From positions 1 to 43,031 of the forward strand of contig CAIVEI010000130.1 of the NCBI GenBank assembly GCA_903904835.1: 43,031 nt of DNA, given 5' to 3'. A program made the translations under genes and the position numbers. The notes under the pieces were generated by a model. That model was not told the DNA's origin. It saw only the letters and a program-made list of their open reading frames with translations, and did no database searches. The stretch is from an uncultured Schlesneria sp. (GTDB taxonomy: Bacteria; Planctomycetota; Planctomycetia; Planctomycetales; Planctomycetaceae). Every line of letters begins with the position of its first letter. The first letter of the stretch is position 1. Positions 1 to 43,031 of this stretch are shown here, piece after piece.

Positions 1-156
1 GATCAACCCACCCGAAACTTCAACAAAAACCTCTGAAAAACCTAACCCAACGTCACAAATAAAACACAATACTCAATGATTTTTCCGAAAACTGTCTCAA
101 AGTTATTGACACGCTCCGAAAAGCCTGGTTTCCTCCAATGTTGCGCAACAATCCCG

Positions 157-459
157 TAGTTGCGCAACATGATCTCATGAGCTTCGCCATAGTTGCGCAA
201 ACTCTCGCGGAGTTGGAAGTCGGGGAAAAGAGAATAAGATCCCTCGCTTGCGCGTCGGGCTTACGTTTCATGGCATTTTTTGGTGATGATGGTTTAACTT
301 GTGCATAGTTGCGCAACTTGATCTCACGAGTTTCGCCATAGTTGCGCAAACTCTCGCGGGGTTGAAAGTCGTAGAAATGGCTTGTTCTCGCCAATGTTGC
401 GCAACGTGGTCGGACAGGCTTCGTCGTCCTTGCGCAAACTTTCAGCCGGTTCAAAGTCG
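157..459. repeat. Three dispersed 66-bp units, each with paired TTGCGCAA palindromes
   Basis: Seen directly: units at 157-222, 306-371 and 394-459. Units 1 and 2 are nearly identical; unit 3 is diverged. Each carries two copies of the 8-bp palindrome TTGCGCAA exactly 33 bp apart (160/193, 309/342, 397/430), and each ends in AAGTCG. A seventh, unpaired copy lies at 141. The intervening sequences (223-305 and 372-393) differ in length and content, so this is not a simple tandem array. The reading frames crossing it have no recognisable protein character. It lies downstream of a minus-strand gene. Confidence 0.85.
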
Positions 460-479
460 ACGACGTTACCCTACGGCTC

Positions 480-543
480 AAGATTTGAGATTTGAGATTT
501 GAGATTTGAGATTTCAAATTTCAAATTTCAAATTTGAGATTCG
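480..543. repeat. Heptamer microsatellite (AGATTTG / AAATTTC)
   Basis: About nine tandem 7-bp units: AGATTTG repeated four times, then AGATTTC, AAATTTC twice, AAATTTG and AGATTCG. In plus-strand RNA the first half can pair with the second if one G-U pair per heptamer is allowed. The minus-strand transcript pairs less well. It starts 5 bp after the stop of the minus-strand PQQ gene, so it could act as a weak 3' structure for that gene; that role is inference. Confidence 0.85.
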
Positions 544-547
544 GTTC

Positions 548-1765
548 TCAACGGGGTGTTTGAATCCGGTAGAGACTCTTGTCGGTTCTGAGGAACAGGG
601 ACTCGTCTGCGGCAGCAATTGTCGCTTGTGTCCGCCCTGGGAGTTCGTTGACCGCCAGTTCACGATACTCTTCTTTAGACGGGGCGATGACATACGTCTT
701 ACCCGCTTCATCGAGCATGTAAATTCGGTCTTCAGCGAGTAACAACGACGCGGTGAAATTCCCGCCAATACGTTTTTTCCAGTTTTGCGTACCGGACTTG
801 GCGTCCAGACAAGTTGCAACACCACTGTCATCAACGAGATAAAGCTCGTTGCCAATCAGCAGAGGCGACGGGTTCAGCGGGGCTCCTTTATCAAGTTTCC
901 AGGCCATGTGTGACTCGGTCACATCTCCGGCTCCGTCAGGCCGGACCGCGTAGATCCACGGGTTATCGTACCCCGAGCAGAGGAAGACCAGACCTTGGCC
1001 GTAGACAGGACGAGGGACGTTGGAATAACCCTTGGGATAACGAAACCGCCAAAGCTCCTGACCTGATTGAGGGGCATAGCCGATCGCCCATTCTCCTCCA
1101 GTGCTGACCAATTGCTTCTGGCCATTGACTTCGATGATCAGCGGCGTGGAATAGGCCATCTTGCCCTCGCGAGTTGTTTTCCAGGCCTCGTCGCCGGTTT
1201 TTTTATTTAAGGCCGTCACGTACTGCACGTCGGTACCGTCACAGGCAATGATCAGCAGATCACCGAAAACGACCGGACTTCCGCCGGGTCCATGTCGATG
1301 GTTGTATTTTAATTCCTTCTTCCAGATGACGTTGGCTTTGCGATCCAGGCATGCCGTACCGAGTTTGCCAAAATGCACAAACAACCGATCACCGTCGATT
1401 AAGACTGATGGCGACGCGTAACTGTTTTTTGAGTGAATCGGCCCGGGGTCATCATGATGAAAGACCTCAACGTTATGTCGTTCCTTTCCCGTCTCCTTAT
1501 CCAGGCAGATCACTCGCAGTGATTTCCCCTCGTTCAGCGCTGTGGTGAGCCACACTTCCGAACCACTGATGGAAGGGGTCGACCAGCCAAGCCCATCAAT
1601 GTCCGACTTCCACCGGATGTTTTCGGATTCGCTCCACGTTAATGGAAGATGTTTTTCAGGCGAATGGCCTTGACCATCGGGGCCTCGAAACTGAGGCGAA
1701 TCGCCCGCCATGAGGTTGCTGGAAACCGAGGCAAAAAACGTCAGTAACAATAAGAATCGATGCAT
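548..1765 (-). CDS. Secreted PQQ-like beta-propeller (BamB-like) protein
   Basis: Predicted 405-aa exported protein. The chosen ATG (complement of 1763-1765) gives a signal peptide starting MHRFLLLLTFFASVSS, with an AAGGGATC-like site upstream; the longer frame adds 28 residues with no signal-like character. After the signal comes the FRGPDGQG start typical of planctomycete PQQ-like repeat proteins, then repeated blades with W-x-x-D/S and 'TALNKKTGDEAW'-like blade ends. The family is related to BamB and PQQ dehydrogenase propellers, but I see no catalytic dehydrogenase residues, so a structural or binding role in the periplasm is more likely. It has a paralogue at 35456-36733. It follows rodA on the same strand after about 130 bp. 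Family is confident; function is unknown. Confidence 0.85.
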   Translation of the reverse strand: MHRFLLLLTFFASVSSNLMAGDSPQFRGPDGQGHSPEKHLPLTWSESENIRWKSDIDGLGWSTPSISGSEVWLTTALNEGKSLRVICLDKETGKERHNVEVFHHDDPGPIHSKNSYASPSVLIDGDRLFVHFGKLGTACLDRKANVIWKKELKYNHRHGPGGSPVVFGDLLIIACDGTDVQYVTALNKKTGDEAWKTTREGKMAYSTPLIIEVNGQKQLVSTGGEWAIGYAPQSGQELWRFRYPKGYSNVPRPVYGQGLVFLCSGYDNPWIYAVRPDGAGDVTESHMAWKLDKGAPLNPSPLLIGNELYLVDDSGVATCLDAKSGTQNWKKRIGGNFTASLLLAEDRIYMLDEAGKTYVIAPSKEEYRELAVNELPGRTQATIAAADESLFLRTDKSLYRIQTPR

Positions 1766-1896
1766 TACCTGATCCCTTCGAGAATAATTGACGAAGTGAG
1801 TAGAAAGCACCGGAGCGACGACCGCAAGTGCATGGGGGCGATAAACCACAATGAGCTTCGGGTTAATGCATCATTGGTGGGCAACGTCAGGATGTT

Positions 1897-3021
1897 TCAA
1901 TCAAACAGAAACGGCTCGCCAGCGACTTCGTATCCTGGTCTTGCTCCCACGTTCAGTAACAGGCCGAGACTGATCGCGGCCATTAACAGGCTGGAACCAC
2001 CGTAGCTCATGAGTGGCAGTGTGATGCCGATGACAGGAAGCAGGCCGACCGTCATACCGGTGTTGATGATGGTCTGGGTTGCCCACAGCGTGACAATGCC
2101 GACGGCAATCAGTCGTCCAAATGGTTCACGTGTTTTCGCGGCGATTCTGAGGCCCAGGGCAAAGAAGGCCAGATACAAGAGCAGGGTCAATGTGGCTCCA
2201 AAAAATCCCCAGCGTTCACCGATCAGGCAGAAGACGAAGTCGGTTTGTGAATTTGATAATCGATATGCTCGGGGATCATCGATTTTTGGGCCGGAGAATT
2301 CGCTTCCTTCCAAACCCCCTAACGAGAGGACGGCCTTCGACTGGTGCTGGTGACGACGGTCGCCGCCGGGGTTTGGGCCGCCGTCAACTTGTGTGAGCAG
2401 TGCTCGGATTCGTGATTTCTGTTCGGCACTCATTTTAATCCAGAACACGGGCGAGATCGCAAGACCGAGCAAACCGACACAGACCAGATGCCTCCAGCGA
2501 GCTCCCGCTGTGAATAACATGGCAAACAAGACTGGTACGAATAACAAAGCCGTACCGAGGTCGGGTTCCAACAGAATCAGAGCCAGGGGAATCAGTGTCA
2601 GGGTGAATGGGGCAATCAACCCTGCGACTTTGAGAAAATTATCCCGGTACATCAAGTATTGGGCCAAAACCAGAATATAGGTCAGTTTGACAAATTCGGA
2701 CGGCTGCAGATCGAAGAAACCAAGTTGAATCCAGCATCGAGCGCCACCCCGTTTTTCCATAAACAGGACAACAATCAACAGTGGCAGAGAGGCTAAAAAC
2801 AGAATATGGCCCATTGGCTTCCAGGTTCGATACGGAATGGCGAACGCCAATGCCAGCCCCGGAAGCGAGACAAATGCCCAAGTGATTTGTTTCGAAAAGA
2901 GGTCCGGACCTTCACTCAGTTCATCGGCCCTTGCGATTCCTGACGATCCAATTGCTAATAATACGATCGCACAAATAACAACCAGCCAGGGAATACGTCG
3001 GATTAAATCAGCAGTCGGCAC
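1897..3021 (-). CDS. rodA: RodA-type SEDS peptidoglycan glycosyltransferase
   Basis: 374-aa polytopic membrane protein of the SEDS family (RodA/FtsW), which polymerises lipid II into glycan strands. Visible hallmarks are LQPSEFVKL (about 105-113), LEPDLGTA (151-158), the extracellular-loop TDF with the probable catalytic Asp at about 261, and the C-terminal MSYGGSSLL (338-346). RodA rather than FtsW is favoured by the short N-terminus and the GLEGSEFSGPK loop. The start is GTG (complement of 3019-3021) with a good GGAGGGAA site 6-7 bp upstream; an ATG overlapping that site is in another frame. A partner class B penicillin-binding protein or mreBCD, which usually sit beside rodA, is not adjacent here. 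Planctomycetes lack FtsZ, so the presence of a SEDS polymerase is noteworthy. Confidence 0.92.
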   Translation of the reverse strand: MPTADLIRRIPWLVVICAIVLLAIGSSGIARADELSEGPDLFSKQITWAFVSLPGLALAFAIPYRTWKPMGHILFLASLPLLIVVLFMEKRGGARCWIQLGFFDLQPSEFVKLTYILVLAQYLMYRDNFLKVAGLIAPFTLTLIPLALILLEPDLGTALLFVPVLFAMLFTAGARWRHLVCVGLLGLAISPVFWIKMSAEQKSRIRALLTQVDGGPNPGGDRRHQHQSKAVLSLGGLEGSEFSGPKIDDPRAYRLSNSQTDFVFCLIGERWGFFGATLTLLLYLAFFALGLRIAAKTREPFGRLIAVGIVTLWATQTIINTGMTVGLLPVIGITLPLMSYGGSSLLMAAISLGLLLNVGARPGYEVAGEPFLFD

Positions 3022-3506
3022 GAGGTTCCCTCCATGATCCTCAAAACGACAAGTTCCCCCTGCTTTTCCAGTCGGGAACGACGTCGGTGGATCGTGTTTA
3101 TCGAGTTTGAATGGGAGTTCGACAAGACCAATTCGGGGCAGGGGTTCGTGTGATCTCCGTTTTTCCGTTTTTGAGAGGTTTTCTGTGAAAATTGCACCGG
3201 CGAAAGGTGTGACTCAGTTGAACGAAATATCCTCCAGTTCCGAGTCTTCGAGACGATTGTTGCCAGAATGGCAGATTGATTCCCTTATTTTCGATGTTCG
3301 ACTTGTACAGAGATTCCAACTTTAGCGGTGTGACTTCGTAGTTGTCTTACATATCTGTCATCAAAACGATCGGGTGTAGACTGCCGAATGTTATTGACCT
3401 AGACTACGATGCTCCTATTTAAATTCGTGGAATTTTTGTGTTGAGCCGCACCTTCAAGGTTACGGTTCAGGAAAAATCCGTCCGCTGGCAAGATTGAGAT
3501 CCATCC
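3022..3506. other. Divergent intergenic region between rodA and the efflux operon
   Basis: 485 bp between the divergent rodA and RND adaptor genes. I find no credible gene: the small frames use non-ATG starts and have no domain. It should hold promoters for both directions; one plus-strand candidate is listed separately. Confidence 0.5.
3394..3421 (+). promoter_or_regulatory. Candidate sigma-70-type promoter for the efflux operon
   Basis: TTGACC (3394-3399), a 16-bp spacer, then TATTTA (3416-3421), about 85 bp before the adaptor ATG. Pattern match only. No metal-regulator gene (MerR, CopR or CzcR type) is adjacent, so how the operon is induced cannot be told. Confidence 0.35.
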
Positions 3507-4907
3507 ATGAGTAACGGTACTTCGGCAAAGCGATCCCGGTGGCTGCGATTCGGGTTGGCAATGGTCGTTATAGGGGCTTTGGCTGGGGTTGCTTTTTGGA
3601 ACCGTGTGGCATTGAAAGATGCCTGGGATCAGCACCTACAGGCCAATCGGATTGACGGCGCGACATCACCAAATGCCGGTGTCACACGTCCGACAAAGCG
3701 CCCTTTATTCGAAGTGGTTCCGGACAAACATGACACGATTCGGCTGATTGACCGAGATGTTTCCAGTCTTGGAATTCATATTCACACGATTAACAGCGAT
3801 CCGCCACCAAATAAGTTGCGATTACCGGGAACACTGACTCTCGACCCGAACCGATTTGTTCGTGTGCATTCGCGGTTTCCTGGAGAAGTGCGTCGTGTCG
3901 GAACCGCTTCGGGTACCAATCGGCCATTGCGATTCGGCGATACTGTCGTATTGGGCCAGTTGTTAGTGCGAATTTGGAGCAAGGACGTTGGTGAGAAAAA
4001 AAGTGAATTGGTTGATGCGCTTTCCAAAGTTCATTTCGACAAGATCATTCTCGACCGTTTGAATTCGGTAAAGGGCGGGGTTGTTACTGAGCGAGCCATC
4101 AACGACGCAGAACGAAATTATCAGGGTGATCTTGTCGCTGTGGCGAAAGCCGAGCGAACGTTGCGATCCTGGAACTTTACCGAAGACGAAATTGCCGCAG
4201 TGCATCAGGAAGCCAAAGACCTTTTGGCTGGAACCGCTTCGATCAATGATGACGGTCACTGGGCGGAGATGGACGTACTTGCAGCTCAAGCAGGTGTGAT
4301 TGTAGAAAAGAATTTCAACGTCGGTGACATTGTCGACACCACGCAAGACCTTTACAAGATTGCAGATCTCGACCGGCTACAAGTGTTAGCCAACGCTTTT
4401 GAAGAAGACCTGCCACTTTTGCGCAGGCTTTCACCTGAAGAGCAGAACTGGACATTACAACTCAAGTCCGAGTCCCTTGATACTGCGATTACAGGTAAGT
4501 TCGACCAGATTGGAATGATCGTTGATCCGAGTATGCATACGTCGGTCGTAATGGGATATGTCGATAACCCCAAGAAGAACCTCGCAATCGGGCAGTTCAT
4601 AACGGCAACGATCGAAATTCCAGGCGATTCTACGCAGGTTGTCATTCCTGTTTCGGCCGTGATCGAAGAAGGGGCAACTTCGGCAGTCTTCGTCGAGTCG
4701 AATGCCGAGCTTCGCGAATACACCCGTCGTCGTGTTGCGGTAACGCGACGTGGTCGAACTCAAATTCATGTCTTGAGCGAACCGAACGCCACGCAACTTG
4801 AGCGTGGGATTCAACCGTTACGGCCCGGGGAACGGATATTAATCGATTCTGTTGTTGAGCTTGAAGCTGAGTTGAATGACTTGTCTTCTTCAGCGGCTAA
4901 GCATTAA
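3507..4907 (+). CDS. RND efflux periplasmic adaptor (HlyD/CusB/CzcB-like)
   Basis: 466-aa membrane-fusion protein linking an inner-membrane RND pump to an outer-membrane channel. There is a basic N-terminus and one membrane anchor (about residues 13-31), then a periplasmic part: a first lipoyl/barrel-sandwich half (about 105-150), a short helical hairpin (about 155-220), the second half with 'AQAGVIVEKNFNVGDIV' (about 260-276), a beta-barrel domain, and a C-terminal membrane-proximal domain with 'LRPGERILIDSV'. These are adaptor-family features of the heavy-metal group. I see no His/Met-rich N-terminal metal-binding stretch like that of CusB. It is first in a same-strand series with the CzcA-like pump 88 bp downstream. 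Confidence 0.9.
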   Translation: MSNGTSAKRSRWLRFGLAMVVIGALAGVAFWNRVALKDAWDQHLQANRIDGATSPNAGVTRPTKRPLFEVVPDKHDTIRLIDRDVSSLGIHIHTINSDPPPNKLRLPGTLTLDPNRFVRVHSRFPGEVRRVGTASGTNRPLRFGDTVVLGQLLVRIWSKDVGEKKSELVDALSKVHFDKIILDRLNSVKGGVVTERAINDAERNYQGDLVAVAKAERTLRSWNFTEDEIAAVHQEAKDLLAGTASINDDGHWAEMDVLAAQAGVIVEKNFNVGDIVDTTQDLYKIADLDRLQVLANAFEEDLPLLRRLSPEEQNWTLQLKSESLDTAITGKFDQIGMIVDPSMHTSVVMGYVDNPKKNLAIGQFITATIEIPGDSTQVVIPVSAVIEEGATSAVFVESNAELREYTRRRVAVTRRGRTQIHVLSEPNATQLERGIQPLRPGERILIDSVVELEAELNDLSSSAAKH

Positions 4908-4995
4908 TTCGATCTGTTTAGGTCAAAGCACTGTATCGCAAGCTTCCATTCGAAATCGTGTTTTCTTATACACTTACTTCCATGCGAATATTAAT

Positions 4996-7900
4996 ATGGT
5001 TCATCAGCTGATTCATTGGGCGCTCGACAATAAGCTCATTGTTCTGATTTTGATGTTTGCTCTCGTCGGTTTTGGTGGTTACGCGTTCGTGCACGTGAAT
5101 GTCGAGGCCTATCCAGACCCCGCTCCTGCGATCGTCGAAGTGATTGCCAAATTTCCGGGTGCTTCTGCGGAAGAAGTTGAACGTCAAGTCACCATTCCGC
5201 TGGAAGTCGTGATCGCTGGTATTCCGGGACTCAAATATACCCGGACCAAGTCACTGTTTGGTTTGTCGCACTTGCGTAATCAATTCGAGTATGGCGTCGA
5301 TTTCTTAAAAGCTCGGCAGGAAATTATCAATCGGCTTCAATTCGTGGACGGGCTTCCGCCGGGGGTCGTTCCCACGCTTTCGCCTCAAAGTCCAACCGGA
5401 GAAATCCTGCGTTATACGCTGAAAAACCCGAAAACGGAAAAAGGGAAGGACGTCTATACCCTCAATGACTTGAAATCCATGCAGGATACAGTTCTCGAAC
5501 GACAGTTCCGTCGGGTTCCACGTATTATCGACATTGTCAGCAGTGGCGGAACGGTAAAGCGATACGAGATCCATCCCGATCCCGAACGTCTAATGCGATA
5601 TGAAGTCACGCTCGACCAATTGGCTCAGGCCATCCAGGACAGTAACGCGAATGTTGGCGGCGACTACATGGTTCAGGGGGACAATCTTTTAAACATTCGT
5701 GCGACAGGGCTGATTGGAGGTGGCCTTGATCCGACCCGTGATCTGTCCGTTCTTCAAGCCGCGTCACCCGAAGCGGCTGCGGCTTATTTGCGTGGAGAAG
5801 AGCTGCGACGCATCGAGCGAATCCGTTCCACGGTGATCAAGGCGGTGAACCATCAGCCGATCCGGGTTGAAGACGTTGTCGATGGGGGACCGAATCGAGA
5901 TCCCGATGAAATCGGGATGCGCGGAGTGATTGTTGGCAACGTTCCTCGTCTCGGTCGCGCGAGCATCAGTTATCGTCAAAAGGACGATCAAGGGAACGTC
6001 GTAGTGGATAATAATGGCGATCCCGTCTGGATCGACGAAGAAGAAAAAGTACAAGGAATTGTGCTGATGAGAAAGGGGGAGTCGTCGCTTCCTGCGCTGG
6101 CTGGCCTCGAAAAGAAAATTCACGAATTGAACGATCATTCGGGCCGATTGCTGCCCGGTGTGACGATTGAGCCTTATTACGATCGAACGGATCTGATCAA
6201 TGTCACGACGGAAACAGTTCACGAAAACCTGATTGTCGGGATGGTTCTCGTTACTGTGATCCTCTTGATGTTTCTTGGCAACGTTCGCAGTGCGTTGATC
6301 GTCGCGATCAATATTCCACTTGCTCTGTTGTTCGCATTTGTTGTGCTGTTTGTTCGGGGCAAGTCAGCGAATCTCTTGTCGATCGGTGCAGTCGATTTCG
6401 GAATCATCGTCGATTCGTCTGTGATCATGGTAGAGAATATCTACCGGCATTTAAGTGCCGGTGACAATAAGGAACTCCCTTTCAAAGATCGAATACTGAT
6501 TGCAAGTCGAGAGGTTGAGGGGGGGTTGTTTTACACCACGGCGATTATGGTCTGTGCCTTCTTGCCGTTGTTTACGATGCAAGGTCCCGAAGGGCAGATC
6601 TTTGGCCCCATGGCGGACACTTATGCGTTTGCCCTGGGGGGAGCGCTTTTGATGTCGTTGACGATTGCACCCGTCCTATGTGCATTGTTTTTCACAAAGC
6701 TGAAGCCCGTGGATGACAACATGCTTGTGAAAATGATTAAGCGGGGATATCTCAAAAATCTCGACTTGTACCTGCGAAATCGCACGATTTTCCTTGGGCT
6801 CACATTATTTGCCGTTGTTTCGACGTTCTCTTATATCCCCTATATGGGACGCGAATTCATGCCCGAACTGGAAGAGGGGAACCTCTGGATACGTGGAACT
6901 TTTCCCATCAGCATTGCACAGGACGCGGCTGCAGGAAAGATTCGGGCCGCGCGGAAGATCATGCAAAAGTATCCAGAAATCGAAGTGGTCGTTTCGATGA
7001 ATGGTCGTCCAGACGACGGAACCGATCCGACAGGCTTTTACAACTCGGAATTCTTCGTTCCCTTGAAGCCTCACAACGTATGGCCGGCTGTGAAATCGAC
7101 GACGGGGATCATGTCCTATTTTTACCCAAGGCGTTCCAGAACAAAAGAAGAATTAATCAGTGAGATGAATCGCGAGCTTGAGGATAGTTTATTCGGTGTC
7201 GATTGGAACTTCTCACAAAACATTCGCGACAATGTTATGGAATCTCTTTCCGGGGTCAAAGGGGATAATAGTGTCAAAATCCTCGGACCAGATCTTGATG
7301 AACTTGAACGTCTAGCCGGTCAATTGAAGCAGCGGCTGGATAGTATTCAGGGAATTGAAAACGTTGGTATCTTCCGAGTGAAGGGCCAGCCAAATCTGGA
7401 AATCCCCGTCGACCCGGCGAAATGCAGCCGCTGGGGGTTAAGCGTTGCTGATGTGGAAGATGTTCTCGAAACGGCGGTCGGCGGAAAACCCTTTTCGACA
7501 ATGGTCGAAGGGGAAAAGCGTTTTGATATTACATTGCGTTGGCCTGCTGAGCTTCGGACGAGCGAAGATGCCATTTTGAATATCCCCGTTGATATCTCAA
7601 ACAACAATATTACAGACGATAACACGAATGATGATACGAATCCCAATGATAACTCGATGAATAATAATGCGGCGCTGAATCGACGTGGCTTCAACGAACC
7701 CCAGCCGTCGTTAAGCGGGAATCCGGTCAGTTCCCAGTCAAACTACATCGTCCGGCAACCTCGTCGTCGGCTGCGTGATTTCGTGACCCCTGTGAACTCG
7801 CGAGGAATTCCAGATCCGAACGAAGGCTTTATCCGTTCGGGTGCCTCGACAATTTATCGCGAACAGGGGAATCGGCTGATCGCCGTCAAATTCAGTGTTC

Positions 7901-8535
7901 GAGGCCGCGACCTGGCGAGTGCTGTTGCTGAAGCTCAACAAAAGACAGAAGATTTATTCACCGCTCCCTATACGACGGAGTGGAGCGGCGAATTTCAAGA
8001 GATGAAAGAGGCTGAAGCACGACTGATGGTGATCGTTCCTTTATCGCTGGTCTTGATTTTCATTCTGTTGTACCTGGCATTCCACTCGTTTCTCGATGCG
8101 TTGGTGGTCCTTTCAAATGTGCTCGCGCTCTCGATTGGCGGAATCTGGGCACTCTTTCTGACTGGTAGTAACTTCAGCATTTCAGCAGCGGTTGGTTTCA
8201 TTTCGTTGTTTGGTGTGGCCATCATGGATGGTTTGTTGATGATTTCGTATTTCAATCACTTGCGCCATCAAGGGATGCCGCTCAAAGAAGCGATCATGCT
8301 CGGGGCAGAAAAACGCGTGCGACCGGTGACAATGACGGCGCTCACCGCCATCTTCGGATTGTTGCCAGCGGCGATGTCGACCAGAATCGGTGCTCAAACA
8401 CAGCGACCATTGGCGATTGTGGTCGTCGGTGGCATGATCGCCACGCTGTTTCTGACCAGGTACCTGATGCCGATTCTTTACAGTTACTATGGCCATCGTG
8501 AGCCGAACGAAGCCTCAAGCTCACTCGTTCATTAA
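4996..8535 (+). CDS. CzcA/CusA-family heavy-metal RND efflux pump
   Basis: Inner-membrane proton-antiport pump of the HME-RND family. The ATG at 4996 is chosen because the protein then begins MVHQLIHWALDNKL, matching the amphipathic start plus first helix of CzcA/CusA; the frame is open back to 4876, overlapping the adaptor. No Shine-Dalgarno site is visible. TM4 contains DFGIIVDSSVIMVEN, with D467, D473 and E480 at the same spacing as the CzcA proton-relay residues. At 1179 aa it is roughly 110-130 residues longer than typical CzcA/CusA. Much of the excess is an Asn/Asp-rich stretch (about residues 866-900) and following linker in the second periplasmic half. A smaller hydrophilic insert occurs in the first half (about 330-350). 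The substrate is probably a divalent or monovalent metal cation, but the ion cannot be named. Confidence 0.93.
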   Translation: MVHQLIHWALDNKLIVLILMFALVGFGGYAFVHVNVEAYPDPAPAIVEVIAKFPGASAEEVERQVTIPLEVVIAGIPGLKYTRTKSLFGLSHLRNQFEYGVDFLKARQEIINRLQFVDGLPPGVVPTLSPQSPTGEILRYTLKNPKTEKGKDVYTLNDLKSMQDTVLERQFRRVPRIIDIVSSGGTVKRYEIHPDPERLMRYEVTLDQLAQAIQDSNANVGGDYMVQGDNLLNIRATGLIGGGLDPTRDLSVLQAASPEAAAAYLRGEELRRIERIRSTVIKAVNHQPIRVEDVVDGGPNRDPDEIGMRGVIVGNVPRLGRASISYRQKDDQGNVVVDNNGDPVWIDEEEKVQGIVLMRKGESSLPALAGLEKKIHELNDHSGRLLPGVTIEPYYDRTDLINVTTETVHENLIVGMVLVTVILLMFLGNVRSALIVAINIPLALLFAFVVLFVRGKSANLLSIGAVDFGIIVDSSVIMVENIYRHLSAGDNKELPFKDRILIASREVEGGLFYTTAIMVCAFLPLFTMQGPEGQIFGPMADTYAFALGGALLMSLTIAPVLCALFFTKLKPVDDNMLVKMIKRGYLKNLDLYLRNRTIFLGLTLFAVVSTFSYIPYMGREFMPELEEGNLWIRGTFPISIAQDAAAGKIRAARKIMQKYPEIEVVVSMNGRPDDGTDPTGFYNSEFFVPLKPHNVWPAVKSTTGIMSYFYPRRSRTKEELISEMNRELEDSLFGVDWNFSQNIRDNVMESLSGVKGDNSVKILGPDLDELERLAGQLKQRLDSIQGIENVGIFRVKGQPNLEIPVDPAKCSRWGLSVADVEDVLETAVGGKPFSTMVEGEKRFDITLRWPAELRTSEDAILNIPVDISNNNITDDNTNDDTNPNDNSMNNNAALNRRGFNEPQPSLSGNPVSSQSNYIVRQPRRRLRDFVTPVNSRGIPDPNEGFIRSGASTIYREQGNRLIAVKFSVRGRDLASAVAEAQQKTEDLFTAPYTTEWSGEFQEMKEAEARLMVIVPLSLVLIFILLYLAFHSFLDALVVLSNVLALSIGGIWALFLTGSNFSISAAVGFISLFGVAIMDGLLMISYFNHLRHQGMPLKEAIMLGAEKRVRPVTMTALTAIFGLLPAAMSTRIGAQTQRPLAIVVVGGMIATLFLTRYLMPILYSYYGHREPNEASSSLVH

Positions 8536-8919
8536 TACTTAATCGATTGTTAGAAACGCGGAGCCAGTTTACCGGTGGCGTAAGATTTTCCGTCTCCGTT
8601 CTGGCTCCCCTCGCGTAGTTGTGCGTCGAAATCCCAGAATGCCTCTTCAACAGGTACCCGAAAAGCGTTGACTAGACTTTTCACAAGTGCTTTATCCGAA
8701 ATGGATTACTGCGGCTTGTGTTATTGTTTGTGCGCTGATTGATTTTGACGGTTTGTCCACGTCGTTCAGCAAATACGGTTATTCCGTCTGTACGCCCTTT
8801 GGCTGTATTGGTAACGCGTTCGATTGTGTTGCTCGATACTTGGATGACGGTTGAAATGACTATGACTTAGACCAACGGATTGGTTTTCAGGTCGTACAAC
8901 CGAAACACGAGCATCACAC
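8536..8919. other. Intergenic region inside the efflux gene cluster
   Basis: 384 bp between the RND pump and the barrel gene. It holds the inverted repeat at 8556-8616 (listed separately). I see no convincing gene on either strand and no clear promoter. Confidence 0.5.
8556..8616. repeat. Imperfect long inverted repeat after the RND pump gene
   Basis: The arm ACGCG-GAGCCAG (8556-8567) pairs with CTGGCTC-CCCT-CGCGT (8601-8616), with a four-base asymmetry and about 33 bases between. It starts about 20 bp after the pump stop and has no T-run, so it is not a classic terminator. It could be an intra-operon processing or stabilising hairpin, or part of a small palindromic element. Confidence 0.5.
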
Positions 8920-10029
8920 ATGAACTCGATTTGCTGGCGATTGCCGTTCGCAGTGGCGCTTCTGATGACGGTACCCGCTTTGTGCGCCCGTGCCATCGAG
9001 CCGTCTGATCCGGCTGATCTACCCGCACCGATCTCCAATACCGCATCCCAACCGATGGGTTCGATTGATGAGCTTGGGGATGGCCCCGTGAAGCCAGATC
9101 CATACCGCTGGCTTGAGGACGACGCGGTGACACCAGCTTCCCGATCGACTGTTGCTGCTTATGCGACATTCATTGACGACGTGGACCCCAACAATATTCT
9201 CGAACGTCCTGGCATCCCTGTCGGTTGGTACTCGGCGTTGGAAGTGACCGCAGCCAACCCGCGGTTATCGTTTCGACAGAATTCAGGAAGCTTACTCAGC
9301 GGTACATTTCCTGATCCGATCGCACCAACGTACGCTCCACTCGATTGGACTGCGATGCCAAAATTCACTTTGGGTTACAGGCGCCCCGAAGGATACGGAG
9401 ATCTAAGCGTCAGTTATCGCTTTCTACTTTCACAAGGGTCGCAATCACTTTCCCAGTTCAGTGGCGGCGGGACGGGAAGCGGTTCGAGCAATCTGCAATT
9501 GCATGTTATGGACTTCGATTACAACCTGTCAGACTTGTTTCCGAATGACCTGTGGCTGATGCCTCGTCAAATTCGTCTGACGGCTGGTGCCCGCGTCGCG
9601 GGGATTCAGGATAAGGCCACGAATTCAGGTGGTAGCATTCTCAGTCAGTCGGCGACCAACAGGTTCGTCGGGGCTGGACCTCGATTGGCTCTTGAGTCGC
9701 TTTACCCGATTTCATCTCATCGATGGACACTGTTTTCCAAATTTGAAGGTGCTGGCGTGATCGGGGTTGATCGGCAGTCATACAGCCAATCGGTGTCAGG
9801 TTCTAATAACGTGATCACGAGTGGTTCGGCATCGAATTCCGTGACGGTGGGCGTCCCCGTGATTGGACTGAAAGCAGGTTTGAACTGGCTTCCCGACTGG
9901 GGTGGCGGCAACGTCAAAATGTCCGCAGGCTATCAGTGGGAACGGTGGTTTTTTCTTGGGACGGACACGACGTCGAATAACGAGCTAACGATTCAAGGAC
10001 CTTTCGTACGAGGCGAAGTCGCTTTTTAA
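8920..10029 (+). CDS. Outer-membrane beta-barrel, Lpg1974/MOMP-like
   Basis: 369-aa exported protein: signal peptide MNSICWRLPFAVALLMTVPALCARA, then a hydrophilic linker to about residue 100, then alternating amphipathic strands ending in Phe, as in outer-membrane barrels. Segments such as 'HVMDFDYNLSD', 'GAGPRLALESLYPIS' and 'AGYQWERWFFLG' resemble the Legionella major outer membrane protein-like family (Lpg1974), which is common in planctomycetes. Family assignment is by pattern and is moderate. It lies on the same strand between the RND pump and the TolC-like gene. That is not a standard CusCFBA/CzcCBA component, and suggests an additional porin made with the efflux system. Confidence 0.7.
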   Translation: MNSICWRLPFAVALLMTVPALCARAIEPSDPADLPAPISNTASQPMGSIDELGDGPVKPDPYRWLEDDAVTPASRSTVAAYATFIDDVDPNNILERPGIPVGWYSALEVTAANPRLSFRQNSGSLLSGTFPDPIAPTYAPLDWTAMPKFTLGYRRPEGYGDLSVSYRFLLSQGSQSLSQFSGGGTGSGSSNLQLHVMDFDYNLSDLFPNDLWLMPRQIRLTAGARVAGIQDKATNSGGSILSQSATNRFVGAGPRLALESLYPISSHRWTLFSKFEGAGVIGVDRQSYSQSVSGSNNVITSGSASNSVTVGVPVIGLKAGLNWLPDWGGGNVKMSAGYQWERWFFLGTDTTSNNELTIQGPFVRGEVAF

Positions 10030-10101
10030 GGTTCTGTCTACATCGGGAAGTGTTTGTCTTCCGCCGAGCCTTGAGGTAAGCAGACGAGCTGACAGGTTGA
10101 A

Positions 10102-11520
10102 ATGAAAATGAATCATCACCGCTTCGAATTCCGTTCCGCAGTCATCCTGCTTTTGTGCAGCCCCTGGCTGTCCATTGCCGCAGAACCGCGTGACGATGCG
10201 TCCCTGGTCAAACGGGACGGGGCAAAATCGCGGATCATTCAGGTCCACAGCGAAGAAGTGCCAGCCCCTTCTACGGACGACAAAGGGGCGAATACTGAGC
10301 CCGCTAAGTCTGTATACGACGCGCCGTTAGATCCAGAGTCAGACAGCTCGCATTCCCTGAGAACATGGACCTTGGCCGAGCTTCAGGCGGTCGCTGATAC
10401 GATCCATCCGATGCTGCAGCGAGATCGAGCCCGGATCGATTCTGCACGTGGCGGCGCGTTACAAGCAGGCCTTTATCCGAATCCGCGATTCGATACCAAC
10501 AACCCTCAAGTTTTCAATGGCCAGAACTCATTGTTTAACGCTGGTATTCAACAGGAATTTGTTGTCAAAGGAAAAAAGCGGTTGGATCGCGCCGCCGCTG
10601 TGAAGGTGGTTCAGCAGAATGAATTTGCCTACGTGCAAGACCGATTTGGATTGCTGACCAACCTGCGTCAACAATACTACGTTTTATTGGCTGCCCAGCG
10701 TCGACTGAAGGTTCTTCAAAAATTGCAGGAAATTACGGCGTCGTCATTTGCCACGGGAAAAGAGCAGGAGAGGGGTGCGGGTGAGCTCGCCCATATTGAC
10801 GTGTTGCTCCTTAAAATCGATAACCAACGAGTTCAGGCCGATTTAGAAAACACGCTCCGCTTGCAACGAGGTGCTCGAAAGCAACTCGCCATGCTCGTTG
10901 GTGATCCGTCCATCAGCGACGATCAGTTCGAAGGGTCGATTTACGACACTCCACCTCAGTATGATGAGAAGATTCTCAATGAATTCGCTGCTGCAAACAG
11001 TGCCTACGTTCAGATTGCCAAGCTGGATGTTGAACGAAACGAGATTCTGCTCAAACGAGCTGTCGCAGAGCCCTATCCCAACATTAACCTGGGTCCCGCA
11101 TATCAGTGGGGGCTGGTTCAAGGGGGCGAGCAGTTCTGGTTGACGGTGACATTTCCAATCCCCACGTGGGACCGAAATCAGGGTGGGATTCAGGCAGCCA
11201 CAGCAGACGTTGCAGGGGCTCGAAAAAACGTGGAAGCGGTTCAGTTAGAACAACTAAGACGCGTGGCAGACGCGTATTCACGTCACCGCGCCGTTCGAGC
11301 ACAGGCTGCTAAATACCGAAAAGACATCATCCCCAACGCGATGAACGCATTTAAGCTTGCTGAAAAGGGTTTTAAAAAGGGGGAATGGGATTTTATTCGT
11401 TACCTGCAAGTCCAGAGAACGGTCGTCGACACGAACATGGCGTATATTGACCTGCTGGAAAATGTTTGGACAACGGCCGCCGAACTGTCGGGCCTCTTGC
11501 AGCTCGAAGATTTCGAATAA
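10102..11520 (+). CDS. TolC/CusC-like outer-membrane efflux channel
   Basis: 472-aa outer-membrane factor that would complete a tripartite pump with the adaptor and RND protein upstream. An N-terminal signal peptide (about residues 1-28, ending near SIAAEP) precedes a hydrophilic stretch to about 90. Two OEP repeats follow: 'WTLAELQAVADTIHPMLQRDRARIDSARG', continuing with 'GLYPNPRFD', is the usual first-repeat signature, and 'PYPNINLGPAYQWG' with 'FPIPTWDRNQGGIQAA' the second. There is no Cys after the signal, so it is probably not lipidated. Start ATG at 10102; a second in-frame ATG two codons on is also possible. It is last in the efflux series. Confidence 0.92.
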   Translation: MKMNHHRFEFRSAVILLLCSPWLSIAAEPRDDASLVKRDGAKSRIIQVHSEEVPAPSTDDKGANTEPAKSVYDAPLDPESDSSHSLRTWTLAELQAVADTIHPMLQRDRARIDSARGGALQAGLYPNPRFDTNNPQVFNGQNSLFNAGIQQEFVVKGKKRLDRAAAVKVVQQNEFAYVQDRFGLLTNLRQQYYVLLAAQRRLKVLQKLQEITASSFATGKEQERGAGELAHIDVLLLKIDNQRVQADLENTLRLQRGARKQLAMLVGDPSISDDQFEGSIYDTPPQYDEKILNEFAAANSAYVQIAKLDVERNEILLKRAVAEPYPNINLGPAYQWGLVQGGEQFWLTVTFPIPTWDRNQGGIQAATADVAGARKNVEAVQLEQLRRVADAYSRHRAVRAQAAKYRKDIIPNAMNAFKLAEKGFKKGEWDFIRYLQVQRTVVDTNMAYIDLLENVWTTAAELSGLLQLEDFE

Positions 11521-11535
11521 CCTCTTGATCTGGCA

Positions 11536-11553
11536 ATGATTGCAAGCAATCAT
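11536..11553. repeat. Short inverted repeat downstream of the TolC-like gene
   Basis: ATGATTGC (11536-11543) and GCAATCAT (11546-11553) form perfect 8-bp arms separated by AA, 15 bp after the channel gene. No U-run follows, so it is a poor terminator. A smaller GGCAT/ATGCC hairpin lies at 11586-11600. An operator or weak terminator role is only a guess. Confidence 0.4.
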
Positions 11554-11673
11554 CAACGACGGAGCAACGATCGGGTTCGTTTCCTGGCATAAAAAATGCC
11601 CTGAATCCGGTGTCGTCGATTCATTCATGCTTCTCATTGCGGGGAAACTCGTTTTCTCGATCAGGACTCACCA

Positions 11674-12015
11674 ATGGTATTAGAACCTGGAAATCACCTG
11701 TTGATCGTACACCGTCGGTTGTTTGAGGCGGATCACTCGCGGTTTTTTGTTGGCAAGGTCGACGGCTACGATTGTGGCATCGCACGAGTGAGTGGCTACT
11801 CGTTTGGTCGCGATCACCTCAATTCGAAGTTTGTTCGCAAGCCAGACTTGAGAACCAAGCTGATTGGAATCAGTTCTGGTACGTTGATTATTTATTGTCT
11901 GCCAAACAACATCTCTCTCGAGGATGTTGTCTTCGATGTCACAGAAACAGGGCTCAAGTTGGTTTGCCCTCCGGACGTTTCGTTGAACCTTTCGGAATAT
12001 TTTCATCTTCATTGA
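11674..12015 (+). CDS. Conserved-looking hypothetical protein (113 aa)
   Basis: I do not recognise a named domain. The protein is soluble, with no signal peptide or membrane segment, and reads like a compact beta-rich fold: 'GNHLLIVHRRLFEADHSRFFVG', 'YDCGIARVSGYSFGRD', 'RKPDLRTKLIGISSGTLIIYCLP'. Balanced composition and absence of repeats make a real gene more likely than the antisense frame over the same bases. ATG at 11674 with no strong ribosome-binding site. It sits between the efflux operon and a convergent response-regulator gene, ending 13 bp before that gene's stop. Function unknown. Confidence 0.65.
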   Translation: MVLEPGNHLLIVHRRLFEADHSRFFVGKVDGYDCGIARVSGYSFGRDHLNSKFVRKPDLRTKLIGISSGTLIIYCLPNNISLEDVVFDVTETGLKLVCPPDVSLNLSEYFHLH

Positions 12016-12028
12016 ATTGCGAGCTTTA

Positions 12029-12736
12029 TCAACCGTTTCCCATCACAAAGCGAACAGCTTCGCGACTGAGTTCTGCCGAGGTATTCAGGTCGAGTTTCAT
12101 CTTGATCTTTTGACGGTGTGACTCCACGGTTTTGACGCTCAAAAACATGGCTCCTGCGATTTCGGCAGTGGTCATCCCGTTGCCGATCTGCTTAAAAACT
12201 TCCATTTCGCGATTAGTCAACGCGGACAGTCCCCGTCGAGCACCATCCGGCAGATATTCATTTTTATTTACCGCAATCCGAGCCGCCGTTTCTTCGCTCA
12301 AATATTGCTTTCCGGCAAGTAGTCGACGAATGGCTTCAACGATATTGCGGCTGGCGACCTGTTTGTTGAGGTATCCCATTGCTCCTGCATCCAGCGCCCG
12401 TTCGGCATAGAGTTCGTCGTCGTACATCGACACGACCAGCACGCGTAACTGCGGGGTGATAACTTTCATGCGGCGAACGAGATCCAGTCCGTTTTCGCCA
12501 TTAAGCGCAATGTCGACAACGGCGACATCGGGACCCACATCAGTGACGATTTTCAATGCTCCACTGATATTTGACGCTTCACCACAGACCACCATATCCG
12601 GTTGAGCGACCAGCAGCGCACTCAGTCCTTCTCGAATAATCGGATGGTCATCCACAACCAGAATTCGTGCCGGGCATTGCTGTTGGCCCTCAAATTGCTT
12701 TGGTGTCGAATCGTTGGTCATTGTAAATGATTTCAT
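12029..12736 (-). CDS. NarL/FixJ-type response regulator (receiver + LuxR HTH)
   Basis: 235-aa DNA-binding regulator. The receiver domain (about 23-140) has the acidic pair D29/D30, phosphorylatable D75 in VAVVDIALNG, and K125. The C-terminal LuxR-type helix-turn-helix (about 170-225) shows LTNREMEVFKQIGNG and VKTVESHRQKIKMKL. A second ATG five codons in (complement of 12719-12721) is an equally good start. It is divergent from a NarX-type histidine kinase with 173 bp between, so the two probably form a cognate pair sharing a regulatory region. Target genes are unknown. Confidence 0.92.
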   Translation of the reverse strand: MKSFTMTNDSTPKQFEGQQQCPARILVVDDHPIIREGLSALLVAQPDMVVCGEASNISGALKIVTDVGPDVAVVDIALNGENGLDLVRRMKVITPQLRVLVVSMYDDELYAERALDAGAMGYLNKQVASRNIVEAIRRLLAGKQYLSEETAARIAVNKNEYLPDGARRGLSALTNREMEVFKQIGNGMTTAEIAGAMFLSVKTVESHRQKIKMKLDLNTSAELSREAVRFVMGNG

Positions 12737-12758
12737 GAATGATGTTCAGAGTTTCGAG

Positions 12759-12790
12759 TTTATACAAAAAACCTTGAAAAAAACTGTCAA
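12759..12790 (-). promoter_or_regulatory. Candidate promoter for the response regulator
   Basis: Read on the minus strand: TTGACA (complement of 12785-12790), then T-rich DNA, then TATAAA (complement of 12759-12764). That spacing is 20 bp, longer than ideal. The overlapping TGTATA would give 18 bp. Pattern evidence only. Confidence 0.35.
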
Positions 12791-12853
12791 CCGATTTTCT
12801 GTCCAGTTGTCGCCACGTGACATACTGGTAAACTGCTATCTTGGCATACTTGG

Positions 12854-12882
12854 TTGACACAAAACGCCACTTAGGGGTTTAT
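12854..12882 (+). promoter_or_regulatory. Candidate promoter for the PAS histidine kinase
   Basis: TTGACA (12854-12859), a 17-bp spacer and a weak GTTTAT (12877-12882), about 28 bp before the chosen ATG at 12910. The perfect -35 supports the shorter start, because the longer TTG-initiated frame would begin upstream of this promoter. Confidence 0.35.
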
Positions 12883-12909
12883 GCACTTCCGGGATGGGGA
12901 CGTTCATCT

Positions 12910-14859
12910 ATGTCAGGTTCGGCATCTCCTTCAACGGCAGTAAGACGCGACTCTACCGAAATCGGCGCCATTGTTGAAGCCGCTGGGACGATGATTGTTG
13001 CCACCGACCTTAACGGAATCATCTGGTTATTCAATCCAGCAGCCGAGCGGATGCTGGGCTGGACTGCCGACGAAGTGATTGGCAAAAATACTCCCATACT
13101 TTGGCATGTCCGTGATGAGATTGTCTCACGCGCTGTTGAATTGTCGCAAAAACTGGGCCGCGAGATCCAACCCGGGCCGGAATATTTTCAGACGCTGCAC
13201 GAAATTGGCGATCTCCAGCCGAGCGTCTGGACGATTGTTCGGAAAGATGGAAGCAGATTCACGGCTCAGCTTCTCATTTCTCCCTGGTACGACCGAGACG
13301 GTCGCATGGCGGGACTTGTCGGTACGGCCCAGGATTTGACAAAGCGCATTAATATCGAGTCGGAACTCGAAAAACGCGTTTTGCAATCAGAACGATTCGC
13401 TCGTTCAACGCTGGGTGCGCTGACGAAGCACATCTCGGTGATTGATTCCACAGGAAAAATCGTCTCTACGAACCGCGCCTGGAAGCGTTTTGCAGAAGAG
13501 AACAGCGGCTCGTGGATGTCGATGAGTGAAGAAGCCAATTACCTGCAAGTGTGCGATCAATCGGCCGCGAATGGGGATCGGGACGCTGCGACCGTTGCAA
13601 GCGCAATCCGACGAGTCTTTGCGGGGGAAATCGACACCTGGACCATTGAATATCCCTGTCATTCTGACACAGTGCAGCGGTGGTTTACTTGCCGCGTGAC
13701 AAAGTGTCTGGAACTGGACGCGACTTATGTTGTGATCGCGCACGAAGACATTACGGGCAGGTATCTTGCTGAGCAAGCGCTGAGATTGAGCGAGGAGCGG
13801 CTATCGACGTTACTGAGGACAGCCAACGATGCCGTGGTGACAATCGACGAAAACGGAATCTTGCAATCGTTTAACAACGCTGCCGAAATCATGTTTGGAT
13901 ATTCGGTCAACGAGGCCATTGGACAGAGCGTTAGTATCCTTATCCCGGCCCCCTATCGAAGCGAGGTTGGTTTTTATTTGAAGCGGTATCGAGAAACCGG
14001 AAGTCGCCGAATGATTGGTAGTTCACGCGAAGTATCTGGTCAGCGAAAAGACGGAACCATCTTTCCACTGGAGCTCTCGGTTAGTGAGGTCGACCACCTG
14101 AACATCTACATGGGCCTGATGAGGGACCTCACGAGTCGGAAACAACTGGAACGCAAAATCGTCGAAATTGCGTCGCTCGAACAGCAACAGATCGGGCAAG
14201 ATCTGCATGACAGCATCGGACAGCAATTGACCGGGACGATCATGTTGTGTCAGGTTCTGCTGGAAACGGCGCAAGCTATTCAACCTCAAGAAAATCAGCA
14301 CGTTGCGACGGATGTTGCCAAGGCTGGTAAGCAAGTGTATTTGCTGGCACAGCGTCTTCAATCGTACGTTGAGGACGCCTTGCAGAGCGTTCGTGATATT
14401 TGCCGCATCTTGTCTCCCGTTCCGATTACTGCCGATGGCCTGAAAGTGGCGCTAGAACAACTCGCCGCCGAGACATCCAAACAGTCTTCCATTGTTTGCT
14501 CGTTCGACTGCCAGAAGCCGATTTGTCTTTTGGACAACCTAACGGCAACCCACCTTTTCAACATCGTACAAGGAGCACTCAGTAATGCGTTGACGCACTC
14601 AAAAGCATCCCACATTCAAATCCGAATCGAACAACTCGATCAGCAAATTGTTCTTGCGATCCGCGATGACGGTATCGGGTTGCCTCCTTCAAATATTCCC
14701 GGAATGGGAATGCGAATCATGCAGAACCGGGCTCAAATCATCGGCGGAACTTTAATGATTCGCTCGATTGAGCCAACCGGCACCGAGGTCACCTGTATTT
14801 GCCAAAGTCTTAATCAACACAATGGATTGTCATTGAAGAATCAAACGTCCTCCAGTTGA
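12910..14859 (+). CDS. PAS-domain sensor histidine kinase, NarX/DegS type
   Basis: 649-aa predicted soluble kinase with no membrane segment, so it likely senses a cytoplasmic signal. Three PAS modules are visible (about 16-145, 167-290 and 295-412), the first with 'TDLNGIIWLFNPAAERMLG' and the third with 'IDENGILQSFNNAAEIMFGY'. These are followed by a HisKA_3 dimerisation helix with the phospho-acceptor in DLHDSIGQQL (about H433). The HATPase_c domain has an N-box NALTHSKA, G1 box DDGIGLPP and G2 GMGMRIMQNRA. ATG at 12910 is preferred over an in-frame TTG 23 codons earlier. It is divergent from its likely partner regulator at 12029-12736; a small receiver gene follows. Confidence 0.92.
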   Translation: MSGSASPSTAVRRDSTEIGAIVEAAGTMIVATDLNGIIWLFNPAAERMLGWTADEVIGKNTPILWHVRDEIVSRAVELSQKLGREIQPGPEYFQTLHEIGDLQPSVWTIVRKDGSRFTAQLLISPWYDRDGRMAGLVGTAQDLTKRINIESELEKRVLQSERFARSTLGALTKHISVIDSTGKIVSTNRAWKRFAEENSGSWMSMSEEANYLQVCDQSAANGDRDAATVASAIRRVFAGEIDTWTIEYPCHSDTVQRWFTCRVTKCLELDATYVVIAHEDITGRYLAEQALRLSEERLSTLLRTANDAVVTIDENGILQSFNNAAEIMFGYSVNEAIGQSVSILIPAPYRSEVGFYLKRYRETGSRRMIGSSREVSGQRKDGTIFPLELSVSEVDHLNIYMGLMRDLTSRKQLERKIVEIASLEQQQIGQDLHDSIGQQLTGTIMLCQVLLETAQAIQPQENQHVATDVAKAGKQVYLLAQRLQSYVEDALQSVRDICRILSPVPITADGLKVALEQLAAETSKQSSIVCSFDCQKPICLLDNLTATHLFNIVQGALSNALTHSKASHIQIRIEQLDQQIVLAIRDDGIGLPPSNIPGMGMRIMQNRAQIIGGTLMIRSIEPTGTEVTCICQSLNQHNGLSLKNQTSSS

Positions 14860-15021
14860 TTATTTGTTCGCTCCCAAATTCATCCTTTCCCTGATTTCAA
14901 AAGCGAGGTGAAATAGGATAGTAAAGTCCGGTTTTGCATCACCAAATACGAGCAGCGATTTTGAAGATGGAGACCGGAATCAACCACGGGACGACCCCAT
15001 GTTGCAGTCGTTGCTGTCTCC

Positions 15022-15366
15022 ATGCCGAACCTTTTGGTTGTGGACGACGACGCACAGATTCTCGACCGCTTTCGTTATGCGTTTCCACCAGATCAACTAA
15101 CACTTCAAATTGCGACAAATGCTCGCGAGGCATTCTCGCTGTTTCTCGAGGTGCCGTTCGATGTCGTGATTGCAGACATCTGCCTGCTTGATTCGTCAGG
15201 GATGCAACTGCTTCAACGATTGCGTGCGATCGATTCCCGCATTCCCGTGATTCTTATGACGGGTTATGGCACGGCAAACATTGCTATCGAAGCGATGCAT
15301 ACCGGTGCCTTTGAACATTTGCTCAAACCGTTTGAGGAATCAGTCTTGATCGTTCTGTTCGCATAA
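15022..15366 (+). CDS. Stand-alone response-regulator receiver domain
   Basis: 114-aa receiver with all phosphotransfer residues: D8/D9, phospho-acceptor D52 in VVIADICLL, T80 in MTGYG, and K102 in LLKPF. The sequence 'LMTGYGTANIAIEAMHTGAFEHLLKPFEE' is typical of NtrC-family or FixJ-like receivers that normally continue into an AAA+ or HTH output. Here the frame stops about 12 residues after the lysine, so the last receiver helix is shortened and no output domain follows. It may be a genuine CheY-like relay for the upstream kinase, or the 5' remnant of a larger regulator. No Shine-Dalgarno site is visible. Confidence 0.75.
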   Translation: MPNLLVVDDDAQILDRFRYAFPPDQLTLQIATNAREAFSLFLEVPFDVVIADICLLDSSGMQLLQRLRAIDSRIPVILMTGYGTANIAIEAMHTGAFEHLLKPFEESVLIVLFA

Positions 15367-15800
15367 ATGAATAGAGACTCGCTGTGCAACAATTTGCCAG
15401 GTGGACGGGTTTTTGCCAGCAGTTCGATGATTTATCGCAGATCAAGAAGTTACTACGAGAATGCCGCTATTTAACTGTAGTGCTCAACACCGGTGGCCAG
15501 TCTGCTGGTCTGGGGTCGGGTATTCAAATCTCAAACTTGGCCACCGTTACCAATTGCACGCGGGAAATCGCCTTTTGGGCCAATTATGAAATTAGAACGC
15601 CTGCCACCCTCCTCAGAACCCTCCGTTAACTCGGTGATCTCATCGCTGGCACAGAACCTGCGTCAAGAAAGTCTTTGCAGTTAGAGCTTCCAAACGGATT
15701 CGGTCAGTTCCGGGCTGGACTCAAGATGTTCTGCGCTATAATGGCGATACGACAGTGAGTATGAGTATCGGTTTGTATGTGATTGGAAAGGGTGACCACT
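15367..15800. other. Gap after the stand-alone receiver gene
   Basis: 434 bp with no gene I can support. I looked in all three plus frames for an AAA+ or HTH continuation of the receiver and saw no Walker A motif, GAFTGA loop or HTH. The short open frames have no ribosome-binding site or domain. It must contain the promoter of the following three-gene operon, but I cannot place it. Confidence 0.45.
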
Positions 15801-16259
15801 ATGTCGAATTCAACAGCGCGTCCCGGTATTGACAACCATGACTGGACGCAGGCGAAGGAAAAAGCCAAAGAGGCTGCTGCATCAGTTAGCGAAATGGCCA
15901 GTCTGGCCGCCGCGGCGGTGGGTGCAATAGCCAGTCATGCGGCGAGTGACGCCAGCGTCATGGCAAGTCAGGCTGTGCGGGATGTCGGCAAAAAAGCCGA
16001 TGAACTGGCCGCCAATGCTGGGGTCGGCATCCAGGGGCTTGGCGACATGATCAGCAAAAACTCCCCTGAAGCGGGTCTATTGAAAAATGCATCCGAGACG
16101 GTCGCTGGCGTCGTGAAGGAAGGGGGCGAGTATCTTCAGGAAGCGAAACTCTCCGGGCTGACTGAAGATGTCACCCACGTGATCCGACGAAATCCGATCC
16201 AGTCTGTCCTGATTGCGCTCGGTGTGGGTTGGTTTATCGGTCGTACATTAAAAGGCTGA
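15801..16259 (+). CDS. Small tail-anchored YqjD/DUF883-like protein
   Basis: 152 aa, Ala-rich and largely helical, ending in a short hydrophobic tail 'SVLIALGVGWFIGRTLKG'. This is the layout of the YqjD/ElaB (DUF883) group, which in E. coli are tail-anchored membrane proteins linked to stationary phase. The middle has repeated 'A-x-x-A-x-x-V/M-A-S' helical periods (about 28-80). ATG at 15801 is preferred because GGAAAGGGTG lies just upstream; an in-frame TTG six codons earlier falls before that site. It is first in a tight operon with the next two genes (gaps of 6 and -4 bp). Family assignment is by architecture. Confidence 0.75.
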   Translation: MSNSTARPGIDNHDWTQAKEKAKEAAASVSEMASLAAAAVGAIASHAASDASVMASQAVRDVGKKADELAANAGVGIQGLGDMISKNSPEAGLLKNASETVAGVVKEGGEYLQEAKLSGLTEDVTHVIRRNPIQSVLIALGVGWFIGRTLKG

Positions 16260-16265
16260 TCCATC

Positions 16266-16676
16266 ATGGCTTCCGATGTCCAAGGGACGCTAGAGCCGTC
16301 TACGTTAACACTGGTGAGTGGCATTCTTGTCGATCTCGAACACCTTGTCGAACAGCAGTTGCAACTGACCCGGCGCGAGATTGAAGAGGAACTCCGACAG
16401 AGTTCCGTTGCGGTGGCAATTTTGGCTTCGGGGGTTGGGTTTTTCTTTCTCGCTGCCACAGCTCTTTGCCTGGCGGGGTCACATCTGCTGCACTGGGCTA
16501 CTTCGCCGCCGGGAACCGATCCTGCCCGGCTCCCTTTGTGGGAATGTCATGCGATTGTCGCGTTGCTGCTGCTCGTCGTGGGTGGAATCCTGACTCAGGT
16601 CGCTCGAATTCGGTTTCGGTCTGTAACTAAATGTCGAAATCCTCTGACTGAGATTTTGGAGGAGCCAATGCGATGA
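16266..16676 (+). CDS. YqjE / phage-holin-superfamily-III-like membrane protein
   Basis: 136 aa with a soluble amphipathic N-terminal helix ('LEHLVEQQLQLTRREIEEELRQ', about 23-44) and two membrane segments (about 47-75 and 93-112). This is the arrangement of the PF07332-type 'phage holin superfamily III'/DUF1469 proteins such as YqjE. Despite the name, these chromosomal members are not lysis proteins, and nothing else here suggests a prophage. The ATG at 16266 follows the previous stop by 6 bp, and the stop overlaps the next gene by ATGA. Confidence 0.8.
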   Translation: MASDVQGTLEPSTLTLVSGILVDLEHLVEQQLQLTRREIEEELRQSSVAVAILASGVGFFFLAATALCLAGSHLLHWATSPPGTDPARLPLWECHAIVALLLLVVGGILTQVARIRFRSVTKCRNPLTEILEEPMR

Positions 16677-17353
16677 ACGAAACACCGGCAGTGATTCGCC
16701 AGCAGATGGAATTGACCAAGCTGCAACTTGCCGAAAAGCTGGAATCCCTGGAACGGCAAGTCTCGACTACAGTTCGTACGACGGAAACGGCAGTGACTGC
16801 GACGATGGAAACGGTTCAATCCGTGACGGGAGCTGTTCACGGCGCGGTCGATTCTGTCGCCAATTTGCTGAACGTGAATCGACACGTCGAAAAACATCCG
16901 TGGTTAATTGTCGGAGGGGCAGTCATTGCCGGTTACCTCGCTGCAGAATTCTTCACGGGGAAGATACGCGAAGGCGTTTCTAACTCAGGCACAACAACGA
17001 AATCAACCGCCAATCAATTGAACCGACAGCCGGTGATCGCTCCACTTGCTCGAGATGCGTTGATCGCGGTCGGCCATTCCGCTGGCACCACACGTTCCAC
17101 CTGGAACCAATTTAAAGAAGCCTCGATCGGATCGTTGATCGATATCGTTCCCAAAACCATTTCGCGAATTATTCCTTTCGTGGTAGACCGGCTGATCGAC
17201 AGCTTGAGCCAGCCTGCGAAAGATTCGTCCTCGACACCGGCTGAACCAGAAAATTCCCGTGAGCCATCCCAGGTCGAGTCTCATCGACTTCGAATCGCCA
17301 ATTACGAAACGCTACCGAGCGTTATCGATGGGCGCTGCCAAAAAAAGGTTTGA
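16673..17353 (+). CDS. DUF3618-like membrane protein
   Basis: 226 aa. The N-terminus 'PAVIRQQMELTKLQLAEKLESLERQV' resembles the DUF3618 signature (a short helical segment often found with YqjD/YqjE-like genes). A coiled or helical stretch follows to about 70, then one membrane segment 'HPWLIVGGAVIAGYLAAEFF' (about 75-94), then a hydrophilic C-terminal half with a possible amphipathic segment near 155-180. Its start overlaps the previous stop (ATGA), so it is translationally coupled. Together the three genes look like a stress-linked membrane operon; that role comes from the E. coli yqjCDEK comparison and is inference. Confidence 0.7.
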   Translation: MNETPAVIRQQMELTKLQLAEKLESLERQVSTTVRTTETAVTATMETVQSVTGAVHGAVDSVANLLNVNRHVEKHPWLIVGGAVIAGYLAAEFFTGKIREGVSNSGTTTKSTANQLNRQPVIAPLARDALIAVGHSAGTTRSTWNQFKEASIGSLIDIVPKTISRIIPFVVDRLIDSLSQPAKDSSSTPAEPENSREPSQVESHRLRIANYETLPSVIDGRCQKKV

Positions 17354-17392
17354 CATAATTGGCACCGGTGGGTTTACAAATTATTGGCGACG

Positions 17393-17435
17393 GAAAACGT
17401 TCACACCCCAGCGACGCTGGTGTTTGAACGTTTTC
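17393..17435. terminator. Bidirectional Rho-independent terminator
   Basis: Outer arms GAAAACGTTCA (17393-17403) and TGAACGTTTTC (17425-17435) are perfectly complementary. The inside folds further through CCAGCG/CGCTGG. TTTTC precedes the end and TTTTCG follows on the plus side; on the minus side the outer arm also supplies a T-tract. It lies between the end of the plus-strand three-gene operon (17353) and the end of the minus-strand porin gene (17512), so it can stop both. Confidence 0.8.
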
Positions 17436-17439
17436 TTTT

Positions 17440-17453
17440 CGTTTCATGAAACG
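17440..17453. repeat. Perfect 14-bp palindrome
   Basis: CGTTTCATGAAACG, a perfect palindrome four bases after the terminator hairpin and before the porin stop. It could be a second small 3' hairpin or a protein-binding site. Nothing else supports a role. Confidence 0.4.
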
Positions 17454-17511
17454 ATAAATCGCCAAGATACTCAACAGATAAGGGTGACGATACCCGTTTG
17501 GCGAAGGATCA

Positions 17512-18885
17512 TTAGAACTTCACAATGACATCGACGCCGAACATCAACTGCTGAGTCTTGCGACCGTCGTCAAAGGGTTGTGCTGAGCCGTTATATGTGT
17601 CGTACCGAATCTCAGGACGAACGACGAGGTTGGGGTTTGGCGAGTAATTCGGGCCGACAGTGAACGAGAAATAGTTTCCAGGGAGTGGCGGAACGTTCGG
17701 GTTCCCGGGACGAGTCAAGCCGACTCGGGTCCCGTCTTCGTCGCGGAACCATTCGAAACGGCCGCCGAGTTTCCAGTTCTTGTTGATCGTATAAAACATG
17801 TACTGATCGATACCGTACCAGTTTGCGGTCGATCCGTTTGAGGTTCCGTCCTGCTGTGCACCGAGCCATTGATGGAAGACGTATTCGACGTTGTTAGTGA
17901 TCTTTCGATCGTACAGAAAGCTGTAGCGGGTTCGGTTGGCGACTGCAGGAGCAATTCCTGGCAGAAGGGCAGAGTTGTTCGGCATGTTTCCGGTAATGAT
18001 TGCAAACGAGGTCCACCAGTCTTTGGAGTCACTCGTATATTTCGCTTTTCCCAGGAATTCGACGTTATTCGGGGTTCCATCCAGGGTATTCCAGCCATTG
18101 ACCGGACCCGCTTGAACTTCCCAGTTGCTGTTCGGCCTCCATGTGACGATGCCTCCCCATTGAGTGAAGGGACCGGCAAACTGATAGCTATAAGCGTGTG
18201 AGTAGAAGAAGTTATTAGCTGACTGTACACCTTCGTATCCGACGACGGTATAAAAATGGCCGACTTGAACGAACAACGTGTCATTGCCGACTTCCAGGTA
18301 TGCTTGTGGCATCGCCAGGCCCATGCTTGTATTACTATTCCATTTGCGAGTCCCATCTCGGTTCAGTTCGAAACCGGCCGACTGTGCCAGAAAGAAATCG
18401 TTTCCGTAGAGCACATCAACTCGCCCGCCAACACCGAAATCTGAATTCTCAGGTCGTTTCATCTCCATGACGAGGTAAGCCTGATTGAATGTTGGGGTCG
18501 TGCTGTCGACCGCGTTATAGGGGCCGTTAAAGCCACTACCGGGTTGCTGTGTGTTATAGATACCACCGGCGTCCAACCATCCGTAAGCTCGGAAGCGGCC
18601 GTCTTGCGACAAAAGGTGGGTCACACCGTCTGGAGAAGTTCCCTGTGCGGGATTTGTGTAGTAAAACTGCTGAGTCAAGAGTGGTGGATAAGCGGTCCCG
18701 GGCGCCGTCGATCCCGAGTCGATTGGAGTCGGTGCCAAAGTTCCACTGGGTGCTGGGGCGGAAGATAACGAATTCAGCGGGGGAAGATTTGCCGAATCAA
18801 CAACCGGCGACACTGTGTTTTGAGCATGTGATTCCCATGCCCCAGCCAAGCTGATCAATATCGCCAGGGAAGTCGCCCGATTCAT
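17512..18885 (-). CDS. Outer-membrane porin, BBP2 (OmpL-like) type
   Basis: 457-aa exported beta-barrel protein. ATG at the complement of 18883-18885 is chosen because GAGGAG lies 7 bp upstream and it gives a clean signal peptide (MNRATSLAILISLAGAWESHAQ). A Pro/Ser/Thr-rich linker (about 25-75) leads to a barrel rich in aromatic strands: 'FRAYGWLDAGGIYNTQ', 'VGGRVDVLYGNDFF', 'AYLEVGNDTLFVQVGHFYTVVGYEG'. It ends '...FGVDVIVKF', with terminal Phe as expected for BAM substrates. The pattern matches the putative beta-barrel porin-2 (BBP2, PF07642) family abundant in planctomycetes. Substrate unknown. It is divergent from the K+ channel gene. Confidence 0.85.
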   Translation of the reverse strand: MNRATSLAILISLAGAWESHAQNTVSPVVDSANLPPLNSLSSAPAPSGTLAPTPIDSGSTAPGTAYPPLLTQQFYYTNPAQGTSPDGVTHLLSQDGRFRAYGWLDAGGIYNTQQPGSGFNGPYNAVDSTTPTFNQAYLVMEMKRPENSDFGVGGRVDVLYGNDFFLAQSAGFELNRDGTRKWNSNTSMGLAMPQAYLEVGNDTLFVQVGHFYTVVGYEGVQSANNFFYSHAYSYQFAGPFTQWGGIVTWRPNSNWEVQAGPVNGWNTLDGTPNNVEFLGKAKYTSDSKDWWTSFAIITGNMPNNSALLPGIAPAVANRTRYSFLYDRKITNNVEYVFHQWLGAQQDGTSNGSTANWYGIDQYMFYTINKNWKLGGRFEWFRDEDGTRVGLTRPGNPNVPPLPGNYFSFTVGPNYSPNPNLVVRPEIRYDTYNGSAQPFDDGRKTQQLMFGVDVIVKF

Positions 18886-19262
18886 CTGACATCTCCTCAG
18901 TCGCGGCGCTTTAGGGGCCAAGCTGCCGACGGTTCCACCGAATTCATCACTGTATCGTTTTTTTCGACGCCGCCGACCGACCGACTAAAGTGATCGTTTC
19001 AGTGTGAACAGGGGATCTTTCAAAGCGAAAATACAATCGCGCCAGGCGGCAAATTTTGACACTAAAACAAGCAAAAATCCTGTGATCTGAAGGGCAACGC
19101 CAAGATTTATTGTAGGAATCCACGATTTGGAGGCTTTTCGGCGATGTGCCGTCGTCGGTGTTCATATTGCCCGAAACTGAACTTCGTGATTAGAACGTGA
19201 CAATTGCGAGGCGACCTGCGTGTCAGGACGCTAGTTTCTGGCACTGTTCGAGGCTTGTGAAG
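18886..19262. other. Divergent promoter region between porin and K+ channel genes
   Basis: 377 bp without a gene I can support. The plus-strand channel frame is open back to a GTG at 19197, but the protein is convincing only from 19263. Both genes need promoters here; I could not place one with confidence. Confidence 0.45.
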
Positions 19263-20135
19263 ATGGATTCTGATTCCCAACATCCGTCGTCCGGCGGCGA
19301 TTCCGTGCTTCAGCCGTACGAACTATTCATGCTGCTGCTTTGTGGATACTCCCTGATCACGCTTGCGCTTGAAACTTTCATTCATGTGTCCGACGAAGAC
19401 AGTAAGATCATTGATGCTGTCGAGAACGTGGTGTGTGGAATCTTTTTTATCGATTTCCTGATCCGGCTTGTGAACGCTTCAAACAAACGCCAGTTCATGA
19501 CTTGGGGCTGGATCGATCTGCTGTCATGTATTCCGGTTTATGATGTGTTTCAAGCTGGTCGCGTGATTCGAGTCATTCGCGTTCTGCGGCTGTTGCGCGG
19601 TATTCGGGTTGCCAAGATCCTGTCGAAGTATTTGCAACACAATCGCGCCGACGGAACCATCCTGTTTGTAATCTTCGTCTCGATCCTGTTGCTGTTGATC
19701 TCAAGCGTGGCGATCCTTCAGGTTGAGAAAGACGTTGAAGGTGCCAATATCACCAGCGCTTCGGATGCTCTCTGGTGGTCAATCGTGACCATGACTACGG
19801 TTGGATATGGCGACAAGTTTCCCGTGACAACCGTCGGCCGGATTATCGCCGCCTTTTTAATGGTCGGGGGTGTAGGACTGTTCGGAATGCTCAGTGGTTC
19901 GGTGACGTCCTGGATTTTGAATCCCGTCGAAGAACGTCAGGAAATTGATCTTGAAGCGATTCAGAGAGAACTTGTGGCAATCCATAGCCGGTTGAATGAA
20001 GTCTCTTCACTGCATTCAACGGCATTGGACCCGCAACTTGCCAGGCTGATTGCTGTCTGGCCCGAGTTGTCAGAACCGATTCGCCGCGAAATTCAAAGAC
20101 TGGTCATTACCAATTCGCAGTGGATGGAAAAGTAA
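19263..20135 (+). CDS. Voltage-gated-type potassium channel subunit (6TM)
   Basis: 290-aa ion channel of the voltage-gated cation channel superfamily. Segments S1-S3 lie at about 17-95. The S4 segment 'RVIRVIRVLRLLRGIR' has Arg at every third position or so, which marks a voltage sensor. S5 follows, then a pore helix with selectivity filter TTVGYGD (about 178-184) and S6. A short helical C-terminal tail (about 230-290) may be a tetramerising coiled coil. ATG at 19263 is used because the 22 residues before it in the open frame have no membrane or domain character. There is no RCK/TrkA domain. K+ selectivity follows from TVGYG. Confidence 0.92.
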   Translation: MDSDSQHPSSGGDSVLQPYELFMLLLCGYSLITLALETFIHVSDEDSKIIDAVENVVCGIFFIDFLIRLVNASNKRQFMTWGWIDLLSCIPVYDVFQAGRVIRVIRVLRLLRGIRVAKILSKYLQHNRADGTILFVIFVSILLLLISSVAILQVEKDVEGANITSASDALWWSIVTMTTVGYGDKFPVTTVGRIIAAFLMVGGVGLFGMLSGSVTSWILNPVEERQEIDLEAIQRELVAIHSRLNEVSSLHSTALDPQLARLIAVWPELSEPIRREIQRLVITNSQWMEK

Positions 20136-20153
20136 CTATTACGATAATTATTA

Positions 20154-21179
20154 TCAGGTTGAATGATCGGTGGACGTGCTTGGCTGTGGAGTTGCGGAAT
20201 TCAGGTTGGGTTTGACTGACATTCCAACGTTAATGACGGGGTCCGGAGCATCCAGGCCGCCGAACGGGAACTCGATCCCAAAATTGCCTGGAGTTGCAAT
20301 CGAATTAAGTTCGTCAGGAAGCATTCGGACCTTGGATTTATTGCGTGCCGAGCGACTCGCCCAGACCGACATTCCAATCAAAAGAATCGCTCCTCCAATT
20401 GCTAGCGGGACGATCCATGGGTCAGACTTGGGCGGTTGGGGGGTAAGTGGGGTTGAAATCAACTTGGCGCGTCCGACGAGTAACGGTGCGGCGCGAGTGG
20501 CCATTAATGGCACGCCAGTCTTTTGGTCATAGCCATGGTAACTCATAAGCTTCAGGAAATATCCCACGAAGACGATTTCAGCTTGAATTTCCGGTCCGGT
20601 AGGCAAACCGACAGGGAGATCGGGAAACACGACACAGTAGAGTAAAGTCCGGGATTCACTGGTCCCACCCCAGGCTTCGTAAACCTTCTTGACCTCTGGC
20701 TGATCTTTCGGCGCCGGGTACTCCAAGACCCTCAGGGCATGCAATCGCAAGCGGATTGGCTTCCCGCGGTAGAGTTCGGGCTGTTCCCAGAGTTGGGTGA
20801 AGGCAATGTCTTTGATCGATCTTTTTTCCAACTCGGCAAACGAAAGAGTGCGGCTCCAATCCAACAGTCGCCAGTATGCATCCATCTCTCGCGATTTCAG
20901 CGGCGCTTTGTCGGTTACAAGCTCAAACAATTCCTGGACGGACGCGACTTCGTCCTCGTCCAGATCATTGGGGCCGGGGATAATAATATCTGGCTGTGAC
21001 GGTGTCTCGGAGGTTGCCTGAGTTGCGGCCGGTTCTTTATCATCTGCAAATGCGCGCCATGTGGAAGGATCATTCAGCCGGTTGTACAGCATCCAAAGCA
21101 CCAAGATTGCCATTAACATCGACACAAGTCGCATGCCAGAGACTGAACCTCCATAAGGTCGTGCAGAGTAACGGCGCAT
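20154..21179 (-). CDS. Two-TM membrane protein of the ExbB/ExbD operon, unknown function
   Basis: 341 aa, no named domain recognised. One membrane segment near the N-terminus (about 16-33) and another at about 256-275 enclose a periplasmic domain of about 220 residues. That domain has an acidic start ('PGPNDLDEDEVASVQELFELV') and a mixed alpha/beta core including 'QLWEQPELYRGKPIRLRLHALRVLEYP' and 'LYCVVFPDLPVGLPTGPEIQAEIVFVGYFLKLMSY'; the core may be an OB- or barrel-like fold. It is last in the minus-strand exbB-exbD-exbD operon (15 bp after the second exbD), so it probably works with the proton-channel complex. It converges with the K+ channel gene, 18 bp apart. Confidence 0.75.
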   Translation of the reverse strand: MRRYSARPYGGSVSGMRLVSMLMAILVLWMLYNRLNDPSTWRAFADDKEPAATQATSETPSQPDIIIPGPNDLDEDEVASVQELFELVTDKAPLKSREMDAYWRLLDWSRTLSFAELEKRSIKDIAFTQLWEQPELYRGKPIRLRLHALRVLEYPAPKDQPEVKKVYEAWGGTSESRTLLYCVVFPDLPVGLPTGPEIQAEIVFVGYFLKLMSYHGYDQKTGVPLMATRAAPLLVGRAKLISTPLTPQPPKSDPWIVPLAIGGAILLIGMSVWASRSARNKSKVRMLPDELNSIATPGNFGIEFPFGGLDAPDPVINVGMSVKPNLNSATPQPSTSTDHST

Positions 21180-21194
21180 GGTCTACCTCTTTTT

Positions 21195-21746
21195 TTATTT
21201 GGCGCTTGAGGTCGCTCCGACATCGACTTCGGAAAAACTGATCTTCTGCATGGCTGAACCGTCGGGCAGGCGCTGTCGATGGCAGACATCAATAATTTTC
21301 ATCAGTTCGCCATATCGTAACCGGCCGTCGACTGCGATTTGAATCCGGTCGAACGGGACCTGTTTTCCGGCAAACATCGTATGTAATTTTTGATCAAGAC
21401 GTTGAATGTTTCCTTCGTCAAGTCGCCCTTGAACGATCGGATTCATTTCCACTTTCAATTCGGAAACGTCCCCTCGATCGTTGGCCACAACATGCAGATG
21501 CAATGTTTCCTGCTGAAGGATCCCTTCGATTCCTTCGCCGCCTTTCGCGTTGGCGTCGACATTTGTTTGCGGTACGGGAGGTGGAAGATTCAGGGATAAT
21601 TGACCTTCGATCGGTGCGGGGCGGAAGGTCAGGATAAAAAACGTCAAAAGCTGAAATGCCATGTCGAGCATGGCTGCGAGATTCATTTCGACCGAACCTT
21701 GGTCTCGTTTTCGTCGACGTCGACGCTGGCTGCGACTGCGCTGCAT
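21195..21746 (-). CDS. ExbD/TolR-family proton-channel subunit (second copy)
   Basis: 183 aa. A very basic N-terminus (RSRSQRRRRRKR), then 'VEMNLAAMLDMAFQLLTFFILTF' with the single membrane helix and the conserved Asp (about D28) that carries protons in ExbD/TolR. A periplasmic domain follows with an insertion compared with the first copy. In known systems ExbD forms a dimer in an ExbB pentamer and powers TonB or TolA. Two different exbD genes in a row suggest a heterodimer. It starts 2 bp from the end of the first copy, so co-translation is likely. Confidence 0.9.
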   Translation of the reverse strand: MQRSRSQRRRRRKRDQGSVEMNLAAMLDMAFQLLTFFILTFRPAPIEGQLSLNLPPPVPQTNVDANAKGGEGIEGILQQETLHLHVVANDRGDVSELKVEMNPIVQGRLDEGNIQRLDQKLHTMFAGKQVPFDRIQIAVDGRLRYGELMKIIDVCHRQRLPDGSAMQKISFSEVDVGATSSAK

Positions 21747-21747
21747 C

Positions 21748-22203
21748 TTAGTGTTTCTCCTCGCGCGACATCGCGCTCAACGAGAAGTTTCGATAGCCCT
21801 GATCCTGACAGATTTTGAGAATATGGTTGACCAGATGAAACTGCGCTGATCGGTCTGCACGAATGATTACGGGAACGGGAAGTTCGCCGTTTTCGATTGG
21901 TGTCCCCAAAATCTTAAGCTGGTTCTTAAGGAAACGGGCCTCTTTCGTGATGAATTGTTCAACGTCAACTTGTTTCCCTTGGACCTTTACCTGTCCTGCG
22001 GAGTCAATATTGAGCAAAAGCGGTTCGAGATTCCCGTGGCGTTCCAGCGGACGAGCCGACCCAAGCACAGGCAGTTTCAAAGAAAGGTCGAGAGACGCCC
22101 CTTTGAAATTAATCACGAGCATGAAAAACGTGATCAATTGAAATACCATGTCGAGCAGGGGTGTAAGGTTCGGTTCCGCTCTTTCAGAATTATGTTCTGA
22201 CAT
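21748..22203 (-). CDS. ExbD/TolR-family proton-channel subunit (first copy)
   Basis: 151 aa. 'AEPNLTPLLDMVFQLITFFMLVINF' shows the ExbD/TolR signature: N-terminal cytoplasmic stub, conserved Asp (about D18) in one membrane helix, then a periplasmic domain with 'VPVIIRADRSAQFHLVNHILKICQDQGYRNFSLSA', the usual C-terminal ExbD/TolR pattern. It sits 20 bp after exbB and 1 bp before the second exbD. It differs clearly in sequence from the second copy, so this is not a recent duplication. Confidence 0.92.
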   Translation of the reverse strand: MSEHNSERAEPNLTPLLDMVFQLITFFMLVINFKGASLDLSLKLPVLGSARPLERHGNLEPLLLNIDSAGQVKVQGKQVDVEQFITKEARFLKNQLKILGTPIENGELPVPVIIRADRSAQFHLVNHILKICQDQGYRNFSLSAMSREEKH

Positions 22204-22223
22204 TCCATCCTCCTCGATTTGTT

Positions 22224-23042
22224 TCAGGGAGCGGCTTCAGTCGTTGGTTTCTTGTGGGCTGCGGCATGCAGGCGGCGAATGAACTCGTCGGCTGCATTCA
22301 ACGTTTGGACACTGAGGCTTGCTACGCGATTCTTGAAAAAGGCGAAGAAGTAGATGGCAGGTACCGACAATCCGACACCTTCAAACGTCAGAACCAAGGC
22401 CTCGGAAATACCATGGGCAACTTCGCTGGCCTTCATTTGCGTATCCGATCTCGCGATTACGCTGAAGCTTGCGATCATTCCCTTCAGCGTTCCCAACAGT
22501 CCAATCAGTGGTCCTAGCGTACCGATCACGGCGAGCATGCTGATCCGTTTTTCCATGTCCACTGTAATGACCTCACCCTGACGGTCAATCGCTTCACGTG
22601 CATCACTTAGGCCCGTGGACAACCCCACCATGCCTGTGGCAATCAATTGTCCAAGTTCACTGGTACTTTCTTTTGCAACTTTATAGATACCGTTAAAGTC
22701 ACGTTTGGCCAACAAGGCTTCACACTCTTCCATCAGTTCAGGCGGAGCGACGACCGGGGCGCGTAATTCGAGGAAACACTGCAGGACAATCGCCAAAAAA
22801 TAAATCGAAATCGCCAGGATCACCGCGCCAATCCAACCAGATGTATTAATCAGCCACATCAGCCGTGATTGACTAGGGGGGCTTTCAGCCGCTTTTGCTG
22901 GCTCTTCCGATGAAGCGGGTTTGGCTCCATCTTCCACCTGAGCATGAACCATGATCGGCCGTGAAAAAACTCCCATCGAGACGGTTAGCAGAACAATCAT
23001 CAGCCAAATGGGAACAATACGATGTTTCGTCGTAGAAAGCAT
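22224..23042 (-). CDS. ExbB/TolQ/MotA-family proton-channel protein
   Basis: 272 aa. The start at the complement of 23040-23042 has AGGAG 7 bp upstream. It gives an N-terminal signal-like hydrophobic segment (about 8-35) and a Pro/Glu/Ala-rich linker before the first true ExbB helix (about 68-90); extended N-termini of this kind are seen in many planctomycete ExbB proteins. The conserved region 'MLAVIGTLGPLIGLLGTLKGMIASF' and 'VAHGISEALVLTFEGVGLSVPAIYFFAFF' forms the two pore helices of the MotA/TolQ/ExbB family. It is first in the four-gene minus-strand operon and divergent from the VWA/MMPL pair. Confidence 0.92.
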   Translation of the reverse strand: MLSTTKHRIVPIWLMIVLLTVSMGVFSRPIMVHAQVEDGAKPASSEEPAKAAESPPSQSRLMWLINTSGWIGAVILAISIYFLAIVLQCFLELRAPVVAPPELMEECEALLAKRDFNGIYKVAKESTSELGQLIATGMVGLSTGLSDAREAIDRQGEVITVDMEKRISMLAVIGTLGPLIGLLGTLKGMIASFSVIARSDTQMKASEVAHGISEALVLTFEGVGLSVPAIYFFAFFKNRVASLSVQTLNAADEFIRRLHAAAHKKPTTEAAP

Positions 23043-23566
23043 GAAGCAGCTCCTGTTTTGGAATCGGAATCGGAATCGCCGACTCGGCGTGCGGCTATCG
23101 AGCAAAAGTCCATGAAGATCAGGTTGAATAGCCTAGTTATACTCGGTGTGATAGTGATTGCGACAGTTCTTGAAGTGACTTTTTATGGAAACGCAAATTC
23201 GGCTGAAAAGTTGGACAGGGAACATCCTCCATGGAGACTCGTCGACGGGCGTATTTCGCTTACATGACTTCATGCCAGATATTTGCGATGACGGAATCAT
23301 AGAATCGGGGCTTCCACGGATTCAAGTAATTAAGCGTCTCTGTGCGAGAAAATCCACATGTCTTTTCAGAAGATTTCAATTGACCAGCCTCAACTGACGG
23401 ACTCGATAGCCCGAAACAGAATCGCCTCTTGGGAGCAATTCAGGCGGTTTTGAGGTAGCCAGACACGTGGAAGATGTGGAAGATTACCCTAATTCCTAGT
23501 CGAATACACAATTGAAAGTGCCTGAAAAAAGCGAAACGGTCAGTATTTCCAAAGGATTTTCTTAAT
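23043..23566. other. Divergent regulatory region of the ExbBD and VWA/MMPL operons
   Basis: 524 bp between two divergent operons that I infer to work together. It contains one small candidate ORF (23112-23267, listed separately) and otherwise nothing I can name. Promoters for both directions should lie here; I see no strong -35/-10 pair. Confidence 0.45.
23112..23267 (+). CDS. Possible small membrane peptide (51 aa), weak support
   Basis: From ATG 23112 the frame reads a basic start MKIRLNS, a hydrophobic stretch 'LVILGVIVIATVLEVTFYG' and a short polar tail, i.e. a signal- or anchor-like peptide. There is no clear ribosome-binding site. It could be a real small membrane protein of the ExbBD/VWA locus or chance. 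Conservation in relatives would decide. Confidence 0.25.
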   Translation: MKIRLNSLVILGVIVIATVLEVTFYGNANSAEKLDREHPPWRLVDGRISLT

Positions 23567-24742
23567 ATGATCACCACAGCCAGAAAGGTTCGCACGAGAA
23601 CGCGGCGAAAAACGTATTCGTTGCTGATGGTGTCTTTGTTGCTTCACGTATTCGTTCTGCTTGTGATGCTGCAGTTTTCGGGGTTCCGTTCAGCGAGTCG
23701 AGGAACCGGCGACGCGGGGGAAGGCGATAACTGGTCGGCCACATGGATTCCAGGGAGCCCAGGTGGGATGGGCGAATCCGGGGGCAGCGGGGCGGTGATC
23801 GATACTGTTATTCCCGATGCTGAATCCGATGGTTCGAATGAGGTTCATCAAACGATCGAAATGCAACCAGCAATTGAAAAACCGCGTTTGCTGACCGTTG
23901 TTGAGACGGATCCGCAAACTGTATTCAGTGCAATCAAAGAGAATTCGAATGCCATTGAGGAAGAACTGCATGTCTCGTTGAAAACTGCAGAGCGCAATAA
24001 ACTATTCGATGTTCAGTCAGCTCGTTTTAATCAGCCTGACCTGCAGGATTCAGCAGTAAAAGACCGGGATCTGGCGGCATTTGAGGGCGCATCAACACGT
24101 GATCAAACCGAGGATGGCTTCCCTTCGAACCGGGGTATTACCGACGGTCAAGGTGTTGGAGGAGAGCCTGGAAAGGGAGGAGCGTCCGGATCTGGGGGGC
24201 ATCAAACAAGCTTCTTTGGCATTAAGGCCCCGGCCAAAAGAATCGTCTATGTGATTGATGCGTCGGAGAGTATGCGTCAGCACGATGCCATGCAATTCGC
24301 CCGACAGAAACTTTGGGACAGTCTGCAAGAACTGACGCCGACATCGCAGTTTCAGGTGATTTTCTTTAACGTGACGAACCACACTATGAATCGTCCGGGT
24401 GAACGAACTCGATTATTGCCAGCGACGTCGATCAACCTACGACTGGCCAGGCAGTTCCTGACTGGAATACAGCCAGATTCGGGCACAAACCGAATGGGAG
24501 CATTGTCCCTGGCGCTCAGTTTTGATCCCGATGTAATCTATTTGTTAACGGATGCTGACGCACCCGAATTGAGCGCCAGGGACCTTTGGGATCTTAAACG
24601 AGGCAACAAGCGGAAAGCCTTGGTACATGTTGTCGAATTCGGGGTTGGAGCAGATTTGAGCCCGGAAAACTTCCTCAAAAAGCTGGCCCGTCAAAACGCT
24701 GGAATCCATCGATATCATGATTTGACGCAGGCGCAACGATGA
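23567..24742 (+). CDS. VWA-domain protein with TonB/TolA-like N-terminal anchor
   Basis: 391 aa. A basic cytoplasmic tail (RTRTRRK) is followed by one membrane helix 'SLLMVSLLLHVFVLLVML' (about 18-35) that contains S23-x3-H27, the spacing used by TonB (S16/H20) and TolA (S18/H22) to contact ExbB/ExbD or TolQ/TolR. A Gly-rich stretch then leads to 'GAVIDTVIPD', reminiscent of TolA after its anchor. A polar linker (about 85-220) precedes a VWA domain with intact MIDAS start D231-A-S233-E-S235 and 'IYLLTDADAPE' (about 325-335). VWA domains bind proteins through a metal ion. It is divergent from exbB and upstream of the MMPL exporter (63 bp). I infer an ExbBD-driven periplasmic VWA protein. Confidence 0.85.
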   Translation: MITTARKVRTRTRRKTYSLLMVSLLLHVFVLLVMLQFSGFRSASRGTGDAGEGDNWSATWIPGSPGGMGESGGSGAVIDTVIPDAESDGSNEVHQTIEMQPAIEKPRLLTVVETDPQTVFSAIKENSNAIEEELHVSLKTAERNKLFDVQSARFNQPDLQDSAVKDRDLAAFEGASTRDQTEDGFPSNRGITDGQGVGGEPGKGGASGSGGHQTSFFGIKAPAKRIVYVIDASESMRQHDAMQFARQKLWDSLQELTPTSQFQVIFFNVTNHTMNRPGERTRLLPATSINLRLARQFLTGIQPDSGTNRMGALSLALSFDPDVIYLLTDADAPELSARDLWDLKRGNKRKALVHVVEFGVGADLSPENFLKKLARQNAGIHRYHDLTQAQR

Positions 24743-24766
24743 TTCGGCAGTTGCACAGATGCCAAC

Positions 24767-24780
24767 TCTCGAACTCGAGA
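24767..24780. repeat. Short inverted repeat between the VWA and MMPL genes
   Basis: TCTCGA-AC-TCGAGA, perfect 6-bp arms, 25 bp before the MMPL start codon. Too small to be a terminator; it might affect translation or bind a regulator. Low certainty. Confidence 0.25.
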
Positions 24781-24805
24781 ACAATCCAGATCTTCAGGAC
24801 TTTTC

Positions 24806-27736
24806 ATGTCTGACGACGTTTCAAATCATGCGCCAGGCGCACTCGTTACTCGATTGTTGAAGGCGATTACTTCGGTGGTGACCCTCGCTCCCGGTTTGAC
24901 GCTGTGTCTCGTCCTTTTGCTAGCCGCTGCTTCGGCAGGCTATTCCTCGCTCTGCCTGAAATTCAAGACAGACCGGTCCGATCTGATCGATCCTCAGGCT
25001 GATTATCAGCGGCGGTGGAATAAGTATACGAAAGACTTTGGCGATTCATCTGACATTGTTGTGGTCGTCGAATCTGGTGAGCCCGATGAAATCGATGCGA
25101 TTCTGGACGAACTCGGAACCCAGATTGAAAGCGAACCCGAATTCTTTCGCGACGTTCTTTATAAGGTTGACCAACGCGGTTTGGCATCAAAGGGATTGCA
25201 ATATCTATCTCCCAAAGAGTTGGACGGACTGATTAATTGGCTGGAAGGCTTCAGCATGATCCTGAAGGGCCGCTGGCAGATGTATAGCCTGAATCAGGTC
25301 TTTACGAATCTGAAGCCGCAAGTCGCGCGCGCGATCGAATCGGGAGATATTCAGGCAACAGTGGACGTATTGCGCGTAGGGGAAGGCTTTGTGCAAAGCC
25401 TTGCCCAATTCATCAACAAGCCCGATCAGTTTATTTCGCCCTGGCAGTCGACCATGCCCATGGATCAGCAATCGGTGGGAAAAGCTGCGGAGGTGCGCTA
25501 TCTGACCAATGAAAAACGAACGATGGGCTTTCTGAAGGCTCAGCCAGTTCAAAAGGCGACGGGATTTGACGGCACGGATAAGTCGGTCGATCGGATGGAG
25601 GTGATCCTGGCGGAAAAGACTCGCAAGCATCCTCATGCCAAACTCGGGATCACAGGTATTCCGTCACTTGAACGGGACGAAATGCGTTCTTCTCAGGAGT
25701 CAATGATCTGGCAGTCGATCATTTCATTTGGTGGCGTCGGGGTTTTACTCGTGGCTGGATTTCGAGGCGTGAAACACCCGTTGCTCGGGCAGTTAATGCT
25801 CGTTGTTGGAACCGCATTGGGATTTGGATTTGCCACAGCGACGATTGGCCACCTGAATATCCTTTCAGTTTCATTCGTGACAATGCTAGTCGGATTGGGA
25901 AGTGATTATGCAATCTTGTATTTGTCCCAATACCTTCAATTTCGTCACGAAGGTCAGGATCTGCGCCCTGCATTGATTGCTACCGCACAGGACGTGGGGC
26001 CAGGGATTCTGACCGCAGCAGCCACGACATCATTGGCATTCTTTTGCGCGGTCTTTACTGATTTTCTCGGTGTTGCCGAGCTAGGTGTGATTGCCGGAGG
26101 TGGAATTCTGCTTTGTGCCCTGGCTGCATTTTTTGTGATGCCATCGAGCATCTCGCTGGTCGATCGCAAAACTGATCCGAACCGTCTTCCAGCTCAGATG
26201 AAGCTGAACGTCATCAGCCATGTCACCTCGCGCTGGCCGCTGGTTGTCACAGTAATGTCAATGCTTTTGATCGCTGCCATCTCATCATACGGCTTTCGGG
26301 TCAAGTACGACTACAACCTGCTTCACCTTCAAGCGGACGGAATTCCGTCTGTGGAACTGCAGAAAAGACTTGTACAAGAGCCGAACAGCCGGACGTTGTT
26401 TGCCGTAACGACTGCCAGCAGTCCCACAGAGGCACTCGATCTGAAGAAGCGGTTTGAAGCTCTACCGGAAGTTCATCACGTGGAAGAGATCGCTTCGGTG
26501 CTTCCCCAGCAACCATCTGAAAAAGCATTATTGATTCAAGGAATTCACGCTCTTTTGTCCGATTTGCCAGCAGAATGGCCGGAAGCAGGCATGGTCGACC
26601 CCGTATTGATTCGCGAACGGCTGGAACGTTTTGCTGAATCGCTGGATGATGCCCAATCAACGTCAATCGTTGGTATTCAGAAGCAGATTGCCCAAATCCT
26701 CGTATCGCTGGAGCAACAGTCTCTGGAGCAACAGACCGCAATTTTGACTGCCTATCAATTGCAGATGAAGGCCGACCTGCTTTCGCGATTCCGGGGCCTG
26801 GAAGCGGTTTCAAACCCCGAGCCAGTGACTCTTGCCGACCTGCCATCAGCCGTGGTTTCTCGATTCGCGCGCCCCGGTCGATGGTCGCTACAGATTCATC
26901 CTCGACACGAGATCTGGGATATCGAACCGCTCGAAAAGTTTGTCAATGCGGTCCGCAAAGTTGATCCTGAGGTGACTGGAGTACCGCTTCAGAACTATGA
27001 GGCATCACAACAAATCTGGGAGAGTTATAAGCGGGTTGCCGTGTATGCGCTGCTGGCAATCTATCTTGTGCTGGTGCTCGACTTCCTCAATTTGCGTAAC
27101 ACATTGATTGCCGTGCTAGGACCCATTGCAGGCGTCGTGGTGACGGCATACGTCGCGAAGTCGATGGGAACTAGGATCGGCTATGAACAGATTGGACTTG
27201 CTTATGTCATCACAACGATCGTGCTTGTGGCCATCGTCGACTTTGAAGGATTGAGGAACATCGGTTTGGCTCTGTTGCCACCACTCGCAGGGGCCGCGCT
27301 GATGCTCGGCGTGATGGGGCTTTTGAAGGTCGATCTCAATCCGGCGAACCTGATCATCCTGCCGTTAATTCTCGGGATTGGCGTTGATAATGGAGTCCAT
27401 GTGATGCACGATTATCGCAGACAATCAGGCCGCCGTTACGTGTCGTCACCCAGCATGATTAACTCGCTGATTCTGACCTCGCTGACCAACATGGTTGGAT
27501 TCGGCAGCATGATCATTGCACCACACCGGGGTCTGAAGAGCATCGGCGTCGTGTCTTCGGTCGGTGTCGGAAGTTGCCTGCTAATTTCGGTGGTCGTATT
27601 GCCAGCGATCATGACCCTGATTTCACTGAAACGTCATGGCATTAAATATTCGCCGTTGCCAGGGGCAGTCGATCGCTTTGGACATACTCCACAGAACACC
27701 AGTTTGGAAGAGAGTCTGACGCGTGATGGGTCGTAA
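24806..27736 (+). CDS. MMPL/HpnN-like RND-superfamily exporter
   Basis: 976-aa inner-membrane transporter with the two-fold RND layout: TM1 (about 27-47), a large periplasmic loop, TM2-6 (about 295-450), TM7 (about 472-492), a second loop, and TM8-12 (about 745-945). Each half has the MMPL-type proton-relay Asp: D367 in GLGSDYAILYL and D861 in GIGVDNGVHVM. MMPL/HpnN proteins move lipids such as hopanoids or mycolates to the outer leaflet or outer membrane. No squalene-hopene or hpn gene is nearby, so a hopanoid substrate is not shown. It is downstream of the VWA gene with a 63-bp gap, likely one transcript. No adaptor or outer-membrane channel accompanies it. Confidence 0.88.
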   Translation: MSDDVSNHAPGALVTRLLKAITSVVTLAPGLTLCLVLLLAAASAGYSSLCLKFKTDRSDLIDPQADYQRRWNKYTKDFGDSSDIVVVVESGEPDEIDAILDELGTQIESEPEFFRDVLYKVDQRGLASKGLQYLSPKELDGLINWLEGFSMILKGRWQMYSLNQVFTNLKPQVARAIESGDIQATVDVLRVGEGFVQSLAQFINKPDQFISPWQSTMPMDQQSVGKAAEVRYLTNEKRTMGFLKAQPVQKATGFDGTDKSVDRMEVILAEKTRKHPHAKLGITGIPSLERDEMRSSQESMIWQSIISFGGVGVLLVAGFRGVKHPLLGQLMLVVGTALGFGFATATIGHLNILSVSFVTMLVGLGSDYAILYLSQYLQFRHEGQDLRPALIATAQDVGPGILTAAATTSLAFFCAVFTDFLGVAELGVIAGGGILLCALAAFFVMPSSISLVDRKTDPNRLPAQMKLNVISHVTSRWPLVVTVMSMLLIAAISSYGFRVKYDYNLLHLQADGIPSVELQKRLVQEPNSRTLFAVTTASSPTEALDLKKRFEALPEVHHVEEIASVLPQQPSEKALLIQGIHALLSDLPAEWPEAGMVDPVLIRERLERFAESLDDAQSTSIVGIQKQIAQILVSLEQQSLEQQTAILTAYQLQMKADLLSRFRGLEAVSNPEPVTLADLPSAVVSRFARPGRWSLQIHPRHEIWDIEPLEKFVNAVRKVDPEVTGVPLQNYEASQQIWESYKRVAVYALLAIYLVLVLDFLNLRNTLIAVLGPIAGVVVTAYVAKSMGTRIGYEQIGLAYVITTIVLVAIVDFEGLRNIGLALLPPLAGAALMLGVMGLLKVDLNPANLIILPLILGIGVDNGVHVMHDYRRQSGRRYVSSPSMINSLILTSLTNMVGFGSMIIAPHRGLKSIGVVSSVGVGSCLLISVVVLPAIMTLISLKRHGIKYSPLPGAVDRFGHTPQNTSLEESLTRDGS

Positions 27737-27809
27737 CAATAAATAGAATTCGATCTCTGTTGACGACATGAGGCCAGTGAACGCGAAAAAATGATGTCCA
27801 ATCGTTTGT

Positions 27810-27854
27810 AAAAAACACCCCGACTCCACAATCAATAAATTGCGTAGCCGGGGT
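27810..27854 (-). terminator. Rho-independent terminator of the HesB/IscA-like gene
   Basis: Read on the minus strand: ACCCCGGCT (complement of 27846-27854) pairs with AGTCGGGGT (complement of 27817-27825) with one mismatch. It encloses a loop with a small CAAT/ATTG stem and is followed by GTTTTTT. It lies about 65 bp after the stop of the minus-strand gene. Confidence 0.65.
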
Positions 27855-27919
27855 ATGCTGATCCACTAGATCAAACGTGAAAAGCACGGTTGTAAACAGG
27901 CCTTGATCCAAGGCCAATA

Positions 27920-28252
27920 TTACATCGCAAAGCTGCTTCCGCAACCGCAAGTCTTCTGGGCGTTTGGATTGTTGAACTTGAAGCCGCGGCGGTTCAGGTC
28001 ATCGATAAAGTCGATTTCGGTGCCGTCGAGGTGCAGGTCGAAACGCTTATCAACTGCCAGTTTCACGCCGTGTTGCTCGGAAACAAAGTCTTTCGTCGTG
28101 TCCTGAGTGTCGTCGAAGTTGAATGAGTAGTCCCAACCGGAACATCCACCCGCTCGGACACCGACTCGCAAGACAAATTCGTCAGGAATTTTGCTCTCGG
28201 CTCGAATGCGCTTGATCTCTGTTGCAGCCTTCTCGGTCAATGTTACAGCCAT
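27920..28252 (-). CDS. A-type iron-sulfur carrier (HesB/IscA/ErpA family)
   Basis: 110 aa, the standard length. It binds and passes on Fe-S clusters during maturation of Fe-S proteins. The three cluster-ligand cysteines are present: C37 in GGCSGWDY, and C102 and C104 in the C-terminal TCGCGSSF. '[14 protein letters not shown]' and '[22 protein letters not shown]' are family signatures. No isc or suf genes are adjacent, so it stands alone; IscA, SufA and ErpA cannot be told apart from sequence alone. It converges with the MMPL gene and has its own terminator. Confidence 0.93.
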
Positions 28253-28741
28253 AATTGAATTGCTCCTGAAAAATCCAGAATTCCGACACGTGAGAGAATT
28301 ATAAGGTGTGAAATCCCCGAGGCAAGGTCGTTACGTAACTTGTTGACGGCAATGCGGTTGATTTATTGACAAATTTTGTTGCAAATATTGCCTTAAGAGC
28401 CTGCATCATGCCAGTGTGTGTTGACGTAGACGCATCTTTTTCCAAAATCCGAGGTATTAATCTCAAGCAGGAATCAGTTGTCACAGAAATCGCATTTGTT
28501 ACTGAACTTATGTACAATTCGAGGCTGTACTTCGGATGTTGGATGGGGCCCACTTGTCCTTTTTACATAGGGACTTAAGATTTATGCGGTTGGACTGATT
28601 ATTGCAGTTCTAGGGTTTATTGCAGTTCTAGGGTTTGTCACGCTTCAGATCTGACGAAGTGTTTTTTTGCTGGATCGGTTGCCAGCGATATTTTTGAGTC
28701 GGTGTTGATTTTTTAATTCCTATTTCAAGGAGAAATGTCGA
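28253..28741. other. Divergent intergenic region between the Fe-S carrier and STAS genes
   Basis: 489 bp without a supported gene. One frame (from about 28366) is open but has no domain or ribosome-binding site. The region contains a perfect 18-bp tandem duplication (listed separately) about 105 bp before the STAS gene. Confidence 0.5.
28601..28636. repeat. Perfect tandem duplication of an 18-bp unit
   Basis: ATTGCAGTTCTAGGGTTT occurs twice back to back (28601-28618 and 28619-28636). Two perfect copies suggest a recent slip or a doubled binding site in the leader of the STAS gene. Confidence 0.85.
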
Positions 28742-29071
28742 ATGCATGCGGTTTCGAATCTTGAGGTCTACCAGGCGGGTGAGTTAACCGTACTTGGATT
28801 TGGTGGGCGAGAAGTCATTGACGACATGAACGTAGCCGAATGTCGTGATGAATTACTGGAAATCATTCGCGCGAACAACTGCCAGGTTCTGGCCTTTGAT
28901 CTGACGCGGGTACGATTGATCCCCAGCGGTCTACTTGGCCTTCTGGCCTCGATCCGGAAAAAGGGGATCGAGGTTCATCTGTACAACCCCTCGGCTGACA
29001 TTCGTGAAGTCCTTGAAATCACGAAACTTGACCAAGTTTTGCAGATGCACAATCTGGAAATCGTCCTGTGA
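28742..29071 (+). CDS. STAS-domain protein (anti-anti-sigma factor-like)
   Basis: 109 aa, one STAS domain as in SpoIIAA/RsbV. 'VLAFDLTRVRLIPSGLLGLLASIRKKGIEVHLYNPSADIREVLEITKLDQVLQM' shows the family core, with S62 at the position phosphorylated in SpoIIAA-type proteins. A clear AAGGAG site lies 9 bp before the ATG. In the classical switch the unphosphorylated form binds an anti-sigma kinase and frees a sigma factor. No RsbW-type kinase, PP2C phosphatase or sigma gene is next to it, so its partner must be elsewhere. It is a single-gene transcript ending at a strong terminator. Confidence 0.9.
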   Translation: MHAVSNLEVYQAGELTVLGFGGREVIDDMNVAECRDELLEIIRANNCQVLAFDLTRVRLIPSGLLGLLASIRKKGIEVHLYNPSADIREVLEITKLDQVLQMHNLEIVL

Positions 29072-29104
29072 CCTGGCAATTTTGTACTGAAAATTTTGAT
29101 AAAG

Positions 29105-29142
29105 CGAGCCCCGGCGATGTCGGGGCTCGTTTTATTTTATTC
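29105..29142 (+). terminator. Strong Rho-independent terminator after the STAS gene
   Basis: Perfect 9-bp stem CGAGCCCCG (29105-29113) / CGGGGCTCG (29121-29129) with a 7-base loop, then TTTTATTTTATT. It slightly overlaps the 3' end of the convergent minus-strand gene. On the minus strand it is followed by CTTTATC, so it may also help to stop that transcript. Confidence 0.9.
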
Positions 29143-30834
29143 CACTGAAATTACACCCCAGCCATCTTGCGTCTGAACGTCGGCGATCCGGGGGACAGGT
29201 CCACCAATTGGCCAAAGTGATGCAGGTAATGCTCTATCGGTTGCAAGTTTTGAAAGACTCGCTTCAATCGCCTTTGACAAAAGATTCATGGCAAGTGGAG
29301 GTATTGCGGAGTCATCATCTTTGTCGAGGGCCGCGACTTGAACTTTGCCAGGAGTGACTACAAATTTATCACCGACAAGTTCGTTTGTATAAGGAATTGT
29401 TACGGCCAAAGCGGGTAGAACGTCCTGCCCTGCAGGTTTGAATTTTGCCCGCATCGTAACTAGCGCTCGGCCTTGTTCCAACCGAATTGTCAGCGGGTCA
29501 GATTCATCAAATTCAATATCTGTGATGACATTGTCCATTCCCGGCAGACCAACTGGCGGCTGAGCCGCCTCTAATTCGTCTTTAGCAGTCTTATATTCGA
29601 ATGGGGCGATTAAAGCCTTGATTTCGCGATCGGTTGTTTTCATTCCCTTCAGGCCGGAACGAGCAACCAGCGCATTCAGCAGGCTTTCGTGTACCATCAC
29701 GCTCAAACCAGGATCAAGATTGAGTCGGCCTTCAAACGTTGGGGCCGATGTTGTTGGGGATTCCGTTGCCACTTGCGCCGAGTAGTTCAGCGTCGTATCA
29801 GTTGACGAAACTTGCTGCAAAGTGGGCATCAAGTTTGCCGTTCGTAACAGCCGGCGAACCTTTGATTCCAGTTGATCGTTTGCGGACGCCAACTGCTGGT
29901 CGATCGCATTGTCGAATTCAGGAAAGACCCTTTCGGCGACTCGATCACGGGCAACCGCTTCGGCTTCAGGTTTGCGACGCTCAGCTTCTCGATAAGCAAT
30001 TCTGTTAGCAATCCCACCGAACAGGGTCCCGGTCAGCGGTGTCACGGCTCCCAAAGTTTGATTTTTGGCTCGCACATGAACAACGGCATGTCGCGTCGAA
30101 AACTTCATTCCGTCGAAATAGATCTCTTTTACCGCGACGAATTGTTGTTGGCTCGCCACATCGACCATTGCCTGAGGTGTCACGCCGGTTGTCTCGCTTT
30201 GTGTCGTTCCATTCAGCACCAAAGCGCCGCGGGCATTCGAGGCGCCAGGCAGTAAATCCAACCGAACCTGCGTCGCAGTCGTCTGGCGGCCGGAGACTTG
30301 AGCACCGAGTATGAAATCTCGAACTTCTCCTGGTTTGGTTTCATCGCGAGCTACGAGACGGTTCAGAAAGTTTTCACTCACGGTCAGTCGCAAATTTCCG
30401 ACCGGCGCAAGCTGTTCCACAATGGGAGCAGCAGGCGAGGCTCCATAAACCCTTTGCGACAAGACCGGGATTCTTTGCGACACAACGGGAACTTGAGGTG
30501 GTGACGAAGAAATGTTGTTTTGAAATGGTGTCGGTCGACGGACCGTGTATGGAACCGCCGGGTAAATCACCGGCGGCGGATAAGGGGCTGCGGGAACAAA
30601 CTGTGGATAAAGCGGATATCCCGCCGGAACAGGGCCGATCGCCATGGGTGGAATCCCATACGGGTTCGCCACAGGCCCGGCGACCACGTTCGGATATCCC
30701 AACGGCACGGGAGGGTTCAAGAAACGAGGCGGTTGTGCAATACATGGCTTCGCAACCATCGTGGAAAACGCTATTAACAATGCCGTAACGGGCAACATGC
30801 GGGAAAACTTCCCGATCAATCCGTTCGTCCACAT
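29137..30834 (-). CDS. Secreted Pro-rich protein with duplicated domain, unknown function
   Basis: 565 aa. ATG at the complement of 30832-30834 has GAGGAA upstream; a TTG two codons earlier is less likely. A signal peptide (about 12-34) is followed by a Pro/Tyr/Gly/Val-rich region (about 35-140). Two related domains come next: 'LRLTVSENFLNRLVAR' (148-163) recurs as 'LSVMVHESLLNALVAR' (377-392). A charged helical stretch (about 280-330, 'REAERRKPEAEAVARDRVAERV') joins them. No named family is recognised; similar secreted proteins occur in planctomycetes. It probably sits in the periplasm or at the cell surface. Single gene, convergent with the STAS gene. Confidence 0.8.
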   Translation of the reverse strand: MWTNGLIGKFSRMLPVTALLIAFSTMVAKPCIAQPPRFLNPPVPLGYPNVVAGPVANPYGIPPMAIGPVPAGYPLYPQFVPAAPYPPPVIYPAVPYTVRRPTPFQNNISSSPPQVPVVSQRIPVLSQRVYGASPAAPIVEQLAPVGNLRLTVSENFLNRLVARDETKPGEVRDFILGAQVSGRQTTATQVRLDLLPGASNARGALVLNGTTQSETTGVTPQAMVDVASQQQFVAVKEIYFDGMKFSTRHAVVHVRAKNQTLGAVTPLTGTLFGGIANRIAYREAERRKPEAEAVARDRVAERVFPEFDNAIDQQLASANDQLESKVRRLLRTANLMPTLQQVSSTDTTLNYSAQVATESPTTSAPTFEGRLNLDPGLSVMVHESLLNALVARSGLKGMKTTDREIKALIAPFEYKTAKDELEAAQPPVGLPGMDNVITDIEFDESDPLTIRLEQGRALVTMRAKFKPAGQDVLPALAVTIPYTNELVGDKFVVTPGKVQVAALDKDDDSAIPPLAMNLLSKAIEASLSKLATDRALPASLWPIGGPVPRIADVQTQDGWGVISVE

Positions 30835-31510
30835 GGGCAAGGTTTCCTCAACGATGTTTCGCTGCGATTGAAATAATTGCCAAATGTTAAAATTGTCACT
30901 GAAACATCCGTCTCGTCAACTGTCGGTTCAAATACGTGTGTCATCCTTGAGACGCTTGAGAAATTTGACGTTGCAAGCGTCGCCAAAGTTCCTTCGGTTC
31001 ATCGAGCGGAAGCTCATGGCGAACGCCTTCAGCGCCTCACCGTTTTAAAATCGGCTTGGTCAGGTCTCGATCTCGATTCGAAGCGGCAAAGTTTACCAGT
31101 TGTTGAAATCCTACCTCCGAATTTCACGTATTTTAGCGATTGTTCAGAGAAATCACTCAAGATAATTACCGAAATGCCCTGTCCAACCCATTCAGTCGGA
31201 AAATAATGACGGCAAGTCATCTCAATTCTGGCGCGATCACAGATGAAAGTCGCGATAAAATGGCAGTTTTCGACTGCCGATCAACCAGCATTGCAAGCGT
31301 CGTACCAAACGGGTCTGGCGTGTCTGAGAAAATTAGGCGATGTACGGGAGAACAATTTGGAACAAATTTCAAAACCGATTCGACAAGGAATTTCATTGCG
31401 AATAATCGGAATTTTTGAGTCCCCCTAGTGGTCATCGACAGAAATTGTTAAATAATCCCTCGCCTCGATCGCAGGATGCGTTCGTTTAGAAGTCAAGGTA
31501 GACGATTCTT
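30835..31510. other. 676-bp divergent gap without recognisable gene
   Basis: It lies between the secreted Pro-rich protein and the P450. Several frames of 60-110 codons exist, but they start at weak codons or lack any domain or ribosome-binding site. A 12-bp direct repeat TTGCAAGCGTCG occurs at 30971 and 31291, possibly by chance. Promoters for both flanking genes should be here but are not evident. Confidence 0.5.
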
Positions 31511-32941
31511 ATGATTCCCACGAATTTGACAATTGCTCGCGTTGCGGATGAGCCTCTTCCGATCACACACGGAAGACTGATGGACTTCCCGGATGACCCG
31601 ATTGCGTGTCTGCGAAGGCTGCACGCACAACACGGCAACATCTGTGCGATGGAAGAGCAGGGCCAACGAATCTATTTCGTGTTTGGACCTGAATTCAACC
31701 ATCAGGTCTTGAGCGACATGAGCACCTTTCATTCGCAGTTCTTCGCCATTCGAGGGTCGCGAAATTCTTCCCAGCGTCGGCTGACATCCGGATTGCTCAG
31801 CATGAACGGCGAACAGCACAAGCGCAATCGCCGGATGGTCATGGACGCTTTCATGAAGAAGGCGATTCTGGATTACATCCCATCGATTCAAATTGAAGTC
31901 GAATCGATGCTTGCCGATTGGGTGCCGGGAACTGAACGGGATATCAATCGCGATATGACGGACTTTATGCTGCGATTGACCAGCAGCATTCTGTTTGGCA
32001 TCGATCAACCGGAAGTTGCCTACAAAATCGGTCATATGATCGATGAATGGGTTCACCTCAACCATGAGCTCGGCATGGGGGCCTTCGTCGCAGACACAAC
32101 GATTGCTGGTCGTTACGGTGACTTACTCGCCTACGCCGGCAAACTTGAAGCCGAAATTCTGAACATGATTCGCCTAAGGAAAGAGAATTCTGGTGGCACT
32201 GATGCGCTCTCGATTTTGATCAATGCGCACGATAGTGAAGGAAGTATTTCCGATGAAGAACTGGTCGGATCTGCGGCCCTGATGTTTGCTGCCGCACATC
32301 TCACCACTGCACATTCGCTGTCATGGACGCTCTTCCTCTTGGCTCAACATCCGACGGAGATGAATAAATTTTATAGAGAGATGTCCACACACCTGACTGG
32401 TGGATTCCCGTCGCTTGAGCAGTCTGAAAAGCTGACCTATGTCGAACGAACAATCAAAGAGAGCATGCGAGTCTTGCCAGCCTCGTCGTACTCACAACGG
32501 GTCACGGCGTTACCGGTCGAACTGGGGCCCTTCAAATTAGCACCGGGAGCCGGAATTGTCTTCAGTCAATTCATGACTCATCACATGCCTGGTATTTACT
32601 CCAATCCAGATTTGTTTCAACCTGATCGCTGGTTGTCGATGACCCCATCGCCATACGAATACCTGCCGTTCGGAGCGGGGCCACGAATGTGTGTTGGTGC
32701 CCCATTGGCGATGCTGATTATGAAAATGGCCCTGCCGACAATCCTGCAACGGTTTAAGTTGACGGTCGTGCCGAATTCCGAAGTCAGCAGCAAAGTCATC
32801 TCAACGATGCTCGGCCCCACGACGAGTGTCATGATGCGAATCGACAGACAGGATGGTCAATTTAAGAGCCAACCGGTTCGTGGCAACATCCACGATTTGG
32901 TCGATCTGCGGGAAGTCCCGGTCCTCCGGCGAGCGGCTTAA
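31511..32941 (+). CDS. Cytochrome P450 with atypical I-helix
   Basis: 476-aa soluble P450 without a membrane anchor. The heme-binding loop FGAGPRMCVG has the thiolate ligand C394. The K-helix ExxR is E317-S-M-R320. The I-helix reads AAHLTT, so the acid normally before the conserved Thr (as in AGxE/D-T) is Leu264, while T265 is kept. That residue is part of the usual proton-delivery pair for O2 cleavage, so an unusual reaction or peroxide use is possible. No ferredoxin or ferredoxin reductase gene is near. Substrate unknown. The stop overlaps the stop of the convergent recQ (shared TTAA). No strong Shine-Dalgarno site is visible. Confidence 0.93.
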   Translation: MIPTNLTIARVADEPLPITHGRLMDFPDDPIACLRRLHAQHGNICAMEEQGQRIYFVFGPEFNHQVLSDMSTFHSQFFAIRGSRNSSQRRLTSGLLSMNGEQHKRNRRMVMDAFMKKAILDYIPSIQIEVESMLADWVPGTERDINRDMTDFMLRLTSSILFGIDQPEVAYKIGHMIDEWVHLNHELGMGAFVADTTIAGRYGDLLAYAGKLEAEILNMIRLRKENSGGTDALSILINAHDSEGSISDEELVGSAALMFAAAHLTTAHSLSWTLFLLAQHPTEMNKFYREMSTHLTGGFPSLEQSEKLTYVERTIKESMRVLPASSYSQRVTALPVELGPFKLAPGAGIVFSQFMTHHMPGIYSNPDLFQPDRWLSMTPSPYEYLPFGAGPRMCVGAPLAMLIMKMALPTILQRFKLTVVPNSEVSSKVISTMLGPTTSVMMRIDRQDGQFKSQPVRGNIHDLVDLREVPVLRRAA

Positions 32942-35169
32942 GTAACTGGCGGCAGATTTTTGATGCATGCGAGCGCGATCCGGATTTGATCGTAATGAAC
33001 CGTTTCACCCAAGGCTTCAAAGATCGGTTTCATACGGTCCATTCCAACCCTGTTTGCCGCCTCACGTATCTGCTTAAACACAGACTCGCTGACCCACGGT
33101 GCGGGATCACACTGTTGCGTGATTCCGATGAATTCGGACAGATAATCGCTGATCGTGGATGGCGAACGTGCGGTCGCTGTCGCGACGTTTTCAATCGATT
33201 TGCCCTCTCGGAACAGGTCGAATGCAAGTTGTTTTGCTGCCGAAAGCGAAACCGCGACGTCCGTGTTGCGGGGGGGCTGGGGTTTTAACGTTGGGGCGGA
33301 TGATCCGGTTACTGCGTCATAGCCCATCACGTTTACACTCAGCTTGTGCTGCTCACAATGTTCGCGAATCGCGTCGGTGAACAACGTCCCGAAATCGGCA
33401 GTCTTCTTGTCACCGACACCATGAATCTGACGGAAATTTGCCATCGTTGTTGGACGTCGACGAGCCAGATCACGCAGTGTCGTATCGGCAAAAATCACGA
33501 AGGGGGGAACGCCATGGCCTTCGGCAACTTGACGCCTGAGCCCGCGCAGAACTTCGAACAAATCGTGATCGACTCCCTCCCACGACGCCGCTTCGACTTT
33601 TGAACTCTTGTCGGCTGCTGACTTCTTGTTCGCAGTCGGTTTGAGCAGTCTTGCCGTGGCCTGACCTTTCAAAAGTTTCCATCCGTTGTCTGTCACTTTC
33701 AACGTGTTGTATTCACCAACTCGTTCGAGAAAACCCTGTGAGCTGAGTTGTTCAATCCAATCACGAACCGCTTCTTTTCGCTCTTGCTTCAACAATCCAT
33801 AAGTTGAAAGCTGATCGTGGCCGTTACCCAGGATTCGAGCTTCCTTCGAACCGACGAGAACTTGTGCGACGTAATCGGCTCCAAAACTCTCTTTGACTCG
33901 CACCACGCACGACAGGATTTTCTGACTCACGATCAACGGATCGGGAACGAGGTCCAACTGATCCAGGCAGACATCACAAGCTTTGCAGTTACTGGATTCG
34001 TACGATTGATCAAAGTGCTCGACCAGTGCCTTGTGCCTGCAGACGACTCCCGTACAAAACCTCTCGATCCCTTTCAGGCTTTCATACGCTTGTGCCCGTG
34101 CGTCGTCGGGAAGATCTTCCTGCATCTTGCGCCAGGTCATGAAGTTGGCACTCGTCCATAACAACCAGCATTCCGCCTCAAGCCCATCGCGTCCCGCTCG
34201 ACCAGTCTCCTGCTGGTAATGTTCGAGGGATTTTGGAGCACCCGTGTGAATGACATATCGTACGTTCGATTTGTCGATACCCATTCCAAAGGCAACTGTC
34301 GCGACGATGATATTCGTGTCTTCGTTCAGGAACTCGTCCTGATGCTTGATACGATCTGCATCGGACAACCCTGCATGATAAGGGCGAACCTTGTATCCGG
34401 CGCGTGACAACAATTCTGCGGTCTCGTCTACCTCACGGCGCGAGATACAGTAGACGATCCCCGATTCATTCGGGTGAGCATCAATCACTGACCGGATCTG
34501 TTTCACGACGTCAGATTTCCGCTGCACACGGTAAACAAGGTTCGGACGATCGAATGATCCGATCAGCCATTCAGGATCACGAAGCCCCAGTTGTTTCGAA
34601 ATGTCGTGTCGAACATGTTCTGTGGCAGTGGCCGTATAGGCGTGGACGCCGATGCCGGGAAAACGAGACCGTAATTGTTGTAACATTCGGTATTCAGGCC
34701 GAAAGTCATGTCCCCACGCGCTAATACAATGTGCTTCGTCGATCGCAAAAAACGAGACCTGACTCGTCTCAAGAAAATCGAGCATCTTGTCGTTACAAAG
34801 CCGCTCGGGAGCAACATACAGCAGTTTGAGTTCCCCGCTACGAATCCGGTTCGCCACCTGTAACCGCTCTGAGTTACTCATCGAACTGTTCACACATGCG
34901 GCGGGGATTCCACATTCGGTGAGTGCATCAACCTGATCTTTCATGAGCGAGATCAGGGGCGAGACGACCACAGCCAATCCAGGCAAGGCGACGGCAGGAG
35001 CCTGAAAGCAGATCGATTTGCCGCCACCAGTTGGCAGGACAACGACCGAGTCACGGCTTTCCAGGATGGCCCGCATGGCTTCGGCCTGCAACGGTCGAAA
35101 CGAGTCGTAACCCCAGTACTGCTGAAGTACTCCGGTCAGCGACGACATCAAATCGGCAGGATTAGTCAT
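32938..35169 (-). CDS. recQ: RecQ-family ATP-dependent DNA helicase
   Basis: 743 aa, 3'-5' DNA helicase used in recombination and repair. Helicase core: motif 0 YWGYDSFRPLQAEAM, Walker A LPTGGGKS (K51), DEAH box AIDEAHCISAWGHDFR, and motif VI QETGRAGRDG. The RecQ-C zinc site has the four cysteines in CRHKALVEHF..NCKACDVC, then a winged-helix RQC domain and an HRDC domain ('LRDLARRRPTTMANFRQIHGVG'). The C-terminal about 100 residues ('REGKSIENVATATARSPSTISDYLSE') look like the HTH_40 domain found in some RecQs. ATG at the complement of 35167-35169 is preferred over an in-frame TTG 10 codons upstream; an ATG at codon 8 is also possible. Confidence 0.95.
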   Translation of the reverse strand: MTNPADLMSSLTGVLQQYWGYDSFRPLQAEAMRAILESRDSVVVLPTGGGKSICFQAPAVALPGLAVVVSPLISLMKDQVDALTECGIPAACVNSSMSNSERLQVANRIRSGELKLLYVAPERLCNDKMLDFLETSQVSFFAIDEAHCISAWGHDFRPEYRMLQQLRSRFPGIGVHAYTATATEHVRHDISKQLGLRDPEWLIGSFDRPNLVYRVQRKSDVVKQIRSVIDAHPNESGIVYCISRREVDETAELLSRAGYKVRPYHAGLSDADRIKHQDEFLNEDTNIIVATVAFGMGIDKSNVRYVIHTGAPKSLEHYQQETGRAGRDGLEAECWLLWTSANFMTWRKMQEDLPDDARAQAYESLKGIERFCTGVVCRHKALVEHFDQSYESSNCKACDVCLDQLDLVPDPLIVSQKILSCVVRVKESFGADYVAQVLVGSKEARILGNGHDQLSTYGLLKQERKEAVRDWIEQLSSQGFLERVGEYNTLKVTDNGWKLLKGQATARLLKPTANKKSAADKSSKVEAASWEGVDHDLFEVLRGLRRQVAEGHGVPPFVIFADTTLRDLARRRPTTMANFRQIHGVGDKKTADFGTLFTDAIREHCEQHKLSVNVMGYDAVTGSSAPTLKPQPPRNTDVAVSLSAAKQLAFDLFREGKSIENVATATARSPSTISDYLSEFIGITQQCDPAPWVSESVFKQIREAANRVGMDRMKPIFEALGETVHYDQIRIALACIKNLPPVT

Positions 35170-35455
35170 TGCTGAATGTCCACGTAGTCGAATGAGCAAA
35201 CTTTTTTCAATATTGAGTCACAAATGATACCTGTCCTGAGGGGGGCGACAAGCCACTGTAAGTTCAATTCACCGGTTCAAAAACATGTTCGGCTTTGAAT
35301 GTGTGGACTGTGCCACAGGTATCTGGACATCATCCCCATTGAACCTGACTGCCACGTTTGTTGGCTTCTCTCGCGAAGCATTCGGCGTTAAGTTACGTAG
35401 GCTTGAGTCAGCACTGAAACTGCCGCCAAACTTGCCGCCATTGAAAGAGGCTCCT

Positions 35456-36733
35456 ATGCGATTGTCTGTTCTTTCACTTGCCATTCTGGCTTGTCATACC
35501 CTGATTGCCGACGATGGCAATTGGAATCAGTTTCGCGGGCCGCGTGGTGATGGAACTACGACAGCCAAAGGTCTGCCGGTGACGTTCGGCGAAGGTTCAC
35601 CTGAGATTGTCTGGAAGACACCCATTCCAGGGCGAGCCTGGTCATCGCCCGTTGTCTGGGGAAAACAGATTTGGCTCACCAACGCCCCGGAAATACAGAA
35701 TGTCACTCCCGAAAAGCCAAAGCTCGATAAGCCCATTGTGTTGTCTGCCGTCTGCATCGACTTCGATACCGGCAATGTCGTTCACGACCTGAAACTCTTT
35801 GAAGTCGACAAACCCCAGTTCACGCATGGGACGAATAGTTATGGGTCACCAACGCCGTACATCGAAGAGGGACGCGTCTATATCCATTTCGGGACTTATG
35901 GTACCGCTTGCCTTGATACAAAGACCGGCCAGAAGATCTGGGAGCGTCTTGATCTAGAGTGCGATCATTGGCGAGGCCCCGGCTCATCACCTGTCGTTTA
36001 TAACGGGCTGCTATACCTGACCTTCGACGGGTACGACGTTCAATACATTACTGCTCTCGACAAATTAACCGGAAAGACGGTCTGGAGACGCGACCGAAAT
36101 GTTGATTTCGGAACGACAGACGGTGACGCCAAAAAGGCTTACTCGACCCCAATTTTGATCGAAGCGGACGGGCGAGAGTTGCTCGTCAGCCCGTTTGCCT
36201 CGGCGACAATCGCCTACGATCCCAAGACGGGCGAACCGGTCTGGACGGTTCGTCATGGCGGAATGAATGCCGCTGGCCGTCCCCTGTTTGGAAACGGGCT
36301 GCTCTATATTTCCACCGCCGATGGGCCGAATCCGTTAGTCGCGGTTTCACCAAAAGGGAAGGGGGACATCACCGAAAACATCGCATGGCGAACAAACAAG
36401 TCGGTCCCCAAACGCCCCTCGCAAATCCTTTTCGGTGATTTGTTATTCATGATGAACGACGGCGGTGTCGCATCCTGCCTGGATGCAAAGACCAGTACCG
36501 AGATCTGGACGAAACGACTGGCTGGCGATTATTGGGCGTCGCCTCTGTTGGCTGATGGGCTGATCTACTGCTTCTCGCAATCCGGGTCGATCCCCGTCTT
36601 CAAAGCGAGTCGCGAGTTCGAGCAAGTCGCCGACAACAAACTCGACAGTGGGTTTGTTGCTTCTCCAGCCGTTGTCGGGAAATCACTAGTCTTGCGATCA
36701 AAAACGCATCTCTATCGGATCGAGAAGAAATGA
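35456..36733 (+). CDS. Secreted PQQ-like beta-propeller (BamB-like) protein, second copy
   Basis: 425 aa. ATG at 35456 is chosen because AAAGAGG lies just upstream and it gives a signal peptide MRLSVLSLAILACHTLIA; the open frame extends 57 codons further 5' without signal-like content. The mature start 'WNQFRGPRGDGTT', blade motifs 'YITALDKLTGKTVW' and 'CLDAKTSTEIWTKRL', and the ending 'THLYRIEKK' parallel the protein at 548-1765 ('KSLYRIQTPR'). A propeller binding or scaffold role in the periplasm is likely; enzyme activity is not shown. Its stop overlaps the start of the bestrophin gene (ATGA), so the two are translationally coupled. Confidence 0.88.
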   Translation: MRLSVLSLAILACHTLIADDGNWNQFRGPRGDGTTTAKGLPVTFGEGSPEIVWKTPIPGRAWSSPVVWGKQIWLTNAPEIQNVTPEKPKLDKPIVLSAVCIDFDTGNVVHDLKLFEVDKPQFTHGTNSYGSPTPYIEEGRVYIHFGTYGTACLDTKTGQKIWERLDLECDHWRGPGSSPVVYNGLLYLTFDGYDVQYITALDKLTGKTVWRRDRNVDFGTTDGDAKKAYSTPILIEADGRELLVSPFASATIAYDPKTGEPVWTVRHGGMNAAGRPLFGNGLLYISTADGPNPLVAVSPKGKGDITENIAWRTNKSVPKRPSQILFGDLLFMMNDGGVASCLDAKTSTEIWTKRLAGDYWASPLLADGLIYCFSQSGSIPVFKASREFEQVADNKLDSGFVASPAVVGKSLVLRSKTHLYRIEKK

Positions 36734-37641
36734 GCCAATACGATCCTCGCCAATGGACCAGTCACCTGCTGGATATCGAAGGTTCGATGGTCCGGGAAAT
36801 CCTGTTCCGGGTCATAGCGAGCTTCTTCTGGGCGGCTATCATTGTCGTATTGTTCCATTTTGGTCCTGGATTCTGCCAGAACATGGCGATCCCGGCCACC
36901 GTCCATTCTTTGATTGGAACGGCGCTGGGACTGCTGCTGGTCTTCCGCACGAACTCGTCGTACGACCGATTCTGGGAAGGGCGAAAGCAATGGGGTGGGA
37001 TCGTCAATGAGTGCCGGAACCTCACCAGACAGACGAGTGAATGGCTGTCGGCGGACCAGTCATTGATGTACGAGATCATCAGCTTGACGATCGGGTTCCC
37101 CTTCGCCGTGATGCAGCGTCTTCACAAAACGGCCAGTCTGGGAACAACACTGAACGATGTCCCTCTATCCGATGTGGCTCGGATTGAAACTTCGAAACAT
37201 CCACCGCTCGCCATCGCGAATCTGATTACTTCACGAATCCTTTCCGCGCGTGAGCGAGGTCTCATCGACAGTTTACAACTTAACTCACTCGATCATAACG
37301 TAGAATTACTGATTGACTATTGCGGGGCTTGCGAGCGAATCCATTCGACGCCGCTGCCGTTTGCGTACGCAGTCCATCTGCGCCGAGTGCTGATCATGTA
37401 TTGCTTCACACTGCCGTTCGCATTAGTAAAGGACTTCGGCTGGGCCACGATCCCCGCAACGCTGCTGACGTCATACATCCTGTTCGGAGTCGAAGAAATT
37501 GGTGTTGAAATCGAAGATCCATTCGGCTTCACAACCAACGACCTGCCAATCCAAAACTACTGCCAGGGAATCGAAACTGTCCTGTGCGACGTACGAGACA
37601 CGAAAGTCGGGCCATCGGAAAATGGGAATCGACCTGCTTGA
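36730..37641 (+). CDS. Bestrophin-like membrane channel (UPF0187)
   Basis: 303 aa of the bestrophin/UPF0187 family, which form pentameric anion (or in some bacteria cation) channels. Visible features: a first membrane region (about 24-48), 'LIGTALGLLLVFRTNSSYDRFWEGRKQWGGIVNECRNLTRQ', the strongest bacterial bestrophin signature (about 61-101), two C-terminal membrane helices (about 218-260), and 'YILFGVEEIGVEIEDPFGFTTNDLPI' (about 257-282), the conserved cytoplasmic end. Start codon ATG inside the previous stop (ATGA). Coupling to a secreted PQQ propeller is unusual and not explained. Confidence 0.92.
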   Translation: MSQYDPRQWTSHLLDIEGSMVREILFRVIASFFWAAIIVVLFHFGPGFCQNMAIPATVHSLIGTALGLLLVFRTNSSYDRFWEGRKQWGGIVNECRNLTRQTSEWLSADQSLMYEIISLTIGFPFAVMQRLHKTASLGTTLNDVPLSDVARIETSKHPPLAIANLITSRILSARERGLIDSLQLNSLDHNVELLIDYCGACERIHSTPLPFAYAVHLRRVLIMYCFTLPFALVKDFGWATIPATLLTSYILFGVEEIGVEIEDPFGFTTNDLPIQNYCQGIETVLCDVRDTKVGPSENGNRPA

Positions 37642-37760
37642 TATTCTTTCTTATTAGTGCCAATTAGCGAAGATTAGTGTTCCAGTAGTCTTGTGTTTAT
37701 TTCTTCAAATTCTTTTTTAGTAAATAATAAACGGTTATCATGATTCGAACTCGTCGCCAA

Positions 37761-39218
37761 TTAGGCGTTCAGGATTTCATGGATGACATGCCCGTGGATA
37801 TCCGTCAGACGCATGTCCCGACCTCCGAAGCGGAATGTCTGTCGAGTATGGTCCACACCTAGAAGATGCAGCATCGTTGCATGCAGGTCGTGGACTTCAA
37901 CCTTGTTTTCCACCGCTTTGTATCCGAATTCGTCTGTCGCGCCGTGAATCGTTCCACCCTTGATTCCACCACCGGCCATCCAGATTGTGAAGCCGAACGG
38001 ATTGTGATCGCGCCCGTCGCCCCCCTGTGCAAACGGAGTCCGACCGAACTCGCCACACCAGACGATCAATGTCTCGTCGAGTAATCCCCGTTGCTTCAGA
38101 TCCTGAACCAGAGCCGCTATTGGCTTATCGACCGAACGAGCATTCTTCGTGTGCCCATCGACCAGGTTTGAGTGCTGGTCCCAGCGGTCTCCGTTGCCTG
38201 ACGGACAGGTTAACTCGATGAACCGAACGCCTCGTTCAACCAGCCGCCTTGCGACCAGGCACAGCCGTCCGTAAGTCCGCGTGTTAGCGAACTCGTCCGA
38301 AAGGCCATAGGCTTCTTGTGTCCCCTTCGATTCATCCTGCATGTCCATTAAGGCGGGTACCGCAAGCTGCATTCGTGCAGCGAGCTCGTAGTTGGAAATG
38401 GCCGATTCGACCGCATCGACGTGACCCAACTGCTGAAGTCGTCCCTGATCTAATCGCTTCATTAACGCCAGTTTGGCTTCTTGCAACTCGCGAGTTTTCT
38501 CGCTTGGCCGGATGTTGGCCACGGGGGCCTCACCCGAAGTGAAGACCGATCCCTGAAACGCGGCTGGCAAAAATCCGCTTCCGAAACAGTCCATGCCACC
38601 CGGCGGAATCAGGCCACCGTTCAGGATCACAAATGCGGGGAGATCATCGCATTCGGAACCGAGTCCATAGCTGACCCACGCTCCGTGACTCGGCCGTCCC
38701 TGCTGACCATTGCCGGTATGCAGAAAATAATTGGCGAATGTGTGCTCGGAGAACGGAGCCACAACAGATCGGACGACTGCCAGTTCGTCCGCACATGTTG
38801 CGATATGAGGGAACAGATCGCTGACAGGAATGCCGCTTTCACCGTATTGGCGAAACTTCCACGGGGACTTCAGGATCTTGCCGATGTTGGCAAACTGAGT
38901 CGGTTCCAGCTTGCCGATCACCTCGTGTGGAGGTTGTCCATCGTACTTGTCGAGCATCGGTTTCGGGTCAAACGTATCGACTTGCGACGGGCCCCCATCC
39001 ATATAGAGGAAGATGACGTTTTTGGCTTTGGCAGGAAAATGAGCTGTTCGAGCCGCCAGCGAACTGGAGTTACCACTCGCACCAAACGCCGAACCGCTTT
39101 CAGCCAGCATTGTTGACAATGCGACCGTCCCGAAACCTTGCGCGGACTGGGATAACAATTCGCGACGAGAGATCGGCTGTGCGAGATATCGCTGGCAGGG
39201 AAACATGAAAGGCCTCAT
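37761..39218 (-). CDS. Tat-exported DUF1501 protein (sulfatase-like fold)
   Basis: 485 aa, DUF1501 (PF07394) family, related to the alkaline-phosphatase/sulfatase superfamily and greatly expanded in planctomycetes. The N-terminus has a twin-arginine signal (ISRRELLSQSAQGFG, R18-R19). The mature part begins 'KNVIFLYMDGGPSQVDTFDPKPMLDKYDGQPP', and later has 'LIVWCGEFGRTPFAQGGDGRDHNPFGFTIWMAGGGIKGG' with likely metal-binding Asp/His residues, ending 'LLGVDHTRQTFRFGGRDMRLTDIHG'. Activity is unproven. The ATG overlaps the stop of the upstream PSCyt1 gene (ATGA), a standard planctomycete pairing, so the two products likely work together in the periplasm. Confidence 0.95.
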   Translation of the reverse strand: MRPFMFPCQRYLAQPISRRELLSQSAQGFGTVALSTMLAESGSAFGASGNSSSLAARTAHFPAKAKNVIFLYMDGGPSQVDTFDPKPMLDKYDGQPPHEVIGKLEPTQFANIGKILKSPWKFRQYGESGIPVSDLFPHIATCADELAVVRSVVAPFSEHTFANYFLHTGNGQQGRPSHGAWVSYGLGSECDDLPAFVILNGGLIPPGGMDCFGSGFLPAAFQGSVFTSGEAPVANIRPSEKTRELQEAKLALMKRLDQGRLQQLGHVDAVESAISNYELAARMQLAVPALMDMQDESKGTQEAYGLSDEFANTRTYGRLCLVARRLVERGVRFIELTCPSGNGDRWDQHSNLVDGHTKNARSVDKPIAALVQDLKQRGLLDETLIVWCGEFGRTPFAQGGDGRDHNPFGFTIWMAGGGIKGGTIHGATDEFGYKAVENKVEVHDLHATMLHLLGVDHTRQTFRFGGRDMRLTDIHGHVIHEILNA

Positions 39219-42200
39219 TCAACGAAGACAAATTCTTTGAGATTGAACATCACGTGGCACAGGCTGTTCCATGCCCCGCGTTGGTTTTCTGGCTTATCGG
39301 CCCCTTGTGAATTCAGGAACGCAATCGCTTCGGATAATTCAGCAGCAGTTGGTTTACGGGCAAATGCGGTCAGGTAAAGCTGGTCCAGTCGCTGTTGGGT
39401 GTTTTGCGATGCATCGGCCAGAAGTCGTTCGCTCCAGCGATTGGCTTGTTCGATGACTAACGGATCGTTCATCAGTATCAGAGCCTGTGCAGGGACATTC
39501 GACACCGTTCGCCGACCGACCGTCGAAAATGGTGACGGCGTATCGAAGGCCAGCATCATTGGTGAAAGGAAGTTACGTCTGACAGAGATGTAGATACTGC
39601 GTCGACCATTGCCATCGAGCGGACCGCTGTTGCCAGGACGACCTCGTCCTTGCATGAACGCCGTCAGATGGATCGGAACACTTGGGCCGAAGGGGGTAGG
39701 ATCAAGGCGACCGGAAACCGCTAGCAATGAGTCGCGGATCACTTCCCCTTCCAGTCGTTTAATCAGCATGCGATGCCATAACTCGTTATCCGGATCGACA
39801 GCGTCTGCCTCCGTTGGGTGGCTCGACATCTGGTATGTCCGGCTGAGAACCAGCGATCGTATCATCGACTTTGTCGACCAGCCCTCGTTCACAAATCGAG
39901 CGGCCAAATGATCCAGCAATTCAGGATGTGATGGCGGGTGTCCCAGGACACCCATGTTGTCGACCGTCGGAACAATGCCACGTCCGAAAAGATGGTGCCA
40001 GATCCTATTGACAGCGACCCGCGACACAAGCGGACTTCGAAGCATTTCGAGGGCAAGTTCTCGACGACCACTGCCAGAAGATATGCTCGTCTTCGTGTCG
40101 GGTTTGTCAGTCACATTCGTTTGTTCATGACGATGGAAAGCTTCGAGGAATCTGCGAGACACTGGTTCCTTTGGAGTATTCGAGTTACCTCGAACAAGAA
40201 GGAATTCATCGACTCCGTTTCCATCAAGCATGGCAGGAGCAAGTTTGGATTCCCACTGAACCTGCTTTGCGAGTGACGTTTCTTCGTCGGCGAGACCGGC
40301 CATCGAAGTCTTGAATTCGTCGAGCGAAAAGAGGGACTGGTGCGTCACAATCCAATTCGCCAGTTGAGCCCATGCTCCCTTTTCGCTGGCAGACTGAATT
40401 TGGATGGTGTCAGCAACCTGTTTATTGGGAGTCCCTTCTAAGATGGAGTTTGCGGCGGTACGAAACGCGGCCAGATAAGATGCGATTCGTTCCGTTCCGG
40501 GCTTTGCTCCCTTTCCGAAATCATTGGAACTGGAAAAAATCAGATCGATTGGGGGCGGTGCGACATCACTTTGCACGACCATCGCGATGGAACAGGGTCC
40601 GTCATCAGCAGGTGAAAACTCCACATGCATTCGGTGGCCGGTATAATGAGACAGATCGTGTGAGACCCAATGCCACTGATCGTCGGCATGTTTGAACTCT
40701 CGCAACACGGAGCCATGCAGCGGTCCGACGACAATCAGATGCGAATTGACCGAAGCGTAGGCCCGTACCGAACCTTTAATCAGATACCAGACGCTGCGAT
40801 TTGATGAGGTGAATTCCGGCGTGCGAACCATGCGTCCGTACTGTTGCCAGGCCCCCAGCGTGCCGTTATCTACTTCCGTTCCCTGCGCGAGTTTGATGTT
40901 CTTCCAGAACACGTCCCGCTCCCAACCACCGATCGTCGCGACAGAGATGTTTGTTTTCTCGTTGCCAAGCACTAGTTGACCACGAGGTACTGGCTTTAAT
41001 CCGAATGAGACTCCGTCCTGCATTGCCACGTTAGCCACAGGATTACCGAAATCGACAACGAGGCCTGGAATCAATCGCGATATCTTTCCTTCCTCATTTG
41101 CGGCAAGCCCTGCTGGCTGACCGGTAGCATTCGCCGGAATGTTTGAATCGACGGAAAACAGCCGGTGCAGCGGATGTTGAGGTTCTTTTTTTGCCGTGTT
41201 TAACTCGATGCACCACCGCGTCAATAACGTAAAATCCAACTGATTGTCTGAGGCCAGCCGTTGAACAATCGCATAACCCGACACCTGCGATTGGTTCTCG
41301 CCCGCAGGTGCTGCGATCGAAACTCCTTCATCTAATGCCTGATTGGCTGCCACCCAATAACGATCGAGCTTTTCAAGCACAGGCCGCGTACGATCGACAA
41401 GTTTCAGGGCTGTTTCTCGTCGTACATTTGATCGAAGCTCTTCCAATTGCAACGCGACCTGATGGTGCTGCTCGGCGGTGTCGACACGAAATTGTCGATA
41501 GCTGCCACTGATCGCAAAGCCCGCAAGCGCGTAGTAATCCTTTTGTGAAATCGCATCAAATTTGTGATCGTGACACCGGGCACAAGCCACCGTCAGCCCC
41601 AGAAATGTCTTCGACATTACGTCGAGCCGATTATCCATACGGTCGGTCTCATCCTTGCGGATATCAACGGGCGAATGCACTTCTTCGCCGAGGAACCAAA
41701 AGCCCGTTCCGATCAGTGACTCGTTGATCGGCAGGGGAGGGAGGGATTGTGTATTCTCGGTCTTACGCCAGCGTGGTTCAATCAAGTCGCCTGCAATTTG
41801 CTCAGTCAGAAATCGGTCGAAACTCACGTCCGCATTCAGCGCCCGAATCACATAATCACGGAATTGCCAGGCGTTGGGAATCACCGGTTCAAACTCATGC
41901 CCCCGCGTTTCTGCATACCGTGCAAGATCGAGCCAGTGCCGACCCCAGCGTTCCCCGAAATGGACCGAACCAAGCAATCTGTCGACGACAATTTCCAATG
42001 CCTGCGGCCTCTGGTCCTGAACAAACTGTTCGACTTCGTCTGGGGAAGGGGGAAGTCCGATCAGATCGAAGTAAACACGTCTGAGCAACGTTCGCTTCTC
42101 GGCAGGATGTGTCGGCTTTAGTCCCTTGGCTTCAAGCTTGGCGAGAATAAATCGATCGGTGTCCGTGATCGGCCAATCTGCCTGTTTAATCTCGGGCGGG

Positions 42201-42688
42201 GAAATATTTTTGACGGGTTGCCAGCACCAGTGTTCGGAAGTTCGCGAGGCCAGATCGAAAGGTTTGACCGTCCCGGCTTTCGAAGCCGCTTCCTTCGGCC
42301 AGGGCAGTCCCATTTCGACCCAGCGAGTCAATACAGCGATCTCGTTGGCGGGCAGTTTTGATTTCGGAGGCATTTGATAAACGTCGCCATAATTGATGGC
42401 GGAAACAAACAAGCTCTCAGACGGTTTATCGAGCGTCACTCCTGGTCCCGTGTCCCCCCCTTTAAGCAGTGCCTCGCGAGAATCAAGAGCCAACCCCCCT
42501 TTGAGTGAACCTTGACCGTTTGAATGGCACTCAAAGCATCTCGCCGCCAGGATCGGACGAACTTCTTTCTCGAAGAACTCCAGGGATTTCTCGTCAAATT
42601 CCGACGAGTCTTTCGACCAGCCCACTGACCCTAAGGTCAAACCAAGGCATACCAGCCAAAGGAGCACCAGTCTGACGAACCGATCCAT
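39215..42688 (-). CDS. PSCyt1-DUF1549-DUF1553 secreted cytochrome-c-like protein
   Basis: 1157 aa. ATG at the complement of 42686-42688 is chosen for its GGAG site 6 bp upstream and the signal peptide MDRFVRLVLLWLVCLGLTLG; the open frame extends 18 codons further. Domains in order: PSCyt1 (about 35-115) with heme motif C51-F-E-C54-H55 and a downstream QMPPKSKL that can give the Met ligand; DUF1549 (about 160-370; 'FILAKLEAKGLKPTHPAEKRTLLRRVYFDLIGLPPSPDEV', 'CARCHDHKFDAISQKDYYAL', with a second CxxCH); a long middle region possibly including a concanavalin-like domain; and C-terminal DUF1553 (about 900-1150; 'NRIWHHLFGRGIVPTVDNMG'). Translationally coupled to the DUF1501 gene. Confidence 0.95.
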   Translation of the reverse strand: MDRFVRLVLLWLVCLGLTLGSVGWSKDSSEFDEKSLEFFEKEVRPILAARCFECHSNGQGSLKGGLALDSREALLKGGDTGPGVTLDKPSESLFVSAINYGDVYQMPPKSKLPANEIAVLTRWVEMGLPWPKEAASKAGTVKPFDLASRTSEHWCWQPVKNISPPEIKQADWPITDTDRFILAKLEAKGLKPTHPAEKRTLLRRVYFDLIGLPPSPDEVEQFVQDQRPQALEIVVDRLLGSVHFGERWGRHWLDLARYAETRGHEFEPVIPNAWQFRDYVIRALNADVSFDRFLTEQIAGDLIEPRWRKTENTQSLPPLPINESLIGTGFWFLGEEVHSPVDIRKDETDRMDNRLDVMSKTFLGLTVACARCHDHKFDAISQKDYYALAGFAISGSYRQFRVDTAEQHHQVALQLEELRSNVRRETALKLVDRTRPVLEKLDRYWVAANQALDEGVSIAAPAGENQSQVSGYAIVQRLASDNQLDFTLLTRWCIELNTAKKEPQHPLHRLFSVDSNIPANATGQPAGLAANEEGKISRLIPGLVVDFGNPVANVAMQDGVSFGLKPVPRGQLVLGNEKTNISVATIGGWERDVFWKNIKLAQGTEVDNGTLGAWQQYGRMVRTPEFTSSNRSVWYLIKGSVRAYASVNSHLIVVGPLHGSVLREFKHADDQWHWVSHDLSHYTGHRMHVEFSPADDGPCSIAMVVQSDVAPPPIDLIFSSSNDFGKGAKPGTERIASYLAAFRTAANSILEGTPNKQVADTIQIQSASEKGAWAQLANWIVTHQSLFSLDEFKTSMAGLADEETSLAKQVQWESKLAPAMLDGNGVDEFLLVRGNSNTPKEPVSRRFLEAFHRHEQTNVTDKPDTKTSISSGSGRRELALEMLRSPLVSRVAVNRIWHHLFGRGIVPTVDNMGVLGHPPSHPELLDHLAARFVNEGWSTKSMIRSLVLSRTYQMSSHPTEADAVDPDNELWHRMLIKRLEGEVIRDSLLAVSGRLDPTPFGPSVPIHLTAFMQGRGRPGNSGPLDGNGRRSIYISVRRNFLSPMMLAFDTPSPFSTVGRRTVSNVPAQALILMNDPLVIEQANRWSERLLADASQNTQQRLDQLYLTAFARKPTAAELSEAIAFLNSQGADKPENQRGAWNSLCHVMFNLKEFVFVE

Positions 42689-43031
42689 CAGTAACTCCAT
42701 GCACAATAAGAGTAAAACACGTTTCGCGACGAAAACCATCAAACATCAACATTCTAGCATATTCTCCCGGCCCCACTCGTCACAAGGACGACATTGGTTC
42801 AATCCCCCGGTTAACGAGCCTGTGTTCACAGAAAGTCTTGTTGTCCTCAACAGAAGCAAATCAACTGTGATACGAATGATCGACATACAGGATAAGATTC
42901 CAGCGAGGCTTCGCCTCAGACCAAAGTAGCCATCATCGCTCCGAGGCTGTCAGTGTTTGCGAAAATGGCGGCAAACGGTGGTCTAAAATCCTTCTACCTT
43001 TGCCGAGAATTTCGTTTTCAGCAGCATCGGC
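42689..43031. other. Upstream region of the PSCyt1/DUF1501 operon, to window end
   Basis: 343 bp with no supported gene. It holds the operon's leader and presumably its promoter, which I cannot place. A small hairpin GAGGC-TTC-GCCTC lies at 42905-42917. Any neighbour lies beyond the window edge. Confidence 0.45.

Follow-up and report, generated by a model that had tools for sequence, protein, structure and literature searches.

What do ExbB/ExbD motors drive in a genus in which TonB_C has not been found? The source genome of the DNA analyzed here (43,031 nucleotides from an uncultured Schlesneria sp., hereafter the window) contains seven ExbB-family and nine ExbD-family matches. A search restricted to TonB_C (PF03544) gave no match in any of 13 genus genomes, a receptor plug match was obtained in one of the 13, and TonB_C was likewise absent from the Pfam scan of the window proteins.

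Motor operon and neighboring genes

The initial annotation had described an exbB-exbD-exbD operon divergent from a VWA gene, which is followed by an MMPL/HpnN-like gene. The gene positions and Pfam matches bear out this arrangement, and all of the genes it named were confirmed in the window. The minus-strand operon runs in the order exbB-exbD-exbD-fourth gene and encodes an ExbB/TolQ-like motor subunit (22224..23042; Pfam MotA_ExbB, 4.8e-23) and two ExbD/TolR-like subunits (21748..22203, Pfam ExbD, 6.3e-20; 21195..21746, Pfam ExbD, 2.7e-12), each with a membrane Asp. The likely ATG start of exbB at 23042 lies 524 bases from the start of the VWA gene (23567..24742, plus strand; 391 aa; Pfam VWA_3, 1.4e-8). 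The HpnN-like MMPL transporter (976 aa; 24806..27736, plus strand; Pfam MMPL, 5.4e-22) is encoded 63 bases 3' of the VWA gene. Promoter and terminator scans gave no excess over shuffles, and a PHROGs comparison gave no match.

T185, T219, and P228 of the window ExbB align with ExbB T148, T181, and P190, and S79 aligns with TolQ S28. Equivalents of Thr148/Thr181/Pro190 were present in 43/43 module-type ExbB and in 23/23 other planctomycete ExbB, and the helix Asp was retained in 44/44 members of each of the two ExbD families. The Trp contacting TonB/TolA (ExbB W38, TolQ W32) was not conserved in the planctomycete ExbB alignment; because the aligner gapped E. coli ExbB at this site, the TolQ row was relied on.

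The fourth operon gene (20154..21179, minus strand), which the initial annotation did not mention, encodes a conserved protein of 341 aa and comes after the second exbD in most of the module loci shown. Its AlphaFold2 model comprises a helix at residues 14-34, a helical and then beta-rich middle, and a helix at 255-278, with core pLDDT mostly above 90. No Pfam family scored above the cut-off. An OB fold was considered and rejected, as the Foldseek matches, many of them to OB-fold proteins, were weak. The protein may be a motor accessory.

Anchor, linker, and head of the VWA protein

As the initial annotation had proposed, the VWA protein begins with a basic tail and a membrane helix, which the AlphaFold2 model places at residues 13-37 (23603..23677, plus strand) and which contains S23 and H27 but no Asp. 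By sequence comparison, the S23-x3-H27 spacing is that of E. coli TonB S16/H20 and TolA S18/H22, the roles of which are treated in the available text of PMC12215075. The relatives of the VWA protein were aligned (63 rows), and six rows were set aside for the helix analysis because the helix was missing; five of these look truncated or mis-started, and in P0055 the helix seemingly lies further in. Among the rows having a residue at the position, S23 was present in 57/58 and H27 in 55/59, and these were the lowest-entropy positions of the helix (0.13 and 0.43 bits; next, 1.29). N or D replaced the His in four relatives (P0038, P0043, P0044, and P0065). As a background rate, S-x3-H occurred in 3/148 N-anchored non-VWA, non-Exb proteins away from ExbB in the loci examined; one of these three is of the toroid type and adjoins an ExbD.

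The full SHLS motif was rejected for the VWA family, since its Leu and second Ser vary. The Leu site (position 34) is L in 24/62 rows and M in the window protein, and the second Ser site (position 38) is S in the window protein and poorly kept among the relatives. According to the available text of PMC12215075, these two residues are less conserved in Ton proteins too.

Most of residues 44-209 had pLDDT below 50, indicating a long disordered linker. Within it, the stretch WSATWIPG (residues 56-63; 23732..23755, plus strand) showed a mean column entropy of 1.47 bits, versus 2.72 for the remaining linker. Judged by sequence, this putative motor box, which follows the helix, is similar to the D-box of TonB, as presented in the available text of PMC10907165.

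The C-terminal VWA domain (approximately residues 213-385; 24203..24721, plus strand) was modeled with pLDDT mostly above 90, and the Foldseek matches of the model include VWA folds, BatB among them. The MIDAS start that had been read as intact (D231, S233, and S235) is invariant in the 63 aligned relatives. Equally invariant are T307 and D329, which we take to be the remaining MIDAS residues.

Linkage of VWA genes to motor genes

In the fetched loci, genes were called mechanically as the longest non-overlapping ORFs and helices were taken from a hydropathy threshold. Exb, VWA, and toroid labels were assigned by purpose-built profiles, and ten of the Exb proteins from beyond the window were checked with Pfam. 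Across 29 VWA genes sampled from the phylum, ExbB was encoded within 2 kb of 11/13 with S-x3-H and 0/16 without it (Fisher 2e-6), leaving two S-x3-H genes unlinked at that distance. Counted by genus, the linkage was 8/10 versus 0/15 (4e-5). These counts come from wider flanks; with 1.5-kb flanks they were 8/13 versus 0/16, six of those 16 being cut before the N-terminus.

The exbB-exbD-exbD module adjoins the VWA gene in the window and in loci L050-L053 and L056, and a VWA gene also adjoins ExbB in L096 and L105. Among 39 further VWA loci, 19 were linked to another ExbB subfamily in another gene order and 20 had no ExbB/ExbD within the fetched DNA, some contigs being short; the same holds for L057-L064, with none in 8/8 and some contigs short. 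The initial annotation had named VWA homologues without ExbB/ExbD, combined with loss of S-x3-H, as jointly telling against its reading: the former was found in these 20 loci, and the latter was not, the motif being kept in 38/39. Two loci went unflagged in the S-x3-H scan; L059 does show the motif, and the frame of L062 is doubtful.

Because S/H is conserved, a D-box-like stretch is present, ExbB/ExbD linkage recurs in several gene orders, and no TonB_C was found in the genus, we consider it likely that the VWA protein acts, like TonB/TolA, as a proton-driven arm, here with VWA as its head, powered by the adjoining ExbB/ExbD motor, which agrees with the coupling first proposed for it. The motor would consist of ExbB-like and ExbD-like subunits, five to two by analogy, with perhaps one of each ExbD. 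Through Ser23/His27, the membrane helix of the VWA protein would dock laterally on the ExbB ring, and the D-box-like strand, which follows immediately beyond the membrane, would be held by the periplasmic domains of ExbD. Proton flow would move the motor, and the disordered linker of approximately 150 residues would transmit the pulling force to the VWA head. The metal site of the head may hold a ligand, which would lie in the periplasm, the cell wall, or the outer membrane. The protein may bridge to the outer membrane, as the initial annotation had suggested.

Known transducers and alternative clients

A class of vWA force transducers was independently predicted by Williams-Jones et al. 2025, with AF3 complexes, with docking at the edge of the motor as a predicted feature, and with Planctomycetes named (PMC12204202, available text), so this locus adds a member rather than a new kind. 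As far as that text describes the class, the window protein shares its single N-terminal helix carrying the S-x3-H core of SHLS, its disordered linker with a putative motor box (here the conserved residues 56-63), its C-terminal vWA fold, and its linked tolQ-like and two tolR-like genes. The window differs in the divergent transcription of the VWA gene, the extra conserved fourth operon protein, and the unconserved Leu and second Ser of SHLS. A TPR gene is frequent in the published clusters and not defining, according to the same text. No TPR protein was found among the ten window proteins scanned with Pfam, and a cluster in the source genome (C102) has the order TPR-ExbB-ExbD-ExbD and no adjoining VWA gene. 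The second family in that text, TPH-vWA, likewise has a vWA protein that is anchored in the membrane and whose gene is linked to a TolQ-like one; it is described there as having no S/H, an Asp in the pore helix, and no ExbD partner, whereas the window has S/H, no helix Asp, and two ExbD genes. With E. coli TonB/TolA, the window shares the S-x3-H anchor, the D-box-like strand after the helix, and the adjoining ExbB/TolQ-like and ExbD/TolR-like genes, but the VWA head stands in place of the TonB/TolA C-terminal domain, and the genus genomes gave no matches to TonB_C and hardly any to the receptor plug.

S-x3-H also occurs in proteins with a squalene-cyclase-like toroid replacing the VWA domain, on which our literature searches found no paper. 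Among those of approximately 750 aa, 19 of the 20 cases sampled are encoded immediately next to ExbD. Toroid or small beta-type S-x3-H neighbors were observed at module loci L071, L097, L099, L100, L104, and L107. Non-VWA anchored proteins carried S-x3-H in 7/61 cases near module-type ExbB versus 1/89 elsewhere (Fisher 0.008); a second count, which took in every ExbB type and additional loci, disagrees (8/131 versus 3/148, p 0.12). The module may serve several S-x3-H proteins, also in trans, with the VWA protein as one optional client. The neighbors at these six module loci, together with G118 and G125, in which the module is present and no full-length VWA orthologue was found (the G118 match is cut by the contig end), fit this reading, but we think it unlikely here, given that in the window and L050-L053 no S-x3-H gene other than the VWA gene was found next to the module.

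Less probable still is that the VWA protein is an undriven, membrane-anchored scaffold or adhesin resembling BatA/BatB, in which S-x3-H would serve helix packing and the linkage would reflect co-regulation. The BatB match is consistent with such a role, as are the many S-x3-H VWA genes without ExbB/ExbD in the fetched DNA and the G130 genome (one contig), which retains the VWA protein with S/H beside an ion-channel gene and lacks the module, its best ExbB being only 37% identical. Further points against a driven arm are the distance of approximately 440 kb between VWA and ExbB in G075, the two unlinked S-x3-H genes of the phylum sample, the N or D in place of His in four relatives, and the unconserved motor Trp and SHLS residues. 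The helix His, however, is kept across very divergent proteins, and the different gene orders of the linkage, its confinement to S-x3-H genes in the phylum sample, and the D-box-like strand argue for a driven arm.

That the VWA protein lets the motor power or clear the HpnN-like lipid exporter, as the initial annotation had suggested, is very improbable: the two genes are co-directional and adjacent, but only in the window and three close genomes (L050, L051, and L052; 4/13 genus genomes). The three copies are 88-91% identical to the window copy, and the other nine genomes have a homologue 43-46% identical. The VWA-adjacent copy is the sole HpnN match above 31% identity in the four genomes, which would fit a moved housekeeping gene. 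No HpnN lies within approximately 9 kb on either side of the VWA orthologues in G135, G130, and G075, the homologue being located on a separate contig in G135 and G075 and approximately 440 kb away in G130; none was seen in G103, whose contig stops 740 bases past VWA. Against NCBIfam HpnN (TIGR03480), the MMPL protein scored 503.8 bits (8.4e-151), below the 751.85 cut-off, and is HpnN-like only. It is probably an incidental neighbor outside the machine.

The driven VWA arm favored here may belong to a wider set. It is an evenly balanced proposition that, in TonB-less planctomycetes, ExbB/ExbD motors work with swappable arms sharing an S-x3-H anchor, whose heads would be a VWA domain, as in the window, a squalene-cyclase/prenyltransferase-like alpha-alpha toroid in which the DxDD motif of the cyclases is missing, or a small beta domain, and that the toroid arms form a new class of proton-driven transducer. 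For a genus with many ExbB/ExbD genes and no TonB_C found, this locus and its relatives give a testable answer, down to the residues, to what the motors drive. Should the toroid class prove to be driven as well, force transduction across bacterial envelopes would extend beyond TonB, TolA, and the vWA arms already published.

Architecture and conservation of the VWA protein and its locus

The VWA protein (window 23567-24742, plus strand, 391 aa) comprises a basic tail and a helix carrying S23 and H27 in a Ser-x3-His (S-x3-H) arrangement, followed by a disordered region and then the VWA domain. A database VWA protein with 89% identity to it carries the name Schlesneria sp., and the window is probably from that planctomycete genus. 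The Foldseek matches include the VWA domains of inter-alpha-inhibitor, CLCA1, and the calcium-channel alpha2delta. D231, S233, S235, T307, and D329 are invariant across 63 aligned relatives, the first three being the MIDAS start described as intact in the initial annotation. Among the alignment rows with a residue at the position, S23 is conserved in 57/58 and H27 in 55/59; no other helix position is conserved as strongly. S-x3-H is present in 53 of the 57 rows having a hydropathy-defined helix, six others having been set aside for want of one; the four misses (P0038, P0043, P0044, P0065) retain the helix, with N or D at the position of the motor-contact His. The motif also occurs in 38 of 39 additional VWA loci, which come from 39 genomes in 31 genera and form part of one genome-search match list; the sole miss is cut by a contig end. 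The background rate was 3/148 among N-anchored non-VWA, non-Exb proteins away from ExbB, and one of these three is a toroid (squalene-cyclase/prenyltransferase-like) protein beside ExbD. The Leu and Ser of the longer published form, SHLS (+7 and +11 after His), are not conserved in the alignment.

According to PMC10907165, TonB binds ExbD via the D-box, a strand close to the outer face of the membrane in which hydrophobic and hydrophilic residues alternate. A D-box-like stretch, WSATWIPG (often FSVTWIPG in relatives), lies at VWA residues 56-63. Its mean column entropy is 1.47 bits, as compared with 2.72 across the remaining linker and 1.40 in the VWA domain, with ~52/63 rows having residues in these columns and most distant paralogues unaligned there. 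Judged by sequence, this stretch may represent a second hallmark of a TonB-type arm, after S/H.

The gene order described in the initial annotation was borne out. A tight minus-strand operon encodes ExbB (22224-23042), ExbD1 (21748-22203), ExbD2 (21195-21746), and a 341-aa hypothetical protein (20154-21179), hereafter the module; 524 bases separate the likely exbB start from the divergent VWA gene, which is followed by the HpnN-like transporter gene (24806-27736, plus strand). The fourth protein has no Pfam family and a weak OB-like resemblance, and is the module's fourth gene in most module loci shown; it is doubled in loci L072 and L090, with an extra copy upstream, on the opposite strand, in L056, L076, and L079. 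Three consecutive ExbD genes occur in L072 and L078. An Ion_trans channel gene (19197-20135) adjoins the module; among genus members it accompanies the module in L053 and L070, and VWA without the module in L054. In one locus (L051:4590-5222), an additional, divergent pair of ExbB and ExbD genes lies between the IscA-like gene and HpnN; this pair was not seen in the window, L050, or L052.

Motor subunits and linkage to VWA genes

ExbB T185, T219, and P228 match E. coli ExbB T148, T181, and P190, and the 43 module-type ExbB proteins and 23 others from planctomycetes all keep the equivalent residues. S79 aligns with TolQ S28 and is kept in 42/43 and 22/23, respectively; the contacting Trp of the motor does not align. 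PMC12215075 describes the S/H contact network. The helix Asp is retained in 44/44 of each ExbD family.

TonB_C (PF03544) was detected in 0/13 genus genomes by a search that detected the positive controls E. coli, Caulobacter, and Bacteroides; a receptor plug was found in 1/13. The window's own genome has 7 ExbB-family and 9 ExbD-family matches. Its contig C102 (L065) carries a TPR-TPR-ExbB-ExbD-ExbD cluster resembling the published PVC order, with no VWA gene beside it.

A full-length VWA orthologue was found in 7/12 genus genomes (G000, G096, G109, G140, G135, G130, G075), and the module lies beside it in 5/7. In G130, VWA adjoins the ion-channel gene and the best ExbB is 37% identical; in G075, ~440 kb separate VWA and ExbB. 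G118 and G125 have the module, and a full-length orthologue was not found there. In G103, from another genus, the module is upstream of VWA on the same strand.

ExbB/ExbD genes lie 541-1781 bases from VWA in 19/39 further VWA loci, most often arranged as VWA, ~360-aa gene, ExbB, ExbD, with ExbB of another subfamily; none was found in the fetched DNA of the other 20/39, or of L057-L064 (0/8). In a phylum sample of the best 29 new VWA loci from a search of 99 genomes, with flanks of ~5-6 kb where the contig permitted, ExbB was within 2 kb of 11/13 VWA genes with S-x3-H (four of the 13 from the window's own family) and 0/16 without (Fisher 2e-6). Counted by genus, the values were 8/10 and 0/15 (Fisher 4e-5). 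With 1.5-kb flanks the gene counts were 8/13 and 0/16, six of the 16 being cut before the N-terminus. ExbB is followed by ExbD in all 11 linked loci; the two unlinked S-x3-H loci are L223 and L240 (contig 5.5 kb). Most of the 16 genes without the motif start with a signal-like helix.

Toroid proteins with an S-x3-H helix

Among module loci chosen by ExbB similarity (40 fetched, some lower matches skipped; 38 counted, L108 and L109 having another ExbB type), an S-x3-H protein is encoded within six genes in 8/38: two VWA (L096, L105; VWA content already seen in the earlier genome search), five toroid (L097, L099, L100, L104, L107), and one small beta-type protein. The last (L071:5862-6863, 333 aa), downstream of the module, has a C-terminus that appears beta-rich by eye and no Pfam match, and its host is a genus member in which no full-length VWA orthologue was found.

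Toroid proteins match SQHop_cyclase, some above and some below the Pfam cut-off. By one criterion, 43/47 have the S-x3-H helix, and DxDD occurs in 0/47. In loci picked as ~750-aa toroids, the motif is present in 20/20, with ExbD within 61 bases in 19/20; the long toroids (1077-1286 aa) adjoin ExbD and ExbB in 3/3, with the motif in 2/3 by the same criterion; and the 488-648-aa loci have the motif in 13/17, their retrieved DNA showing no Exb genes. Pfam assigned all ten neighbours that were tested to ExbD or ExbB, and seven of these lie next to toroid genes. Besides the five module loci above, the S-x3-H toroid loci comprise L152-L171, L189-L191, and L068:6619-8847, and the window's own genome carries one such protein (contig C180). 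Toroid S-x3-H proteins are a candidate second class of motor-driven arm. No paper pairing ExbD/TolQ with squalene or prenyltransferase was found in the largely open-access journal literature searched.

The HpnN neighbour and the vWA class

The initial annotation suggested that the VWA protein might act at the HpnN-like exporter, a role that the distribution does not support. HpnN was seen beside VWA only in G000, G096, G109, and G140 (4/13 genus genomes), with copies 88-91% identical to the window's; the remaining 9/13 have a homologue 43-46% identical, and in G135, G130, and G075, where the VWA orthologue is known, the two are apart. The adjacency appears to have arisen once, within a single clade.

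The accessible text of PMC12204202 (Williams-Jones et al. 2025) describes vWA proteins from Planctomycetes and other groups that have TolA/TonB topology, an SHLS helix, and a predicted motor box; they are accompanied by tolQ-like and paired tolR-like genes, and AF3 predicts that they dock via the His. Beyond that text, our analysis adds counts of how often the motif is conserved and the genes are linked, the control that sets VWA genes with the motif against those lacking it, a sequence-based comparison with the D-box, the tally of TonB_C across the genus, and the module of four genes. We infer the docking of the VWA arm on the motor, the stoichiometry, and the force. The arm is probably motor-driven, and the locus fits the vWA class as that text describes it, of which it is a new member.
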